Source of the DNA: Prochlorococcus sp. MIT 0603 | GTDB taxonomy: Bacteria; Cyanobacteriota; Cyanobacteriia; PCC-6307; Cyanobiaceae | DNA length: 64,000 bases | NCBI RefSeq assembly: GCF_000760215.1 | Contig: NZ_JNAW01000004.1 | Location: 186,001-250,000 of the forward strand | Direction: 5' to 3' | Part shown: positions 1 to 64,000 of the stretch, piece after piece | Numbering within the stretch: the stretch's first letter is position 1 | How the letters are laid out: each line of letters opens with the position of its first letter | Notes under the pieces: model-generated | Told to the model about the DNA's origin: nothing | The model's database searches: none | The model's input: only the letters and a program-made list of their open reading frames with translations | Made by a program: the position numbers and the translations under genes

Positions 1-303
1 CATCAATTCAAAATCATCTACCAACCCAAGGCCTTTGAGCTCGCTATCAGTTGCATGCATTTGCAACTTGTTACCTTCACTATTTACAACAGCTATTGAT
101 ACAACAGGGTTTACCTCTAGCTGAAACACCTTAAAACTGGTAACAGTATACCGAAAACTACCTTGACCTAACGCTACAAGCTTTTTTGGATCAAGCATTG
201 CTCCAACCACCCTTTCCTGTTGTAAGAGATAATCAGGAAGTCGCTGAACATTCTTTTTGACAGGTAAGTCAATTTTTTGTCGAGCATTAAAAGCCAGAGA
301 CAT
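1..303 (-). CDS. DUF1997-type conserved protein (partial, 3' part outside window)
   Basis: The minus strand reads open from an ATG at 303 to the left edge of the window. The protein begins MSLAFNARQKIDLPV and runs about 101 residues without a stop, so its C-terminus lies outside. The sequence resembles the cyanobacterial DUF1997 family, which has no settled function. A second in-frame ATG at 324 would add seven residues. The gene is divergent from pheA, whose likely start lies 54 bp away, so the two share a very short promoter region. The family call is from memory of the pattern and is moderate. Confidence 0.6.
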   Translation of the reverse strand, partial: MSLAFNARQKIDLPVKKNVQRLPDYLLQQERVVGAMLDPKKLVALGQGSFRYTVTSFKVFQLEVNPVVSIAVVNSEGNKLQMHATDSELKGLGLVDDFELM

Positions 304-357
304 AATTGGCAATTGACGCGACATGATCCTATCGACACTTGCACTCTTTTTAAAATA

Positions 358-1221
358 ATGCCAACACAAGTGGCCTATCTCGGACCTAAAGGAACATATG
401 CTGAAGAGGCAGCTTGTGCTTTGGCAAAGCTAGAAAGCCTTTCACAGCCAGAGTTTGTTCCATATTCAGGAATCAGGAATGTCATCGAACATCTAGCTAA
501 TAAAGATTGTAAAGCTGCTGTAGTACCTATCGAAAACTCTGTGGAAGGTGGAGTAACAGCAACATTAGATTCTTTATGGAGTTATCAAGATTTATTTATT
601 CAAAGAGCGATTGTCTTGCCGATACGTCATGCATTAATCAGTAGTGGATCCTTAAGGGACATTTCAGAAGTATTATCTCACCCACAAGCCCTTGCACAAT
701 GCACTAATTGGCTTCATGAAAATCTACCCAATGCTGTTCAATTACCAACCAGTTCAACCTCAGAAGCTGTAAGAATGGTTGAGGGAAGTAAATTTAGAGC
801 TGCTATAGCATCTAAAACATCTTCTGAAATCAAAGGAGTAAAAATCCTGGCCTATCCTATTAATGATGTTGCAGGTAATTGTACTCGGTTTGTATTACTT
901 AGCGATCAAGAAAATAGCTTTAATAATCAAACTGACATAGCAAGTTTTGCATTTTCTCTTCATTCAAATACTCCTGGAGCATTATTAAAAGCATTAAAAT
1001 GCATCTCAGATCTTGGGCTTAATATGAGTCGAATAGAGTCACGGCCCTCAAAAAGAGAGTTAGGAGAATATATATTCTTTGTAGACATTGAATTAAGTAT
1101 AGAATCTATAGATAAAAGCAAAGATCTAAACACTCTATTAAAACCTTTTTGTGAAAATATTATTTACTTTGGCAGATATAAAAATAGTCAGTTCAACTTA
1201 GCAAACAATCTCAACCCCTAG
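358..1221 (+). CDS. pheA: Prephenate dehydratase
   Basis: Converts prephenate to phenylpyruvate in phenylalanine synthesis. The protein of 287 residues starts MPTQVAYLGPKGTYAEEAA, the typical N-terminus; an upstream in-frame start at 277 would add 27 unconserved residues and overlap the divergent gene, so I reject it. The catalytic domain ends with the NCTRF motif that carries the essential Thr-Arg-Phe. An ACT regulatory domain follows, with the ESRPSKRELGEY segment expected for phenylalanine feedback binding. It is a stand-alone enzyme with no chorismate mutase domain. tyrA, the tyrosine-branch partner, lies far away at 51.9 kb. The 3' end overlaps the convergent methyltransferase gene by 11 bp. 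Confidence 0.93.
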   Translation: MPTQVAYLGPKGTYAEEAACALAKLESLSQPEFVPYSGIRNVIEHLANKDCKAAVVPIENSVEGGVTATLDSLWSYQDLFIQRAIVLPIRHALISSGSLRDISEVLSHPQALAQCTNWLHENLPNAVQLPTSSTSEAVRMVEGSKFRAAIASKTSSEIKGVKILAYPINDVAGNCTRFVLLSDQENSFNNQTDIASFAFSLHSNTPGALLKALKCISDLGLNMSRIESRPSKRELGEYIFFVDIELSIESIDKSKDLNTLLKPFCENIIYFGRYKNSQFNLANNLNP

Positions 1222-2140
1222 AACGGAAAATACCAAATTGCATTAATCCATTAGCAAATGCCCATTTCATAACAAGTATTGTCGGTACTTCCCTAAGGGC
1301 TTGAATAAATGATTTTGGACCTAATTCAATGAGAACATCAAATCTCCTTATGCCTTCAATTATTGAATCTTCCCAGGATGGATATGTATATTCAGTCCAA
1401 TCATTAATTTCGACTATACCTGCTGAATACTTACTCTCTCTTAAATTTTGTTGGAAGGATCTAATACTTGAAAATTCAGGATGGGACCATTGATTTAAAA
1501 GCTGTTTCATAATAAAGCCTTCTATCAAATTTAGTCCGCCTTTCTTAAAATCTCGCCTATTCCAATCTGCTACAGCTAATACACCACCTGGTCTTAACAC
1601 CCTAAGCATTTCATCAGCATAAAGTTGTTTATCAGCAATATGTGCACCAGCTTCAACACTCCATATGCCATCAAAAGTTCCATCCTCAAAATCCAAATCC
1701 AATGCATCCATCAATTGGAAATCACATAAAAGATTATCTGGAGTCAGCTCATTAGCCCTTTTGACCTGTTCAAGGCTAACAGTTATGGCAACAACTTCAA
1801 ATCCATAATCTTTAGCCAAGATCCTTGCGCTTCCTCCAATGCCGCAACCTATATCAAGGATTCTTGAGCCCTTAGGGAGTTTATCTAAACCGCTCCATTG
1901 AACTAATTTATGTACAAAATCTATCTTTGCTTGTTTAAAATCAGTTTTATTAGAAGATTGTGGATAATAACCAAGATGAATATGTTCGCCCCATAATTTC
2001 TCTAAAAGTCGATCATTCGTCCATGCATCATAAGAAGAAGAAACAGTCTTAGAAGACTTGTATTTTCTATCATTCAATATCCAAATAAATAATGCTAAAC
2101 CAATAAGAACGACTCCAAGAAAGATGAGAAAAGGAAGCAT
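1211..2140 (-). CDS. MPBQ/MSBQ-type SAM methyltransferase (plastoquinone/tocopherol pathway)
   Basis: A 309-residue class I methyltransferase with one N-terminal membrane segment (about residues 3-23) and a SAM motif ILDIGCGIGGSARILAKDYGF near residue 95. The flanking stretches (WGEHIHLGYY, the KIDFVH block, WSVEAGAH, VREVPTIL near the C-terminus) match what I remember of Synechocystis Sll0418, the 2-methyl-6-phytyl-1,4-benzoquinone methyltransferase. That enzyme methylates prenylated benzoquinols for tocopherol and plastoquinone. The membrane anchor suits a lipid substrate. It lies 3 bp downstream of the LON-domain gene, so co-transcription is likely. Choice of quinone substrate is inferred, not visible. 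Confidence 0.8.
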   Translation of the reverse strand: MLPFLIFLGVVLIGLALFIWILNDRKYKSSKTVSSSYDAWTNDRLLEKLWGEHIHLGYYPQSSNKTDFKQAKIDFVHKLVQWSGLDKLPKGSRILDIGCGIGGSARILAKDYGFEVVAITVSLEQVKRANELTPDNLLCDFQLMDALDLDFEDGTFDGIWSVEAGAHIADKQLYADEMLRVLRPGGVLAVADWNRRDFKKGGLNLIEGFIMKQLLNQWSHPEFSSIRSFQQNLRESKYSAGIVEINDWTEYTYPSWEDSIIEGIRRFDVLIELGPKSFIQALREVPTILVMKWAFANGLMQFGIFRSRG

Positions 2141-2143
2141 TAA

Positions 2144-2824
2144 TTAATTATTCTTTTTGTCAACATTAGAAAGTGTATCTTTCAATGCAGTTCTTGCAGC
2201 AAGCTGCTTTCTTGTGTGATCTAACATCTGATATTCGCGCTGTAATCTATTCATAGTATCTAACATTTCTAATAAGTTCTGTTGCTCTTCTGCAACTGGC
2301 CCCCCCAAATGAGACGCTATCCAAAATGATAGATCTACAGGATCTTTAGGCAATTCTTCGGGCAAGCTTCTTTCGGAATCTGTTAATTTACCTGTTAAAG
2401 AAACAACATCTTTCAATGCAAGTAAAACCGAATCAGAAAGCCTTTCTAATTCATCTGAATTAGCAGAAGAATCATCATCTATCCAACTAACCATTGCCAC
2501 ATAAAAAGGTGCTTCTCTAATAATCTCAAGTATCCTGAAACGTTGTTGCCCAACTGTGATGATATTACTGCGTCCGTCTTCAGATTTTTGATGTTTGATT
2601 ATTCGAGTACAACAACCAACATCTGCAATCTTCTTAGTTGAAGGATCTGCACGGACAATTCCAAAAACGCTATCTGTTTCCAGAACTGTTTGAAGCATAA
2701 TTCTGTATCTTGACTCAAAGATATGGAGCGGCAAAATCTCCTGAGGAAATAAAACAACATCAGGCAGAGGAAACAGAGGCAATTCCCTGACAGATATTTC
2801 GGTCACGGGAACCTTCCCAAACAT
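2144..2824 (-). CDS. LON substrate-binding-domain protein (no protease domain)
   Basis: A 226-residue protein made of the N-terminal LON domain alone: LPLFPLPDVVLFPQEILPLH near residue 15, then the RYRIMLQ and FGIV segments typical of the family. There is no AAA+ or Ser-Lys protease part, so it is not Lon itself. Such stand-alone proteins are common in cyanobacteria and their role is unproven, though substrate or adaptor binding is assumed. It follows rpsJ at the end of the str cluster by 46 bp and precedes the methyltransferase gene by 3 bp. Confidence 0.82.
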   Translation of the reverse strand: MFGKVPVTEISVRELPLFPLPDVVLFPQEILPLHIFESRYRIMLQTVLETDSVFGIVRADPSTKKIADVGCCTRIIKHQKSEDGRSNIITVGQQRFRILEIIREAPFYVAMVSWIDDDSSANSDELERLSDSVLLALKDVVSLTGKLTDSERSLPEELPKDPVDLSFWIASHLGGPVAEEQQNLLEMLDTMNRLQREYQMLDHTRKQLAARTALKDTLSNVDKKNN

Positions 2825-2870
2825 ATATAGATACTACTTAAATCTTTTCAATATTGATGCATTTCAATCA

Positions 2871-3191
2871 TCAAAGCTTAACTTCAATATCAACACCACT
2901 GGGCAAATCAAGCTTCATAAGAGCATCTATCGTTTTGGCTGAAGGATTATAAATATCAATAATCCTCCTATGAGTCCGAGTTTCAAAATGCTCTCTAGAA
3001 TCCTTATCAACATGAGGAGAACGCAAAACACAATAGATCTTTCGTTTTGTAGGAAGAGGTATAGGCCCTATTGCAGTGGCCGCAGTGTTATCTGCAGTTT
3101 CAATGATTTTTTCACAAGAAAGGTCTAGCATCCGCCTGTCAAAAGCCTTTAAGCGGATTCTTATCTTTTGCTGAGCGATTGCCGTTGACAT
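2871..3191 (-). CDS. rpsJ: 30S ribosomal protein S10
   Basis: 106 residues, the usual S10 length, with the core [14 protein letters not shown] and the loop [20 protein letters not shown]. It stands last in the str operon after tuf rather than heading the S10 operon, which is the normal cyanobacterial arrangement. The 135-bp gap to tuf holds a partly matched inverted repeat (arms 3287-3294 and 3315-3322) without a T-run, so rpsJ may also have its own control. Confidence 0.96.
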
Positions 3192-3326
3192 AAGTTTAAT
3201 TCCGTTGAATTACCTCTAATGAGGATTTGACAATGAATTTTCAAGATTCAAAAGGACTTCAGATGATCTAAAGCCCTTTAACAAGTTAACTGATGATAAG
3301 ACAAAAAATATGTTATCAGTTATCTT

Positions 3327-4520
3327 TTATTTAATTATCTTGGAAACAACCCCTGCTCCAATTGTTCGGCCACCTTCACGAATAGCAAATCTCATTCCTT
3401 GTTCGATAGCAACAGGACAAATTAGTTCTCCTGTCATTTTAATATTGTCACCAGGCATAACCATTTCAACGTTACTTCCATCATCTGCTGTAAAAGCTGT
3501 GATTTGTCCAGTCACGTCAGTGGTACGAATATAGAACTGAGGTCTATAACCTGCAAAGAAAGGAGTATGTCTTCCACCCTCTTCTTTCTTAAGAACATAG
3601 ACCTGGCCTTCAAATTGAGTATGAGGTGTAATAGAACCTTTTTTAACCAAAACCATTCCACGCTCAATATCTTCTTTTTGAATACCTCTAAGCAAAAGGC
3701 CTACATTGTCACCTGCCATACCTTCATCTAAAAGCTTACGGAACATCTCAACACCGGTAACGGTTGTTAGACGGGTATCTCTTATACCAACTATCTCAAC
3801 CTCTTCTCCAACAGTTACTTTACCCCTTTCGATTCTTCCAGTTGCAACTGTACCTCTACCTGTAATTGAGAAAACATCCTCTACAGCCATCAAGAAAGGC
3901 TTATCAACCTCTCGCTCAGGCTCAGGTATAGATTCATCAACAGCATTCATTAACTCCTCTACTTTTCCCTCCCATTCAGCTTCACCTTCCAATGCCTTAA
4001 GTCCAGATACCTTAACAATTGGAACATCGTTAAAGCCATAACCTTCTAAAAGCTCGCCTATTTCCATCTCAACAAGTTCAATAATCTCAGGATCATCAAC
4101 CATGTCACACTTATTCAGTGCAACAACTAAAGCAGGCACTCCAACCTGTTTTGCCAAAAGGATATGCTCCTTAGTTTGAGCCATAGGGCCATCAGTGGCA
4201 GCACAAACAAGGATTGCTCCATCCATCTGCGCAGCACCTGTGATCATATTTTTTACATAATCAGCATGGCCTGGACAGTCGACATGGGCATAGTGCCTGC
4301 CATCAGTCTCATATTCAACATGAGCTGTATTAATAGTGATACCGCGCTCTCTTTCTTCTGGAGCACCATCAATATCACCATAGTTTTGAGCTTGGGCTTG
4401 CCCTTTCTTAGCTAACACATTTGTGATAGCTGCGGTAAGGGTAGTTTTACCATGGTCAACATGTCCAATTGTCCCAATGTTGACATGTGGTTTGTTTCTT
4501 TCGAACTTCTCTCTGGCCAT
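3327..4520 (-). CDS. tuf: Translation elongation factor Tu
   Basis: 397-residue GTPase that brings aminoacyl-tRNA to the ribosome. The P-loop GHVDHGKTT, the [12 protein letters not shown] switch II segment and NKCD guanine-recognition motif are all present, followed by the two beta-barrel domains ending [10 protein letters not shown]. It lies 46 bp after fusA in the str operon, transcribed leftward. Several reading frames on the opposite strand are artefacts of this strongly codon-biased gene. Confidence 0.98.
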
Positions 4521-4566
4521 TTGTTTAAAGAATCAGTTTAATAATAGACGATTGGTGATGAAGATA

Positions 4567-6642
4567 TCAGGAATTACCCTGATTCTTAGAGATGATTGCT
4601 TCAGCAACATTGCGAGGGACTTCCTCGTATTGACTAAACTCCATAGAAAATATACCTCGGCCTTGAGTCATAGATCTAAGTTGGGTGGCGTAACCGAACA
4701 TTTCTGCCAAAGGAACCTTGGACTGAACTTTTGAAATTCCATCATCAATAGATTGACCTTCAACTTGACCCCTACGAGAAGAAAGATCTCCAATAATAGA
4801 ACCTAAGAAATCTTCAGGCACCTCAACTTCTACTTTCATCATGGGTTCGAGTAGGACTGGATTGCATTTTTTAACTCCGTCTTTAAATGCCATTGAGCCA
4901 GCAATCTTAAAAGCCATTTCAGATGAATCAACATCATGGAAAGAACCGTCAACCATCGTTACTTTGACATCAATTAATGGATAACCCGCCAAGACGCCAG
5001 ATTCACAAGTTTCTTTCATACCATTTGAAGCTGGTCCAATATATTCCTTAGGAACAACACCTCCAACAATTTTATTAACAAATTCAAACCCTGAGCCGGG
5101 TTCACCTGGTTCCATTTCAATAACAACATGACCATATTGTCCCTTTCCACCTGTCTGGCGAGCGTATTTCCCTTCTCCTTTTGAACTAGATCTGATTGTT
5201 TCTCTATAAGAAACCTGAGGTGCTCCAATATTTGCTTCAACTTTAAACTCACGAAGCATCCTATCGACAAGAATCTCCAAGTGCAATTCGCCCATTCCAG
5301 CTATAACTGTCTGATTTGTTTCTTGATCTGTACTAACCCTGAATGTTGGATCTTCCTCAGCTAAAGAAATCAAAGCCTTTGAAAGTTTTTCCATATCACC
5401 CTTAGTTTTAGGTTCAACAGCAACTGAAATAACTGGTTCAGGAACAAAAAGCGTCTCAAGGACAATGGGGTCATCTGTTGAACACAATGTGTCACCAGTG
5501 GTTGTATTTTTCAAACCAAGTACAGCACCTAAATCACCAGCACGTAATTGATCAACCTCCTCACGATCATCTGCCTTTAAAACTACTAATCTTGATATCC
5601 TTTCTTTCGTATCCTTAGTTGAATTGAGTACATAACTACCCTTTTCAAGAACACCTGAATACATTCTTACAAAAGTTAATTTCCCATATGGATCAGCCAT
5701 TACTTTAAAAGCCAATGCACTAAAGGGGGCATTGTCTTCAGATGGTCTTACATCTTCCTTGCCATTTGGCAAAATGCCTTGAATAGGCGGAACATCTATC
5801 GGAGCAGGCAAATAATCAATAACAGCATCTAAAACCAACTGAACACCTTTATTTTTAAAAGCTGATCCACATAACATTGGGACAAGTCCATGTTTTAAGA
5901 CACCTTCTCTAATACCTTTCTTCAACTGCTCAACTGATAATTCCCCATTATCAAGGAAACTTTCAATTAATTCTTCATCAGTCTCTGCAACAGTTTCCAT
6001 TAATTTGCTTCGCCACTCAGCTGCCTCAGCTGCCATTTCAGAAGGGATATCAGTCTCTTCGATATCAGTTCCTAGATCATTTTTATATATATATGCTTTA
6101 TTTCCAACTAGATCAATAATCCCACTTAAATTACCTTCTGAACCTATAGGAAGTTGAATTGGCACAGCATTTGCTTTAAGTCGATCTTTTATTTGTCCAT
6201 AAACCTTTAAGAAATCAGCCCCTGTTCGATCCATCTTATTGACAAAGACCATTCGAGGCACTGTATAACGATCAGCTTGTCTCCAAACTGTCTCTGACTG
6301 TGGCTGAACTCCACCTACAGCGCAAAAAACCGCTATGACTCCATCCAGGACTCTCATAGATCTTTCAACTTCAATAGTGAAGTCGACGTGACCTGGAGTG
6401 TCAATAATGTTAACCCGATGTTCCTGCCAACTGGTTGAAATGGCAGCAGCTGTGATGGTTATGCCTCTTTCTCTTTCCTGGGCCATCCAATCTGTGACAG
6501 CAGCACCATCATGGACTTCACCAATTTTGTGAACAACACCTGAATAGAAAAGAATCCTTTCAGTTGTAGTGGTTTTTCCAGCATCAATATGTGCTGCAAT
6601 ACCAATATTCCTAACTCGTTCTAGGGGGAAGGCTCGAGCCAC
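4567..6642 (-). CDS. fusA: Translation elongation factor G
   Basis: 691-residue translocase GTPase. It shows the P-loop [23 protein letters not shown] and NKMD motifs in the G domain and the typical C-terminal [19 protein letters not shown] segment of domains IV-V. The start codon is GTG at 6640-6642, giving the standard [15 protein letters not shown] beginning. It is the third gene of the str operon, 92 bp after rpsG. Confidence 0.98.
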
Positions 6643-6734
6643 AGCTATTACTCCAGTTGCAAGATTTAAAAGCGGATGTGACTCTACAGGTCAACAGGTA
6701 AAAAGTGAATCTTTTAGAGGTTTTTATCTAAAAA

Positions 6735-7205
6735 TCAATAACGATAATGAGCAAAAGCCTTATTTGCTTCAGCCATTTTATGGGTTTCCTCACGTTTACG
6801 TACTGCACTCCCAGCCTCATTTGCAGCATCCATTAACTCACCTGCAAGCTTGTGAGCCATACTTCTCCCATTTCTGGATCTGGAGAAATTGACAAGCCAT
6901 CTTAAAGCCATTGCTGTGCCACGTTCCTGACGAACTTCCATAGGAACTTGATAAGTTGCACCCCCAACTCGCCTAGCCCTTACTTCAACGAGAGGAGTGG
7001 CATTCTTTATAGCTGTTTCAAAAAGCTCTATAGGATCTCCGCCAGTCCTTTCATTAATCAAACCAAAAGCTTGAGATAAAATCCTCTGAGCCGTGGACTT
7101 CTTTCCATGTTTCATTAATCTAGCAACCATCATCGTTGCCAAGCGATTATTAAATTGTGGGTCAGGTAAAACTGGCCTTTTCTCTGCGGCGTTTCGTCTT
7201 GACAT
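6735..7205 (-). CDS. rpsG: 30S ribosomal protein S7
   Basis: 156 residues, full length for S7, starting [16 protein letters not shown] and ending in the [20 protein letters not shown] segment. It binds the 3' major domain of 16S rRNA and nucleates assembly of the head. Second gene of the str operon, 41 bp after rpsL. Confidence 0.97.
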
Positions 7206-7246
7206 AAGTTTAATTAATAATTTTTAGATAATTGAATTAGTTTTTG

Positions 7247-7621
7247 TTATGACTTTGGAGCCTTGGCGCCATATTTGGAGCGCGACTGTCGACGGTCTTT
7301 AACCCCAGCAGTGTCAAGGGTACCTCGAATTATGTGATAACGAACTCCTGGGAGATCTTTAACTCGCCCTCCACGGAGCAATACAACTGAGTGTTCTTGA
7401 AGATTGTGACCTATGCCAGGTATATAAGCAGTAACTTCAAAGCCAGAAGTAAGCCTAACCCTTGCTACTTTGCGTAAGGCAGAATTAGGTTTCTTAGGAG
7501 TAGATGTATAAACTCTTGTACAAACACCCCTTCTTTCAGGGCATGACTGCAATGCTGGCGACTTGGTTTTGCGAGTAAGACGCGAGCGCTCAGTTCTAAT
7601 TAGCTGTTGAATGGTTGGCAT
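7247..7621 (-). CDS. rpsL: 30S ribosomal protein S12
   Basis: 124 residues with the diagnostic [17 protein letters not shown] and [14 protein letters not shown] segments of the decoding-centre protein. It heads the leftward str operon. The 256 bp between it and the divergent glutamate synthase gene must contain both promoters; I see AT-rich sequence there but no operator I can name, and no clear NtcA-type GTA-N8-TAC site. Confidence 0.97.
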
Positions 7622-7877
7622 CGAAGATTGACTCGGTCAGTAAGTTTTGGACCCGAATCCATAATCTTCTATTCTACAATCTAAAGTGCACGAAAAAGTT
7701 TTTTCCAAAAAGCATTTATCTGAAAACGAAGGTATTAAACAACAAAGACCTCAAAAAATTGATTTTTCACCTCTTCCGGTTGTAAATCTATTAATAAACC
7801 TCCATAGGATCATTTGATACCTATTGTGCTGTTTTCACTTAACTAAGGCGAATCTATCTAAAAGCTTGCTTGCATTC

Positions 7878-10800
7878 ATGCTTAACGAACCACATATTGC
7901 TAATTTCCCATACTGTGATAGCAGTTCTCCAAAGGCCTTGGCGGGGGAAAGAGATGCTTGTGGAGTTGGTTTTTTAGCCCAAGTTGAAGGAAAAGCAAGT
8001 CATTGGATTTTAGAGCAAGCACTTCGAGGTTTGGAGTGTATGGAACACAGAGGAGGATGTGGAGGGGATAGTGATTCAGGGGATGGAGCGGGTATTCTAT
8101 GCGCTATACCTTGGGGCTTTTTAGAGAAAGTTTGGCCTGAAGCGAATTGCTCTCACAAATCCACTGGATTAGGTATGGTTTTCATGCCAAATGACGAAGA
8201 GCTACGAGAAAAAGCTGAAATAATATTTGAAGAAGAAGCCGAAAAACTTTCATTAACTACAAAAGGATGGCGCAAAGTACCTGTCAATACTTCAGTTCTT
8301 GGCCCATTAGCTCAGACAACCGCACCTTTTATTGAGCAATGGCTTGTAGAAGGAATCCAAGAAGAGGAAAATCTTGAGAATTTATTATTCAGATTGAGAA
8401 AACGAATTCAAAAACGTCTTACTAAATCACTAAAAAATCTTGAAGAGAAACCTTATATTGCATCTTTAAGTACGAGGACAGTTGTATATAAAGGAATGGT
8501 CAGATCAACTGTCTTATCTGAATTCTATCAAGATCTCAAAGACACAAACTTTGAAGTTGCATTTGCTATTTATCATCGAAGGTTCAGCACTAATACTTTA
8601 CCTCGTTGGCCACTATCACAACCAATGCGGTTGCTTGGACACAATGGAGAAATAAATACTCTCCTAGGTAATTTAAACTGGGCAAAAGCAACAGAAGTTC
8701 ATCTAAAAGAAATTTGGGGAGAATCTGCACAAGATATAGAGCCAATCGTAAATCCTTCATTTAGTGATTCAGCTAATCTTGATGCAACACTTGAACTGCT
8801 AGTTCGAAGTGGAAGACCTATCACTGACAGCCTGCTTACCTTAGTCCCAGAAGCTTTTAGAGATCAACCAGAACTTGAACAACAACCAGAAATAAACTCA
8901 TTTTACGAATATTCAGCATGTACTCAAGAAGCATGGGATGGTCCAGCCCTTCTTGTCTTCTCAGACGGATGTTTTATAGGAGCAACCCTAGACAGGAATG
9001 GTTTAAGGCCTGCCCGCTATTGCGTAACCAAGGACAATCTTGTGATCATGGGGTCTGAGACAGGTGTAGTTGAAATAGATGAGAGGGACATTATTGAAAA
9101 AGGAAGGTTAGGCCCTGGACAAATGTTGGCCGTTGATCTCAAAGAAGGAAGACTTTTGAAAAATTGGGAGGTTAAGCAAGAAGCTGCACATAGATACCCA
9201 TATCAAGATTGGCTTTCGAAAAATAGCTCAACTCTAAGCAATCAGCCTTGGCTAAATAACACAAATTTGAATGATTTAGAGCTACTAACAAAACAAACTG
9301 CATTTGGATTCTCTGCAGAAGATCTAGAAATTATTATTGATGCCATGGCCAGTGGGGGGAAAGAGCCTACATACTGCATGGGAGATGATATTCCCCTTGC
9401 AATTCTTTCAAACAAACCCCATCTCTTATACGACTACTTCAAGCAAAGATTTGCTCAAGTAACCAACCCTCCTATTGATCCATTAAGAGAAAAGCTTGTT
9501 ATGAGCTTAGAAATGCATCTGGGCAAAAGAGGTTCTTCATTAGTCCCAAAAGACAATTCATTTTCAGTAATTAATATTAATTCTCCTATTCTCAATGAAA
9601 ATGATCTCATTGAACTAGGCAATAAAGACTTAAAAGTTAAAACAATATCCACCCTAATAAATATACAAGAAAATTTCCAAAGTCTTGAGCAAGCATTGCA
9701 GAACATATGTCTTGAGGCCGCTTCAGCAGTAAGAAATGGGATAAGATTACTAATACTTTCTGACCGAGGAATAAATGCAAATCAAACATATGTACCTCCT
9801 TTACTAGCTGTAGGAGCAGTACATCACTATTTGCTAGATCGAAAGCTCAGACTTGATGCATCAATAATTGTAGATACTGCTCAATGCTGGAGTACTCACC
9901 ACGTAGCATGTCTTATTGGGTATGGAGCAAGTGCAATATGTCCCTGGTTAACATGGGAAACAACACGCCACTGGTGGGAAAGTCCCAAAACGCAAAAGCT
10001 AGTTGAAAGTAATAAGCTTCCAGGTTTAACGATCAATAAAGCTCAAGCAAACTTAAAACAAGCCTTAGAAGATGGACTACGCAAAATACTCTCAAAAATT
10101 GGAATTTCTCTTTTAGCCAGCTATCACGGTGCTCAAATTTTTGAAGCAGTAGGCATAGGAGCGGATATTATCAATATTGCTTTCAAAGGGACAACTAGCA
10201 GAATCGCTGGTTTAAGCCTTAAAGAATTAGCAAACGAAACGTTCTCATTTCATTCAAAGGCATATCCTGAACTTGATCGGAAAAAACTTGAGTTTTTTGG
10301 TTTTGTTCAATATCGCAGTGGGGGTGAATTTCACTTAAACAACCCCGCAATGTCTAAGGCATTGCATGCTGCAGTTAAAGCAGGTCCAGGTTACAACCAC
10401 TTTGCAACCTATCAATCACTTCTTGAATCTAGACCACCTACTGCATTACGCGATTTGTTGACATTTCGCGAGAAGAAAAAGCCCGTTCCTATAGATCAAG
10501 TTGAAAGTGTGGAAAGCATCTGTACAAGATTTTGTACTGGTGGAATGAGCTTAGGAGCCCTTTCTAGAGAAGCCCATGAAGTTCTAGCAATAGCGATGAA
10601 TAGAATTGGCGGGAAAAGCAATAGTGGTGAAGGAGGAGAGGATCCACAAAGGTTCAAGATTCTTGATGACGTAGACGAAGACAACCTCTCAGCCACATTG
10701 CCTAATCTCAAAGGCCTGCAAAATGGAGACACAGCTTGTTCTGCAATTAAACAAATAGCTTCAGGGAGATTTGGTGTTACACCTGAATATTTACGAAGTG

Positions 10801-12437
10801 GCAAACAGTTGGAAATCAAGGTTGCTCAAGGCGCAAAGCCAGGAGAAGGAGGGCAATTACCTGGTGCAAAAGTAGATGCATATATTGCAAAGCTAAGAAA
10901 TAGCAAGCCTGGTGTCGCGCTCATTTCGCCTCCACCACATCACGATATCTATTCCATTGAAGATTTAGCTCAATTAATCCACGATCTGCATCAAATAAAT
11001 CCAGAAGCAAAGGTCAGTGTAAAACTAGTAGCAGAAATAGGTATAGGAACCATTGCTGCAGGTGTAGCAAAAGCTAACGCTGATGTAATCCAAATTTCTG
11101 GTCACGATGGTGGAACTGGGGCCTCTCCTCTTAGTTCTATCAAACATGCTGGATTGCCTTGGGAATTAGGCCTAACAGAAGTACATAGATCTTTGTTAGA
11201 GAATGGCCTAAGAAATAGAGTCTTGCTTAGGGCGGATGGGGGCCTGAAAACCGGTTGGGACGTTGTTATTGCAGCTCTCCTTGGAGCTGAAGAATATGGC
11301 TTCGGTTCTATCGCCATGATCGCAGAAGGCTGCATCATGGCACGCATATGCCATACCAATAAATGTCCAGTAGGTGTCGCTACACAACAAGAAGCCTTAA
11401 GGAAACGTTTTCCAGGCCTTCCTGAACATGTAGTGAATTTCTTCTTATTTGTTGCAGAAGAAGTTAGGCAGATAATGAGCACCTTAGGTTTTTCTCGTTT
11501 AGAAGATCTAATTGGCAGAACAGAAATACTTCAATCTCGAAACCTTGATCTTACAAAAACAAAAAGGCTTGACCTATCTTCACTTCTAGCACCAATTCAA
11601 GAATCTGCTGACCGTTCATGGCTACTTCACAAACAAAGTCCTCATAGCAATGGTCAGATTTTAGAAAATCAACTTTTAGAAGACGAAGAGATTCTCAATG
11701 CAATAATTAATCATGGGAATGTATCCCGCAAAATACCAATAGTTAATACTGATCGCAGTGTATGTGCTCGAATATCTGGCAATATTGCTCAATCATATGG
11801 TAACAATGGTTTCCAAGGGAGTCTTGCAATAACTTTTACGGGAGCATCTGGGCAAAGTTTCGGGGCATTTTTGTTACAGGGCATGCATATTCACTTAATC
11901 GGAGAAGCTAATGATTATGTAGGGAAAGGAATGAATGGAGGAAGAATTACCATAGTTCCACCAAGAAATAATGAGGATGCATCAAATCAAGTAATCCTAG
12001 GCAACACATGTTTATATGGGGGAACGGGCGGCAAGTTATTTGCACTTGGGAAAGCTGGGGAGCGCTTTGCAGTAAGGAATAGCGGAGTAAAAGCAGTTGT
12101 AGAGGGCACTGGAGATCATTGCTGTGAATACATGACTGGTGGAATAGTTGTTGTACTTGGATCTACAGGTAGAAATGTTGGCGCTGGAATGACTGGTGGA
12201 ATCACCTTCTTATTAGATGAAGATGAGCAAGTTGGGCGTCTAGTAAATAAAGAGATTGTAGACATTTCTCCTTTAGCAAATAAGAAGCAAGAAGATATTT
12301 TAAGGCCCTTAATTCACGAGCATTGGTTACAAACAAAAAGTTATAAAGCAGAAAAGATAATAAAAGATTGGGAGACTGCAAAAAAGCTATTTAAGCTTTT
12401 AGTCCCCCCAAGCGAAAAAGAGAAGGTTGGCTTATGA
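7878..12437 (+). CDS. glsF: Glutamate synthase large subunit, probably ferredoxin-dependent
   Basis: 1519 residues. Makes two glutamates from glutamine and 2-oxoglutarate, completing the GS-GOGAT cycle. The class II amidotransferase domain carries its nucleophile Cys in ERDACGVGFLAQ after a short propeptide-like leader. Next come the central domain, the FMN domain (SGHDGGTGASPLSSIKHAG) with the 3Fe-4S cysteine cluster CIMARICHTNKCPVG, and a C-terminal glycine-rich beta-helix (NDYVGKGMNGG, MTGGIVVVLG). I take the ATG at 7878; a start at 7824 would add 18 residues. No gltD-like small subunit is nearby, which with cyanobacterial habit suggests ferredoxin rather than NADPH as donor. Confidence 0.93.
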   Translation: MLNEPHIANFPYCDSSSPKALAGERDACGVGFLAQVEGKASHWILEQALRGLECMEHRGGCGGDSDSGDGAGILCAIPWGFLEKVWPEANCSHKSTGLGMVFMPNDEELREKAEIIFEEEAEKLSLTTKGWRKVPVNTSVLGPLAQTTAPFIEQWLVEGIQEEENLENLLFRLRKRIQKRLTKSLKNLEEKPYIASLSTRTVVYKGMVRSTVLSEFYQDLKDTNFEVAFAIYHRRFSTNTLPRWPLSQPMRLLGHNGEINTLLGNLNWAKATEVHLKEIWGESAQDIEPIVNPSFSDSANLDATLELLVRSGRPITDSLLTLVPEAFRDQPELEQQPEINSFYEYSACTQEAWDGPALLVFSDGCFIGATLDRNGLRPARYCVTKDNLVIMGSETGVVEIDERDIIEKGRLGPGQMLAVDLKEGRLLKNWEVKQEAAHRYPYQDWLSKNSSTLSNQPWLNNTNLNDLELLTKQTAFGFSAEDLEIIIDAMASGGKEPTYCMGDDIPLAILSNKPHLLYDYFKQRFAQVTNPPIDPLREKLVMSLEMHLGKRGSSLVPKDNSFSVININSPILNENDLIELGNKDLKVKTISTLINIQENFQSLEQALQNICLEAASAVRNGIRLLILSDRGINANQTYVPPLLAVGAVHHYLLDRKLRLDASIIVDTAQCWSTHHVACLIGYGASAICPWLTWETTRHWWESPKTQKLVESNKLPGLTINKAQANLKQALEDGLRKILSKIGISLLASYHGAQIFEAVGIGADIINIAFKGTTSRIAGLSLKELANETFSFHSKAYPELDRKKLEFFGFVQYRSGGEFHLNNPAMSKALHAAVKAGPGYNHFATYQSLLESRPPTALRDLLTFREKKKPVPIDQVESVESICTRFCTGGMSLGALSREAHEVLAIAMNRIGGKSNSGEGGEDPQRFKILDDVDEDNLSATLPNLKGLQNGDTACSAIKQIASGRFGVTPEYLRSGKQLEIKVAQGAKPGEGGQLPGAKVDAYIAKLRNSKPGVALISPPPHHDIYSIEDLAQLIHDLHQINPEAKVSVKLVAEIGIGTIAAGVAKANADVIQISGHDGGTGASPLSSIKHAGLPWELGLTEVHRSLLENGLRNRVLLRADGGLKTGWDVVIAALLGAEEYGFGSIAMIAEGCIMARICHTNKCPVGVATQQEALRKRFPGLPEHVVNFFLFVAEEVRQIMSTLGFSRLEDLIGRTEILQSRNLDLTKTKRLDLSSLLAPIQESADRSWLLHKQSPHSNGQILENQLLEDEEILNAIINHGNVSRKIPIVNTDRSVCARISGNIAQSYGNNGFQGSLAITFTGASGQSFGAFLLQGMHIHLIGEANDYVGKGMNGGRITIVPPRNNEDASNQVILGNTCLYGGTGGKLFALGKAGERFAVRNSGVKAVVEGTGDHCCEYMTGGIVVVLGSTGRNVGAGMTGGITFLLDEDEQVGRLVNKEIVDISPLANKKQEDILRPLIHEHWLQTKSYKAEKIIKDWETAKKLFKLLVPPSEKEKVGL

Positions 12438-12463
12438 AATATCAAAGGTTTTTAGAATGATCA

Positions 12464-12796
12464 ATGCCTCTTTTTATTAAGACTGAAAAGTTTAAAAAAG
12501 AAACTCTTGATTTGATTCCAGAAAAACGAAGTCAATTCATTCAAGCTCACATGCGATGGGCTGCAAAATTAAAAGATACTGGAAAAAAAGTAGCTTCAGG
12601 CTATTTAATAAATGATCTTGGCCATCCTGGAGGCGGAGGATTTCTTATTTTAGAAGCTAATGATTTCAACGAAGCAAAACTAATTGTGATGAATGATCCA
12701 ATGATTAAGAATCACTTGGTGGAATGGGAAATTCATCAATGGGTTCCCGTTATTGGTGAACTATTAAATAAAATCAACGAGGATAATCCTTCATAA
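12464..12796 (+). CDS. YciI-like protein
   Basis: 110 residues with the alpha-beta pattern of the YCII family: an N-terminal helix, the glycine-rich turn [20 protein letters not shown], then [17 protein letters not shown]. Family members are small dimeric barrels, some with hydrolytic or dehydrochlorinase-like activity, but the role here is unknown. It follows glutamate synthase by 26 bp on the same strand and overlaps the end of convergent lipA by 23 bp. Confidence 0.75.
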
Positions 12797-13649
12797 GCCT
12801 CCGAACTTCCCCTGCGTGATAACTACTGCGCGTTAAAGGAGAGCTAACTACCTGCAAGAAGTCAAAACGCATCTCTCCCTCTTGTCTGTATTGATTAAAC
12901 TGTGAGGGAGTCACAAATCTATCTACAGGCAAATGTTTGGGGCCTGGAGAAAGGTACTGACCTATTGTCACAATATCTACATTGTTATCATGCAAGTCTG
13001 AAAGTACGCTCATTACCTCATCATCCGTTTCTCCAAGGCCAACCATTAACCCTGACTTTGCATATATCTTTGAAGCTTCTTCTCTAACACGAAGTAATAA
13101 TTCCAATGAACGTTGATAAACCCCCTGAGGTCTAGCTCTCTTATAAAGTCTTGGGACTGTTTCTATATTGTGATTTAACACATCTGGAGAGGCTGCTATC
13201 ACTTTACTTAAAGCATCCCAATTCCCGCAGAAATCAGGTATTAATAATTCAATAGTTGTTCCTGGCGAGCTAACTCTCACTTCATTAATGCACTTGACAA
13301 ATTGACTTGCACCGCCATCTTTTAAATCATCACGGTTCACAGAAGTAATCACGACATGGTTCAAGCCAAGCCTTTTGACAGCTTCTCCAAGACGTTCTGG
13401 CTCAGAAGGGTCAAGGCCACGAACACTTTTATCAAAATCAATATCGCAATATGGACATGCTCTGGTACAGCCAGGACCCATTATCAAAAAAGTTGCAGTT
13501 CCTCCTGCAAAACATTCACCAATATTAGGGCAACTAGCTTCTTGACAAACAGTATTTAAATTTAAATCCGACAACAAATCTGCAACTCGTCCAATACGTT
13601 CGGTTTGCGGAGCCTTAACCCTTAACCATTCTGGTTTATGAGTGTTCAT
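12774..13649 (-). CDS. lipA: Lipoyl synthase
   Basis: 291-residue radical-SAM enzyme that inserts two sulfurs into octanoyl groups on lipoyl domains. Both iron-sulfur motifs are seen: the auxiliary cluster [12 protein letters not shown] (C-X4-C-X5-C) and the radical-SAM CTRACPYC (C-X3-C-X2-C). The C-terminal RSSYHAGE supplies the serine that ligates the auxiliary cluster. ATG start at 13649. The gene is convergent with the YciI gene and overlaps it. The 136-bp gap to the next leftward gene upstream shows nothing I can name. Confidence 0.96.
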
Positions 13650-13785
13650 TATCGTAATAAAACAAATTTCTCAAGAATTGATAGCTCGTTTAAACATTGA
13701 TCAAATTTTTATAGAAGTAATTCCATATTCAAGGAAATACATATAAGTTTTTTGAAGAAAAGCTTTTTGTGAATTGTTAATCAAG

Positions 13786-15603
13786 CTAATACCCTCTAGG
13801 AGTTACTACATATTCATCTTGAAAAAAACTAGTCGTATTTCCAACCAATATTAATGAAAGCATATCAACTCTATCAACAGGGAAATTGCCAAGTGTATGA
13901 ACTTCAATTTTTTCATCTGATCTACCCAGTTGCCGAGCAAAGACAACTGGGGTAGAAGGTGCTCTGCTTTCAAGAATGACATCCAACGCTTTTTTCAATT
14001 GCCAATCTCGATCTTTAGACCTGGGGTTATAGAAGGCAATGACAAAATCAGATATGGAAGCAGATTGAATCCGAGTTAGAATTTTTGCCCATGAAGTTAA
14101 GCAATCACTAAGACTAATTGCACAAAAATCATTCATCAAAGGAGCACCGATTCTTGCTGCAGCCATCTGAAGGGAGCTAATACCAGGATGAACCTTGAAT
14201 TCTGGTCTATCCGATTTTGGCTTTTCCAACCAAAGCTCCAAAGCCAACCCAGCCATCCCATAAATTCCACTATCTCCTGAAGAAACTAGAGCTACTCTTA
14301 TGCCTTGAGTAGCTAGTTCTAATGCCTCCAAACATCTTGCACGCTCATTGGTCAGATCACTATCAATACGAACCTGATCACACCTCCTAAATGATTCAAG
14401 CAAGTCCAAATATCTTTTATATCCAATCCATATTGCACATCTCGAGAGTGCAAAACGAGAATCATGAGTTAAAAAGCTTAGTTCACCAGGTCCGCTTCCT
14501 ACCAAATGAAGCTCTCCTCTAGAAGGAGAGAAAGGTTTCATTGATTGAGCAATTGCAATAGTTACAGCTCCTTTTTCACCCTTTTCTGATCTGTAAATAT
14601 GTTTCTCATATTTCAGAGTTCCATTTTCTCCTGCAGCCAAAATTGATGCAGATTCTGCAACAGAAGATGTACCTATTTCTGCTTGAACTATCTCTGAAGG
14701 ATTAGGAACATCGATTAATAAAAGTTCCTTAGCACTAAAGAAACGTAGAGGTAAAGACTCCTTTTTCTGAAAGTATCTTATAGAAGCCTCATCTGATTTA
14801 ATATCAATAGTTGCAAGTCCAGCAATAGACTCTTTGGCTAGTCCAGCCTCATTCAAAGATTCTTTTATAGATCGTTCTATAAGATTTTGACTTGTATTTC
14901 TTTCACAACCAATTCCAATCCACAAAGTAGCGGGATGCCAACAACATTTATCTAATTCTTCTGAACAAATATTAATCAGTGGTGATTGCGTAAAATGTTT
15001 TCCATTTTTCAAAAACTGACATGCTTTAGCTGCCCCTTCAGAAAGGCTCCATAAATTCGAACCTGCAGTTTGCTCAAAAGTTATTTTGCTTCCATTGCTT
15101 AAGCTAATCATTGCATCATTCCAATCTGCATTATCACCTGTTCGCTTCCAACCCCAAGCATATCCAAAACTATCAATAGCAAGAACTTTCTCTGTTCTAG
15201 AAAACCCTGTAAAAACAGCCTTTCCTCCAAGGTCTTGAGCCAACTGACAAGATAGTTCTTCGGCCCCACCCTTATGTCCTCCCAATATAGGGACTATATT
15301 TTGTGCTTTTGCATCAAGGACAACAACTGCAGGATCACTTTCTTTATCAGTTAATAAAGGAGCAATAATTCGAATTACTGCTCCAAGTGCACCAATAACA
15401 ACAAAAGTCGTTTTAGAACTCCAAAATCTTCGAAAAACTTTTTCTGGTTTATCAACTATGACTTCTTCAGAAGCTAAATCGAGCTTGGAAGAAGCACCTG
15501 GAGTTAATGCAAGGGTTTTTACATGACCACGGGATTTAAGCCTCTTCATTAGGTCATAAGAAGAAGAGGAAAAGCCAATAGCAATTCGGTCGCTAGGTTT
15601 CAA
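13786..15603 (-). CDS. cobJ: CbiG-CobJ fusion: cobalt-precorrin-5A hydrolase plus precorrin-3B C17-methyltransferase
   Basis: 605 residues joining two cobalamin steps. Residues 1 to about 340 form a CbiG-like part: N-terminal IAIGFSSSSYDLMKRL, a middle GALGAVIRIIAPLLTDKESDPAVVV-type block, then the C-terminal GIGCERNTS domain. Residues from about 365 form a tetrapyrrole methylase with LHLVGSGPGELSFLTHDSR, VSSGDSGIYGMAGLALE and FYNPRSKDRDWQL, as in CobJ/CbiH. The fusion supports the early-cobalt-insertion route, where ring contraction (CbiH) and deacylation (CbiG) are consecutive. The only start that keeps the CbiG N-terminus is TTG at 15603. Acts in the cytoplasm. Confidence 0.88.
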   Translation of the reverse strand: MKPSDRIAIGFSSSSYDLMKRLKSRGHVKTLALTPGASSKLDLASEEVIVDKPEKVFRRFWSSKTTFVVIGALGAVIRIIAPLLTDKESDPAVVVLDAKAQNIVPILGGHKGGAEELSCQLAQDLGGKAVFTGFSRTEKVLAIDSFGYAWGWKRTGDNADWNDAMISLSNGSKITFEQTAGSNLWSLSEGAAKACQFLKNGKHFTQSPLINICSEELDKCCWHPATLWIGIGCERNTSQNLIERSIKESLNEAGLAKESIAGLATIDIKSDEASIRYFQKKESLPLRFFSAKELLLIDVPNPSEIVQAEIGTSSVAESASILAAGENGTLKYEKHIYRSEKGEKGAVTIAIAQSMKPFSPSRGELHLVGSGPGELSFLTHDSRFALSRCAIWIGYKRYLDLLESFRRCDQVRIDSDLTNERARCLEALELATQGIRVALVSSGDSGIYGMAGLALELWLEKPKSDRPEFKVHPGISSLQMAAARIGAPLMNDFCAISLSDCLTSWAKILTRIQSASISDFVIAFYNPRSKDRDWQLKKALDVILESRAPSTPVVFARQLGRSDEKIEVHTLGNFPVDRVDMLSLILVGNTTSFFQDEYVVTPRGY

Positions 15604-15976
15604 TGAGGAAAAAATCTGCCTGGTTTGTAAAGAATTTGAGAATGTCTCGTTGATATAAAAATTACTTTTTATTCACAACTAGATTTTAGTAATTCCATCA
15701 ATCGTGACAATCTTGCATAGCAAAACCCAGTTCAGCACTAAATTTAGCTTATTAAGAAGAAGGCATTGAGAAATTTTAATCTCAAGAAAAACAAATTACG
15801 TGGGTAGAACATTTGTTACTTGAATACGTAGTAACTGGCTCTCGGATCTATGCTTCCTAAATCAGATCCTTTTAATAGGGATCCTTTCCTCAATAATGAA
15901 ATAGAGGCAACTCTGTTTCTTTGTTGAAAATAAGGTGGCCTGCCACCTAGAACCCATTCCTCGAGGAAGAATCTCG
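15604..15976 (+). promoter_or_regulatory. psaA upstream region with hairpins
   Basis: A 373-bp gap between the divergent cobJ and psaA. It contains three inverted repeats: 15766-15771 with 15780-15785, 15844-15849 (ggatct) with 15864-15869 (agatcc), and a tight one with arms 15933-15939 and 15942-15948 (aggtggc/gccacct). The last lies about 28 bp before the psaA start. A Shine-Dalgarno-like GAGGAA follows at about 15963-15968. These may shape a 5' leader controlling PSI expression by light, but that is inference; I could not place the promoter. Confidence 0.4.
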
Positions 15977-18298
15977 ATGACCATAAGCCCACCAAAACGT
16001 GGGGATAAAGCAAAAGGGGAAGCACCCACCCCTTATGACCAGCCTGTCGATAGGGATCATCAACCTATTGATTACGAAAAACTCAACAAACCTGGGTTCT
16101 GGTCTTCCAAGCTTTCTAAAGGTCCCAAAACCACAACATGGATTTGGAACCTCCACGCTGACGCTCACGATTTTGACACTCATCTAGGTGATCTAGAAGA
16201 GACAAGTAGAAAGATCTTTTCTGCTCACTTTGGACATTTAGCAGTTGTCTTTATTTGGATGAGTGCTGCTTTCTTTCATGGTGCACGATTCTCTAACTAC
16301 AGCGGCTGGCTAGCTGACCCTACACACGTAAAGCCTGGGGCTCAGGTTGTTTGGCCAGTTGTAGGTCAAGAAATGCTTAATGCTGATCTAGGCGGCAACT
16401 ATCACGGTCTGCAAATCACATCTGGGATTTTCCAAATGTGGCGAGCTTGGGGCATTACCAGTGAAGTGCAACTAATGGCTTTAGCCATTGGTGGTGTGAT
16501 TATGGCTGCTTTAATGCTTCATGGAGGCATTTATCATTACCATAAGGCTGCTCCGAAACTTGAATGGTTTCAAAAAATTGAACCAATGCTTCAACACCAT
16601 CAGATTGCTCTGATCGGTTTAGGTTCAATTGCATGGGCTGGACACCTAATTCATATTGGTGCACCTGTTGCAGCAATGCTTGATGCAATTGATGCAGGAA
16701 CGCCTCTCGTAGTTGATGGAGTAACAATTGCTTCAGCTGCAGACGTAACTAATCTTGCACCAAGACTTTGTGACCCTTCTGTTGCAAGTCAGATTTTCCC
16801 TAGTCTTGCAGGAAGAACAGTAGAAAACTTCTTCACTCTTAACTGGTGGGCATTTAGCGATATTCTTACCAACAAAGGTGGTCTAAATCCTGTTACAGGA
16901 AGCCTTTGGATGACAGATATCTCTCATCACCATCTTGCCTTTGGAGTATTTGCCATCTTTGGCGGACATATGTGGAGAAACAATGTTCATGGTGTTGGGC
17001 ATAGCATGAAAGAGATTATGGACGTCCATAAAGGTGATCCAATTCTTTTCCCTGCACCAAAAGGTCATCAAGGCATCTTTGAGTTCCTTAGCAATAGCTG
17101 GCATGGTCAATTAAGCATCAACCTTGCAATGGTTGGATCCGCAAGCATTGTTCTTGCGCATCACATGTATGCTTTACCCCCATATCCATATATCGCAATT
17201 GACTATCCTACGGTTCTAGGATTATTCACTCATCACATGTGGATTGGTGGCCTGTTTATTTGTGGAGCAGCTGCTCATGCAGGCATTGCAATGATTAGAG
17301 ATTATGATCCAGCAGTACATATAGATAATGTTCTTGATCGAATACTTAAAGCCAGAGATGCAATTATCAGTCACTTGAATTGGGTTTGCATGTGGCTTGG
17401 TTTCCATAGTTTTGGCCTTTACATTCATAACGATGTAATGCGAGCACTTGGAAGACCTCAAGATATGTTTAGTGATACAGGTATTCAATTACAGCCTTTC
17501 TTAGCTCAATGGGTTCAAAATCTCCAACAAAGTGCTGTAGGTACAGCCGATGTTGTAGGAGCAGGTAACTTACCTGGAAGTGTCCTGAGCGAAGTTTTCA
17601 ATGGAAATGTAGTTGAAGTTGGTGGAAAAGTTGCTATTGGACCAATCCCACTAGGAACTGCCGACTTGATGATCCATCACGTTCATGCTTTTACTATTCA
17701 TGTAACTCTTTTGATTCTTCTTAAGGGTGTTCTATATGCAAGAAGCTCAAGACTAATTCCTGATAAAGCTCAACTTGGTTTCCGTTTCCCTTGCGATGGT
17801 CCAGGCAGAGGAGGCACCTGTCAGGTTTCTTCTTGGGACCATGTATTCCTAGGCCTATTCTGGATGTACAACAGTCTTTCTGTTGTTATCTTCCATTTCT
17901 CATGGAAAATGCAGAGTGATGTATGGGGCCTTACTGGTGGAAACTTTGCTCAAAGTTCAATTACCATTAATGGATGGCTTCGTGACTTCCTTTGGGCACA
18001 GTCATCACAGGTCTTAACAAGCTATGGGCAACCAATCAGCATGTATGGCCTGATGTTCCTAGGCGCTCATTTCGTATGGGCCTTCAGTTTAATGTTCCTA
18101 TTCAGTGGCAGAGGCTACTGGCAGGAACTTTTTGAGTCCATAATTTGGGCACATAATAAGTTAAAAGTTGCACCAACTATTCAGCCACGCGCTCTCTCAA
18201 TCACTCAGGGTCGTGCAGTTGGTGTTGCTCACTTCCTTCTAGGTGGAATTGCTACCACCTGGGCTTTCTTCCACGCCCGCCTTATTGGGCTCGGCTAA
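15977..18298 (+). CDS. psaA: Photosystem I P700 apoprotein A1
   Basis: 773 residues, one half of the PSI reaction-centre heterodimer that binds P700, A0, A1 and the Fx cluster. The Fx loop is [19 protein letters not shown], supplying two of the four cluster cysteines. Many His-rich membrane helices ([28 protein letters not shown]) bind chlorophyll. I choose the ATG at 15977 ([19 protein letters not shown]) because it has a GAGGAA sequence 9 bp upstream; an in-frame start at 15935 overlaps the leader hairpin. psaB follows after 22 bp, so the two are an operon. Confidence 0.98.
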
Positions 18299-18320
18299 CC
18301 TTTCCTGAACCTCTCCCTCA

Positions 18321-20549
18321 ATGGCAACGAAATTTCCATCGTTCAGCCAGGGTCTGGCACAGGACCCTACAACCCGTCGTATTTGGTACGGCATTGCTAC
18401 CGCTCATGATTTTGAAAGTCATGACGGAATGACTGAAGAGCAGCTTTATCAGAAGCTTTTTGCTACACACTTTGGTCATTTAGCCGTTATTGGCTTATGG
18501 GTTGCTGGGAACCTGTTCCATATCGCTTGGCAAGGCAACTTCGAACAGTGGGTTACTGACCCACTTCATATTCGCCCAATTGCTCACGCAATTTGGGACC
18601 CTCACTTTGGTCAAGGTATTACCGATGCCTTAACTCAGGCTGGGGCAACATCTCCTGTAAATATTGCTTATTCAGGTCTTTATCATTGGTGGTACACCAT
18701 TGGTATGCGGACAAATGAGCAGCTTTTCCAGGGTGCAATTTTCTTAAATATTCTTGTTTGCTGGTTATTGTTCGCAGGCTGGCTACATCTTCAGCCTAAG
18801 TTCAGACCTTCCTTAGCATGGTTCAAGAATGCTGAGGCTCAATTAAACCATCATCTTGCTGTTTTATTTGGCTTTAGTAGTATTGCTTGGACTGGTCACT
18901 TAGTTCATGTAGCTATACCTGAATCCAGAGGCCAACATGTTGGCTGGGATAACTGGCTAAGTGTCCTGCCTCACCCAGAAGGATTAGCTCCATTCTTCTC
19001 ATTAAACTGGGGAGCATATGCTCAAAATCCTGATTCGTTAGATGCTGTATTTGGCACATCACAAGGAGCAGGAACAGCAATATTCACATTCCTAGGAGGC
19101 CTTCACCCACAAAGTGAATCACTCTGGCTAACTGATATAGCTCATCATCATTTAGCTATCGGTGTGATGTTTATCATTGCTGGCCATATGTATAGAAATA
19201 CATTTGGTATTGGCCATAGCCTTAAAGAAATTACTGAATTCCATAACACAAGTAATCCAAACGATCCTCATACAGGACATTTTGGAATTAGTCACAATGG
19301 AATCTTTGAGACTGTAAACAACTCACTTCATTTCCAACTTGGCCTAGCTCTTGCTTCTTTAGGTGCTGCTTGCAGCTTAGTAGCTCAACACATGGGCGCA
19401 CTTCCTTCCTATGCATTCATAGCTAGGGATTACACAACGCAATCTGCCCTGTACACACATCATCAATACATAGCAATGTTCTTGATGGTGGGAGCCTTTT
19501 CTCATGGAGCAATATTCTTTGTGAGAGACTATGACCCAGAACTGAACAAAGGTAATGTTCTAGCAAGGGTTTTGGAAACAAAAGAAGCACTTATAAGCCA
19601 TTTAAGCTGGGTAACCATGCTTCTGGGCTTCCATACACTTGGTCTTTATGTTCATAACGATGTTGTAGTTGCCTTTGGCAATCCGGAAAAGCAAATTCTT
19701 ATTGAGCCATATTTTGCTCAGGCCATTCAAGCCTTTAGTGGGAAAGTGATGTATGGCATTGATGCACTTCTGGCAAATGCAAATAGTTCGGCAACATTGG
19801 CAGCTAATAGCATGCCTGGTAATCACTATTGGATGGACATGATAAATAGACAAGATGCTTTAACTAACTTCTTGCCTATAGGTCCAGCAGATTTCTTGGT
19901 CCACCATGCCATCGCTTTAGGTCTTCACACAACTGCATTAATCCTTATCAAAGGAGCATTAGATGCTAGGGGTAGCAAACTAATTCCAGATAAGAAAGAT
20001 TTTGGTTATGCATTCCCATGTGATGGTCCAGGTAGAGGTGGTACTTGTGATAGTTCAGCTTGGGACGCAACTTACCTTGCAATGTTCTGGGCACTTAATA
20101 CAATTGCTTGGATCACTTTCTATTGGCACTGGAAACATCTAACAATCTGGCAAGGAAATGTTGCTCAGTTCAATGAATCTGGAACATACCTTATGGGATG
20201 GTTCAGAGATTATCTGTGGCTGAACAGCTCTCAATTGATTAATGGGTACAACCCATTTGGTGTTAATGCTCTATCCCCTTGGGCATGGATGTTCCTCTTT
20301 GGCCATTTAATCTGGGCAACAGGCTTCATGTTCTTAATTTCATGGAGAGGATACTGGCAAGAACTCATTGAAACTCTAGTTTGGGCTCATCAACGCACTC
20401 CAATAGCCAACCTTGTTGGCTGGAGAGACAAGCCTGTAGCCTTATCAATTGTTCAAGCCAGACTTGTTGGGTTAACGCATTTCACTGTGGGGAACTTTGT
20501 AACCTTTGGTGCATTTGTTATCGCCTCTACTTCAGGTAAATTTGGATAA
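18321..20549 (+). CDS. psaB: Photosystem I P700 apoprotein A2
   Basis: 742 residues, partner of PsaA. It begins [20 protein letters not shown] and has the matching Fx loop [18 protein letters not shown] and the C-terminal [20 protein letters not shown] helix. Chlorophyll-binding histidines are spread through eleven predicted membrane helices. It ends 30 bp before a strong stem-loop terminator, closing the psaAB transcript. Confidence 0.98.
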
Positions 20550-20579
20550 TTCTGTAAATTAGAGTTAACAAGGAAAGGT

Positions 20580-20612
20580 AAAACCCTGTCATCTAAGGTG
20601 ACAGGGTTTTTT
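20580..20612. terminator. Bidirectional intrinsic terminator between psaB and the serine hydrolase gene
   Basis: Inverted repeat ccctgtca / tgacaggg, extended by a G-T and a C-G pair around the loop taa, flanked on the left by A residues and on the right by six T residues. It therefore works as a Rho-independent terminator for psaAB rightward and, with the left A tract read as U, for the convergent gene leftward. The stop codon of the leftward gene (20593-20595) lies inside the stem. Confidence 0.88.
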
Positions 20613-21510
20613 CTTTAGATTTCCACTTGCTTAATTCAGCAGCAATTGCAGGCAATAAAGAAACATCATTTGCCAACTTTTGACCTTGAGTAAAAACTAT
20701 TAATAGCATTTTTATATTATTTGGCGTAATGAAGCAAGCAGCATCATTACGCGCTTCACTCATTAAACCTGCTTTACTCCATAACTTTGTGCCTATAGGT
20801 AATCCTTCCCCAAGGAAACCATCTACTTGATTATCTGAATCTGCCTTCCTTTCTACTAAATCTAAAGACCGAAAGAGAAGTTTTTTTAAATCCTTCGTAC
20901 TTTTTGCTGTCAACAAAGAATCATTCATTATGGATTCTAATAGCCTTGCCGTGGCAATGGTACTCAAAGCATTTCGATTCTGAAGACTTTTTCCATAAAA
21001 GTCTTTTTCACGACCAAATGGGCCATCATTCCAGGTCTTTTGGCAACAGTTAATAGAGCAAAACTCCTCCCAATCAAAGCTATTTAACCAATCATTAATC
21101 CAATTTCTTTGCTTTTTCCAAACCTCCCAATTTTTTCCATTTAAAGCAGGACCACTCGTTGTGGCTGTAAGAAGATCTACAAGATATCCAGTAGCATCAT
21201 TACTTGAATGAACAATCATTTCCGCCATAGCTCTACGAATCTCTGAACAGTCAACCAGTAAATCTTTATGTAACCAAGTCTCAATTGCACAACCATAGAA
21301 CAACTTCACTACACTGGCTGGATAAAAGAGCGTTTCTTCTAACCATCCTGCTCCAATGCCACTGTTCCATGAATTTGAATTAGAGCCTTCATAGCAAATC
21401 CAAGTTATAGCTATATTCCTTTGAAGGCCCGCTCGAGAATCTTTCGAAAATTTCTCAATTAATGTTCTTAAGAACACTCCCATTGCAGGGTCATGCAGGT
21501 AAAAGCTCAT
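20593..21510 (-). CDS. Serine beta-lactamase / penicillin-binding-type hydrolase
   Basis: 305 residues with the three motifs of the class A beta-lactamase and PBP fold: SxxK in YPASVVKLFYG, SxN in HSSNDATGYLVD, and a KTG-like box in WSKAGLMSEARNDAACF (K-A-G rather than K-T-G). No clear signal peptide is visible, which is unusual for a cell-wall enzyme. It may act on peptidoglycan or be an esterase; an antibiotic-resistance role is only inferred from the fold. It diverges from the NlpC/P60 gene, with the two likely start codons 3 bp apart. Confidence 0.75.
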   Translation of the reverse strand: MSFYLHDPAMGVFLRTLIEKFSKDSRAGLQRNIAITWICYEGSNSNSWNSGIGAGWLEETLFYPASVVKLFYGCAIETWLHKDLLVDCSEIRRAMAEMIVHSSNDATGYLVDLLTATTSGPALNGKNWEVWKKQRNWINDWLNSFDWEEFCSINCCQKTWNDGPFGREKDFYGKSLQNRNALSTIATARLLESIMNDSLLTAKSTKDLKKLLFRSLDLVERKADSDNQVDGFLGEGLPIGTKLWSKAGLMSEARNDAACFITPNNIKMLLIVFTQGQKLANDVSLLPAIAAELSKWKSKEKTLSP

Positions 21511-21513
21511 CTT

Positions 21514-22293
21514 ATGGTTACTAAATCAATGCCTGAACCAAAAATAACTCATAAACAAGAAACTCTAGGCGCAGGAAGTATCTGGTTACTCAACACCAAT
21601 ATTAATGGGTATAAAAATATAAAGAGCAATGAACTTGCTACGGAAGTTATTTCTGGTCGATTTTTCCTAATTATAGAAAATCCAAGCATCGAATTGAATT
21701 CATTAAAACATCGAAGAATCAAAGTTCGTCTTTTAGAAGATGGATATATTTGTTGGTTTAACTTAAAGGAAATTACCAATCATGTTCAAAGAATTCAGTA
21801 CTGGAAACCTATTCTCCACAAAAAAATTCAAATAAAAAAGAAATTACCGAAAGTCCTAGGATGGATAGAAGAGGCCTCCAAATGTCCTAATGATTACCTA
21901 TGGGGAGGAACTCTAGGTCCTAATTTTGACTGTTCTGGGTTGATTCAATATGCTTTCTCGAAGGAAGGTATTTGGATACCTCGAGATGCATATCAACAAG
22001 AGGAGTTTTGTACAAAAATACAGTTTGATATAAATACTTTAAATGGCATATCAGCTGGTGATTTAGTATTTTTTGGTAATTCAAAAAAATGCACCCATGT
22101 TGGCATGTATAAAGGCAATGGAGATTATTGGCATAGCTCAGGAACTAAGAATGGCAGGAATGGAATTGGTATTGACAACTTAAAACCTAATCGAAATAAC
22201 TCAATTTCTTCCTATTATTCTTCAATGCTAAGAGGAGCAGGAAGAATTGAATCTTGTTATAATGAGAAGTCGATATCCTCAATTGTGCAATAA
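21514..22293 (+). CDS. NlpC/P60 family peptidoglycan hydrolase
   Basis: About 259 residues. The N-terminal half has a beta-rich SH3-like part (RIKVRLLEDGYICWFNLKEI). The C-terminal half is an NlpC/P60 peptidase with catalytic Cys in YLWGGTLGPNFDCSGLIQYAF, followed by GDLVFFG and the His in KCTHVGMYKGNGDYWHSSG. Such enzymes cut D-Glu to diamino-acid bonds in stem peptides. Starts at 21493, 21514 and 21529 are possible; 21514 avoids overlap with the divergent hydrolase gene. The glycosyltransferase gene begins 12 bp downstream, so they probably share a transcript. Confidence 0.85.
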   Translation: MVTKSMPEPKITHKQETLGAGSIWLLNTNINGYKNIKSNELATEVISGRFFLIIENPSIELNSLKHRRIKVRLLEDGYICWFNLKEITNHVQRIQYWKPILHKKIQIKKKLPKVLGWIEEASKCPNDYLWGGTLGPNFDCSGLIQYAFSKEGIWIPRDAYQQEEFCTKIQFDINTLNGISAGDLVFFGNSKKCTHVGMYKGNGDYWHSSGTKNGRNGIGIDNLKPNRNNSISSYYSSMLRGAGRIESCYNEKSISSIVQ

Positions 22294-22305
22294 ATCTATT
22301 GTTAA

Positions 22306-23256
22306 ATGAATAATCAAGTTGACATATCTATCGTCATTCCGATTTACAACGAAGAGGAAAGTCTTCCTCAGCTTGTGAAGGAAGTTTTAATTGCAATGCG
22401 TACAACTAATGAGAAATTTGAAATAATTTTAGTAAATGATGGCTCTAATGATAATAGTTCCGAAGTGTTATCAAAACTTGTAAAAGAGACTTCTGAACTA
22501 ATATGTATTTTCTTAAGAAAAAACTATGGTCAAACTGCTGCAATGGCAGCAGGCTTTGATGTATCAAGCGGTGAGATTATTGTTAGCATTGATGGTGATC
22601 TTCAGAATGATCCTGCAGACATACCTATACTTATAAGTAAACTAAGAGAAGGGTTTGACTTAGTAAGTGGATGGAGATATGATCGCAAAGATTCACAAAT
22701 CAGAAGGAAGATTCCTTCTAAAATTGCCAATAAGCTTATAGGGAAAGTGACAGGAGTTAGTCTTAATGATTATGGGTGTTCACTAAAAGCGTATCGTCGA
22801 GAAGTCCTTTCAGATATGAAATTATATGGAGAGCTTCATCGGTTTTTACCTGTTTTAGCAAATATAGAAGGTGGAAGGATTACTGAGATTAAGGTTAACC
22901 ACAGATCACGCATATATGGCAAGAGCAAGTATGGGATTGATCGAACTTTTAGAGTAATGATGGACCTATTAACAATTTGGTTTTTGAATAGATTCCTCAC
23001 AAGGCCAATGTATGTTTTTGGTTTTGGTGGAATTATTGCAATATTAAGTAGTTTATTGACGAGTTTCTATCTTTTAATCCTAAAGGCTTTAGGAGAAGAT
23101 ATTGGCACTCGTCCTCTTCTGACATTTGCTTTAATACTTGGAGTTGCAGGTGTACAACTTTTCTGTTTTGGTCTGCTAGGGGAATTGCAAATTCGCACTT
23201 ATCACGAAAGTCAAGGCAGGCCTATTTATAGAATCAGAAAAACATTAAAGAGTTAG
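22306..23256 (+). CDS. Family 2 glycosyltransferase with membrane anchor (DPM1/ArnC-like)
   Basis: 316 residues. The GT-A domain shows ISIVIPIYNEEESLPQL-like nucleotide-binding start, VNDGSNDNSS and the metal-binding SIDGDLQNDPADIP. Two C-terminal membrane helices (about residues 236-260 and 272-295) place it among undecaprenyl- or dolichyl-phosphate sugar transferases. It probably transfers a sugar to a polyprenyl phosphate for envelope polysaccharide. It follows the NlpC/P60 gene closely. Confidence 0.87.
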   Translation: MNNQVDISIVIPIYNEEESLPQLVKEVLIAMRTTNEKFEIILVNDGSNDNSSEVLSKLVKETSELICIFLRKNYGQTAAMAAGFDVSSGEIIVSIDGDLQNDPADIPILISKLREGFDLVSGWRYDRKDSQIRRKIPSKIANKLIGKVTGVSLNDYGCSLKAYRREVLSDMKLYGELHRFLPVLANIEGGRITEIKVNHRSRIYGKSKYGIDRTFRVMMDLLTIWFLNRFLTRPMYVFGFGGIIAILSSLLTSFYLLILKALGEDIGTRPLLTFALILGVAGVQLFCFGLLGELQIRTYHESQGRPIYRIRKTLKS

Positions 23257-23269
23257 TTAAATTATCTTT

Positions 23270-23680
23270 TTATATTTCTGCGCGACCTTTAAATCGCGAA
23301 ATAGCTTCAGCTGCTTTAACAACTACACGACTATCAAAATCCCTTAAGCCTCTCCGTAAGATAGGAAGTGTTGACAAATCTCCCCATTGCTCTGCAATTG
23401 AAACTGCCATTAATCTTTCATCAGGTCCAGAGGAAATCAAGTTTTTTAATTTTTCTCGAAGACTTAATTTTTCTTTCAAACTAATTGGGGAATGAAAATG
23501 AATTGGATTCAGATCAAATTCTTGATCTTCTGCTCCATCTTTAGACAGAACTAAAGATGGATAATTAACTGGAAGATATTGCGAAAACTCATTGTTTACA
23601 AGCTTCTTCGGCTTTTTACCGAACGCCCAAAGTGTTCCTATAAGCAGTAAAGCAGCGCCAGCCGAAAAAATTTGATTCAT
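23270..23680 (-). CDS. Small membrane-anchored HEAT-repeat protein
   Basis: 136 residues. One N-terminal hydrophobic segment (residues 3-20) is followed by a polar linker and a C-terminal pair of HEAT-type helices (SIAEQWGDLSTLPILRRGLRD, then SRVVVKAAEAISRFKG). HEAT repeats usually bind other proteins; partners are not evident. It is convergent with the glycosyltransferase gene, 13 bp apart. I do not know a specific function. Confidence 0.62.
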   Translation of the reverse strand: MNQIFSAGAALLLIGTLWAFGKKPKKLVNNEFSQYLPVNYPSLVLSKDGAEDQEFDLNPIHFHSPISLKEKLSLREKLKNLISSGPDERLMAVSIAEQWGDLSTLPILRRGLRDFDSRVVVKAAEAISRFKGRAEI

Positions 23681-23782
23681 TTGAAAAGAAGTGATAGATG
23701 TGTCATTGATTCGTATTGGATTGAACTTTTATGTCACCAATGGGGGCTTTACGTATCTAATACACATTAACTCTATACAGTA

Positions 23783-23923
23783 ATGGTGGATCTTTTGGTA
23801 AATGCAATGTCAAGCGAATTTGCCGCGACCTGGCTTCCTGCTGTTTTCGTGCCTCTCATTGGGCTTATAACACCAGCAGTTTTTATTGTTCTCATTGGTC
23901 GATACATTACAGCGACCGATTAA
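23783..23923 (+). CDS. psaI: Photosystem I reaction centre subunit VIII
   Basis: A 46-codon ORF translating MVDLLVNAMSSEFAATWLPA followed by a single membrane helix rich in Val, Ile and Phe and a short polar end RYITATD. The ASTLPAVFVP-type entry to the helix and the position directly upstream of psaL match PsaI. A second ATG at 23807 would give 38 residues, closer to the usual size, so the start is uncertain. PsaI helps anchor PsaL for trimer formation. psaL starts 48 bp downstream. Confidence 0.82.
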   Translation: MVDLLVNAMSSEFAATWLPAVFVPLIGLITPAVFIVLIGRYITATD

Positions 23924-23971
23924 AACACTTTTTGTTTACCCTCTAAGTCAACATAGTTCTCTAATACGCCC

Positions 23972-24571
23972 ATGACTGAATTCCAAGACCCTTTCCTTAA
24001 GTCAGCTGAACCTGTCAAATTCAATGAAAAGTATGTTGACAGCTCAATTAGACCTGATGACATAGGTATTGTCGATCAATGGGCTGTGAACCCAGTTTCC
24101 GATCCATGTGTTGGAGACTTGCAAACACCAGTCAATTCTGGTTATTTCACAAAAGCATTTATTAGTAATCTTCCTTTTTATCGAGCTGGCCTCTCACCAA
24201 ATTTCCGTGGGCTTGAAGTAGGTGCCGCTTTTGGATACTTGCTATATGGCCCTTATGCAATGACTGGGCCTCTAAGAACAAGTGATTTTGCACTTACTGC
24301 AGGATTGCTAGCAACCATTGGAGCAGTTCATATATTAACTGCTTTACTTGTTTTATATAACGCGCCAGGGAAAGCTCCTAATGTTCAGCCAGCTGACGCA
24401 ACAATTGAAAGTCCACCTAATGATTTATTTACAAGAAGTGGTTGGGCGGATTTCACAAGTGGTTTCTGGTTAGGTGGATGTGGTGGAGCAGTTTTTGCAT
24501 GGTTGCTGTGTGGCACCCTTCATCTAGATACAATTATGCCCATTGTGAGAGGAGTTTGGGCAGCAGGTTGA
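23972..24571 (+). CDS. psaL: Photosystem I reaction centre subunit XI
   Basis: 199 residues, somewhat longer than the usual cyanobacterial PsaL because of an N-terminal extension. The conserved [20 protein letters not shown], the [20 protein letters not shown] stretch and the C-terminal [11 protein letters not shown]-like and [13 protein letters not shown] segments are present, with about three membrane helices. PsaL mediates PSI trimerisation. It is followed 21 bp later by a strong terminator. Confidence 0.95.
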
Positions 24572-24592
24572 TTTAAAGAATACTCTCAGAAG

Positions 24593-24636
24593 AACCTCTT
24601 ATGAAAATGCTTTTGTCATTTTCATAAGAGGTTTTT
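24593..24636 (+). terminator. Intrinsic terminator after psaL
   Basis: A perfect 17-bp inverted repeat (arms 24593-24609 and 24617-24633, loop of seven) followed by a T run interrupted by the loop-side G. The right arm ends in ggttttt. It closes the psaI-psaL transcript. Confidence 0.88.
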
Positions 24637-24671
24637 CTATTGATAAATGCACTTTGCAACTTAAAAAGTTA

Positions 24672-24812
24672 ATGAAAGCTATTGAAAAACACAAACAATT
24701 TATTGATTGGTACCAAAAGAAACTTGGTCTTAGCGATTATGGTTTGCTTTGGCTGGTTTTTTTTAAAGGCGTATTCCTAACGCTAATAATTCAAAAAATC
24801 CTAATTACTTAA
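24672..24812 (+). CDS. Small hypothetical protein with one membrane helix
   Basis: 46 codons from ATG at 24672: a polar start MKAIEKHKQFIDWYQKKLGL followed by a hydrophobic helix (about residues 24-43) ending QKILIT. The layout, a charged amphipathic N-terminus and one C-terminal membrane segment, resembles a class of very small conserved proteins I recall from picocyanobacteria. It lies after the psaL terminator and has no clear ribosome-binding site, so expression is uncertain. Function unknown. Confidence 0.5.
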   Translation: MKAIEKHKQFIDWYQKKLGLSDYGLLWLVFFKGVFLTLIIQKILIT

Positions 24813-24921
24813 AAACCAAAATAAAACTACAGACAAATAAAGCTATCAAATGAATCAGTAAATTTATCAGGACTTAATAATCTTCGTGCAAAAATCACAT
24901 AACACAGAAAGTTTCTAAAAT

Positions 24922-26022
24922 TTATTTGCCAGACTTCCTTCTATTATCTTCTCTACAAAGCAACTGGCAATTATCTGATGTTGTTTGCCCTCCTAAATGC
25001 CAAGGGGTGATGTGATCACATTCCATTCCATCTATATCAAAAACTTTTCCACAGTATTTGCAGTGACCACTTTGTCTTTCATAAGCCTCTCTCTTTTGTT
25101 TTTGGGTAAAAGATCTTATATTAAGGAATTTTTCTTTTCGCTTTAAAACATAATAATAAATACCTTTCTTATTAGTAACATCTTCATCTTGCATTAAGTC
25201 AAGAATTTCTTCTTCTAATTTATCTGCAGATAATTGCTGTTCACTAAAAGAGTTAAATAATTCACCCCATTCAATCCCTTTCATTTCCTTTCGATAAACG
25301 GGAAATGTTTTCCTTAGCCAATCAATTATCTTTTGGAAATAAATCCACAATTCTTCAGCACTTTTATTCTTTTGATTACAAGCCATAAAATATTCAATAT
25401 TATTTTTGCTCTTCCATTTAATGATCGCTTCTAAATAATCTTGTCGAATAGGTGATCCATTCATATAATCTTTTCCATAACCATAGGCAGGACAATTATT
25501 CCTACTGAAATATTTTTTAGCATCAGTAACCCAAGGGCCAGAATATACAGCATTTCTTAATTCCTGGTCAGCAAGCTTTTCTCCTGCAATATTAATTGTC
25601 TTAAACCATTCCAATTTTTCACTATCAGTACCGCTACAGATATAAATCATAAGTTGATAATTTAAAATTCGATCTTGCTCATCATCCTGCAAATTATGGA
25701 AAGCTCTTAGAGCATTGATATTTCCTAGCTTTACAGAGAAATCGCCTTCAACATATCTACAAATTGATATTGTCCTTTGCTGGCCATCAATAATCTCAAA
25801 ATCACCATCTGATCTTTTAGCCCAATACATAACATTCAAGGGATAATTTTTACTTACTGTGTCAATAACTGCATCCCTTTGAGCATCCTTATATATAAAT
25901 TCTCTTTGATATGGAGGACGTATATTTAAATGACCACTATAAGCAAATACTCCCTCCTCCAGATTATCAACATAGCCTTCAGAAAGTTGCCTTATAGTTA
26001 TTTCATGAAGTTGAATTTCCAT
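24922..26022 (-). CDS. DUF262 domain fused to HNH nuclease (defence-type)
   Basis: 366 residues. The N-terminal DUF262 (ParB/Srx-like) domain shows the family signature RPPYQREFIY near residue 35, DGQQRTISICRY at about 79-90 and the NIAGEKLADQELRNAVYSG segment. The C-terminus is an HNH nuclease with zinc ligands CKYC (about 321-324), the active-site DH in ECDHITPWHLGG and a second pair spaced as CQLLC. Related DUF262 nucleases (GmrSD, SspE, BrxU) restrict DNA according to its modification state. It follows the adenine methylase gene by 70 bp on the same strand. Codons are AT-rich compared with neighbours, which suggests acquisition. Confidence 0.85.
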   Translation of the reverse strand: MEIQLHEITIRQLSEGYVDNLEEGVFAYSGHLNIRPPYQREFIYKDAQRDAVIDTVSKNYPLNVMYWAKRSDGDFEIIDGQQRTISICRYVEGDFSVKLGNINALRAFHNLQDDEQDRILNYQLMIYICSGTDSEKLEWFKTINIAGEKLADQELRNAVYSGPWVTDAKKYFSRNNCPAYGYGKDYMNGSPIRQDYLEAIIKWKSKNNIEYFMACNQKNKSAEELWIYFQKIIDWLRKTFPVYRKEMKGIEWGELFNSFSEQQLSADKLEEEILDLMQDEDVTNKKGIYYYVLKRKEKFLNIRSFTQKQKREAYERQSGHCKYCGKVFDIDGMECDHITPWHLGGQTTSDNCQLLCREDNRRKSGK

Positions 26023-26092
26023 ATCATGATTATATCAAGAGCATAGTAAGCAATATCATCTTATTTAATTTTAACTCCTTAACATATTTTAT

Positions 26093-27184
26093 TCACTTCA
26101 TTTTTTTAACTAGGATTCTTGCATAACATTTAATATAATATTGATTATCAACTATATAAAATGTTTTATTAGAAGGTGGTAATTCAACCTTGATAGCCGC
26201 TCCATCGTTTAATTTTTTAACCCTTGATCTTTGACCACTTGAATTAACTTGTATTTGAGTTGGATAAACTTTAGATGCTAAGCCATCCCAACTTTGAGTA
26301 GTCCCAATAATCTGGAATTGTTCGGGATTATATTTATCAAGAAAAGTCAAAGGAACACCCATCATTCCATCATAATCTATGGGTATATCTTTAGTCTTAT
26401 TAACCTCAATAGCATTATGGTTATCATAACTTGGATATTCAAATGGATTATATTTTTTATAGAGTATAATATCATTATAACGTTCTTTATAATCCATATT
26501 AGTAAACCATCTAACCCCTTTAATTCTTATATATTTTTTACCTTTAGAATCAGTCCTTGAGCTTGCTGCCTTTAAAGGATAATCATCAGGGACACCAAAT
26601 TCTCTATCGCCACTTCTAATACTAGGTCCAAGCCATATTTTATTATCTCTTATAAGTCTAAAAATTTCTTTATATGATGTAGCATTTATATTTCCAATTA
26701 CGAGATATTTTTTCTTATATTCTTCTAATTGTGAAATATATTCCCTAAATAATGAAAAAGGAGGATTTGTCACAACAATATCGCATGACTTTAGAATTTC
26801 AATATTTTCCTGATTTCTAAAATCACCATTACCTTTAAACTCTTTTATTTGAATTTCTTCTAGATCTGGAACTTTATTTTTATTCTTATCACCTTCATAT
26901 TCTAAATATATAGATTTTATAGAGTTATGTTGACTAAATAAGTCTATGTCTTGATTCTTATAGCAACTAGTAATTAATTTTTTTAATCCCAATTTTTCAA
27001 AATTATATGAAAAATAATGAAAAAACTGACTAGATCTTGGATCGTCACAATTACAATAAACTACCTTATTAAGAAAATGATGTTGATAGTATTTTAATTC
27101 TTTTTCAATGTCACTAAGTTGAGTATAGAATTCATCTTTTTTATTCTCTCTTGCCTCAGATAAACTTAAGTTTCCTTGTGGCAT
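26093..27184 (-). CDS. EcoRI-family adenine-specific DNA methyltransferase
   Basis: 363 residues. Motif IV is NPPF at about 140-143 within CDIVVTNPPFSLFREYI, which marks N6-adenine chemistry. The segment VYCNCDDPRSSQFFHYF near residue 43 and the KKDEFYTQ start are typical of the M.EcoRI-like family, as are GVRWFTN and the YDGMMGVPLTFLDKYNP block. The family methylates adenine in duplex DNA, for M.EcoRI in GAATTC; the target here is unknown. No EcoRI-like endonuclease is next to it; its partner appears to be the DUF262-HNH gene downstream. Sampled lines are only about 17-33% G+C. Confidence 0.88.
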   Translation of the reverse strand: MPQGNLSLSEARENKKDEFYTQLSDIEKELKYYQHHFLNKVVYCNCDDPRSSQFFHYFSYNFEKLGLKKLITSCYKNQDIDLFSQHNSIKSIYLEYEGDKNKNKVPDLEEIQIKEFKGNGDFRNQENIEILKSCDIVVTNPPFSLFREYISQLEEYKKKYLVIGNINATSYKEIFRLIRDNKIWLGPSIRSGDREFGVPDDYPLKAASSRTDSKGKKYIRIKGVRWFTNMDYKERYNDIILYKKYNPFEYPSYDNHNAIEVNKTKDIPIDYDGMMGVPLTFLDKYNPEQFQIIGTTQSWDGLASKVYPTQIQVNSSGQRSRVKKLNDGAAIKVELPPSNKTFYIVDNQYYIKCYARILVKKMK

Positions 27185-27247
27185 TCTAAAGAAATTAATA
27201 TTAATAATTATATTGGTAAATATTTCTTTAGTCTACAAATTCACAAT

Positions 27248-27262
27248 AAAATGGAGAGGGAG
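27248..27262. repeat. Imperfect copy of the tRNA-Ser 3' end
   Basis: The stretch aaaatggagagggag matches aaaacggagagggag at 27453-27467, which spans the 3' end of the tRNA-Ser gene, at 14 of 15 positions. A looser cttgaat follows each copy further downstream. Integrating elements often leave such duplicated tRNA ends. The copy is short and could be chance. Confidence 0.35.
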
Positions 27263-27456
27263 AACTTTCACTTGAATCACACTGACCCCATGTGAACTGG
27301 AAAGAACCTCTCAATTGTTGAAAATGGGTTTTTCCCAACAACACACAAGTGAACTAGCATGAATTCACAGGAATCAAACAGATAACCTCTATTAAGTCAT
27401 AGCAGTGAATCTCAGTTTTTTGGACTTGAATGAACTCTTCTGAACCAAAGTAAAAA
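27263..27456. other. Non-coding gap between the methylase gene and tRNA-Ser
   Basis: About 190 bp with no ORF I would support. It has higher G+C than the island genes and repeats of tgaac (within tgtgaactgg, agtgaactag, atgaactctt). A weak inverted repeat ttgtt...gggtttttccc...aacaa lies around 27315-27345. Purpose unknown; a remnant of an insertion junction is possible. Confidence 0.3.
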
Positions 27457-27545
27457 CGGAGAGGGAGGGATTCGAACCCTCGACAGGAGTTGCCTCCTGT
27501 AACTCCTTAGCAGGGAGCCGCTTTCAACCACTCAGCCACCTCTCC
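27457..27545 (-). tRNA. trnS: tRNA-Ser(GCU)
   Basis: On the minus strand an acceptor stem ggagagg pairs with cctctcc, with discriminator G and no encoded CCA. The D-arm starts tggctgagtgg, the anticodon loop reads ctccctgctaaggag with anticodon GCT, and the long variable arm (ttacaggaggcaactcctgt) identifies a class II serine tRNA. The T-arm is gggttcgaatcccc-like. It reads AGC/AGU codons. Confidence 0.96.
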
Positions 27546-27615
27546 AGAAGTAGCATTATTACCTTATCAAGGCATACTCAATATCCAAAGGAAATATCTG
27601 GATTCTTCAGAAATA

Positions 27616-28761
27616 TCAAATTACGACTCTAGGCAAACGATATTTAAAACCACACAAAATTTCCCAAGGAATAGATCCCGACACTTCACTCCATTGATAT
27701 GGAGTTATAGAACAATTTCCATCAACACCAAGTAAAGTGACAACATCTCCTACTTCAATATCAAAATTACCTGTAATATCTATTACTAATTGATCCATAG
27801 TAATAGAACCAACTTGTGGATAAAAATCTCCATTAATTAGAACAGATATCTTTCCAGACAAAGCTCGATTAATACCATCTGCATAACCTATTCCTACAAC
27901 AGCAAGGCGACTATTCCTCTCAGTGACAAAATCATGACCATAACTAACCCCAACTCGAGATGGTACATCCCGAACAAAAGTAACTCTCGCTCTTACAGCT
28001 AAAGCAGGCTCTAAAGGACAAATCTTTTTTAATTTTTGGAAAGGACTATAACCATACAAAGCCAAACCAACCCTAACCATATCAAAATGCAATTTCTGAT
28101 CTCTAAATGTTCCTGCTGAATTTGCGAGGTGTGTACAAAGGGTTGTTTTTCGAGCTTTTAATTTTGACAATAAAGTTTGAAATTTTTCTTTCTGTTTAGA
28201 AGTAAAGGTTTCAGCTTTATCATTAAGCTCCATATCCGCCAAAGCAAGATGGCTATAAATTCCTTTTAATAAAAGATTTGGAAGTTTATCAATTAAATCA
28301 ATGAGATCAAAAGCATCTTCCACATCACAACCCAAACGCGTCATGCCTGTATCAACTTTTAAATGAACACTAAAAATTTTTCCTTCTATCTGAGCTAATT
28401 GCTGACATAACTTTGCCTCCCTAGCACTACAGATAGTAGGGGTTAAATCCCAATAAAGGCAACTAGCTAATTCTTCAGAGCTAATAAGATTTCCAAGTAT
28501 AAGAATTTGGCAATTAATGCCAGCTTTCCTAAGGTCAAGTGCTTCCTGCAAAGTGGCCACTCCTAAATTATCCGCACCACCGGCCAAGGCTGCATCGGCT
28601 ACTGTTTCTGAACCGTGACCATATCCATCCGCTTTAACAACAGCCATAAGAAGACAATTGTCTTTAAGAAGAGCCTTAATTGCAAGACTATTAGCCTTAA
28701 TTGCTTTAGGAAAAACTTCTACCCAAGCACGTTGACGAGGATCAATCTTTTCTAAAGGCAT
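27616..28761 (-). CDS. alr: Alanine racemase
   Basis: About 381 residues, PLP-dependent, making D-alanine for peptidoglycan. The PLP lysine lies in MAVVKADGYGHGS; the catalytic tyrosine is in GVSYGHDFVTERNSRLAVVGIGYADG; and TMDQLVIDI and GDVVTLLG mark the C-terminal barrel. I prefer the ATG at 28761 (MPLEKIDPRQRAWVEV) over an in-frame TTG at 28782. It sits just downstream of the tRNA-Ser gene, with the HNH gene divergent. Confidence 0.95.
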   Translation of the reverse strand: MPLEKIDPRQRAWVEVFPKAIKANSLAIKALLKDNCLLMAVVKADGYGHGSETVADAALAGGADNLGVATLQEALDLRKAGINCQILILGNLISSEELASCLYWDLTPTICSAREAKLCQQLAQIEGKIFSVHLKVDTGMTRLGCDVEDAFDLIDLIDKLPNLLLKGIYSHLALADMELNDKAETFTSKQKEKFQTLLSKLKARKTTLCTHLANSAGTFRDQKLHFDMVRVGLALYGYSPFQKLKKICPLEPALAVRARVTFVRDVPSRVGVSYGHDFVTERNSRLAVVGIGYADGINRALSGKISVLINGDFYPQVGSITMDQLVIDITGNFDIEVGDVVTLLGVDGNCSITPYQWSEVSGSIPWEILCGFKYRLPRVVI

Positions 28762-28835
28762 AGAACTAAAAGCATAAAACAAATTTAAAGAAGCATTTTT
28801 GGTATAACTAAGATGATGTTAATTAAATAGCTGGC

Positions 28836-29333
28836 ATGAGCCAGGTTCTAGTTCTAAATGCATCCTATGAACCTCTAAACATTACAAGTTGGCGCAGAGC
28901 CACTGTCCTGATGCTAAAGGGTAAAGCTGAAAGTTTAGAAGAAGACTCAAATCATAAAATTAGAAATGATATAAGGCTGCCAACTGTTATTCGTCTTAGA
29001 TACTTTGTTAAAGTTCCTTATAGGGAATTAGCACTTAATAAAAAAAACCTTATTCAAAGGGACCATAATTCCTGCCAATACTGCGGTTATACTGGCCCAA
29101 AATTATCAATTGATCATGTAATTCCTCGCAGCAGAGGTGGTCAAGATGTTTGGGAAAATGTTGCTATAGCTTGTATTTCATGCAATATAAAAAAAGGCAA
29201 TAGGACTATTCAAGAAGCTAATATGCCATTAAGGAAAAAACCACATAAACCATTAAATTCAATCGGTCTTGAAGCTACAAAACAAATAAACTCAGGCCAG
29301 CATAAAGAATGGAGTAAATACGTAATTGGATGA
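28836..29333 (+). CDS. HNH endonuclease-domain protein (conserved cyanobacterial)
   Basis: 165 residues. It begins MSQVLVLNASYEPLNITSWR, then a beta-rich part, then an HNH motif: CQYCGY zinc pair, DHVIPRSRGG active site, and NVAIACISCNIKKGNRT second pair. Proteins with this N-terminus are widespread single-copy genes in cyanobacteria and other bacteria, so it looks core rather than mobile. The DNA target is unknown. Ends 9 bp from convergent prfA. Confidence 0.88.
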   Translation: MSQVLVLNASYEPLNITSWRRATVLMLKGKAESLEEDSNHKIRNDIRLPTVIRLRYFVKVPYRELALNKKNLIQRDHNSCQYCGYTGPKLSIDHVIPRSRGGQDVWENVAIACISCNIKKGNRTIQEANMPLRKKPHKPLNSIGLEATKQINSGQHKEWSKYVIG

Positions 29334-29342
29334 ACTATATGG

Positions 29343-30440
29343 CTAATCTTCTTGTTGCTTTCCTAATTCTTCCAATTTCAGTCTTTGTTCTTCTGCAATA
29401 CAAGCCCCAATCACATCATCCAATTGTCCTTCAAGAACATTCTCTAAAGGGAAATTGATACCTAAACGATGATCAGTGGTCCTATTGTCCTTGTAATTAT
29501 ATGTCCGTATTTTTTCACTTCTATCACCTGTGCCAACTTGAGCTAATCTTGCTGATCGTTCTTTAGCATTAGCTTCTTCAATTTCTCTTTCAAGTAATTT
29601 AGCCCTTAAAATTTCCAAGGCACGTTCTCTATTTTGCAATTGAGAACGTTCTTGAGTACAGAAAACCCTTATACCAGTTGGTTTGTGTAATAAATCAACT
29701 GCAGTTTCAACTTTATTGACATTTTGACCACCTGCACCCCCAGACCTTGCAGTACTGATTTCTAAATCAGTGGGGTCCAATTTTACTTCTACTGGATCAG
29801 CTTCTGGCATTACAGCAACTGTCGCTGTAGAAGTGTGAACTCTTCCTTGAGATTCTGTTGCGGGGACTCGCTGTACCCGATGGACCCCAGCTTCAAATTT
29901 CAATTGGCTAAATACTGCTTTACCTTTTACAGAAATAATTAACTCTCGGAATCCTCCCAGATCAGCCTCTGTTGAACTCATTGGTTTAACAGACCAACCA
30001 ACTTTCAAACCATAACGCTCATACATTCTTGCCAAATCACCTGCCCAAATACATGCTTCATCTCCTCCAGCCCCAGCTCGAATTTCCAACATCACACTTC
30101 TTTCATCTCTTGGATCTTTAGGCAAAAGAGCTAAAGTTAAACGATGAACCAAATCTTTCTCAAGACATTCAAGATGCTTCAACTCTTCTTGAGCTAAAGC
30201 CTCCATTTCCTTGTCAGACTTACTTTCACGTAATAGCTGTTTTGCTTCTAAGTACTCAATACCTATAGATTGAAGTTTTTGATAATCTAAAACCAAAGGT
30301 TCTAAACGAGATCTCTCTCTTGCAATAATTTCCAAACGTTTTGGGTCTGAAGCCACATCAGGATCAGCCAACTGCAATTCCAAATTCCTAAAACTCTCAC
30401 TAGCTGTTTCTAGCCTTGCTTTCAGTGTTGAAGTGTCCAT
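29343..30440 (-). CDS. prfA: Peptide chain release factor 1
   Basis: 365 residues. The peptidyl-hydrolysis motif is [15 protein letters not shown], and the stop-codon reading tripeptide PxT is seen in [17 protein letters not shown]1 reads UAA and UAG. I take the ATG at 30440; a GTG at 30446 would add two residues. It follows rpmE by 43 bp at the end of the ribosomal cluster, probably as part of the same transcript. Confidence 0.95.
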
Positions 30441-30483
30441 AACCACATCAACTCAGATCTTTTTAAATAGAGTTTGAGAAAAA

Positions 30484-30774
30484 CTACTTAGATGATGAAT
30501 CATCGGAAGTATCTTTACCTTTGCTTTTACTAGGTTTATTTTTTTCATTTGATGTATCTTCATCAGGACTAGCCATACCATACTTGCGCATAAAACGATC
30601 TACTCTTCCTTCAGTGTCAAGAATTTTTTGAGTTCCTGTGAAAAATGGATGATTGCCACTCCAAACATCAACATGAATCTCAGGTTGAGTTGAACCAGTT
30701 GTCATAACAACCTCACCATTGCAAATTACTTTTGCATCTGGATACCATTTTGGATGAATATCTTGTTTGGGCAT
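30484..30774 (-). CDS. rpmE: 50S ribosomal protein L31 with extended C-terminus
   Basis: 96 residues. The L31 core (HPKWYPDAKVICNG, NHPFFTGTQK, VDRFMRKYGM) occupies the first 67 or so. The usual CxxC before HPFFTG is replaced by WSGN, so this is the zinc-free form. A Ser/Lys/Asp-rich tail of about 29 residues follows. Lies between rpsI and prfA. Confidence 0.93.
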   Translation of the reverse strand: MPKQDIHPKWYPDAKVICNGEVVMTTGSTQPEIHVDVWSGNHPFFTGTQKILDTEGRVDRFMRKYGMASPDEDTSNEKNKPSKSKGKDTSDDSSSK

Positions 30775-30833
30775 TTTTTAGAAGTGGAGAAAAGTGTTTT
30801 TTAATGAAGAAAGTAAAAATATTTAATTGGAAA

Positions 30834-31244
30834 TTATCTTTTAGAGAATTGCGGTGCTTTTCGTGCTTTCTTTAATCCATATTTCCGCCTTTCTTTAGCT
30901 CTAGGATCTCTACTTAAATGACCTTCTGTCTTTAAAGGCTTCCTATTATCTGCTGAAAGTTGGCATAAAGCTCTTGCAGCACCTTGTTTAATTGCATCAG
31001 ACTGACCCGTAAGACCACCCCCATAAACATTTACTAAAACATCATATGCTTCACCTAAACCAAGTGTGAGCAATGGCGCTTTGACAGCAGAAATATAAGC
31101 TGGATTAAAATTTAAATAATGATCACCTGGACGTCCGTTAATGGTGATTTGACCAGTACCTGGAACTAATCTGACTCGAGCAACAGATGTTTTTCTTCGT
31201 CCAGTACCAAGATAAACAACTGAATTTTTAGGAGAACTATTCAT
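30834..31244 (-). CDS. rpsI: 30S ribosomal protein S9
   Basis: 136 residues with [16 protein letters not shown] and [19 protein letters not shown], ending in the basic tail [16 protein letters not shown] that reaches the P-site tRNA. Its start overlaps the rplM stop by 4 bp (ATGA), implying translational coupling. Confidence 0.97.
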
Positions 31245-31693
31245 TTAACTAATACGTTGGAATTAATAGTAAGAACTTTTGGGTTTTGTGCTTCATGAGG
31301 GTGTTCAGAACCCTTATAAACTTTCAATTTACGAAATAATTGTCTCCCAAGAGCATTATGCGGAAGCATTCCTTTAATAGCTTTCTCAACTATCCTTTCA
31401 GGGAGCCTCTCCTGAAGTGCATTAAAAGTTTCCACTTTCATTCCACCTGGTCGTCCTGAATGCCTGCGATAAAGCTTTTGATTTCCTTTTCTACCACTAA
31501 CCTGAATTTTTTCAGCGTTAACAATAACAACGAAATCTCCAGTATCTAAATGAGGAGTGAAATTAGGTTTGTTCTTACCTCGAAGAACTGATGCCACAGT
31601 AGTGGCAAGTCTTCCAAGTGTCTGATTCTCAGCATCTACCAGATACCACTGGCGATCAATCGAGTCGATGGAGGGAGTAATAGTCTTGTTCAT
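31241..31693 (-). CDS. rplM: 50S ribosomal protein L13
   Basis: 150 residues with [28 protein letters not shown] and [19 protein letters not shown]. It heads a leftward set rplM-rpsI-rpmE-prfA. The start codon is preceded by a 12-nt palindrome (31698-31709) where a ribosome-binding site would be expected. Confidence 0.97.
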
Positions 31694-31697
31694 CTGG

Positions 31698-31709
31698 CCG
31701 GCATGCCGG
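31698..31709 (-). promoter_or_regulatory. Palindrome at the rplM ribosome-binding position
   Basis: ccggcatgccgg ends four bases before the rplM ATG on the minus strand and no purine-rich Shine-Dalgarno is evident. In RNA it forms a 5-bp GC stem. It could gate translation of L13, as ribosomal proteins often regulate their own leaders, but this is inference. Confidence 0.35.
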
Positions 31710-31849
31710 ATTTTATTATAGCCCTGTTATTAGACAAGGCATATGTCTAAGAGAGTCAGATCAAAGCATTGATCTAGATCTCAAAGAATTATTTTACATG
31801 TTAATAGTTGATTTTTAAAAGAATTTGAGGAATTTCTATTGCAAATCAA

Positions 31850-32719
31850 TTAACTCAAAGAAATAGGAGGATCTCTTGTCATCAGAAAGAAATGAGGAAA
31901 ACTATCAAAAACGATATTTTCACGAAAAATAGATTCTTTGTAGCCTGCACGAAGGAAGCAAAGTCCACGTGCTGGAGCAGCTTCCTTGACCTCAGATCTC
32001 AATTTATGTTTCCATCGCTTTTCAAAGGCATTAACAGTCAGCTTATGTTCTCCGACAAGAACTAATTGTCCTATTAGCAACCTAACCATGCCATACAAAA
32101 AGCCACTTGCTTGAATTTCAAAAACTAATAAGTCTCCTTTTCTTACTAGATCAACTTCTTGAATGGTAGTAAAAGAATGAGCCCTATTACTACCGCTCCT
32201 TTGAAAAGCAGAGAAATCATGGCACCCAAGAAGGCTTTTGGTTGCTTTTGCCATTAATGTTTCATCCAGACGGTATTGATATCTATGCCAACTCCATGGT
32301 TCTAAAAACAAGTTTGGAGTACAACCGTTATAGATTATGTATCTATATCTCCTGTATTGAGCTGAAAAACACGCATGCCAATCAAATGATGTTTCCGCAG
32401 AATCACTTACTCTAATTGACGAAGGCAGCCTTCCATTTAAAGCCGAAGGCCATCTATGGACTGGTATTTGGCCAACAGAGTCAAAATGAACCACCTGCCC
32501 AGAAGCATGCACTCCCGAATCTGTTCTCCCAGCTGCAATAAGTTTTACAGGATGATAAGGTTCTAACGAAAAAACACTTTCTTCAAGCACACTCTGCACA
32601 CTTTCCCCTGATTTCTGTCTCTGCCAACCACAAAAATCAGTGCCCTGATATTGAATGGATAATGCAATCCTCTTGGATATTGATTTATTAAATACCTGAG
32701 ATTTCGATTTAGTTGCCAT
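31850..32719 (-). CDS. truA: tRNA pseudouridine(38-40) synthase
   Basis: 289 residues. [19 protein letters not shown] opens the fold and the catalytic Asp is in [32 protein letters not shown] near the C-terminus is also conserved. It modifies the anticodon arm of tRNAs. It follows rplQ by 26 bp, as commonly seen at the end of the alpha operon; a 156-bp gap then separates it from rplM. Confidence 0.95.
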
Positions 32720-32745
32720 TGTAACTAAGCAACTTTGCTAAGTAA

Positions 32746-33096
32746 TTAGACCAGTTCGATAATTGCCATTTCTGCGTTATCTCCTCTTCTAGGAACTGTT
32801 CTGACAATTCTAGTATATCCACCTTTTCGATCACCATAACGATCTTGAGCCTTGTCAAAAAGGGAATGTACTAACTTTTTGTCGTATATATATCCAATAG
32901 CCCTCCTTCTTGCAGCAAGAGAACCATCTTTAGCCAAACCAATCATTCTCTCAACTTCATCTCTAAGTGCTTTAGCCCTTGCTTTTGTTGTTGTTACTCG
33001 GCCTTCACGAATCAGCTGTGTAGTTAAACCACGCAACAAAGCCTTTCTTTGATCAGCTGGTCTACCAAGCTGAGGAAGTCGTAGTTGATGTCTCAT
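32746..33096 (-). CDS. rplQ: 50S ribosomal protein L17
   Basis: 116 residues with [20 protein letters not shown], the [16 protein letters not shown] segment and [13 protein letters not shown] near the end. Lies after rpoA as in other alpha operons. Confidence 0.97.
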
Positions 33097-33131
33097 TGTT
33101 ATTTTACTCCTTAAACTAGTGAAATTTAAAT

Positions 33132-34070
33132 TCAGGCAGAAGTTCTGCTCTGAGGAATTGAAATACCTATACGCTCTAAAGCTTCTATAACTTCATCGGC
33201 TGATTTGGAACCAAAGTTTTTAATCTCTAGTAGATCCTCATAACTAAATCCCATTAAATCAGAAACTGAATTAACTTGTGCTCTCTTGAGGCAGTTATAT
33301 GCTCTAACTGAAAGATTTAACTCTTCTAAAGGAATCTGAGCTTCAGCAGCAGGTTCGGGTTCAGGAGGTATCTCTTCAACCATAGTAACAGTTGCAAGAG
33401 GTTGAAAAAGCTCTATCAACTGATTAGCTGCTTCTGCAACAGCATCATCAGGAGTAATCGAACCATCAGTAACAACCTCTAAACGTAATCTTTCACGTGT
33501 GGAGCCACCTTCTGATACTGCAGTCTCATCAATAGTGAAATTGACTTTTTTAACTGGCATAAAAACCGCATCAATCTGCAGTAAATCAATAGCAGAGGTC
33601 TCATCATTACTTCGATCTACTGGCCTATAACCCACTCCTCTTTCAACATGAAGCTCTAATTCAAGGCTATGACCAGAATGGACTGTAGCTATTGGACGCT
33701 CAGTATCAACTACTTGAACTTGAGAAGAAAAGTTCAAATCTCTAGCTTTAACTTCAGCTGGACCTGTGGCAACTAGGCGCCCAATTTCAAGCTCTTGACT
33801 TCTACTATTAACTGTTAGCTCTTTGCAATTCAATAAAATATCTAAGACATCTTCTCTAACCCCAGGTACTGTTGCATATTCATGGTTTACACCAGAAATA
33901 CGTACTGCTGTAACTGCACTGCCCTCGAGGCCTCCCATAAGGACTCTTCGAAGAGAATTGCCTAAAGTTGTTGCTTGACCTCTCTCCAGAGGTCCAATTA
34001 GGAATATTCCTGTTTGGGAACGATCATCAGCAACTTGATGGTCGATCCGATCAATCTGGTATTGCAACAC
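33132..34070 (-). CDS. rpoA: DNA-directed RNA polymerase subunit alpha
   Basis: 312 residues. The N-terminal dimerisation domain contains [20 protein letters not shown] and the C-terminal domain contains [19 protein letters not shown] and [19 protein letters not shown], which contact UP elements and activators. Between them is an acidic linker rich in Glu and Pro. Follows rpsK. Confidence 0.98.
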
Positions 34071-34123
34071 GGGCTAAATCAATAAGTAGAAAGTTTAAAG
34101 GAGATCACACAAAGTGCAAAAGG

Positions 34124-34516
34124 CTAAACGCGTCTGCGCTTAGCCCTTCTACATCCATTGTGTGGAAGAGGGGTCACATCTCTAATCAATGTGATTTCAA
34201 GACCAGCTACTTGCAATGCGCGAATGGCTGTTTCTCGACCAGAACCTGGCCCTCTTACGAGGACCTCGATCTGACGCATGCCTTGATCAAGAGCTCGCCT
34301 AGCTGCTGCCTCGGCAGCAGTTTGGGCTGCAAATGGTGTCCCTTTTCTAGCTCCTTTAAAACCACTTGCACCGGCTGATGACCAAGAGACAACTTCTCCG
34401 TTCGTATCAGTGATAGAAACAATTGTGTTATTAAAGGTGCTCTGAATGTGCACAACACCATTAGGGACGTTGCGCTTGGACTTTTTTGAACCTGTTTTCT
34501 TTGTTGGTGTGGCCAT
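34124..34516 (-). CDS. rpsK: 30S ribosomal protein S11
   Basis: 130 residues with [18 protein letters not shown], the [19 protein letters not shown] loop and the C-terminal [18 protein letters not shown]. Between rpsM and rpoA. Confidence 0.97.
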
Positions 34517-34579
34517 TAGATTGGGCCTTTTGTTTGTAAATGGTGAAAGCCTTCATAGAAGGCAAGGATGAATTAGATG

Positions 34580-34945
34580 TTATTTCTTCCTTCCTGCAAC
34601 TGTCTTCCTAGAACCTCTTCTAGTACGAGCATTGGTTCTAGTTCGTTGTCCTCTAACTGGAAGACTCATCCTATGGCGACGACCACGAACACATCCTATG
34701 TCCTGCAGTCGTTTAAGAGCCATGCCCTCCTGACGACGTAAATCACCTTCAATTGTAAAAGATTCAGTAGCTGCTCTAAGCTTTTGAACATCTCCATCAT
34801 TTAAGTCCTTAACACGTATGTCAGGATTAACCCCCGTTTGAGTCAGGATCTTTTGGGCTCGGGTTAAACCAATCCCATAGATATAGGTGAGGGCAATTTC
34901 AACCCGTTTTTCACGGGGTATGTCAATGCCAGCGATTCTTGCCAC
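34580..34945 (-). CDS. rpsM: 30S ribosomal protein S13
   Basis: 121 residues with [34 protein letters not shown] and [14 protein letters not shown] near the tail. Contacts the 50S subunit and P-site tRNA. Follows rpmJ. Confidence 0.97.
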
Positions 34946-35069
34946 TTAAACTTTCTATTGAAGGTAAGTAATTCCCTGCATTAAAGGGAATAGTGAGTAA
35001 CTAAAAGAATAAGGCCTTGACGTGCGTCTAAGCTTATGCCTTTTAATTTAATTAAATACAGACCAAGGT

Positions 35070-35186
35070 TCAACCTTGACGCTGCTTGTGCTTTTGAGTA
35101 GCGGTACAAATGACCATTACCCTGCCATGGCGACGAATCACCCGACACTTTTCACACATTTTTTTGACTGAAGCGCGCACTTTCAT
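35070..35186 (-). CDS. rpmJ: 50S ribosomal protein L36
   Basis: 38 codons starting [19 protein letters not shown] and ending KHKQRQG. Cys 11, Cys 14, Cys 27 and His 33 form the zinc ribbon, so it is the zinc-binding form. Lies between adk and rpsM. No infA is found between adk and rpmJ. Confidence 0.95.
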
Positions 35187-35232
35187 AGAGTGTGGCTCTC
35201 CATATTTACAAAAGACAACTTTACTACACTGC

Positions 35233-35781
35233 TCAACGTAATTGTTCTTTGATCTGACTATTCACATCTTCAATAGTGCCACAACCATTTACAGACTTAA
35301 GTATTCCTATATTTTCATAGTGATTTACCAATGGAGAAGTTATATCTCTATATATCTTGAGTCTGTTTCTGATTACAGCTTCTGTATCATCCTTTCTGCC
35401 TCGTGAAAGCATCCTTCTAGCAAGTGTCTCATCATCTATATCTATTAAAAGTACTGCCTGAACAGGTTGTTTAAGTTTTAAAAGTAATTCATTCAACAAT
35501 CTAGCCTGAGGAAGATTGCGAGGAAAACCATCTAGAAGCCAGCCTTGTTCTTGATTCAACAATCTTTTCTCAACAATAGATAAAACAATTCCATCACTAA
35601 CAAGTTCACCTTTATTCATTATGGATTCAGCAGCTTTGCCTAGCTTCGTCTCGGAAGAAACCTCTTCTCGCAATAAATCACCAGTAGATAAATGCAAAAA
35701 ACCGTAGTTTTCGCAAATCAAATTTGCCTGAGTACCTTTCCCAGCTCCAGGTGGTCCTAAAAAAATCAAACGATTCTTCAT
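35233..35781 (-). CDS. adk: Adenylate kinase
   Basis: 182 residues, the short form without the LID zinc domain. P-loop [17 protein letters not shown]-binding STGDLLREE, and [12 protein letters not shown] are clear; the LID is the short [10 protein letters not shown]. Interconverts ATP, AMP and ADP. Follows secY by 32 bp. Confidence 0.96.
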
Positions 35782-35813
35782 TTTATTTAAATAAAAAAGA
35801 ATTCATATGAGGT

Positions 35814-37133
35814 TTATTGACGAACAAGTCCTTCATACCTTTGTGAAATTACATAAGTTTGTACTTGCTTAGCAGTGTCTATTGCAACACCAACAAGAAT
35901 CAACAAAGATGTTGCACCTAAGCCCTGAAATGTTTGGACATTTGTAGCTCTCTCAACAGCAGCAGGAACAATAGCAACTGATCCTAAAAACAGTCCCCCT
36001 AATAAAGTTAATCTGTTTTGAACACCTGAAAGATACTTAGAAGTAGCACTTCCAGGCCTCACTCCAGGAATAGCAACACCTCCTCGCTTTAAATTTGCTG
36101 ATATATCAATTGGATTAATGGTTAATGAAGCATAGAAATATGCAAAGCCAACAATTAAAGCAAAAAAAGTAATTGCATATGGCCAAGGATTTGATGCACT
36201 TGGATTTAATGCTCCAGCAGCTCTAATTAAAAAAGGATTCTTAGTAAAATTGGCAATTGTTATAGGAAGAAAAATTAATGCAGAAGCAAAAATAATAGGC
36301 ATAACACCACCTGCATTTAATTTCAAAGGAAGATAGCTTTGTCGATTAGGTAATAATGCAGTGCCACCTATTTGCCTTTTTGCACTGACAATAGGTAATC
36401 TCCTTGCACCTTCTTGAACAAAAATTATCCCAACAATTGTGATTAAAAATACTATTAAAAGGACAATAATTCCAAAGACATCATTTCTATCACCAGTTTG
36501 AGCCTTTTCAATAGTAGAACTAAGTGCCTTAGGAAGAGTAGCAACAATATTCAAAAAAATAACCAAAGAAGCACCTTGACCAATGCCTTTCTCGGTAATA
36601 ATTTCACTAAGCCACATGACAATCATTGATCCAGTGACCAATGCAATAGCTGTTTGAAAAACGAATTCAACCTCACTCAAGCCTTCTATTGCATATTGCC
36701 TAAGAATTAATGCAAAAACCAGGCTTTGCATAAGACCCCATCCAAGAGCAACGTAGCGAGTAATCTGAGATATTTTTCGTCGGCCAGCTTCACCTTCATT
36801 TTTTTGCAAATCTTCCAATTGAGGTAAAGCAGCAGTTAAAAGCTGGATAATTATCGATGCATTAATAAATGGCAAGATGCCAAGAGCAAAAACACCGAGA
36901 GTCGAAATACCGCCACCAGTAAAAATATCAAGAAACCCTATCAGCTGACCTCCCTGCTGAATAAATTCCTTAAAAGCTTCTCTATCTATTCCTGGGACTG
37001 GGATATAGATTCCCAATCTTACAAAAAGAAGCATACCCAAGGTTGTTAAAACCCTGCCTCTAAGTTCCTTATTTAGAACGAGTTGGGTTACTACTTCGGA
37101 TGCACTTGGATTTCTACTTCTAGTAACAAGCAT
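35814..37133 (-). CDS. secY: Preprotein translocase subunit SecY
   Basis: 439 residues with ten membrane helices. Landmarks are RLGIYIPVPGID at the first helix, the GGGISTLGVFALGILPFINASII plug/lateral-gate region and the C-terminal FLGSVAIVPA helix. Forms the Sec channel in the cytoplasmic and thylakoid membranes. Follows rplO. Confidence 0.96.
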   Translation of the reverse strand: MLVTRSRNPSASEVVTQLVLNKELRGRVLTTLGMLLFVRLGIYIPVPGIDREAFKEFIQQGGQLIGFLDIFTGGGISTLGVFALGILPFINASIIIQLLTAALPQLEDLQKNEGEAGRRKISQITRYVALGWGLMQSLVFALILRQYAIEGLSEVEFVFQTAIALVTGSMIVMWLSEIITEKGIGQGASLVIFLNIVATLPKALSSTIEKAQTGDRNDVFGIIVLLIVFLITIVGIIFVQEGARRLPIVSAKRQIGGTALLPNRQSYLPLKLNAGGVMPIIFASALIFLPITIANFTKNPFLIRAAGALNPSASNPWPYAITFFALIVGFAYFYASLTINPIDISANLKRGGVAIPGVRPGSATSKYLSGVQNRLTLLGGLFLGSVAIVPAAVERATNVQTFQGLGATSLLILVGVAIDTAKQVQTYVISQRYEGLVRQ

Positions 37134-37200
37134 GAACTTAAATGAAAAATTTCAAGCTATCAAAATAAATTTAATGGATAAAACCTGAACTTAGTTGAAT

Positions 37201-37653
37201 TTAATTAAAAACCTCACAGGTACCACCTGCTGCTTCAATTTTCTTTTTAGCAGAAGCAGTAAAACTTGCAGCTTGGACTAGCAATTTAACCTTTATATTT
37301 CCATTACCAAGAATCTTTAATGGATATTTAGGGCTGGTGACAATACCACTTTTAACAAGAGAGTCAAGATTGACAGTAGTTCCTGCCTTGATTTCATTCA
37401 AAGAGGCAACGTTGATCACGGTAAAAAACTTTGGATTTATCAAAGGAAAGTGTTTTAATTTCGGCACTCTTCTATATAAAGGCATTTGTCCACCTTCAAA
37501 TCCTGGTCTGGTAGGCCTACCAGATCTTGATTTCTGACCTCTCATGCCAAAACCACAGCTTGCCCCCTGACCTGCTGCAATCCCACGTCCTTTACGCAAT
37601 TTCTTTTTGCGAGCACCTTTATTTGATTTTAAAGAATCAAGTCTAATAGTCAT
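37201..37653 (-). CDS. rplO: 50S ribosomal protein L15
   Basis: 150 residues, glycine and lysine rich: [29 protein letters not shown] and RRVPKLKHF. Directly follows rpsE by 6 bp; no rpmD (L30) lies between, as usual in cyanobacteria. Confidence 0.96.
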
Positions 37654-37659
37654 GAGAAT

Positions 37660-38280
37660 TCAGGAATAAATCTGTTCGAGGGAGATACCTCGTTCTTTAG
37701 CAGTTGCTTTGTGAGTTCTTAATAAAGACAAAGCTACCATTGCAGCCCTTGCATTATTTAAAGGTGTTTTACTTCCAAGCCTTTTTGCAAGAACATTTTT
37801 AATTCCAGCAAGCTCTAAAACTGTTCGAATCGAGCCTCCAGCAATTACACCAGTTCCAGGTGCTGCAGGGCGAATTAAAACACTCGCTGCTCCATCTCTT
37901 CCATTAGATAGAGTTGGTATAGAGCTACTTGGTGTCAAAGGAACTTTTACAAGATTCTTCTTGCCATCTGCAACGCCTTTGCGAACAGCCCCTATAACAT
38001 CTCCTGCTTTACCAACACCAACTCCCACCTGACCTTTCTCATTGCCAACAACGACTATTGCTCGGAAACTCATTTTCTTTCCACCTTTAACTGTTTTAGA
38101 AACCCTTCTTATTTGAATAACCCTTTCTTGCCATTCAGAATCCCTTTCTTGATTTCTTCTATCTGAGCGTCTTCCGCGTCGATCACCCCCACGGCTATTA
38201 CCTTTACGCTGCTCCTGTCTACCTTCTGCAGCTACAGGAGCAGAAGATGATGAATTCTCTTTTGTTTTAGAATCAGTCAT
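37660..38280 (-). CDS. rpsE: 30S ribosomal protein S5 with extended N-terminus
   Basis: 206 residues. The core ([52 protein letters not shown]) is normal; about 50 N-terminal residues form a charged tail rich in Arg, Glu, Ser and Gly. Follows rplR by 15 bp. Confidence 0.96.
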
Positions 38281-38295
38281 TGTTAAAAAGAATAA

Positions 38296-38664
38296 TCAAA
38301 ATGTAAGGCCAGCTTTACGGGCAGCTTCAGCTAAAGCCTTAACCCTACCGTGATAAAGGCTTCCACCTCTATCAAAAACTACTTGCTTAATGCCTCTGTC
38401 AAGAGCACGTTTTGCGAGAAGCTCACCTACTACAGCCGAAGCAGCACAAGTGCTAGCGTTGACTTTACTATCTGAAAGCAACTCTTTTTCAAGAGTTGAA
38501 GCTGAGCAAAGAGTGTTTTGAGCAATATCATCAATTACCTGAGCATAAATATGGTTATTTGAGCGGAACACAGCTAGACGAGGTCGCTGATCAGTTCCAC
38601 TCAAACCACGTCTTAAACGCTTATGGCGCTTTTGAGTTTTTTGTTTTCTAGAAAGAGTTGCCAT
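38296..38664 (-). CDS. rplR: 50S ribosomal protein L18
   Basis: 122 residues with [10 protein letters not shown]-type basic start, [20 protein letters not shown] and [20 protein letters not shown]. Binds 5S rRNA. Follows rplF. Confidence 0.96.
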
Positions 38665-38694
38665 GATGAAAAAAATTAATTAAGTGAAAGAGCT

Positions 38695-39234
38695 TTATTT
38701 TTTACCAGACTTACCAGCTTTGCGAATAATACGTTCACCGGAATACTTAATGCCTTTCCCCTTATAAGGCTCTGGAGGTCTTATACCACGAATCTTTGCT
38801 GCTTCATTACCAACCAATTCCTTATCAATCCCAGAAACTAATACATTAGTGTTGCTTTCCACTTTGAAAGTTATGCCATCTGGAGGATCTACTTCAACTG
38901 GATGACTATAGCCGGCACTAACAACAAGCTTTTTACCTTTCACTTGTGCTCTTGATCCAACACCAACAATCTCTAATTTTTTAGAATATCCATTGCTAAC
39001 CCCTTCAATCATATTAGCGATCAAAGTTCTTGATAAACCATGGCGCTCGCGACTCTTCCTTTTATCACTATCAGCAGAAACTATTATTAATCCATCAGAT
39101 TGAGCAACACTTACCCCTTCTGGAAGAATTCGACTTAGCTCCCCTTTAGGACCCTTGACTGTCACAGATAAACCATCAAGAGTTACTGCAACCTTATCGG
39201 GAATTGATATGGGTTTTTTGCCAATACGAGACAT
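38695..39234 (-). CDS. rplF: 50S ribosomal protein L6
   Basis: 179 residues from the ATG at 39234 ([17 protein letters not shown]), the universal L6 start; an upstream start would overlap rpsH. Contains [10 protein letters not shown] and the C-terminal [14 protein letters not shown]. Confidence 0.97.
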
Positions 39235-39250
39235 AATAAAAGCTCCTAAA

Positions 39251-39652
39251 TTAATAGACGTAACAGAGAACTTCTCCACCAACACCCTGCTTGCGAGCAT
39301 CGCGGTCGCTCATCACACCCTTAGAAGTGGAAATAATAGCAACTCCCAATCCCCCTAAAACTTTTGGGAGTCCACGATTGTTTTTATAAATCCTCAAACC
39401 AGGCCTGCTGACTCTCTTCATAGAACGAATAGTAGGATTTTTATGTTTACCGCTGTACTTCAATTCAAGAACAAGCTGAGTCTTAACACCCTCACCTTCC
39501 TCACTAATGTGGGAAATAAATCCCTCATTTTGAAGCACTTTTGCAATGCTTCTAGACATGCGAGAAGCAGGAACAAGAGTCTTCTCATGACGCTTTTCAC
39601 TCGCATTCCTAATACGAGTAAGCATGTCTGAGATTGGATCATGATTAGCCAT
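39251..39652 (-). CDS. rpsH: 30S ribosomal protein S8
   Basis: 133 residues starting [17 protein letters not shown] at 39652. [12 protein letters not shown] and [21 protein letters not shown] are typical. It directly follows rplE with no rpsN between, the cyanobacterial pattern. A longer upstream start overlapping rplE is rejected. Confidence 0.97.
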
Positions 39653-39656
39653 AAGT

Positions 39657-40196
39657 TTAATTGCTCCGAAAAGGCATTCCCATCTCCTTGAGAAGAGCTC
39701 GGCCCTCCTCATCGGTTCTGGCACTTGTAACAACGGTTATATCCATACCTCTAATAACATCAACTTTATCAAAAGAAATTTCAGGAAAAATAAGCTGTTC
39801 TTTAACTCCTAAAGTAAAGTTTCCTCGACCATCAAAACTTTTAGGACTAACTCCTCTAAAGTCCCTGATTCTTGGCAAAGCAAGATTTATCAATCTTTCT
39901 AAAAAGGCATACATTTTTTCACCACGCAGGGTTACCGCACAACCAATTGGCATCCCCTGACGAATTTTGAATCCAGCAATTGCCTTTTTCGCCCTTGTTA
40001 CAAGAGCTTTTTGCCCAGTGATTGTTGACACCTCAGCCAAAGAAGCTTCTAAAGACTTAGAGTTTTGAGCTGCTTCTCCTAGGCCTCTATTAACATTAAT
40101 TTTGACCACCTTAGGGACTTGATGAATATTAGAAAAGCCTAAATCTTTCAATAATTTAGGTCTAATAGTCTCTCGATAACGATTTTTGAGTGACAT
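39657..40196 (-). CDS. rplE: 50S ribosomal protein L5
   Basis: 179 residues, with [38 protein letters not shown] and [18 protein letters not shown]. Binds 5S rRNA. 84 bp after rplX. Confidence 0.97.
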
Positions 40197-40280
40197 GGTT
40201 GATTTAGAAGGAGTTCTGAATGTTTTGAGAATTAATAAAGATGGAGGAAATGAGAAATTTCAAGAAAGATTGGTGAAAAA

Positions 40281-40637
40281 TTAATCAATTAATTCACCGG
40301 TCTTTTTAAGTCTTCGTTTTTTAGACCCATCCTTATCAAGGAAAATTTCTACACGACTTGCAACTTTTTTATTAGTTGAATAGACCATTACATTTGAAGC
40401 ATGGAGGGAAGCTTCTTCAGTAACTATCCTTCCTGACTCTCCCTCTTGAGTAGGTTTAACATGCCGTGTACGTAGGTTTACACCTTGAACAATCACACGA
40501 TTTTCAATTGGCATTGTCTTTAAAACCTCTCCTGTTTTGCCTTTCTCTTTTCCGTTGATAACTTGAACTGTGTCACCCTTACGGATTCGCATCTTGATAG
40601 GTAAAGAAGGTTTTTTAGTTTGCTTAGAATTGAACAT
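40281..40637 (-). CDS. rplX: 50S ribosomal protein L24
   Basis: 118 residues with the KOW motif [20 protein letters not shown] and [20 protein letters not shown]. Assembly initiator of the 50S subunit. Abuts rplN. Confidence 0.96.
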
Positions 40638-41003
40638 TTAAATTACCTCCGGAGCTAAAGAAACAATTTTCGTGAAATTACGCTCACGTAATTCACGTGC
40701 AACTGGTCCGAAAACCCTTGTTCCCCTGGGATTTTTATCTTCGTTAATCAGAACAGCCGCATTGTCGTCAAAACGAATCGAATTACCTGTATTACGTCGC
40801 AATGTTGCTTTTGTTCGAACAACTACTGCCTTAACAACATCTGATTTTTTAACACCCATATTTGGTACAGCATCTTTTACAGCTGCAACTATTACATCGC
40901 CAACATGTGCATATCTACGATTAGAGCCCAAAACACGAATGCATTGCAGGCGTTTGGCACCACTGTTATCAGCAACAGTCAAGAATGTTTCTTGTTGAAT
41001 CAT
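40638..41003 (-). CDS. rplN: 50S ribosomal protein L14
   Basis: 121 residues starting [20 protein letters not shown] with [12 protein letters not shown] and [14 protein letters not shown]. Its start overlaps the rpsQ stop by 4 bp (ATGA). Confidence 0.97.
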
Positions 41004-41266
41004 TTGAGAACCTCTTCCTCTTTAGTTGTTGAACTCAATACTGCTGAAACAGCCCACCTCTTAGTCGCACTAAGTGGCCTTGTTTCAGTAATACGAACTC
41101 TGTCACCGACCTTGCATTTATTTTTTGCATCATGAGCTTTATATCTAGTAGTTCTACTAACTGTCTTTTGATAAGTAGAGTGTGGAAAACGGTTTTCAAC
41201 AGCTACTACAACTGTTTTGTCCATCTTGTCACTAACAACGGTTCCTAACCTTTCTTTGAGAGCCAT
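41000..41266 (-). CDS. rpsQ: 30S ribosomal protein S17
   Basis: 88 residues with [18 protein letters not shown] and [17 protein letters not shown]. Between rpmC and rplN. Confidence 0.96.
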
Positions 41267-41289
41267 GATTTTAAAGAAAATTGTCGGTT

Positions 41290-41496
41290 TTAGGTATTAG
41301 AGCGACTGCGTTCGCCCTGAATAGTTAAAAGCTGTGCAAGCTGAACACGAGCTTTCTTAAAGAGATGAGTCTGAGTCAACTGCCTCGTAGCTAGTTGAAA
41401 GCGAAGATCAAAAAGCTCACGACGAGTAAGATCAATCTTTTCTTTAATCTCAGCGTCAGACAACTTGGCAACATCTGATTTAGCTAATTCAGCCAT
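41290..41496 (-). CDS. rpmC: 50S ribosomal protein L29
   Basis: 68 residues, helical, with [21 protein letters not shown]. Sits near the exit tunnel. 3 bp after rplP. Confidence 0.95.
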
Positions 41497-41499
41497 GAT

Positions 41500-42042
41500 T
41501 TAAGACTCCAATGTAGTGACTGATGAATCAGTAGCTGCCGTATCAGTCTGAGTAGCAGTTTCACCCTCATTCAAATTAGTGAATGAAGATTTAGGAGGGG
41601 CCTTCCCAACTTGAGTAGGTTTTTCTCCTTCAGCCAATGCCAAGAATTTTGTTTTTATTGGCAGCTTGTACTGAGCAAGACGCATTGCCTCTTTAGCAAT
41701 TTCCTCAGTGATTTCTTCACCACCCATTTCAAAAAGTACTCGCCCAGGCTTAACAACTGCAACCCAAAATTCAGGGTTACCTTTACCTGATCCCATACGA
41801 GTTTCGGCAGGTCTCATTGTTACTGGCTTATCAGGGAAAATACGAATCCAAATTTGACCTCCACGTTTGACATAACGAGTCATCGCACGTCGACTGGCTT
41901 CAATTTGCCGAGAGGTAATCCATCCACACTCTTGAGCTTGTAAAGCAAACTGACCAAAGGCAATTTTATTCCCTCTAGTCGCGATGCCTCTCATACGGCC
42001 TCGTTGCTGCTTGCGAAATTTTGTTCGTTTTGGACTAAGCAT
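41500..42042 (-). CDS. rplP: 50S ribosomal protein L16 with extended C-terminus
   Basis: 180 residues. The first 137 or so are a normal L16 ([48 protein letters not shown]). The remainder is a polar Thr, Ser and Glu rich tail absent from most bacteria. Between rpsC and rpmC. Confidence 0.96.
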
Positions 42043-42055
42043 TAGTTACACCTCC

Positions 42056-42787
42056 TTATTTACTATCATTAGATCTATCCTCAAATTGTTGAGGCCTTCG
42101 GGAACCTTTCCTGCGAGGACTGGCCCCAACAGGCAAAGGTTGTTCTTCCTTAGAAAGAACTTCTCCCTTGAAAACCCATACTTTGATGCCGAGAACTCCA
42201 TAAGTTGTATTTGCAGTTTTATTTGCATAATCAATTTCTGCTCTCAAAGTATGAAGAGGAACTCGTCCCTCTCTTGTCCATTCAGATCGAGCAATCTCAG
42301 CTCCATTCAAACGTCCCCCTACTTGAATTTTCAATCCAAGGACCCCTGCTCTCTGAGCGCGTTGCACAGCCATACGAATTGTCCGACGAAAAGCAACCCT
42401 TTTCTCCAATTGTTGAGCTATATATTCAGCTAATAAGTGCGCATCTGCATCCACTCTCTCAATTTCGACAACATTGATACGAACCTGTCTGCTGCGATCA
42501 CCAATTGTCTTCTGAATTCCTGATCTCAATTCTTCAATCCCACTACCTTGACGTCCAACAATTACTCCTGGACGAGCAGTTTTAAGCTCAACTTCTAGCT
42601 GATCGGCTTTGCGCGCAATTAAAACATCACTAATTCCTGCTGCTCCATACTTCTTCTGAATAAAAACTCGAATACGATCATCTTCCTGAAGAAGCAAAGG
42701 GTAAGTTTTACTCGATGCATACCACCGAGAACGATGCTCCTGAGTGATCCCAAGGCGTAAACCATTTGGATGGATTTTATGTCCCAT
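42056..42787 (-). CDS. rpsC: 30S ribosomal protein S3
   Basis: 243 residues with [20 protein letters not shown], a KH-type [11 protein letters not shown] loop and [17 protein letters not shown]-like [12 protein letters not shown]. The C-terminal tail is basic. Overlaps the end of rplV by one base. Confidence 0.97.
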
Positions 42788-43161
42788 CAGTCCGAATCCT
42801 CCGAGGTGGTTGTTTCATTAGCAGGAGCCACAGCAATACTGATATGGCAAGTTTGTTTTTTGATAGCGAATGCCCTCCCCTGAGCTCTTGGTCGATAACG
42901 TTTCATAGAGGGACCCATATCAGCTGATGCAGTTTTAATGATGAGAGAAGAAGGATCTAGGCCAAGATTATTCTCTGCATTAGCAACAGCAGACCTAAGA
43001 ACTTTTGTAATAGGTCCGGTTGAACGATAAGGCATAAATTCAAGCATGATCAAAGCATCGCGATAAGTTCTTCCTCGGATTTGATCTAAAACACGGCGAA
43101 CCTTAGATGCAGATCCTCTAATAAAGCGACCATGAGCTTGAGCAAGTGATGAGTCTGACAC
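42787..43161 (-). CDS. rplV: 50S ribosomal protein L22
   Basis: 124 residues with [32 protein letters not shown] and the long-hairpin region [20 protein letters not shown]. Follows rpsS by one base. Confidence 0.96.
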
Positions 43162-43162
43162 T

Positions 43163-43438
43163 TTAACGACCTCCTTTTTTATCTTTCATATGACCTCTAT
43201 AAGTTCTCGTAGGAGCGAATTCCCCTAACTTGTGGCCAACCATTTGCTCTGTAATAAAAACAGGTACATGAGACTTGCCATTATGAACAGCAATAGTATG
43301 ACCAATCATTATTGGCAAAATCGTTGAGGCCCTTGACCAAGTCTTAATGACTGATTTGTCATCATTGCTATTTTGTTTTTCAACCTTTTGAAGAAGGCTG
43401 TCGGCAATAAAAGGGCCTTTTTTAAGTGAACGTCCCAT
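43163..43438 (-). CDS. rpsS: 30S ribosomal protein S19
   Basis: 91 residues with [40 protein letters not shown] and [16 protein letters not shown]. 35 bp after rplB. Confidence 0.97.
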
Positions 43439-43473
43439 GGAGAATTAAGAGAAATACATGACGATGAAGAACA

Positions 43474-44337
43474 TCAAGAATCACGCCCCCCTCGACTCCG
43501 TTTGGAGACTCGACGACGTTTCCTAACAACAAACCTGTTACTAGGTTTATTACGCTTTCGCGTTTTCAATCCTAAAGCAGGTTTCCCCCATGGAGTAACA
43601 GGACCAGCTCGACCCACTGGGGCCCGGCCCTCACCTCCACCATGAGGGTGATCGCAAGGGTTCATAACACTACCCCGAACTTGAGGCCTTCTACCAAGCC
43701 ATCTTTTTCTACCTGCCTTACCTAAACTAGTATTTCGAATCTCTGAATTCCCAACCTCTCCTAGAGTTGCATAACATTCTCGCCGAACGAGCCTTACCTC
43801 TGTAGAAGGAAGTTTCAAAGCTACATATTCACCTTCTTTAGCCATAACCTGAGCGCTAGCTCCAGCAGAGCGAACCATTTGACCACCCCTACCTGGGTAT
43901 AGCTCAACACAATGAACACTGGAGCCTAAAGGTATAGCTGATAACGGCATCGCATTACCAGTTTCAAAGGGTACATTGGAACCAGATAAAACTTTTTGAC
44001 CTACGTGAATCCCCGAAGGGGCAAGAATATAACGTTTTTCACCATCTTCATAAAAGAGCAACGCTAATCGAGCATTGCGATGAGGGTCATAATGAATAGC
44101 TGCGATTTTTGCCGGCACATTATGTTTATTGCGCCGAAAATCAACAAGTCTATATTGTCTTTTATGTCCACCGCCACGATGTCGACAAGTAATAACTCCT
44201 CTGTTATTGCGACCCTTAAGACGATGCTTAGGAACAACCAAAGATCTCTCAGGCTTTCTCTCAGTAACTTCATTGAAGTCAGTTACCACTCGTGTTCGAG
44301 TGCCTGGGGTATAAGGACGGAAAGTACGGATTGCCAT
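43474..44337 (-). CDS. rplB: 50S ribosomal protein L2
   Basis: 287 residues with [19 protein letters not shown], the [15 protein letters not shown] segment and the peptidyl-transferase region [18 protein letters not shown]. Follows rplW by 5 bp. Confidence 0.98.
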
Positions 44338-44342
44338 TGTTT

Positions 44343-44651
44343 TTAACCTTCAGAATCAGGGAACAACTGAATTGAATTTCCTTCAGCCAACCTTACTATT
44401 GCCTTCTTTACCTGGGCTCTTTTGCCAGAAAAGCGGCCAACTCGTCTACTTCGTCGAGGGGGATTCATGGTGCTAATTCCAATAACTTTGACATCAAATA
44501 GTTTTTCTATTGCCGCCTTAATATCTGGTTTAGCAGCACGATGATCAACTTCAAAGGTGTACTGATTTAAATCCATAGATCTCGTAGCCTTTTCAGTAAT
44601 CAAAGGACGGCGAATGATATCTGGAAGGCGGTCTTTAAACATTTCAGTCAT
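44343..44651 (-). CDS. rplW: 50S ribosomal protein L23
   Basis: 102 residues from the ATG at 44651 ([20 protein letters not shown]); longer starts add unconserved residues inside rpl[13 protein letters not shown]-type segment and [17 protein letters not shown] are seen. The start overlaps the rplD stop by 8 bp. Docking site for trigger factor and SRP at the tunnel exit. Confidence 0.94.
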
Positions 44652-45279
44652 TTCCATATACCTCCTGGATTTTTGACAAAGCATCTTCCCCAATAATCAG
44701 AGAAGTAGCATTCAACAAATCAAATACATTGAGATGATCTGCACCTATAAGCTTTACTTTATCCAAGTTCCGAACAGACTTTCTAATAATCTCTGATGGT
44801 TCAGAAAGGATAATAAGAACTTTGGAATTAGCCGCTAAACCTAAACGACTAAGGAAGTCTTGGATTTCTTTAGTTTTAGGTGCTTTGATTTTTGATCCAA
44901 AATCTTTTACAGCAATTACATCCTCAAATCTGGACATTAATGCTGTTCTCAATGCCAAACGTCTCTCCTTCCGATTCATACCAAGCTTGTATTGCCTTGG
45001 CTTAGGCCCAAAAATGATCCCACCGCCTGGACGAAGAGGTGTACGTATAGAACCTTGCCTAGCTCTTCCTGTGCCCTTTTGCTTGTATGGTTTACGCCCT
45101 CCTCCTCTGACCTCAGCCCTAGTCAAAGTACTTGCTGTTCCTTGGCGAGAATGTGCTTGCTGACGTAATACAGCTCTATGCATTAAGTCAACGGCGACAA
45201 CTTCTTTAGCGACGTTCAAGTCAAGATTTGCCTTGCCAGTTTCTTTGCCCTGCCAATCAAAGACAATACAGTTTGCCAT
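44644..45279 (-). CDS. rplD: 50S ribosomal protein L4
   Basis: 211 residues with the loop [40 protein letters not shown] and KVLIILSEP. Lines the exit tunnel. Follows rplC by one base. Confidence 0.97.
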
Positions 45280-45280
45280 T

Positions 45281-45937
45281 TTAATTACCTCCTTCTATTG
45301 AAATCAAACCAACCCGATTTGCAGGTCGAATATTGACTAATGAACCAGGTTTACCAGGTAAAGATCCCTTTATAACTAATAGGTTGTGATCAGTATCTAT
45401 CTTCATAATGATTAATCCCCTAGTAGTAATCTTTTTACCTCCATAGCGTCCTGCCATTCTTTTACCTGGATAAATTCTACCTGGAGTAGTACCTGCTCCT
45501 GTAGATCCAGGTTCACGATGATTTTTAGAGCCATGACTCATTGGTCCTCGGCTAAAACCATGCCTCTTTTGATAGCCAGAGAAACCGCGGCCCATGCTGG
45601 TCCCACTAACATCTACCTTCTGACCCGTCTTAAAGTTTTCAACTGTTATTTGAGCTCCCAATTCATATTCATCTAAATTATCCACACGATATTCACTCAT
45701 ATATCTAAGAAGTTCTTTACCTGACTTAGAAAGATGACCTTTAAAAGGTTTATTAATCAACTTATCTCGCACAGCACCAAAAGCTATCTGAACAGCAGAA
45801 TAACCATCAGTTGCTGCGCTTTTAATTTGTGTAATACGACATGGTCCAGCCTGTACCAATGTGACAGGTACAGACCTTCCAGAATCGTCAAAAAACTGGG
45901 ACATGCCCAACTTCTTACCTAAAATGCCAATAGACAT
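45281..45937 (-). CDS. rplC: 50S ribosomal protein L3
   Basis: 218 residues with [40 protein letters not shown] and [15 protein letters not shown]. First gene of the leftward S10-spc-alpha cluster. Its leader is the 390-bp structured gap towards ndhN. Confidence 0.97.
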
Positions 45938-46329
45938 AAAAATGCAGTAGGGCTAGCTTGGTAAATCCTCTAACGAGAAATTTAGAATTAGGTATTTGCT
46001 GATTGGTAACCCCTCAATTAACCAAAAAATCCAAACCTAAAAATTAGGAAGTGAAAATAATTCTTCGGATAGGGCTAGCAAAAATCAGCTGGCTGAGACT
46101 TAGTCGAACATTAAGAAAAGTTCGATCAGTTTCTCCACAGAAAAAAGCAAAAGCCTGTCTCTGCTTACCAAGAATCAAACGCAATCGCTTGAAGTGCGGC
46201 GTTTTCTAGAGGCCCGGCTAGCATTCGGGCATTGATAAACACTGCAATTTAATAGAATACACTAAAGCGCTCCTTAAAAGTTCCTCTTTTTGCTGCCAGA
46301 CTATATAAAGAAAGTGATTTAATTTGAAA
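45938..46329. promoter_or_regulatory. Divergent control region between rplC and ndhN
   Basis: A 392-bp gap that must promote the ribosomal cluster leftward and ndhN rightward. It holds three copies of ggctagc (45951-45957, 46073-46079, 46216-46222), a hairpin with arms tcgaac/gttcga around 46103-46124, and further stem-loops listed separately. No operator could be named. Confidence 0.4.
46141..46235 (-). ncRNA. Candidate small RNA or S10-operon leader/attenuator
   Basis: Read leftward, this stretch has a gcccg/cgggc stem (46226-46230 with 46212-46216), a longer stem built on aacgc/gcgtt with an inner cgc/gcg, then aagca/tgctt ending in a run of six T residues at 46146-46141. That is stems followed by a terminator-like end, either a free RNA of about 90 nt or an attenuator for rplC. 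An AT-rich box (tattaaat) lies a short way upstream. It matches no RNA family that I recognise. Confidence 0.3.
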
Positions 46330-46788
46330 ATGCCTCTATTACTATCTGGTAAGAAATTTCGCAATGATCTTGAGGCTGAAGGTTGTCTTGCAATAAATGC
46401 ACCATTAGAGGGTGGTTCCGAAACCAGACTATTAAGACGCCTTAAAGCTTCTGGATATAGGACTCAAATCATGTCTGTTAGAGGATTTGGCGACCCAGAA
46501 GTATTTCTATTAAACCTTCATGGGATTCGACCGCCTCATTTGGGTCATCAAAATATAGGCAGAAATGGAGCCGTAGGAGAAGTGCAACAAGTCATACCTC
46601 AAGTTAATGAATTACTTGCAGAAAACAAAAATGTGGTTTTGTGGTTACTCGAAGGGCAAGTCTTATCACGCTCCGAATTGCTCTCTCTATGTAATGTATG
46701 TGAAAACGAACCAAGGCTGAAAATAGTTGTCGAAATGGGTGGTTCCCGAGCACTTAAATGGCAATCCATGAGAAGCTTCCTCCAATAA
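46330..46788 (+). CDS. ndhN: NAD(P)H-quinone oxidoreductase subunit N
   Basis: 152 residues starting [20 protein letters not shown], followed by [20 protein letters not shown] and [14 protein letters not shown], which mark NdhN of the cyanobacterial NDH-1 complex. It belongs to the peripheral arm used in cyclic electron flow and respiration. A start two codons upstream is possible. Overlaps ldpA by 31 bp. Confidence 0.93.
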
Positions 46789-47834
46789 AATGCGTTAAAA
46801 GTCTTTTGGATCAAGTGAATTGTTCCAATGAAATTGCCTTACACAGAGGTACTTGGGTAAAGCTAATTTGTGGTGCCAGTAATGAAGATCTACCTTCTAT
46901 TACTGATTTATGTGCTATTTACGCAGCAGCAGGGGTCCACTGTGTAGATGTATCCGCTGATATAGCCGTTGCCACTGCTGCAAGAGAAGGACTTCAATGG
47001 GCTGCCTCTAATCTAGGGAAAAATCCTTGGTTAATGATTTCCGTAAGCGATGGAAAAGATATTCATTTTAGAAAAGCTTATTTTGATCCCAAAAAATGCC
47101 CAGAAAAATGTTCTAAGCCCTGTTTAAAAGTTTGCCCTGCTGATGCAATTAGTGAAAATATGGGTGTTCTTAAAAATCGATGTTATGGATGTGGTCGTTG
47201 CTTACCAGTATGTCCACTAGAAATAATCAAGGAAGAGAATAATTTCCTGAAAATTGAAGATTTTGGAATAGTTATTCAGCAAATCAAACCAGATGCAATT
47301 GAAATTCATACTGCTCCTGGTCGAATACAGGAATTTACAAATTCTGTAAGAGAAATAGTTGATTCTAAAGTTGAGTTAAAAAGAATTGCTATTAGTTGTG
47401 GACTGGAAGGTCATGGAATCACTAAAGATGAATTATCAAAAGAACTCTGGTCTCGCTATCAATGTTTACGTCATTACAAGCAAAAACTTATTTGGCAACT
47501 GGATGGTCGACCAATGAGTGGAGATTTAGGATTGGGGACTGCAAAAGCAGCAGTATTGCTATTAGAAAAAATGCAATCGATCGTTCCACCTGGTCCTCTT
47601 CAGCTTGCTGGCGGAACGAATGAAAAAACTATTCATTACTTAACAAAAAATCACTGCGTAGCAGGAGTTGCATTTGGTGGAATGGCTAGAAAATTAATAC
47701 AACCTTTCTTAATAGAAGCAAAAAAGCAAAATAAAAAACTAATCGACAATCCAAAAGAATTCCATAGAGCCCTCAAACTGGCGAGATTCCTTATCCAACC
47801 ATGGTTGGATAAGGAATCTCAGGTAAGTGATTAA
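46758..47834 (+). CDS. ldpA: LdpA-type iron-sulfur protein (light-dependent period)
   Basis: 358 residues. Two 4Fe-4S patterns appear: the [18 protein letters not shown] run near residue 113 and [15 protein letters not shown] near 136. The rest ([29 protein letters not shown]) matches LdpA, which in Synechococcus elongatus senses redox and tunes the circadian period. It starts inside ndhN, so they are probably co-translated. A perfect 38-bp palindrome lies within the last 20 codons. Confidence 0.85.
47783..47820. repeat. Perfect 38-bp palindrome in the ldpA 3' end
   Basis: Arms of 18 bases (47783-47800 and 47803-47820) around the central at. It codes for [11 protein letters not shown] in LdpA, ends 14 bases before the stop codon and is not followed by a T run. 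Confidence 0.9.
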
Positions 47835-47981
47835 CACATTAAAGAGCCTCAAAACTGCTTAAAAAGATTGATCTGAACAATGTGAATCACAATCCTTGAA
47901 GTCGTGAGATGAACTTCGTTAGTCCACAATGTGCAATTATTTTGTATAAGTAAAGAGTCCTTTCTAAGGACGCAACCTCAA

Positions 47982-48053
47982 TGGGGCGTCGCCAAGCGGT
48001 AAGGCACCGGGTTTTGGTCTCGGCATTCCTAGGTTCGAATCCTAGCGCCCCAG
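47982..48053 (+). tRNA. trnQ: tRNA-Gln(UUG)
   Basis: Acceptor tggggcg pairs with cgcccca, discriminator G, no encoded CCA. The D-arm is gccaagcggtaaggc, the anticodon loop contains ttttggt with anticodon TTG, and the T-arm is ctaggttcgaatcctag. Confidence 0.97.
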
Positions 48054-48068
48054 TTTTAAAATCATTTC

Positions 48069-48839
48069 GTGAAAACAAAGCCAATTATAGTTTTCGACTT
48101 TGATGGAGTCATCATTGACGGTATTGTTGAATACTGGAGCAGCTCTAGACAAGCTTGTTTAGATTTAATAAAAAAAGAGCCTAATACTAAAGACTTACCT
48201 ATAGAAGTACCTGATGCTTTTAAACAACTACGGCCTTGGGTAAAAGATGGTTGGGAAATGGTTCTTTTAGCAGCAGAGTTGATAAGAACAGGGATTGATC
48301 TCAATAATCCAATAAAATTTGCAGCTGCATATGAGGAGAATTGTCAAAAAGCTCTCCAAAGCTGGGGATGGGAACAAGAGCAATTGCAACTCGCACTAGA
48401 TAATGTCCGACATCGAGCTATTAGTACTAACAGAGCAGAGTGGTTAAAGAGTCACAAACCATTTTCAGGAGTAGTGGAAAGACTTAATCGATTCAAGTAC
48501 GAGAACACAGATTGGGCAGTATTAACTACTAAAAGTGCTGAATTTACATCCGAGTTACTAACCAGTTTAAATCTTTATCCCACATTTTTATATGGTCACG
48601 AATCAGGCAAAAAAGCTGACATATTACTGAAAATTTCTAAAAATCGTTTAATTAAAGGATTTATAGAAGATCGCAAAGCTACTCTGCAGACAGTATTAAA
48701 TACACCTGGATTAAGCACAATCCCCTGTTATCTTGCGAGCTGGGGTTATCTCAAGCCTAACGATCACAAAAATATTCCCTTAGGAATTCGTTTATTAAAA
48801 CCAGAAGATTTAATGTCCCCATTAGCAGAATGGCCTTGA
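48069..48839 (+). CDS. HAD-superfamily hydrolase
   Basis: 256 residues from a GTG start. The nucleophile motif is VFDFDGVIIDG, motif II is AVLTTKSAEF, and motif IV is GFIEDRKATLQ with the acidic pair. The cap is helical. The substrate, probably a phosphomonoester, cannot be read from the sequence. Begins 15 bp after tRNA-Gln. Confidence 0.85.
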   Translation: MKTKPIIVFDFDGVIIDGIVEYWSSSRQACLDLIKKEPNTKDLPIEVPDAFKQLRPWVKDGWEMVLLAAELIRTGIDLNNPIKFAAAYEENCQKALQSWGWEQEQLQLALDNVRHRAISTNRAEWLKSHKPFSGVVERLNRFKYENTDWAVLTTKSAEFTSELLTSLNLYPTFLYGHESGKKADILLKISKNRLIKGFIEDRKATLQTVLNTPGLSTIPCYLASWGYLKPNDHKNIPLGIRLLKPEDLMSPLAEWP

Positions 48840-48847
48840 CTCCTTGG

Positions 48848-48861
48848 CGTACGTGTGTACT
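48848..48861 (+). promoter_or_regulatory. LexA-type SOS box upstream of recA
   Basis: cgtacgtgtgtact fits the cyanobacterial LexA consensus as I remember it (RGTAC-N3-D-GTWC-B) except for the first base. The half-sites GTAC...GTAC are separated by four bases. It lies about 85 bp before the recA ATG. Confidence 0.6.
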
Positions 48862-48945
48862 AATAGCAAAAGAAGTGCCTGCTCTTGATTTTTAATCCAT
48901 TCGAACTTGCAGCAACTTTCCCTTTAACTCACACAAATAATCAAA

Positions 48946-50085
48946 ATGTCAGTCGAAATCAAGCCAGGTCAATCATTAGCTTCATCCAATAATCCAAATA
49001 AGACACAATCTGGAGAACGAGAGAAAGCACTCAGCCTTGTACTAGGACAAATAGAAAGGAATTTTGGTAAGGGCTCAATCATGCGACTGGGAGATGCCTC
49101 CAAAATGCGCGTGGAAACAATCTCAACGGGAGCACTAACCCTTGACCTTGCACTAGGCGGAGGTTACCCAAAGGGAAGAGTCGTAGAAGTATATGGGCCA
49201 GAAAGCTCAGGCAAAACAACACTCACATTGCACGCAATCGCAGAAGTACAGAAACGTGGCGGAGTGGCAGCCTTCGTAGACGCAGAGCATGCACTAGATC
49301 CTGTTTATGCTGCCTCTCTAGGTGTTGACATTGAGAATCTCCTTGTATCACAACCAGATACAGGAGAGATGGCTTTGGAAATTGTAGATCAACTAATTCG
49401 ATCCTCAGCTGTCGATCTTGTTGTTGTTGACTCTGTTGCCGCACTGACTCCTCGATCAGAAATCGAAGGGGAAATGGGAGATCATGCAGTAGGCAGCCAA
49501 GCGAGATTAATGAGTCAAGCAATGCGAAAGATTACTGGTAATATTGGAAAATCAGGATGCACAGTAATCTTTCTAAATCAATTACGTCTTAAGATAGGTG
49601 TGACATACGGCAATCCCGAGACAACTACAGGTGGAAATGCTCTTAAGTTTTATGCCTCAGTTCGCCTCGACATACGTAGAATTCAAACCCTTAAACGGGG
49701 GACAGAGGAGTATGGAATACGTGCAAAAGTAAAAGTTGCAAAGAACAAGATTGCGCCTCCATTTCGAATTGCAGAATTTGATATTCTTTTTGGAAAGGGA
49801 ATCAGCACATTAGGATGTCTGCTTGATATGGCAGAAGAAACAAATATTGTCACTCGCAAAGGCGCTTGGTATAGCTATGAAGGAGATAACATTGGTCAAG
49901 GCCGAGACAATACAATTATTTGGCTTGAAGAAAATGCAGAAGCAAAAGATAAAATAGAAAGATTAGTCCGCCAAAAGCTAACTGAAGGGTCTGAGGTTAG
50001 CGCTAATTCAATGCGACCTTTAGCAACAGCAGCCCGTGCAACAAGCACAACCCCTGTAATGAGAAAAGCGTCTAATGCTGCTTAA
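48946..50085 (+). CDS. recA: Recombinase RecA
   Basis: 379 residues. Walker [16 protein letters not shown], Walker [11 protein letters not shown], loop L1 [14 protein letters not shown] and loop L2 [17 protein letters not shown] are present. N- and C-terminal tails are Ser/Thr and Ala rich. Drives strand exchange and LexA self-cleavage. A LexA-type box lies upstream, so SOS control is likely. Confidence 0.98.
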
Positions 50086-50095
50086 TCAAAATTCA

Positions 50096-50347
50096 TCAAC
50101 GCAAGTCGGCAGGAATCCACCACCCTGCAGCAGGTCCTAGAATACGAACAACTACCCATACCAAAACCAAGATACCTATTCCAACCCACCCTCCTTTAAT
50201 AGTGAGGTCAATAAACTGTTCCCTTTGCCTCTGGGTAATTGGTAGCCATTCAATAATTCGAGAAGATTCCTCTTCTTTACTCTTCTTTATTGTCTTAACT
50301 TTACGTGGTCCAAGATTCTCTTGGGCTCGACGACGAGCTTCTCCCAT
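50096..50347 (-). CDS. DUF2839 small membrane protein
   Basis: 83 residues starting MGEARRRAQENLGPRKVKT, then a basic linker and two-turn hydrophobic stretch GGWVGIGILVLVWVVVRIL. This is the cyanobacterial DUF2839 pattern; function unknown. Convergent with recA, 10 bp apart. Confidence 0.8.
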   Translation of the reverse strand: MGEARRRAQENLGPRKVKTIKKSKEEESSRIIEWLPITQRQREQFIDLTIKGGWVGIGILVLVWVVVRILGPAAGWWIPADLR

Positions 50348-50397
50348 ATTGATCTCTTAAAGCTAAGAACTAGTCTAGGAAATCACAGGTAAAAAAC

Positions 50398-51828
50398 TCA
50401 ATCTGGTAAAAGATGATTTACAGGGATCCATGGTTCTAGGGCATAGAAAACTTTATTTCCCCAAGACCTGGAACGCAAACGTCCATCCAAAATCGCAATT
50501 CTTCCGTTGTTTTGCCGAATAGGGAGAACCAAGACGGGCAAGAGCCTTAATAAGTCGGGTAAAAGTAAATCTCTAAACCAATCCAGACCTTGTTTCTTAT
50601 ATGATTCAACTCTGGCAGCAGTTAGAGGGGATTCCAAACTACTAATTGGCAATAAGGCAATGATCAACTGTTCTGGTGGGGGAAGCTTATCAGCAAAGGC
50701 AAGCCACCATTCTGAATTACAACAAATCACACCATTAGATGAAGGATTAGCAGATTGAAGACTGACTCTTTTACCAAATTCGGCAGCCAGCTGAGAAGTT
50801 AATTGCCTCAGCAATTGATTATCATCTAATAAAAGAACTGTTAATCCTTGCCTACCCAAAACCAGACGCCTACATTGATCCAATAGATGCTCCCCAAAAC
50901 ATTCAGCATTAGGCAAAGGTTGTCTAAAAGGAACAAATAATTTTACTGGTTCTTGATGAATGGGGCCTCCTAATTTGACATTGACATCAAGGATCTCTTT
51001 AAAAGATTCAAATTCTGCATGGAGTGCTCCATTAAGCATAATAAATGAATTATCAATAAAAAGTTGGCGAAGAGTTTGCAATGGTTCCAGGGGTTGCAAG
51101 TGCCAAGTCCAATCAAGAAGTTTATGGTCAAGTTCAGCCCAACTAGCCCATCCTTGAGATGTGGCATCCAAAACAGCACTCCATAATTCAGGAGGCTGTG
51201 GAAATATTCCTAATAAATCTCTTAATTCAAGAATGTCTTTAATATCAACTCTTATAAGTGCATTAGGTCGAATAGCCTCTGAAAAGAATTTCAGACTTAA
51301 GCGATCATGTAAATTAATTAGTGAAGATGAAGCGGAAGGATATGCCCTACTTAAAGAGGTCCAATCAGAAGAATTAACTTTAATAGACATCGCTTCTCTT
51401 AAACGAGAACTAAAGCGTTCTGCTTCAAGAATTATCAATTGTTTTGAACGAAAAAAACCATGGCGATATGCACTAATCCAATCCAGATAATCAAGAACCC
51501 AAACTTTGTCATCGATAGGGGGCTCTTTCCCTTCCCAAACAGGAAGATTCAAGCCCACTGTTCTTAATCTTGGGATTTCAACTTCAAATAATCTGCGTCT
51601 TTGAGTTGGTGTCACTACTAAAACAGCACCACAGCTTTTTAAAGCAAGCGGAATCAGAACACCAAGCCAATAATCATACTGATTAGCTATTTCAAACTGA
51701 AATATTGATTTATCTCTTCGGCGCAAGCTACGTGCCATAAGCCTGCTCAGAGTTAAATTGTGTGGCCATAGTAAAGAATCTGTCTTTAAAAGATTCTTCA
51801 AATAATTATGAGCATATACCTCAATCAT
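50398..51828 (-). CDS. Unidentified conserved protein, possibly degenerate helicase
   Basis: 476 residues. I see no intact Walker A. The segments VVTPTQRRRLFEVEIPRL, KVWVLDYLDWIS and QLIILEAERFSSRLREA are arranged like superfamily-2 helicase motifs with the acidic box altered, and the C-terminal half has LTVLLLDDNQLLRQLTSQL. I recall related cyanobacterial genes annotated as helicase-like, but an active helicase is not supported here. It is divergent from tyrA, 82 bp apart. Confidence 0.5.
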   Translation of the reverse strand: MIEVYAHNYLKNLLKTDSLLWPHNLTLSRLMARSLRRRDKSIFQFEIANQYDYWLGVLIPLALKSCGAVLVVTPTQRRRLFEVEIPRLRTVGLNLPVWEGKEPPIDDKVWVLDYLDWISAYRHGFFRSKQLIILEAERFSSRLREAMSIKVNSSDWTSLSRAYPSASSSLINLHDRLSLKFFSEAIRPNALIRVDIKDILELRDLLGIFPQPPELWSAVLDATSQGWASWAELDHKLLDWTWHLQPLEPLQTLRQLFIDNSFIMLNGALHAEFESFKEILDVNVKLGGPIHQEPVKLFVPFRQPLPNAECFGEHLLDQCRRLVLGRQGLTVLLLDDNQLLRQLTSQLAAEFGKRVSLQSANPSSNGVICCNSEWWLAFADKLPPPEQLIIALLPISSLESPLTAARVESYKKQGLDWFRDLLLPDLLRLLPVLVLPIRQNNGRIAILDGRLRSRSWGNKVFYALEPWIPVNHLLPD

Positions 51829-51910
51829 GTGCTGATATTAACTGATCAAGAAAAATTCAGTCCTATATTGAGAAGGATATGCAAACGATGAAGGAGGACT
51901 AAGAAAATTA

Positions 51911-52756
51911 ATGAAATTACATCGTGTTGGCATTGTTGGGCTTGGTCTAATTGGTGGATCAATAGGCTTAGATCTTCAGCAAATGGGCTATGAGGTTTGT
52001 GGCTTAGTACACCGAAAGACAACTGAAAAAAGGGCAAAAGAAAGAGGACTTGCTCAAGTGATAAGTACAGAAGTAAATGTTATTGAAAATTGCTCAATTA
52101 TCATTCTTGCATTGCCATTATCACAACTGGTGAATCCAGAGCAGAGTTTAGTTGATGCCCTGCCACGTAATGCTGTTGTTACCGATGTAGGGTCTGTAAA
52201 AAAACCAATAATAGATATATGGGAAAAATTACATCCTAATTTCGTTGCTAGTCATCCCATGACTGGAACAATTGAAACTGGAGTAGAAGCTGGCAAAAAC
52301 AAATTGTTTAATGGACGTACATGGATAACTACACCAACGAACAGAACCCAATTGGAAGCATTAGAAACAATAAAGCAAGTAGCAACTGATCTAGGTAGTC
52401 AGTGGGTTACCACAGATCCTGAAACTCATGATCAAGCAGTGGCTTTAATCTCTCATTTGCCAGTATTTGTTAGTGCTGCATTACTTCAAACTGCTGGAAA
52501 AGAAGAAATTAATAAATCAATCACACTAGCAAAAAGAATTGCCTCAAGTGGCTTCAAAGATACAACGCGCGTGGGAGGTGGTAATCCCGATCTAGGAATG
52601 GGAATGGCAATGCACAATAAATCAGCTCTATTGAATGCAATGAAGTCTTACCGCTCATCATTTGACAAGCTAGAAGCGATTATTCGAAAAGATGAATGGG
52701 GCAAATTAAAAGAAGAATTGCTCGAAACTCAAGAAAGTAGACCTGATTTTCTTTAA
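51911..52756 (+). CDS. tyrA: Prephenate/arogenate dehydrogenase
   Basis: 281 residues. Rossmann start VGIVGLGLIGGSIGLDLQQM, DVGSVKKPI and the catalytic ASHPMTGTIETGVEAG are present, with a helical C-terminal domain (ISHLPVFVSAALL). Cyanobacterial TyrA usually prefers arogenate and NADP, so it likely makes tyrosine directly. Ends 8 bp from the convergent oxidoreductase gene. Confidence 0.93.
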   Translation: MKLHRVGIVGLGLIGGSIGLDLQQMGYEVCGLVHRKTTEKRAKERGLAQVISTEVNVIENCSIIILALPLSQLVNPEQSLVDALPRNAVVTDVGSVKKPIIDIWEKLHPNFVASHPMTGTIETGVEAGKNKLFNGRTWITTPTNRTQLEALETIKQVATDLGSQWVTTDPETHDQAVALISHLPVFVSAALLQTAGKEEINKSITLAKRIASSGFKDTTRVGGGNPDLGMGMAMHNKSALLNAMKSYRSSFDKLEAIIRKDEWGKLKEELLETQESRPDFL

Positions 52757-52764
52757 ACGAAAAA

Positions 52765-54276
52765 TTATTTTATTAAAGTAAATAACCGGCCATGGTCAAA
52801 AGCTAACTGTCGGCATGCCATCACAGCAGATTGACTTACTCCTGCTGTCCCTTCCCCTGGGTAAATGGAATCACCACATAACCATAAACCTTCTAGAGGA
52901 GTTCGACTGGATAATCCAAAAGGTCCAAAGGTTGTAGGAGTCTGGCCCAATCCACCTACAATGCCCTGTGGACGACCTGTCCATTTAGCAAAGCTTCTTG
53001 GAGTAGCTAATTCCTTGTGCAGCCAGCTCTGAGAATCAATGGAAAATTCAATATTGAGAGTTTCTACAATCTTCTTTAAAGCTAAATGTTTAGATTGTCG
53101 ATATTGAACTTCATTAAAAGAATTCCAGGATAAAACATCAGTAAAAGCACTTGCAATAACAGTTGCTTGACCAAAAGGAGCACGACCATCTCCATCATGA
53201 CTAACAGAAAGAAATAATGAACCTATCTGGTCTACTACCAACTGTATATGACCTGAGAAATTATCAGGAAGATTACTTCTATTAATTGCACCAAAAAACA
53301 CAATGGCACCACTAGGTTTAGGTAGTGTCTCTAAAGTATGCCTATAATTCGTAGGTAAATTACTCCAATTGGATATTAAAGTTAAAAGAGATTGAGGAGG
53401 AAGAGTAAATATCACATCAGATGTTTGAAATTGTAATGAGACATTTTTACTCTTTATTACATCAATATTCCAACAATTCCTTTGATAATCTTTCTGCAAG
53501 CCAACTACCTTATGTCCTAAATAAACATTCCCTCCATCTCTACGCAAGCACGCGAGTAAAGAATCACTAAGCTTCTGCATAGATCCTTGAAGATGCCATA
53601 AACCCAATGGAGCCTGTGCCATCTGCAAAACCGTTGCACCATACAACGCAGATGTTTGATTACTTGGCTTTTGGGAATAAAGTTTTAATTGACAATCAAG
53701 AAAGTTTCTTAATCGTTGATCCTGATTACATGAACAAACCCAAAGTAAATCTTCAATAGATGACAAACTGAAAAGTCCTGTTAAAACATTTATTGACCGG
53801 CTGGCAGAAATAAACTGCTTGAAATCCCATAGATTTCTTACAGGCAAAATAGGCTCTGCGCCAGTAAATGCCCAATTACTACGATGCAATTGACGACATA
53901 AAGACCAAAAACGATCACTTCCAGGAAAATGTTTTTTACACTCTTCTTTCCATTTATATGGATCATGCCAAAGAGAGATTGGTTCATTACCATCACGAAG
54001 ATCCACAATGCATGCTGGATCTAGAATCTCAGCAACAGGTAAAGGACACTTAAGATGCCGGAATATCCGCTCATGAATACCACCTTTTTCAAAACCCGCA
54101 ACTTGAGTAGCGCCTACATCAAATACATAAGGTCCTCTAGTAAAGGTTCCTGCGCAACCTCCTGGCTGAATATGTGACTCAAGCAAAGTAACCTTGTAGC
54201 CTTCATGTGCTAGTAATGCTCCTGCAGTTAAACCAGCAATTCCTCCACCTATGACAATTACTGATTGCTCAATCAT
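52765..54276 (-). CDS. crtD: CrtI-family FAD oxidoreductase, probably C-3',4' desaturase
   Basis: About 503 residues from the ATG at 54276 (MIEQSVIVIGGGIAGLTAGAL); an upstream start would add 11 residues. FAD dinucleotide motif GGGIAGLTAGALLAHEGYKV is followed by the PGGCAGTF loop; the C-terminus has GLWLCGDSIYPGEGTAGVSQ. It belongs with carotene desaturases and isomerases. I favour CrtD over the isomerase CrtH, but the substrate is unsure. Divergent from the fructosamine kinase gene. Confidence 0.65.
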   Translation of the reverse strand: MIEQSVIVIGGGIAGLTAGALLAHEGYKVTLLESHIQPGGCAGTFTRGPYVFDVGATQVAGFEKGGIHERIFRHLKCPLPVAEILDPACIVDLRDGNEPISLWHDPYKWKEECKKHFPGSDRFWSLCRQLHRSNWAFTGAEPILPVRNLWDFKQFISASRSINVLTGLFSLSSIEDLLWVCSCNQDQRLRNFLDCQLKLYSQKPSNQTSALYGATVLQMAQAPLGLWHLQGSMQKLSDSLLACLRRDGGNVYLGHKVVGLQKDYQRNCWNIDVIKSKNVSLQFQTSDVIFTLPPQSLLTLISNWSNLPTNYRHTLETLPKPSGAIVFFGAINRSNLPDNFSGHIQLVVDQIGSLFLSVSHDGDGRAPFGQATVIASAFTDVLSWNSFNEVQYRQSKHLALKKIVETLNIEFSIDSQSWLHKELATPRSFAKWTGRPQGIVGGLGQTPTTFGPFGLSSRTPLEGLWLCGDSIYPGEGTAGVSQSAVMACRQLAFDHGRLFTLIK

Positions 54277-54303
54277 ATAAATAGCTATGCGAAGACAAAC
54301 GAC

Positions 54304-55203
54304 ATGCAAATGAATCTCCTAGAAAAAATCTTAAGTCAAAAAGGACCTCTTTATGGGGAAAAAGTGAGCGCTGTTAAACCAGTACATGGAGGATGTATTC
54401 ATAATGCCTGGAAAATAACTTTAGAGAGTGGCAGAGAAGTTTTTGTAAAAACTTCACCTAGCAAATGTTTCAAGATGCTTGAATTCGAAGCTCAAGGTCT
54501 TAATGCAATAAACCAAAAGATAAACAAAGATTTTTTAATAGTTCCAAAACCATTCTCTGTTGAAATACTTGATAATACTGCGATCTTATTAATGCCTTGG
54601 TTGGATTTACAGCAAGGTGATGAAAGAAAATTAGGACAAGGTCTTGCAATACTGCACAAGCATTCAACAGACAATAATGAAAACCGTTTTGGATGGGATA
54701 CTGATGGGTTTATTGGATACAGTCCTCAGCTGGGTGGCTGGAGTGAAAGCTGGGGTGAATTCTTTGTAAATATGAGATTAGGGCCTCAAATCAAAATGGC
54801 AAATAAATGGGGTTTTAATTGCATCAACAAAGAGATATATCCAAAATTAATTCAATATTTAGAAAGACATAATCCAATGCCATCATTAGTTCATGGAGAT
54901 TTATGGAAAGGTAATTGTGCTATTCACAAAAATGGAAAAGGGATCATTTTCGATCCTGCTGTGTGGTTCGCAGATAGAGAGGTAGATATTGCAATGACAC
55001 ACCTTTTTGGTGGTTTCTCTAACTCCTTTTATGAAGGATACGAAGAGATATGGAAACTACCTGATGACAACAAAGAGCGAATTGATATATATAATTTGTA
55101 CCATTTACTAAATCACGCAAACCTATTTGGTGGAAATTATAAAGAAAGCTGCTTTTTAAGCTTGAGAAAAATTAAGAAATTTCTAGATAAAAGATTTTTT
55201 TAA
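54304..55203 (+). CDS. Fructosamine/ketosamine kinase family protein
   Basis: 299 residues. The start at 54304 gives MQMNLLEKILSQKGPLYGEK, preferred because it clears the divergent gene. PVHGGCIHNAWKI, FVKTSP, and the catalytic LVHGDLWKGNCAIHKNGKG with FDPAVWFADREVDIAMTHLF mark the family, which phosphorylates glycated amines so that they break down. Probable protein-repair role. Its stop overlaps the CAAD gene by 4 bp. Confidence 0.85.
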   Translation: MQMNLLEKILSQKGPLYGEKVSAVKPVHGGCIHNAWKITLESGREVFVKTSPSKCFKMLEFEAQGLNAINQKINKDFLIVPKPFSVEILDNTAILLMPWLDLQQGDERKLGQGLAILHKHSTDNNENRFGWDTDGFIGYSPQLGGWSESWGEFFVNMRLGPQIKMANKWGFNCINKEIYPKLIQYLERHNPMPSLVHGDLWKGNCAIHKNGKGIIFDPAVWFADREVDIAMTHLFGGFSNSFYEGYEEIWKLPDDNKERIDIYNLYHLLNHANLFGGNYKESCFLSLRKIKKFLDKRFF

Positions 55204-55565
55204 TCTAGATATTCTTTTCTAATATTTTGCACTTTTTCAAGTACTGCATTACGCTTCTCACTTGTTGTCAAGTTTTGCCAGCTCCATTGGCCAACTACAA
55301 CTATTCCCAACAGTTCTAACAAGCCTGGCAAGAGTGGGAAAAAGTTTACAGTATCAACTACTACTTTGATAAGGATCTGGGCAATAATTACAACTGCAAT
55401 AATGCCTGCAGCCTTACCGTATTTACCCATTTGAGACCAATCAACTTTACCAAGCACTTCATTGGCTTGGCCCATAAAGTCATTAGCACGATCTGAAATA
55501 GTTGGCCCAGAGGGAGCCGCTTCAGTAGCATTCGAGTCTTGATTTGACTCAGGACTTTCACTCAT
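55200..55565 (-). CDS. CAAD-domain membrane protein
   Basis: 121 residues from the ATG at 55565 (MSESPESNQDSNATEAAPSG). A disordered acidic N-terminus leads to an amphipathic helix and two membrane segments (about residues 52-70 and 77-95), then a charged helix. This is the CAAD/CURT1-like domain seen in cyanobacterial aminoacyl-tRNA synthetases and thylakoid-curvature proteins. A longer upstream reading is rejected because it overlaps the JAMM gene. Confidence 0.78.
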   Translation of the reverse strand: MSESPESNQDSNATEAAPSGPTISDRANDFMGQANEVLGKVDWSQMGKYGKAAGIIAVVIIAQILIKVVVDTVNFFPLLPGLLELLGIVVVGQWSWQNLTTSEKRNAVLEKVQNIRKEYLD

Positions 55566-55642
55566 TACCAATTGATTACAATTGAATATTAAGTTGAGTG
55601 TATCTAAATAATCTTTTAAGTGCCAACATTCATTGAGAGATA

Positions 55643-56209
55643 ATGCCGAACCCTGATGGAGAGAGGACCGAACCATCGAAAGAAACTCCTCATCCAAAGC
55701 ATGTTGAATTTCATAAAGAAACAGAACAAATTCTTAAAGGGACTTTATTTGCTGTAACACCTCAAGAAGGGTGCGCGATATTGATAGGCAAATTAAAAGA
55801 ATTATCAAGTAAAAGAAATACAGCTGTTTTTCAAATCCAATTAATTTGGCCATGTTGTAACGTATGGACTAAAAAAATTGAGAACCAACTTTGTGCTTCT
55901 TTAAATATAGAAGACAATGTAGAAAAGGAATTATCGAGAGTGAACAGGTTTGCATTAGACCCGTATGAACAAATTGCCGCCCAAAAATGGGCTCGTACTA
56001 AAAACTTAAAAGTTTTAGGGATTGCTCACTCTCACCCTTTTGGGTCAGCCAAGCCTTCAAAAATTGATCTTTCTATGAATTTCTTACCTAATTTAATGAT
56101 TATCTTAAGTGGAGACAAGACAATGCGAGGATGGTGGCTTAACAAACCAAAAAGCAAACCTATAGAAATACCTATAAAGTTGAAGGAAGTTGAACCAATG
56201 TTTTTTTAA
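55643..56209 (+). CDS. JAMM/MPN metalloprotease-like protein
   Basis: 188 residues. The zinc motif is AHSHPFGSAKPSKIDLSM (H-x-H-P then S and D), giving the JAB1/MPN+ core; an upstream Glu is in EGCAILIGKL. Bacterial members cut C-terminal extensions from ubiquitin-like sulfur carriers or deconjugate them. It sits 15 bp before the MoeB-type gene, so a shared sulfur-transfer or conjugation role is inferred. No ubiquitin-like partner is adjacent. Confidence 0.8.
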   Translation: MPNPDGERTEPSKETPHPKHVEFHKETEQILKGTLFAVTPQEGCAILIGKLKELSSKRNTAVFQIQLIWPCCNVWTKKIENQLCASLNIEDNVEKELSRVNRFALDPYEQIAAQKWARTKNLKVLGIAHSHPFGSAKPSKIDLSMNFLPNLMIILSGDKTMRGWWLNKPKSKPIEIPIKLKEVEPMFF

Positions 56210-56224
56210 TAGTTTAATCAAACA

Positions 56225-57382
56225 ATGAATTTGCAAAATAAAGAGAGCTTCAAATTAAATTCAGATGAACTAGAAAGATTTGCAAGGCATCTTGTATTAC
56301 CAGAAATAGGTGAAAGTGGTCAACAAAAACTTAAAAATAGTTCTGTAATTTGTATAGGTTCTGGAGGGCTTGGATCATCACTTCTGCTTTACCTTGCAGG
56401 AGCTGGTATTGGCAATATTGGAATTGTTGACTCTGACATAGTGGAGAAATCAAATCTCCAAAGACAAATTATCCATAGCACAAGTTCCATTGGTCAGCTA
56501 AAAATAATCTCTGCTAAATCGAGAATTTTAGGAATCAATCCTAATTGTAATGTTCAGATCTTCGATACACTTCTCACTGATAAAAATGCATTGGAAATCA
56601 TTAATCAATTTGATGTTATATGCGATTGCACCGACAATTTTGAAAGCAGATATTTAGTAAATGATGTTAGCACTATTCTAGGCAAGCCTAATGTATATGG
56701 AGCAATTGCTCGTTTCGAGGGGCAATCAACAGTTTTCAACCTCAACAAAAATAGTCCTAATTTCAGAGATCTAATACCTATTCCACCACCTAAAGATTTG
56801 CTTCCATCATGCTCAGAAGCAGGCGTACTCGGAATACTTCCTGGGATAATAGGGATTATTCAAGCTACAGAATCTATTAAAATAATTACTGGAATAGGGG
56901 AGATATTAGATGGCAGAGTTCTGGTTTTTGATGCTCTAAGAATGAAATTTAAAGAGCTTTCATTAAAGAAAAACAAAAGCAATCCTACTATAAAGAAATT
57001 AAGTAATTATAAGAATATATATACTCAAAAAAACAATGTTCAATCTTCCATAAAAAATATTTCTGTACAGCAACTAAAGAATCTAATTGATAACAATAAT
57101 TCTGATATATTACTTTTAGATGTAAGAACGTTAGTGGAAAATAAAATTCAATCGATTTCTAGTTCAATATTAATTCCACTCGAGAATCTCACGAATAAAG
57201 AAGATATAGAAAAGATCAATAATATAGCCCTAAAGAAAACAGTATACGTTCATTGTAAGTCTGGCTCTAGGTCAGTTAAAGCAATCGAAATCTTAGGCAA
57301 GCATGGTATTCAAGCAATAAATGTTCTTGGAGGTATTGACGCTTGGAATAAAGCTGGTTTTCAAATGAAAAGCTCAATCTAA
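56225..57382 (+). CDS. moeB: MoeB/ThiF-like adenylyltransferase with rhodanese domain
   Basis: 385 residues. The E1-like domain has RHLVLPEIGESGQQKLKNSS, the ATP loop IGSGGLGSSLLLYLAGAGIG, CDCTDNFESRYLVND, and the nucleophile in SCSEAGVLGILPGIIG. The rhodanese domain from about 285 has LLDVRTLVENKI and active CKSGSRS. It would adenylate the C-terminal glycine of MoaD- or ThiS-like carriers and load sulfur. Both CxxC pairs that bind zinc in ordinary MoeB are absent. Confidence 0.88.
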   Translation: MNLQNKESFKLNSDELERFARHLVLPEIGESGQQKLKNSSVICIGSGGLGSSLLLYLAGAGIGNIGIVDSDIVEKSNLQRQIIHSTSSIGQLKIISAKSRILGINPNCNVQIFDTLLTDKNALEIINQFDVICDCTDNFESRYLVNDVSTILGKPNVYGAIARFEGQSTVFNLNKNSPNFRDLIPIPPPKDLLPSCSEAGVLGILPGIIGIIQATESIKIITGIGEILDGRVLVFDALRMKFKELSLKKNKSNPTIKKLSNYKNIYTQKNNVQSSIKNISVQQLKNLIDNNNSDILLLDVRTLVENKIQSISSSILIPLENLTNKEDIEKINNIALKKTVYVHCKSGSRSVKAIEILGKHGIQAINVLGGIDAWNKAGFQMKSSI

Positions 57383-58587
57383 TAATCGACACCTCTTTTT
57401 AATTCAATACCCTTCTCTGCATAATGCTTATGACAAACCATCTCTGAATGTACGCTTGCGAGATCAAAATAAGGTGGATTGTTCTTACATCGACCTGTAA
57501 TAATAACCTCCGTTTCAGAAGGTTTTCTAATCAAAGTTTCAACAATCGGTTCCACTGGGAGCAGCTCTAAATCAACAGTAGGGTTTAACTCATCAAGGAT
57601 TACTGTTTTGTATAGCCCACTCGCAATTGCCGCTCTAGCAATCTCCCAAGCACGTTCTGCCTCAACATAATCAATGGGTTGCTGCTGCCCTCGCCAAACA
57701 ATTGCATCTCTTCCTGAACGCAAGTGATCTACTAAGTGCGGGTAACTCTCACGAAGAGCAGCAATTGCTGCATCCTCTGTATAACCATCACCACCTTTAA
57801 GCCATTGTAAAATCAACACGCGATGACTTTTATCTTGGCTAATCCCTTTACCAATAGCTTGCAATGCCTTCCCCAAAGCACTGGTAGATTTACCTTTCCC
57901 TTCACCTGTATATATTTCAATGCCACCAGGCACTAGATTTGCATCTTCATCAGATTGATCTGGATTAAATCTGCGATGAGCTCTCATTTCAGAATGCAAT
58001 TCTGCAACCTTAATAAGTTCAGGAGGGGCAGCACGACCTGTAACGATAATCTCCATACCTTCAGGTCGAGCTGCTATTGCTTGAACTACTTCATCTATAG
58101 GTAAAAGGCCAAGTTCTAAAACAGGATTAAGTTCATCAAGGACGACTACGGAATAAAGAGCACTTGCTATAGCCCCTTTTGCAATATCCCATCCACGCTT
58201 TGCTTCATTCCGATCAAATTTATTAGATTCTTCAGCAGTAAAAAAATCCGCTCTCCCTGTCCTTACTTGATCAATTAAATGTGGGAAGCCTTTTTGCAAA
58301 GCTTCTATAGCTGAATCTTCATCATATGACCTGCCAGGACCTTTAAGAAATCTAAGTAATAAGACTCTAGTTCTACGTTGTTCACAAATTCCCAAACCAA
58401 TAGTTCTGAGAACAACACCTAATGCTGCCTGACTTTTACCTTTTCCATCGCCATCATAAACATGTAATTGACCATGAATTCGTTCATTACTATCAGAAGC
58501 AGTAACGATTCCAATAGATCTTTTACCACCTACCTTAGAAGATTTATCCTTTTTCACTGAAGTCTTTAAATCTTGATTTGACTCCAT
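57379..58587 (-). CDS. Tandem CobO/BtuR-type P-loop protein (two domains)
   Basis: 402 residues with two similar ATPase domains. Domain 1 (about 36-220) has VYDGDGKGKSQAALGVVLRT, VVLDELNPVLELGLL and IVTGRAAPPEL; domain 2 (about 230-400) has IYTGEGKGKSTSALGKALQ, VILDELNPTVDLELL and IITGRCKNNPP. Each matches corrinoid adenosyltransferases, which attach adenosyl to cob(I)alamin. Ordinary CobO has one domain, so this is an internal duplication; either or both may be active. Convergent with the MoeB gene, overlapping 4 bp. Confidence 0.7.
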   Translation of the reverse strand: MESNQDLKTSVKKDKSSKVGGKRSIGIVTASDSNERIHGQLHVYDGDGKGKSQAALGVVLRTIGLGICEQRRTRVLLLRFLKGPGRSYDEDSAIEALQKGFPHLIDQVRTGRADFFTAEESNKFDRNEAKRGWDIAKGAIASALYSVVVLDELNPVLELGLLPIDEVVQAIAARPEGMEIIVTGRAAPPELIKVAELHSEMRAHRRFNPDQSDEDANLVPGGIEIYTGEGKGKSTSALGKALQAIGKGISQDKSHRVLILQWLKGGDGYTEDAAIAALRESYPHLVDHLRSGRDAIVWRGQQQPIDYVEAERAWEIARAAIASGLYKTVILDELNPTVDLELLPVEPIVETLIRKPSETEVIITGRCKNNPPYFDLASVHSEMVCHKHYAEKGIELKRGVDY

Positions 58588-58657
58588 TAAGCAATAAATC
58601 CTAATAAGGGTTTAAATAGTCCAACCAATGAAGAAAACTTCAACAATGGTTTAAAAC

Positions 58658-59494
58658 ATGATGCTAAAGCTACAAGATCAACTTGCAAAGTCAAACCTTG
58701 ATCATCTTGATCTTTTAAGAAACTCAATTAAAAGCCTTGAAAAAATCTGTGTTGCCTATTCGGGAGGTGTGGACAGTTCCCTAGTAGCCGCTATAGCAAA
58801 AGAACAATTAGGTTCAAATGCTATTGCAATAACAGGCGTATCACCCGCACTTGCTCAGCATCTTCTTGAAGAAGCTCGCTTACAAGCTAAGTGGATTGGA
58901 ATAGATCATAAAGAATGTAAAACCAATGAACTAAAAGACCCTCATTATAGAAACAATCCAATAGATCGATGCTTTGCATGCAAAAAAGAACTTCATGCAC
59001 ATCTTCTACAAATTGCTTCAAAGTTCTCCAAAGCCCAGGTAATAGATGGAGTCAATGCAGATGATTTAAAAGACTATCGACCAGGTATCCGAGCAGCAAA
59101 TTTAGCAGGAGTGCGATCTCCTTTGGCAGAGCTAAATATAAACAAAGATTCTATTCGTCAAATTTCAAAAGCCCTGGGTTTTCCATGGTGGGACAAACCC
59201 GCTCAACCTTGCCTAGCTTCTCGGTTCACATATGGCGATCCTATAAGTTCAGAACGACTCAAACAAGTAGCCAAAGCTGAAAAATGGTTAATTGATCATG
59301 GATATCCTAATGTAAGAGTAAGAATCCAAGGCTTAACAGGTAGGATTGAAGTGCCTTCTTACCAGATTGATGATTTATTGATTAGCTCTAAAAGGAAAGA
59401 AATTGTTGATTTTTTCTTATCTATTGGGTTCTCTTCAATTAGCGTAGATCTAGAGGGCTTAGTCAGTGGTAAATTAAATAGAAATACTATTTAA
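58658..59494 (+). CDS. larE: ATP-dependent sacrificial sulfur transferase LarE
   Basis: 278 residues. The PP-loop AYSGGVDSSLVAAIAKEQLG heads an adenylating domain; RCFACKKELHAHL and GVNADDLKDYRPGIRAA follow, and the PCLASRFTYGDPIS cysteine region carries the donor cysteine. LarE builds the nickel-pincer cofactor of lactate racemase, but no larA, larB or larC is in view. Divergent from cobO-like gene and convergent with speD. Confidence 0.85.
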   Translation: MMLKLQDQLAKSNLDHLDLLRNSIKSLEKICVAYSGGVDSSLVAAIAKEQLGSNAIAITGVSPALAQHLLEEARLQAKWIGIDHKECKTNELKDPHYRNNPIDRCFACKKELHAHLLQIASKFSKAQVIDGVNADDLKDYRPGIRAANLAGVRSPLAELNINKDSIRQISKALGFPWWDKPAQPCLASRFTYGDPISSERLKQVAKAEKWLIDHGYPNVRVRIQGLTGRIEVPSYQIDDLLISSKRKEIVDFFLSIGFSSISVDLEGLVSGKLNRNTI

Positions 59495-59535
59495 CTATAA
59501 AGCTGATTTTTCAATAAAAGTAATAAGTTTGTCAG

Positions 59536-60003
59536 TTAAAACTTTCTATTAAGATGATCAGTTTTGATTGATGTCTCTCTATCAAAGCTCTTCAGAGAAT
59601 GAGTTGTGGAATCAAACTCTCTAGATAAGAATTCACATGCTTTTTCAGGTAACATCTTATGTCCACAAGTAAATACATCTATTGCTGCATATTGACTTTC
59701 GGGCCATGTATGAATCGAAATATGGGATTCCGCTAACAGGGCTAAACCTGTTATTCCTTGAGGTTGAAATCTATGAGTAATCATATTCAGCAGCTTTGCG
59801 CCTGCAACCTTTGATGCTGAACTAAGAGTTGTCCTAATATATGGCTCATCATTCAGTTTGCAAGGGTCACATTGGTAAAGCTCAAGAATACAATGCCTAC
59901 CTATGATTTCACCGGAAGCTTCAAAATTAGATTCCCTCATATTAACTTGATTAGAATGATTCCCGTTAGCACTTGATTCAAGGCACGAAGAAGTTTCTTT
60001 CAT
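59536..60003 (-). CDS. speD: S-adenosylmethionine decarboxylase proenzyme
   Basis: 155 residues. [21 protein letters not shown] is the self-cleavage site (Glu-Ser), where the serine becomes the pyruvoyl group, and the active-site [16 protein letters not shown] follows. It makes decarboxylated SAM for spermidine synthesis. The first 20 or so residues are unconserved; an internal ATG at 59940 gives a more usual length. Divergent and 25 bp from recF's end on the same strand. Confidence 0.87.
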
Positions 60004-60028
60004 CTCAAACTTTCACACGATACTTACC

Positions 60029-61150
60029 TTAACCGACTTCAAGAACTTGATCCTGATGTAATCCTAATTCAAGAATCTGAGATTGCTTTTTCCAATTCCC
60101 TTCAAATGCATCCAAATGTGTTGCACTAATTAAACATTGATGATCCTCTCCAACTCCTTCAAGAAGTAAAAACTGTCGCATTGGATCCAATTCAGCAAAA
60201 ACATCATCCAACACCAGTATAGGAAGATCTTGATATATGGATCCCACTAATTCCAACTCGGCTAATTTCAAAGCCAAAACAAGAGTTCGTTGCTGCCCAG
60301 CAGATCCAAACTTCCTTGCTGGAGCACTATTAAGCAAAAAAACGACTTCATCTCGATGAGGACCTACTTTACAAACTCCCAATCTCTCCTCATCATCACG
60401 CTGCTTAGCAAGCTGTTTTTCAATAGATAATCTCCAATCCAATTCTTTCTCATCTCCTTCCAAAATACTGCCAGGTAAATATTGCAGTTCCAGCAGCTCT
60501 TGCCCCTTACTAAGTCTTTTCTGCCATTTAGCCGCAAGAGGTTGTAAATGATTCAATGCCCTTTTACGGCGGCGATGAATCCTAGTGCTTACAAGTGCCA
60601 TTTGAGCATCAAAAGCATCTAAAAGAGCATAGTTATCTCTCTGGGAAGACTCTTTCCATTTACGCCAAAGCTGGTTTCTCTGCCGCAACAATCTATTAAA
60701 TCGTGATATTAGATCGCCATAAATGGGCTCTAATTGCTGAACAACTCTATCCAACCAATTCCGCCGAAGTGATGGTTCACTTCTAACCAAGTTTAAATCA
60801 AGTGCGCTAAAGCTTACACATCTAAGTGGTCCTAATAAATCCAATTGACGTGACAAATATTTACCATTGCGATAAGCCTTTCTTCCTCCTTTTTTCCTAC
60901 ACTCCAATGCAAGTTGGTCATCATTACTTGTAATAGCACGAAGCATCGCACTATCTTCATTCCAATAAATTAAATCTTGATCACTGCTAGAGCGGTGGGA
61001 ACGTAAGGTGCCAAGCAACTCAACCGCCTCTAAAAGGTTTGATTTACCCACACCATTAGGACCTATTACCAAAAGACGTTTTTCCGCTAATGTCAGTTTT
61101 AAGCGTCTGTAGCTACGGAAATTAATCAGTTCTAGTTGCTGAAGGATGAT
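60029..61150 (-). CDS. recF: DNA replication and repair protein RecF
   Basis: About 373 residues. Walker A is [19 protein letters not shown], the signature is [17 protein letters not shown], and Walker B is [13 protein letters not shown]. RecF loads RecA at gaps. The N-terminal [20 protein letters not shown] is encoded upstream of the first TTG codon (61072) and no ATG, GTG or TTG lies between it and an in-frame stop near 61200. ATC at 61150 or 61147 would give the standard length, so the start is unresolved. Confidence 0.85.
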
Positions 61151-61229
61151 CGTACTTGTGGCACCTTTAGCTAAGGTAGCTCTATTGAGACTTTCTTAGT
61201 TCTCATGTTGCGGCAAAAAGCCGAATTGT

Positions 61230-61303
61230 GGGCATGTAGCTCAGTTGGATAGAGCATCAGATTCCGGTTCTGACGGTCGGGGGTTCGAGTCCCTCCATGC
61301 TCG
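61230..61303 (+). tRNA. trnR: tRNA-Arg(CCG)
   Basis: Acceptor gggcatg pairs with catgctc (one G-U pair), discriminator G, no encoded CCA. The D-arm is gctcagttggatagagc, the anticodon stem caga/tctg encloses ttccggt with anticodon CCG, and the T-arm is gggggttcgagtccctcc. Confidence 0.95.
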
Positions 61304-61319
61304 TTACTCAAAACAATAT

Positions 61320-61772
61320 TTATTTAAGCCGATAAGCCATACTCCTTATTCCGTTGGGATCAATAATGAATCCTTCATTCTCTAACGCTTTTATTGCAGT
61401 TGGCGGTGCCGGCACTGAAACACTACATCCAGGTAATTGCTTTCTAATAATCACAAGGGAATGGTGGATTAATACAGCTAAAAAATTTCGTTGATATTGA
61501 CCTGGTGCTGCAACCAAATCCCAAAGATTGGCATTTAAACCTTGATCAGTAGTAATACGAACAAAGCCACAAAGCTTCGTGGTCTTCTTGTCAAGAATAG
61601 AAAGATTGCAAAAGCTATTTGCCAACGCAAAAGCTAATTTCTTTGAAGAGTAAGTCTGTGAATTGCAACGTAAAAGCAATCTATTAACTTCCTGAGCTGA
61701 TGGAGCTTTGTTTAACTCCAATATGAAGCCAGGAGGGAGGGTTGAGAGTTTTTGATTTTGGAATGGGAGCAC
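61320..61772 (-). CDS. GNAT-type acetyltransferase-like protein
   Basis: 150 residues. The pattern (LCGFVRITTDQGLNANLWDL, then VAAPGQYQRNFLAVLIHHSL, then a C-terminal ALENEGFIID) resembles the GNAT fold's beta4, acetyl-CoA loop and beta5-alpha4 region, although the Q/RxxGxG loop is weakly kept (APGQYQRN). It may not bind acetyl-CoA. It follows ppc by 3 bp on the same strand; a link to PEP carboxylase is not evident. Confidence 0.55.
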   Translation of the reverse strand: MLPFQNQKLSTLPPGFILELNKAPSAQEVNRLLLRCNSQTYSSKKLAFALANSFCNLSILDKKTTKLCGFVRITTDQGLNANLWDLVAAPGQYQRNFLAVLIHHSLVIIRKQLPGCSVSVPAPPTAIKALENEGFIIDPNGIRSMAYRLK

Positions 61773-61775
61773 ATC

Positions 61776-64000
61776 TCAACCTGTATTACGCATGCCCGCT
61801 GCAATTCCATTAATTGTCAACAATGCACCTCTTAATAGCTCACTTCTACTATATGTCCGTCCTACCTCACCTTCAGCCAATAGTGTCTCACTGATAGGAG
61901 GTTGACGATTCTGATCACGTAATCTTCGCAATAAAGCAACTTGCAGAAAGCCTAAAGGCACAATTGTACGATTACGTAAATCTACAGATAATTGTAAAGC
62001 TGGGTCTGCACTTAAAAGCTTTGATTTACCAGTTATTTGTAAAACTAATTTCTTTGTTAACTTGTACTCATTAGAAATAATTTCAAAAATAGCGTTGAAT
62101 GCTTCACGATTCTCGATGCTACCCAGACTCGACATATAATGATTAGCTACTTCTAAGTCTACTTTCGAAAGAGTCATTTCAACTTTAGAAATCAACATTC
62201 GAAAGAACGGCCAACGTTGATGAAGCATTCTTAATAAGTCAATTTGATTTGGTTGTGCACTCAGCTCCTCTTCCAAAGCAGTACCAACGCCAAACCAACT
62301 AGGCAAAAGAAAACGACTTTGTGTCCAGCCAAAAACCCAAGGAATAGCCCTCAGGCTAGAAAGATCTTTTGTCCCTGCTTTTCTTCGTGCTGGACGACTA
62401 GATATTTGCAACTTACTAATCTCCTCAATTGGCGTAACTTCTTGAAAAAAAGCAACTAAGTCAGGATTATCATGGACTAAAGCGCGGTAATGTTGTCGTG
62501 ATCTTTCAGCAAGCCTAACCATCAAATCATTCCAACTTGGGGTAGCCTCCAATTGGTTAGTAATTAAGCTATTCTGAAGAACAGCAGTCGTTACTGTCTC
62601 AAGATTATAAAGTGCAAGCTCTGGAAGACTATATTTAGAAGCAAGAACTTCACCCTGCTCAGTAATTTTTATTCGGCCCTTTAATGTTCCACTTGGCTGG
62701 GCAAGTATAGCTTGATATGCAGGCCCACCTCCCCTACCTACAGATCCACCACGGCCATGGAATAAACGCAAAGCAACTCCATGTCTACCAGCTAGATTCT
62801 GAAGTGCAATTTGAGCCTGATGGATTTCCCAGTTACTCGATAAAAAACCTGAATCTTTATTGCTATCTGAATAACCAAGCATCAGTTCTTGCAAAGGCAG
62901 CAATTTCTCGCCTACACGTGGTAGTAATTTCAGGTAAATTTCAGAATTAAAGAGCTGCTCCATTACTCCAGGAGCACGTTGAAGATCTTCAACTGTCTCA
63001 AATAAAGGAACTACTAATAAATCAGAAGATTCCGAAGATATATCAACCAAGCCAGACTCTTTTGCAAGAAGAAGGACTTCAAGCAAATCAGACACAGTAT
63101 GACTCATCGAAATTACATATGATCGGCAAATCCTAGTTCCAAATTCTTTTTGTAAGCGGTGAAGCATACTAAACACAGCAAAGGTTTCTTCCGTACTTTC
63201 CGACCATTTAACTGCTGAAGGAATTAATGGTCTCAACGTTTGCAATTCCTGCATCAACCAATCAATTTTCTCATCTTCTGTCATCTTCAAATAGTTCTTA
63301 TCCAGATTGAGATATCTAGTTAATTCATCTATAGCATCACTATGTCGAATACTTTCTTGTCTAATATCTAAACTAGCAAGAGAAAATCCAAAGATATTCA
63401 CCTGAGTTAAAAGAGTATCTAAATGCTCGCAACTAAGATTAGTGGTAACCAAACTATTTCGGAGAAGCTCTAGATCACTTCTAAATTCATCTATAGAGCA
63501 ATAATGCAAGTTTTCAATAGGGTTTTGAGAATCATTTAATGAATCTGGTTTTTCAAGAGATGTTTGCCAACCTGCTTCAAAAAGATCTTGATTACGCTGA
63601 TGAGTTAACTTTAATCGCTCTAAGGTATAGCTTAATTTCAATCGATAAGGTTCGAGCCTATATCTTGCTGCCCTTTCTTCATAAATATCAGGAAAACGAA
63701 TTCTGTCCATTTCCAAAGACTCCAAGAGCTGCGAGCTAACTTGGCTCCATTGCATGGAAATACTTAATTGATCTCTAAGTTCTTGAACAGATTTAATATA
63801 TCGTTCTAACATCAATTTTCGCTGGTAGCAGGCTGTTCGCCATGTAATTTCGGGAGTTACAGAAGGGTTGCCATCTCTATCCGATCCAACCCATGAACCA
63901 AATGTACAAAAAGCCTCTTGGGGAACTTCTACATCGGGATAGCTATATGACAATGCTGAGCATAAACGTCGCCTTAATTGAGGCATTGCATCAAATAAAA
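61776..64000 (-). CDS. ppc: Phosphoenolpyruvate carboxylase (partial, N-terminus outside window)
   Basis: The C-terminal 741 or so residues are present; the reading frame is open through the right edge (the codons before the apparent [10 protein letters not shown] are still coding: LFDA). Catalytic His region [17 protein letters not shown] and the loops [17 protein letters not shown] and [19 protein letters not shown] are intact, as is the C-terminal AAGMRNTG. It fixes bicarbonate onto PEP to give oxaloacetate for the incomplete TCA cycle. Confidence 0.96.

What the first reader, a model, noticed from the sequence alone, without database searches (positions are those of the whole stretch)
24922..27184. 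Two-gene restriction-modification-like unit: EcoRI-family adenine methylase plus DUF262-HNH nuclease
The methylase (NPPF, EcoRI-type blocks) and the DUF262-HNH protein (DGQQR, RPPYQR, HNH with zinc pairs) lie on one strand 70 bp apart, with no EcoRI-type endonuclease. DUF262 nucleases such as GmrSD, SspE and BrxU sense DNA modification. A pairing with an adenine methylase could be classical restriction with an unusual nuclease, or the reverse, in which self-methylation licenses the nuclease as in SspE. Sampled lines are much more AT-rich than psaL and alr nearby. Such a compact defence pair is unexpected in streamlined picocyanobacteria. The motifs are seen directly; the defence role is inferred.
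Basis: partly seen in the sequence, partly recalled or inferred. Interest (0 to 1): 0.65.

Follow-up and report, generated by a model that had tools for sequence, protein, structure and literature searches.

The report
Methylase-guided restriction nuclease pair
A picocyanobacterium carries a compact two-gene DNA defence-like pair, and comparison with many relatives suggests that the DNA-cutting protein has no sequence preference of its own and depends on its partner methylase to choose its target.

Summary
In detail: an intact EcoRI-family adenine methylase (M, 26093-27184, -) lies 70 bp upstream of an intact GmrSD_N/DUF262-HNH nuclease (R, 24922-26022, -). The pair is an established unit elsewhere: of 169 R-centred loci, 162 hold an EcoRI-type M, 5 end too close to tell and 2 were missed on the other strand. 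Among relatives it is a lone arrival (1 of 14 genus and 1 of 300 family genomes). PADLOC already files both genes as Type II R-M.

The new result concerns mechanism. M has two variable segments, TRD1 and TRD2. Paired with a true EcoRI endonuclease (21 systems), TRD1 is one type in 210 of 210 comparisons. Paired with R (167 systems), at M-core identity 0.8-0.9, it is the same in only 87 of 253, and R does not follow: nucleases differing at 4 of 360 positions stand beside methylases with unrelated TRD1. So R probably does not read the target sequence itself. M is most likely the specificity subunit, Type III-like in logic, with a ParB-fold/HNH nuclease instead of a helicase-nuclease. A nuclease that reads m6A state is the main rival. 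No activity was shown, and the target sequence is unknown.

The parts
26093..27184 (-). EcoRI-family N6-adenine DNA methylase (M), 363 aa; proposed specificity subunit
   Evidence: PF13651 E 1.7e-130; PADLOC MTase_II; class-I MTase model, pLDDT 88.4
26756..26767 (-). NPPF catalytic motif of M (aa 140-143)
   Evidence: invariant in 14 and in 50 aligned methylases
26519..26632 (-). TRD1 of M (aa 185-222), variable segment; the window's type is shared by 31 of 207 methylases, window included
26096..26302 (-). TRD2 of M (aa 295-363), second variable segment
24922..26022 (-). DUF262(GmrSD_N)-HNH nuclease (R), 366 aa
   Evidence: PF03235 and PF01844; PADLOC REase_II full length E 3.7e-132; model pLDDT 91.3
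25582..26022 (-). N-terminal ParB/sulfiredoxin-like, presumably nucleotide-binding domain of R (aa 1-147)
   Evidence: VIA-align: SspE 6jiv_C Z 7.1, 127 aligned, 3.5 A; ParB 7bnk_A Z 6.1, 93 aligned, 3.5 A
25774..25788 (-). DGQQR motif of R (aa 79-83)
   Evidence: invariant in 19 and in 48 aligned nucleases
25903..25920 (-). RPPYQR motif of R (aa 35-40)
   Evidence: P36, Q39, R40 invariant
24925..25113 (-). HNH nuclease domain of R (aa 304-366)
   Evidence: 4h9d_C Z 7.7, 65 aligned, 2.8 A; D336, H337, N351, N360 invariant
27456..27546 (-). tRNA-Ser(GCT) bordering the variable gap in which the pair lies
27248..27262 (-). 15-nt near-copy (14 of 15) of the tRNA-Ser 3' end; a similar copy exists in relative G006, so it may predate the pair

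Best explanation
The pair is a mobile two-gene restriction-modification system in which the EcoRI-family methylase is both the modification enzyme and the specificity subunit. The DUF262-HNH protein is a nucleotide-gated nuclease without sequence specificity of its own. Proposed cycle: M, through TRD1 and TRD2, finds its target and methylates adenine in host DNA; on an unmodified target in foreign DNA M engages R; the ParB-fold DUF262 domain binds or hydrolyses a nucleotide and lets the HNH domain cut. Shown by computation: the obligate pairing, the conserved motifs, the predicted folds, exchange of TRDs in M while R stays nearly unchanged, and the constant TRDs when M is paired with a true EcoRI endonuclease. 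Inferred: the M-R contact, the nucleotide use, the cutting and the defence role.
For: (1) Over 161 M-R pairs, R distance tracks M-core distance (rho 0.72) but not TRD1 distance (rho 0.06; partial 0.04, below the largest of 300 permutations, 0.09). (2) L058/L053: R differs at 4 of 360 positions, M residues 21-160 are 95-100% identical per 20-residue block, the two TRD1 blocks 25-28%, TRD2 similarity 0.31 over the full C-terminus. L059/L053: R 6 of 360, TRD1 unrelated (0.01), TRD2 0.54. L205/L203: R 21 of 385, TRD1 0.23, TRD2 0.16. (3) Of 72 nucleases (of 161) with a nearest relative at 80% or more, 37 have an unrelated TRD1 beside that relative, 28 the same, 7 between. (4) At M-core identity 0.8-0.9, R identity is 0.725 with the same TRD1 (n 86) and 0.728 with a different one (n 138). 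(5) Internal control: with EcoRI endonuclease TRD1 is the same in 210 of 210 pairs; with DUF262-HNH at M-core 0.8-0.9 it is the same in 87 of 253 and unrelated in 144. With full C-termini, TRD2 is the same in 156 of 171 EcoRI-paired comparisons and unrelated in none, against 21 the same and 189 unrelated of 251 with DUF262-HNH at 0.8-0.9. (6) R was not seen without M at a testable locus (162 of 162), while M has neither R nor EcoRI endonuclease within 2.5 kb at 23 of 80 M-centred viral loci, needing 15 changes between R-paired and partnerless rows on a tree of 207 methylases. (7) TRD1 and TRD2 reassort: e.g. L090/L071 TRD1 0.96, TRD2 0.23; L054/L044 0.88, 0.19.
Against: No complex, activity or methylated motif was shown. 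TRD1/TRD2 are named from variability and from being constant in the EcoRI-paired clade, not from a DNA-bound structure. Many loci are metagenome assemblies; however, TRD1 is also unrelated in 90 of 109 pairs among the window and 17 methylases of named plasmid/phage records. The EcoRI-paired control is one clade, so it is one evolutionary instance, and 15 of its 171 full TRD2 comparisons are intermediate. TRD2 similarity is raised by a shared C-terminal tail, and earlier TRD2 counts used ends cut by the profile. No fused M-R protein was found. Foldseek matches of the R model are weak (best E 3.8e-3).
Confidence: 0.6

Rival explanations
1. Methylation-reading (licence) model: R has little sequence preference and reads the m6A state that M puts on DNA, in the manner proposed for SspE with phosphorothioates, so that methylated host DNA activates, loads or tunes R against unmodified DNA.
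For: R's N-domain resembles SspE, BrxU and ParB. A context-free m6A reader would also be decoupled from the TRDs. Eight of 164 M next to R look interrupted, which a nuclease that is inert without M would tolerate.
Against: A reader of m6A in any context would also respond to other adenine methylases. Pfam shows no known modification-reader domain in R other than the GmrSD_N domain. The interrupted M genes equally fit the M-guided model, or sequencing error.
Confidence: 0.22
2. Orthodox Type II R-M: R recognises the same sequence as M on its own and cuts it when unmethylated.
For: Operon layout as in Type II systems; R not seen without M; repeated absence of R with M kept; PADLOC files R as REase_II.
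Against: R does not co-vary with M's TRD1. Nucleases 98-99% identical serve methylases of unrelated TRD1 types, while EcoRI pairs show no TRD1 exchange. Interrupted M beside R (8 of 164) should be lethal here, if real.
Confidence: 0.13
3. Type IV-like modification-dependent nuclease beside an unrelated self-marking methylase.
For: GmrSD_N domain and similarity to BrxU.
Against: No DUF1524 match; obligate pairing with one methylase family. Type IV enzymes do not need a cognate methylase.
Confidence: 0.05

Closest known systems
EcoRI restriction-modification system (Type II)
   Same: Methylase of the same family (PF13651); in cyanobacteria and plasmids members of it are paired with EcoRI endonuclease PF02963
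   Different: Nuclease is DUF262-HNH, not EcoRI-type; M comes first in 157 of 162 loci, after the endonuclease in the EcoRI plasmids opened; TRD1 varies here and is one type in EcoRI pairs
Type III R-M (Mod-Res)
   Same: Logic: TRD-bearing methylase, exchangeable TRDs, nuclease without its own specificity (TRD mobility in Type III: PMC3983042, passages)
   Different: No helicase/ATPase domain found in R by Pfam; R is 366 aa with ParB-fold and HNH domains; EcoRI-type methylase
GmrSD / BrxU (Type IV)
   Same: GmrSD_N (DUF262) domain with DGQQR
   Different: C-terminal domain is PF01844 HNH, no DUF1524 match; found with a methylase at every testable locus
SspE (phosphorothioate sensing)
   Same: N-domain fold (Z 7.1, 127 residues, 3.5 A)
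   Different: Partner is an adenine methylase; nuclease domain is PF01844, while SspE is a DUF262-DUF1524 homologue (PMC12707154, passages)
PADLOC REase_II model PDLC03418
   Same: Full-length match, E 3.7e-132: the nuclease family is already listed as a putative Type II enzyme
   Different: The listing assumes Type II; the covariation data argue against independent recognition

Membership tests
EcoRI methylase family PF13651 | profile match above cut-off with NPPF motif | tested here: met
   435.8 bits against cut-off 26.4; NPPF invariant
Orthodox Type II R-M | adjacent methylase and nuclease genes | tested here: met
Orthodox Type II R-M | nuclease recognises the target on its own, matching M | tested here: not met
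   indirect: nuclease does not follow M's TRDs, unlike EcoRI pairs
Orthodox Type II R-M | nuclease cuts specifically without M or nucleotide | not testable with these tools
   needs biochemistry
GmrSD Type IV | DUF262 domain with DGQQR | tested here: met
   63.2 bits, cut-off 33.2; DGQQR invariant
GmrSD Type IV | DUF1524 nuclease domain | tested here: not met
   not among Pfam matches up to E 1; PF01844 instead
GmrSD Type IV | acts on DNA with modified cytosine | not testable with these tools
   needs assay
Type III R-M | methylase carries exchangeable target recognition domain | tested here: met
Type III R-M | Res subunit with SF2 helicase ATPase | tested here: not met
   no such domain in R among Pfam matches up to E 1
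Type III R-M | nuclease works only in complex with Mod | not testable with these tools
   predicted, needs biochemistry
SspABCD-SspE | phosphorothioation genes with the nuclease | not tested
   no search for ssp or dnd genes was run in the own genome

The most novel reading that the evidence does not exclude
A new class of restriction-modification system, spread over many bacterial phyla, plasmids and viral contigs: an EcoRI-type adenine methylase serves as exchangeable guide (two modular TRDs) for a specificity-free, nucleotide-switched ParB-fold/HNH nuclease, giving Type I/III-like evolvability with two genes of about 1.1 kb each and no helicase. EcoRI itself would be a side branch of this methylase family that took up a self-sufficient endonuclease and thereby lost its freedom to change target.
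Probability: 0.45. Interest if true: 0.85.

Novelty: new variant of a known kind. Interest (0 to 1): 0.72.

Why it matters
Type II systems can hardly change target because two proteins must change at once. If the nuclease here follows the methylase, one methylase family shows both states side by side: constant with EcoRI endonuclease and free with DUF262-HNH. That makes the evolution of restriction specificity directly testable by swapping TRDs in one gene. It would give a compact re-targetable R-M system, would redefine a nuclease family now filed as Type II, and would give the DUF262 nucleotide domain a role outside Type IV restriction. It also shows a streamlined picocyanobacterium taking up such a unit next to tRNA-Ser.

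Tried and rejected
Target prediction by palindrome avoidance: 464 kb of the own genome against 400 kb each of two relatives gave no clear own-specific depleted 6-bp palindrome; GAATTC is low in all three (observed/expected 0.71, 0.69, 0.79), so it says nothing about this pair. The largest own-specific drops among degenerate palindromes rest on 25-50 sites and were not pursued.

Sliding-window search along R for a segment that co-varies with TRD1 or TRD2: no window above partial r 0.093; windows were not tested by permutation.

Integration by the tRNA: a 15-nt near-copy of the tRNA-Ser 3' end lies at 27248-27262, but a similar copy with similar context stands in relative G006, where the different insert lies on its other side. 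No integrase is apparent among the ORFs of the own gap. So I do not claim tRNA integration of the pair.

Classical toxicity test by broken genes: 8 of 164 M genes beside R look interrupted (L043, L056, L062, L073, L097, L113, L170, L175). Four more flagged by the same script were set aside: L039 and L130 near a contig end, L202 a late start, L048 a TGA in a Gracilibacteria record (recoding there is recalled, not from a call); nine were cut by a contig end. R is partial in 2 of 50 M-centred viral loci with R. The two rates do not differ clearly, and assembly error is possible.

First TRD2 comparisons used ends cut by the profile. One search repeats them with full C-termini (186 of 188 rows) and is the one quoted for TRD2; it weakens L059/L053 (TRD2 0.54) and makes 15 of 171 EcoRI-paired comparisons intermediate. 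TRD1 results do not change, so I left the odds as they were.

PDB sequence search for M: best E 0.099, not convincing. Foldseek: no match at E 0.001 or better for R or M. DNA-free models cannot place the TRDs on DNA. No two-chain model was possible.

A subset meant to be isolates only still held metagenome bins and is not used; one search replaces it.

Promoter/terminator scan: no excess over shuffles.

Literature: eight searches of the held open-access library, judged from listings, returned no paper that I recognised as describing this pair; passages only were read of PMC4619093, PMC12707154, PMC7248222 and PMC3983042. Subscription journals and REBASE were not searched.

Full report
What is there. 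On the minus strand, M (26093-27184, 363 aa) is followed after 70 bp by R (24922-26022, 366 aa); both are open from start to stop. M is an EcoRI-family adenine methylase (PF13651, E 1.7e-130). R joins a GmrSD_N (DUF262) domain (E 4.6e-17) to a C-terminal PF01844 HNH domain (E 1.2e-12), with no DUF1524 match. PADLOC already holds a full-length model for R and a model matching residues 7-303 of M as Type II enzymes (REase_II E 3.7e-132; MTase_II E 1.7e-115), so the families are not unknown.

Surroundings and origin. The pair lies between psaL and tRNA-Ser(GCT). A probe over the tRNA and alr found the locus in 13 of 14 genus genomes, own included; in G004 it hit only another tRNA-Ser. In the 11 relatives where both psaL and the tRNA could be read, the gap is 132-517 bp in 8, 1302 and 1451 bp with one gene like the PAP2 gene of G006 in 2, and 3565 bp with that gene and a different insert in G006; here it is 2884 bp. 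R was found in 1 of 14 genus genomes, several of them incomplete. In 300 genomes of the family (197 of them at least 90% complete) only this one has R and only this one has M. In 386 genomes of the phylum, the other full-length R are 9 in family f31 of another class, plus two fragments there. M is poorer in G+C than its neighbours, R slightly so. The pair is therefore a lone, probably recent acquisition in a variable gap.

The pairing is general. R relatives occur in 153 plasmid records (43 covering at least 80%) and 78 phage records (4 covering at least 80%). The 18 plasmid/phage records that I opened all hold an EcoRI-type M near R; in one (L036) M is frameshifted, and in one (L026) an optrA resistance gene stands between them. 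Of these 160 loci plus 9, 162 have M, 5 end too close upstream to tell, and 2 (L204, L205) were missed because R lies on the other strand; both have M. Near-copies were not removed from this count. In the 162, M is upstream on the same strand in 157 (within 300 nt in 146) and downstream on the same strand in 5. From the M side, 80 viral loci give R in 50 (2 partial), EcoRI endonuclease in 6, neither in 23 and 1 at a contig end; 22 phylum loci give R in 9, EcoRI endonuclease in 10, neither in 2 and 1 at an end. PF02963 was confirmed by Pfam in 4 of 4 tested neighbours. On a tree of 207 methylases the switch between the two nuclease partners needs one change, and that between R-paired and partnerless rows needs 15 (FastTree, local support only).

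The main result. M has two highly variable segments: TRD1 (aa 185-222) and TRD2 (aa 295-363). Single-linkage grouping of TRD1 in 207 methylases gives 30 groups; the window's group has 31 members. If R recognised the target itself, R would have to change with the TRDs. It does not. Over 161 M-R pairs R distance follows the M core (rho 0.72) but not TRD1 (rho 0.06; partial 0.04 against a permutation maximum of 0.09), and no 15-residue window of R stands out. Among 83 comparisons with R identity of 0.8 or more, 60-67% have unrelated TRD1 and 28-32% the same. In L058/L053, R differs at 4 of 360 positions, M blocks 21-160 are 95-100% identical, and TRD1 is unrelated; L059/L053 (6 of 360) and L205/L203 (21 of 385) show the same. 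Over the full C-terminus TRD2 similarity is 0.31, 0.54 and 0.16 in these three, so TRD2 is partly alike in L059/L053. DNA identity drops in M and returns to 0.92-1.00 through R in L053/L058, and to 0.85-0.98 (one block 0.77) in L205/L203, as expected of segment exchange. At M-core identity 0.8-0.9, R is as similar with the same TRD1 as with a different one (0.725 against 0.728). The 20 nucleases closest to the window's R (64-69%) stand beside the same and unrelated TRD1 types alike.

Internal control. EcoRI endonuclease recognises the same sequence as its methylase (PMC3983042, passage; GAATTC is recalled). The same methylase family paired with it shows no TRD1 exchange: 21 systems, 210 of 210 comparisons the same over M-core identities 0.5-1.0. 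With R, at M-core 0.8-0.9, TRD1 is the same in 87 of 253 and unrelated in 144. With full C-termini (19 EcoRI-paired, 167 R-paired), TRD2 is the same in 156 of 171 EcoRI-paired comparisons and unrelated in none; with R at 0.8-0.9 it is the same in 21 of 251 and unrelated in 189. For the window and 17 methylases of named plasmid/phage records (two of one record), TRD1 is the same in 13 and unrelated in 90 of 109; for 6 EcoRI plasmids it is the same in 15 of 15. EcoRI-type TRD1 also occurs in 9 and EcoRI-type TRD2 in 7 R-paired methylases, both together in one, L041. That predicts a GAATTC system with a DUF262-HNH nuclease; in L041 a 287-aa ORF lies between M and R. Caveat: the control is one clade.

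Structure. The R model (pLDDT 91.3) has an N-terminal domain like SspE (Z 7.1, 127 residues, 3.5 A) and ParB (Z 6.1, 93 residues, 3.5 A), a helical middle, and an HNH domain like 4h9d (Z 7.7, 65 residues, 2.8 A); such Z values are modest. BrxU ranks first (Z 8.7, 252 residues) but at 15.4 A, so its domain arrangement differs. DGQQR is invariant; its proposed role in nucleotide hydrolysis is from PMC4619093 (abstract and passages). The M model (pLDDT 88.4) is a class-I methylase over about residues 12-231 (Z up to 10.8), with M.TaqI among the matches (Z 10.2). TRD1 falls within that span and TRD2 is the C-terminal part.

Mechanism. The most economical reading is that M supplies recognition for both modification and restriction, and R supplies a nucleotide-controlled nuclease, as Res follows Mod in Type III systems. 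Movement of Type III TRDs between genes is described in PMC3983042 (passages). That R is absent without M, that M persists without R, and that a few apparently interrupted M genes stand beside R (8 of 164) all fit. A nuclease reading m6A regardless of sequence would give the same decoupling and is the main rival. The SspE precedent for growth arrest without its modification partner is from PMC12707154 (passages). Independent recognition by R is disfavoured.

Limits. Nothing here shows cutting, methylation or phage defence. The target sequence of the window's M is unknown. Many loci are metagenome-derived. Counts of pairs are not independent events. Absence from print rests on eight searches of an open-access library.

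Noticed in passing
L019 (G006) 4069-7630: A relative carries a different insert in the same psaL-tRNA-Ser gap: a 331-aa protein without Pfam match and a TPR protein, with a near-copy of the tRNA 3' end. The gap looks like a small hotspot.
   Followed up: partly
window 28836-29333: A separate small HNH protein (165 aa, PF01844) lies beyond alr, close to the pair but on the other strand.
   Followed up: no
L041 4205-7101: Rickettsiales methylase with both EcoRI-type TRDs but a DUF262-HNH partner, with a 287-aa ORF between them: predicted GAATTC system without EcoRI endonuclease beside it.
   Followed up: partly
L025 288-3011; L141 3818-5984: Two tandem EcoRI-type methylases before one nuclease, with different TRD1 in L025: possibly one nuclease served by two specificities.
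   Followed up: no
L052, L053, L058 about 5021-5947: In three rumen Paludibacteraceae records the same 309-aa ORF lies between M and R; by eye its start looks like a DNA-binding segment.
   Followed up: no
G116, G249, G324 (loci L407, L409, L410): Short remnants of EcoRI endonuclease beside an EcoRI-type methylase in cyanobacteria: apparent decay of the nuclease with the methylase kept.
   Followed up: no
control genome: Corynebacterium glutamicum rings for PF13651; its partner nuclease and methylome would be worth a look.
   Followed up: no
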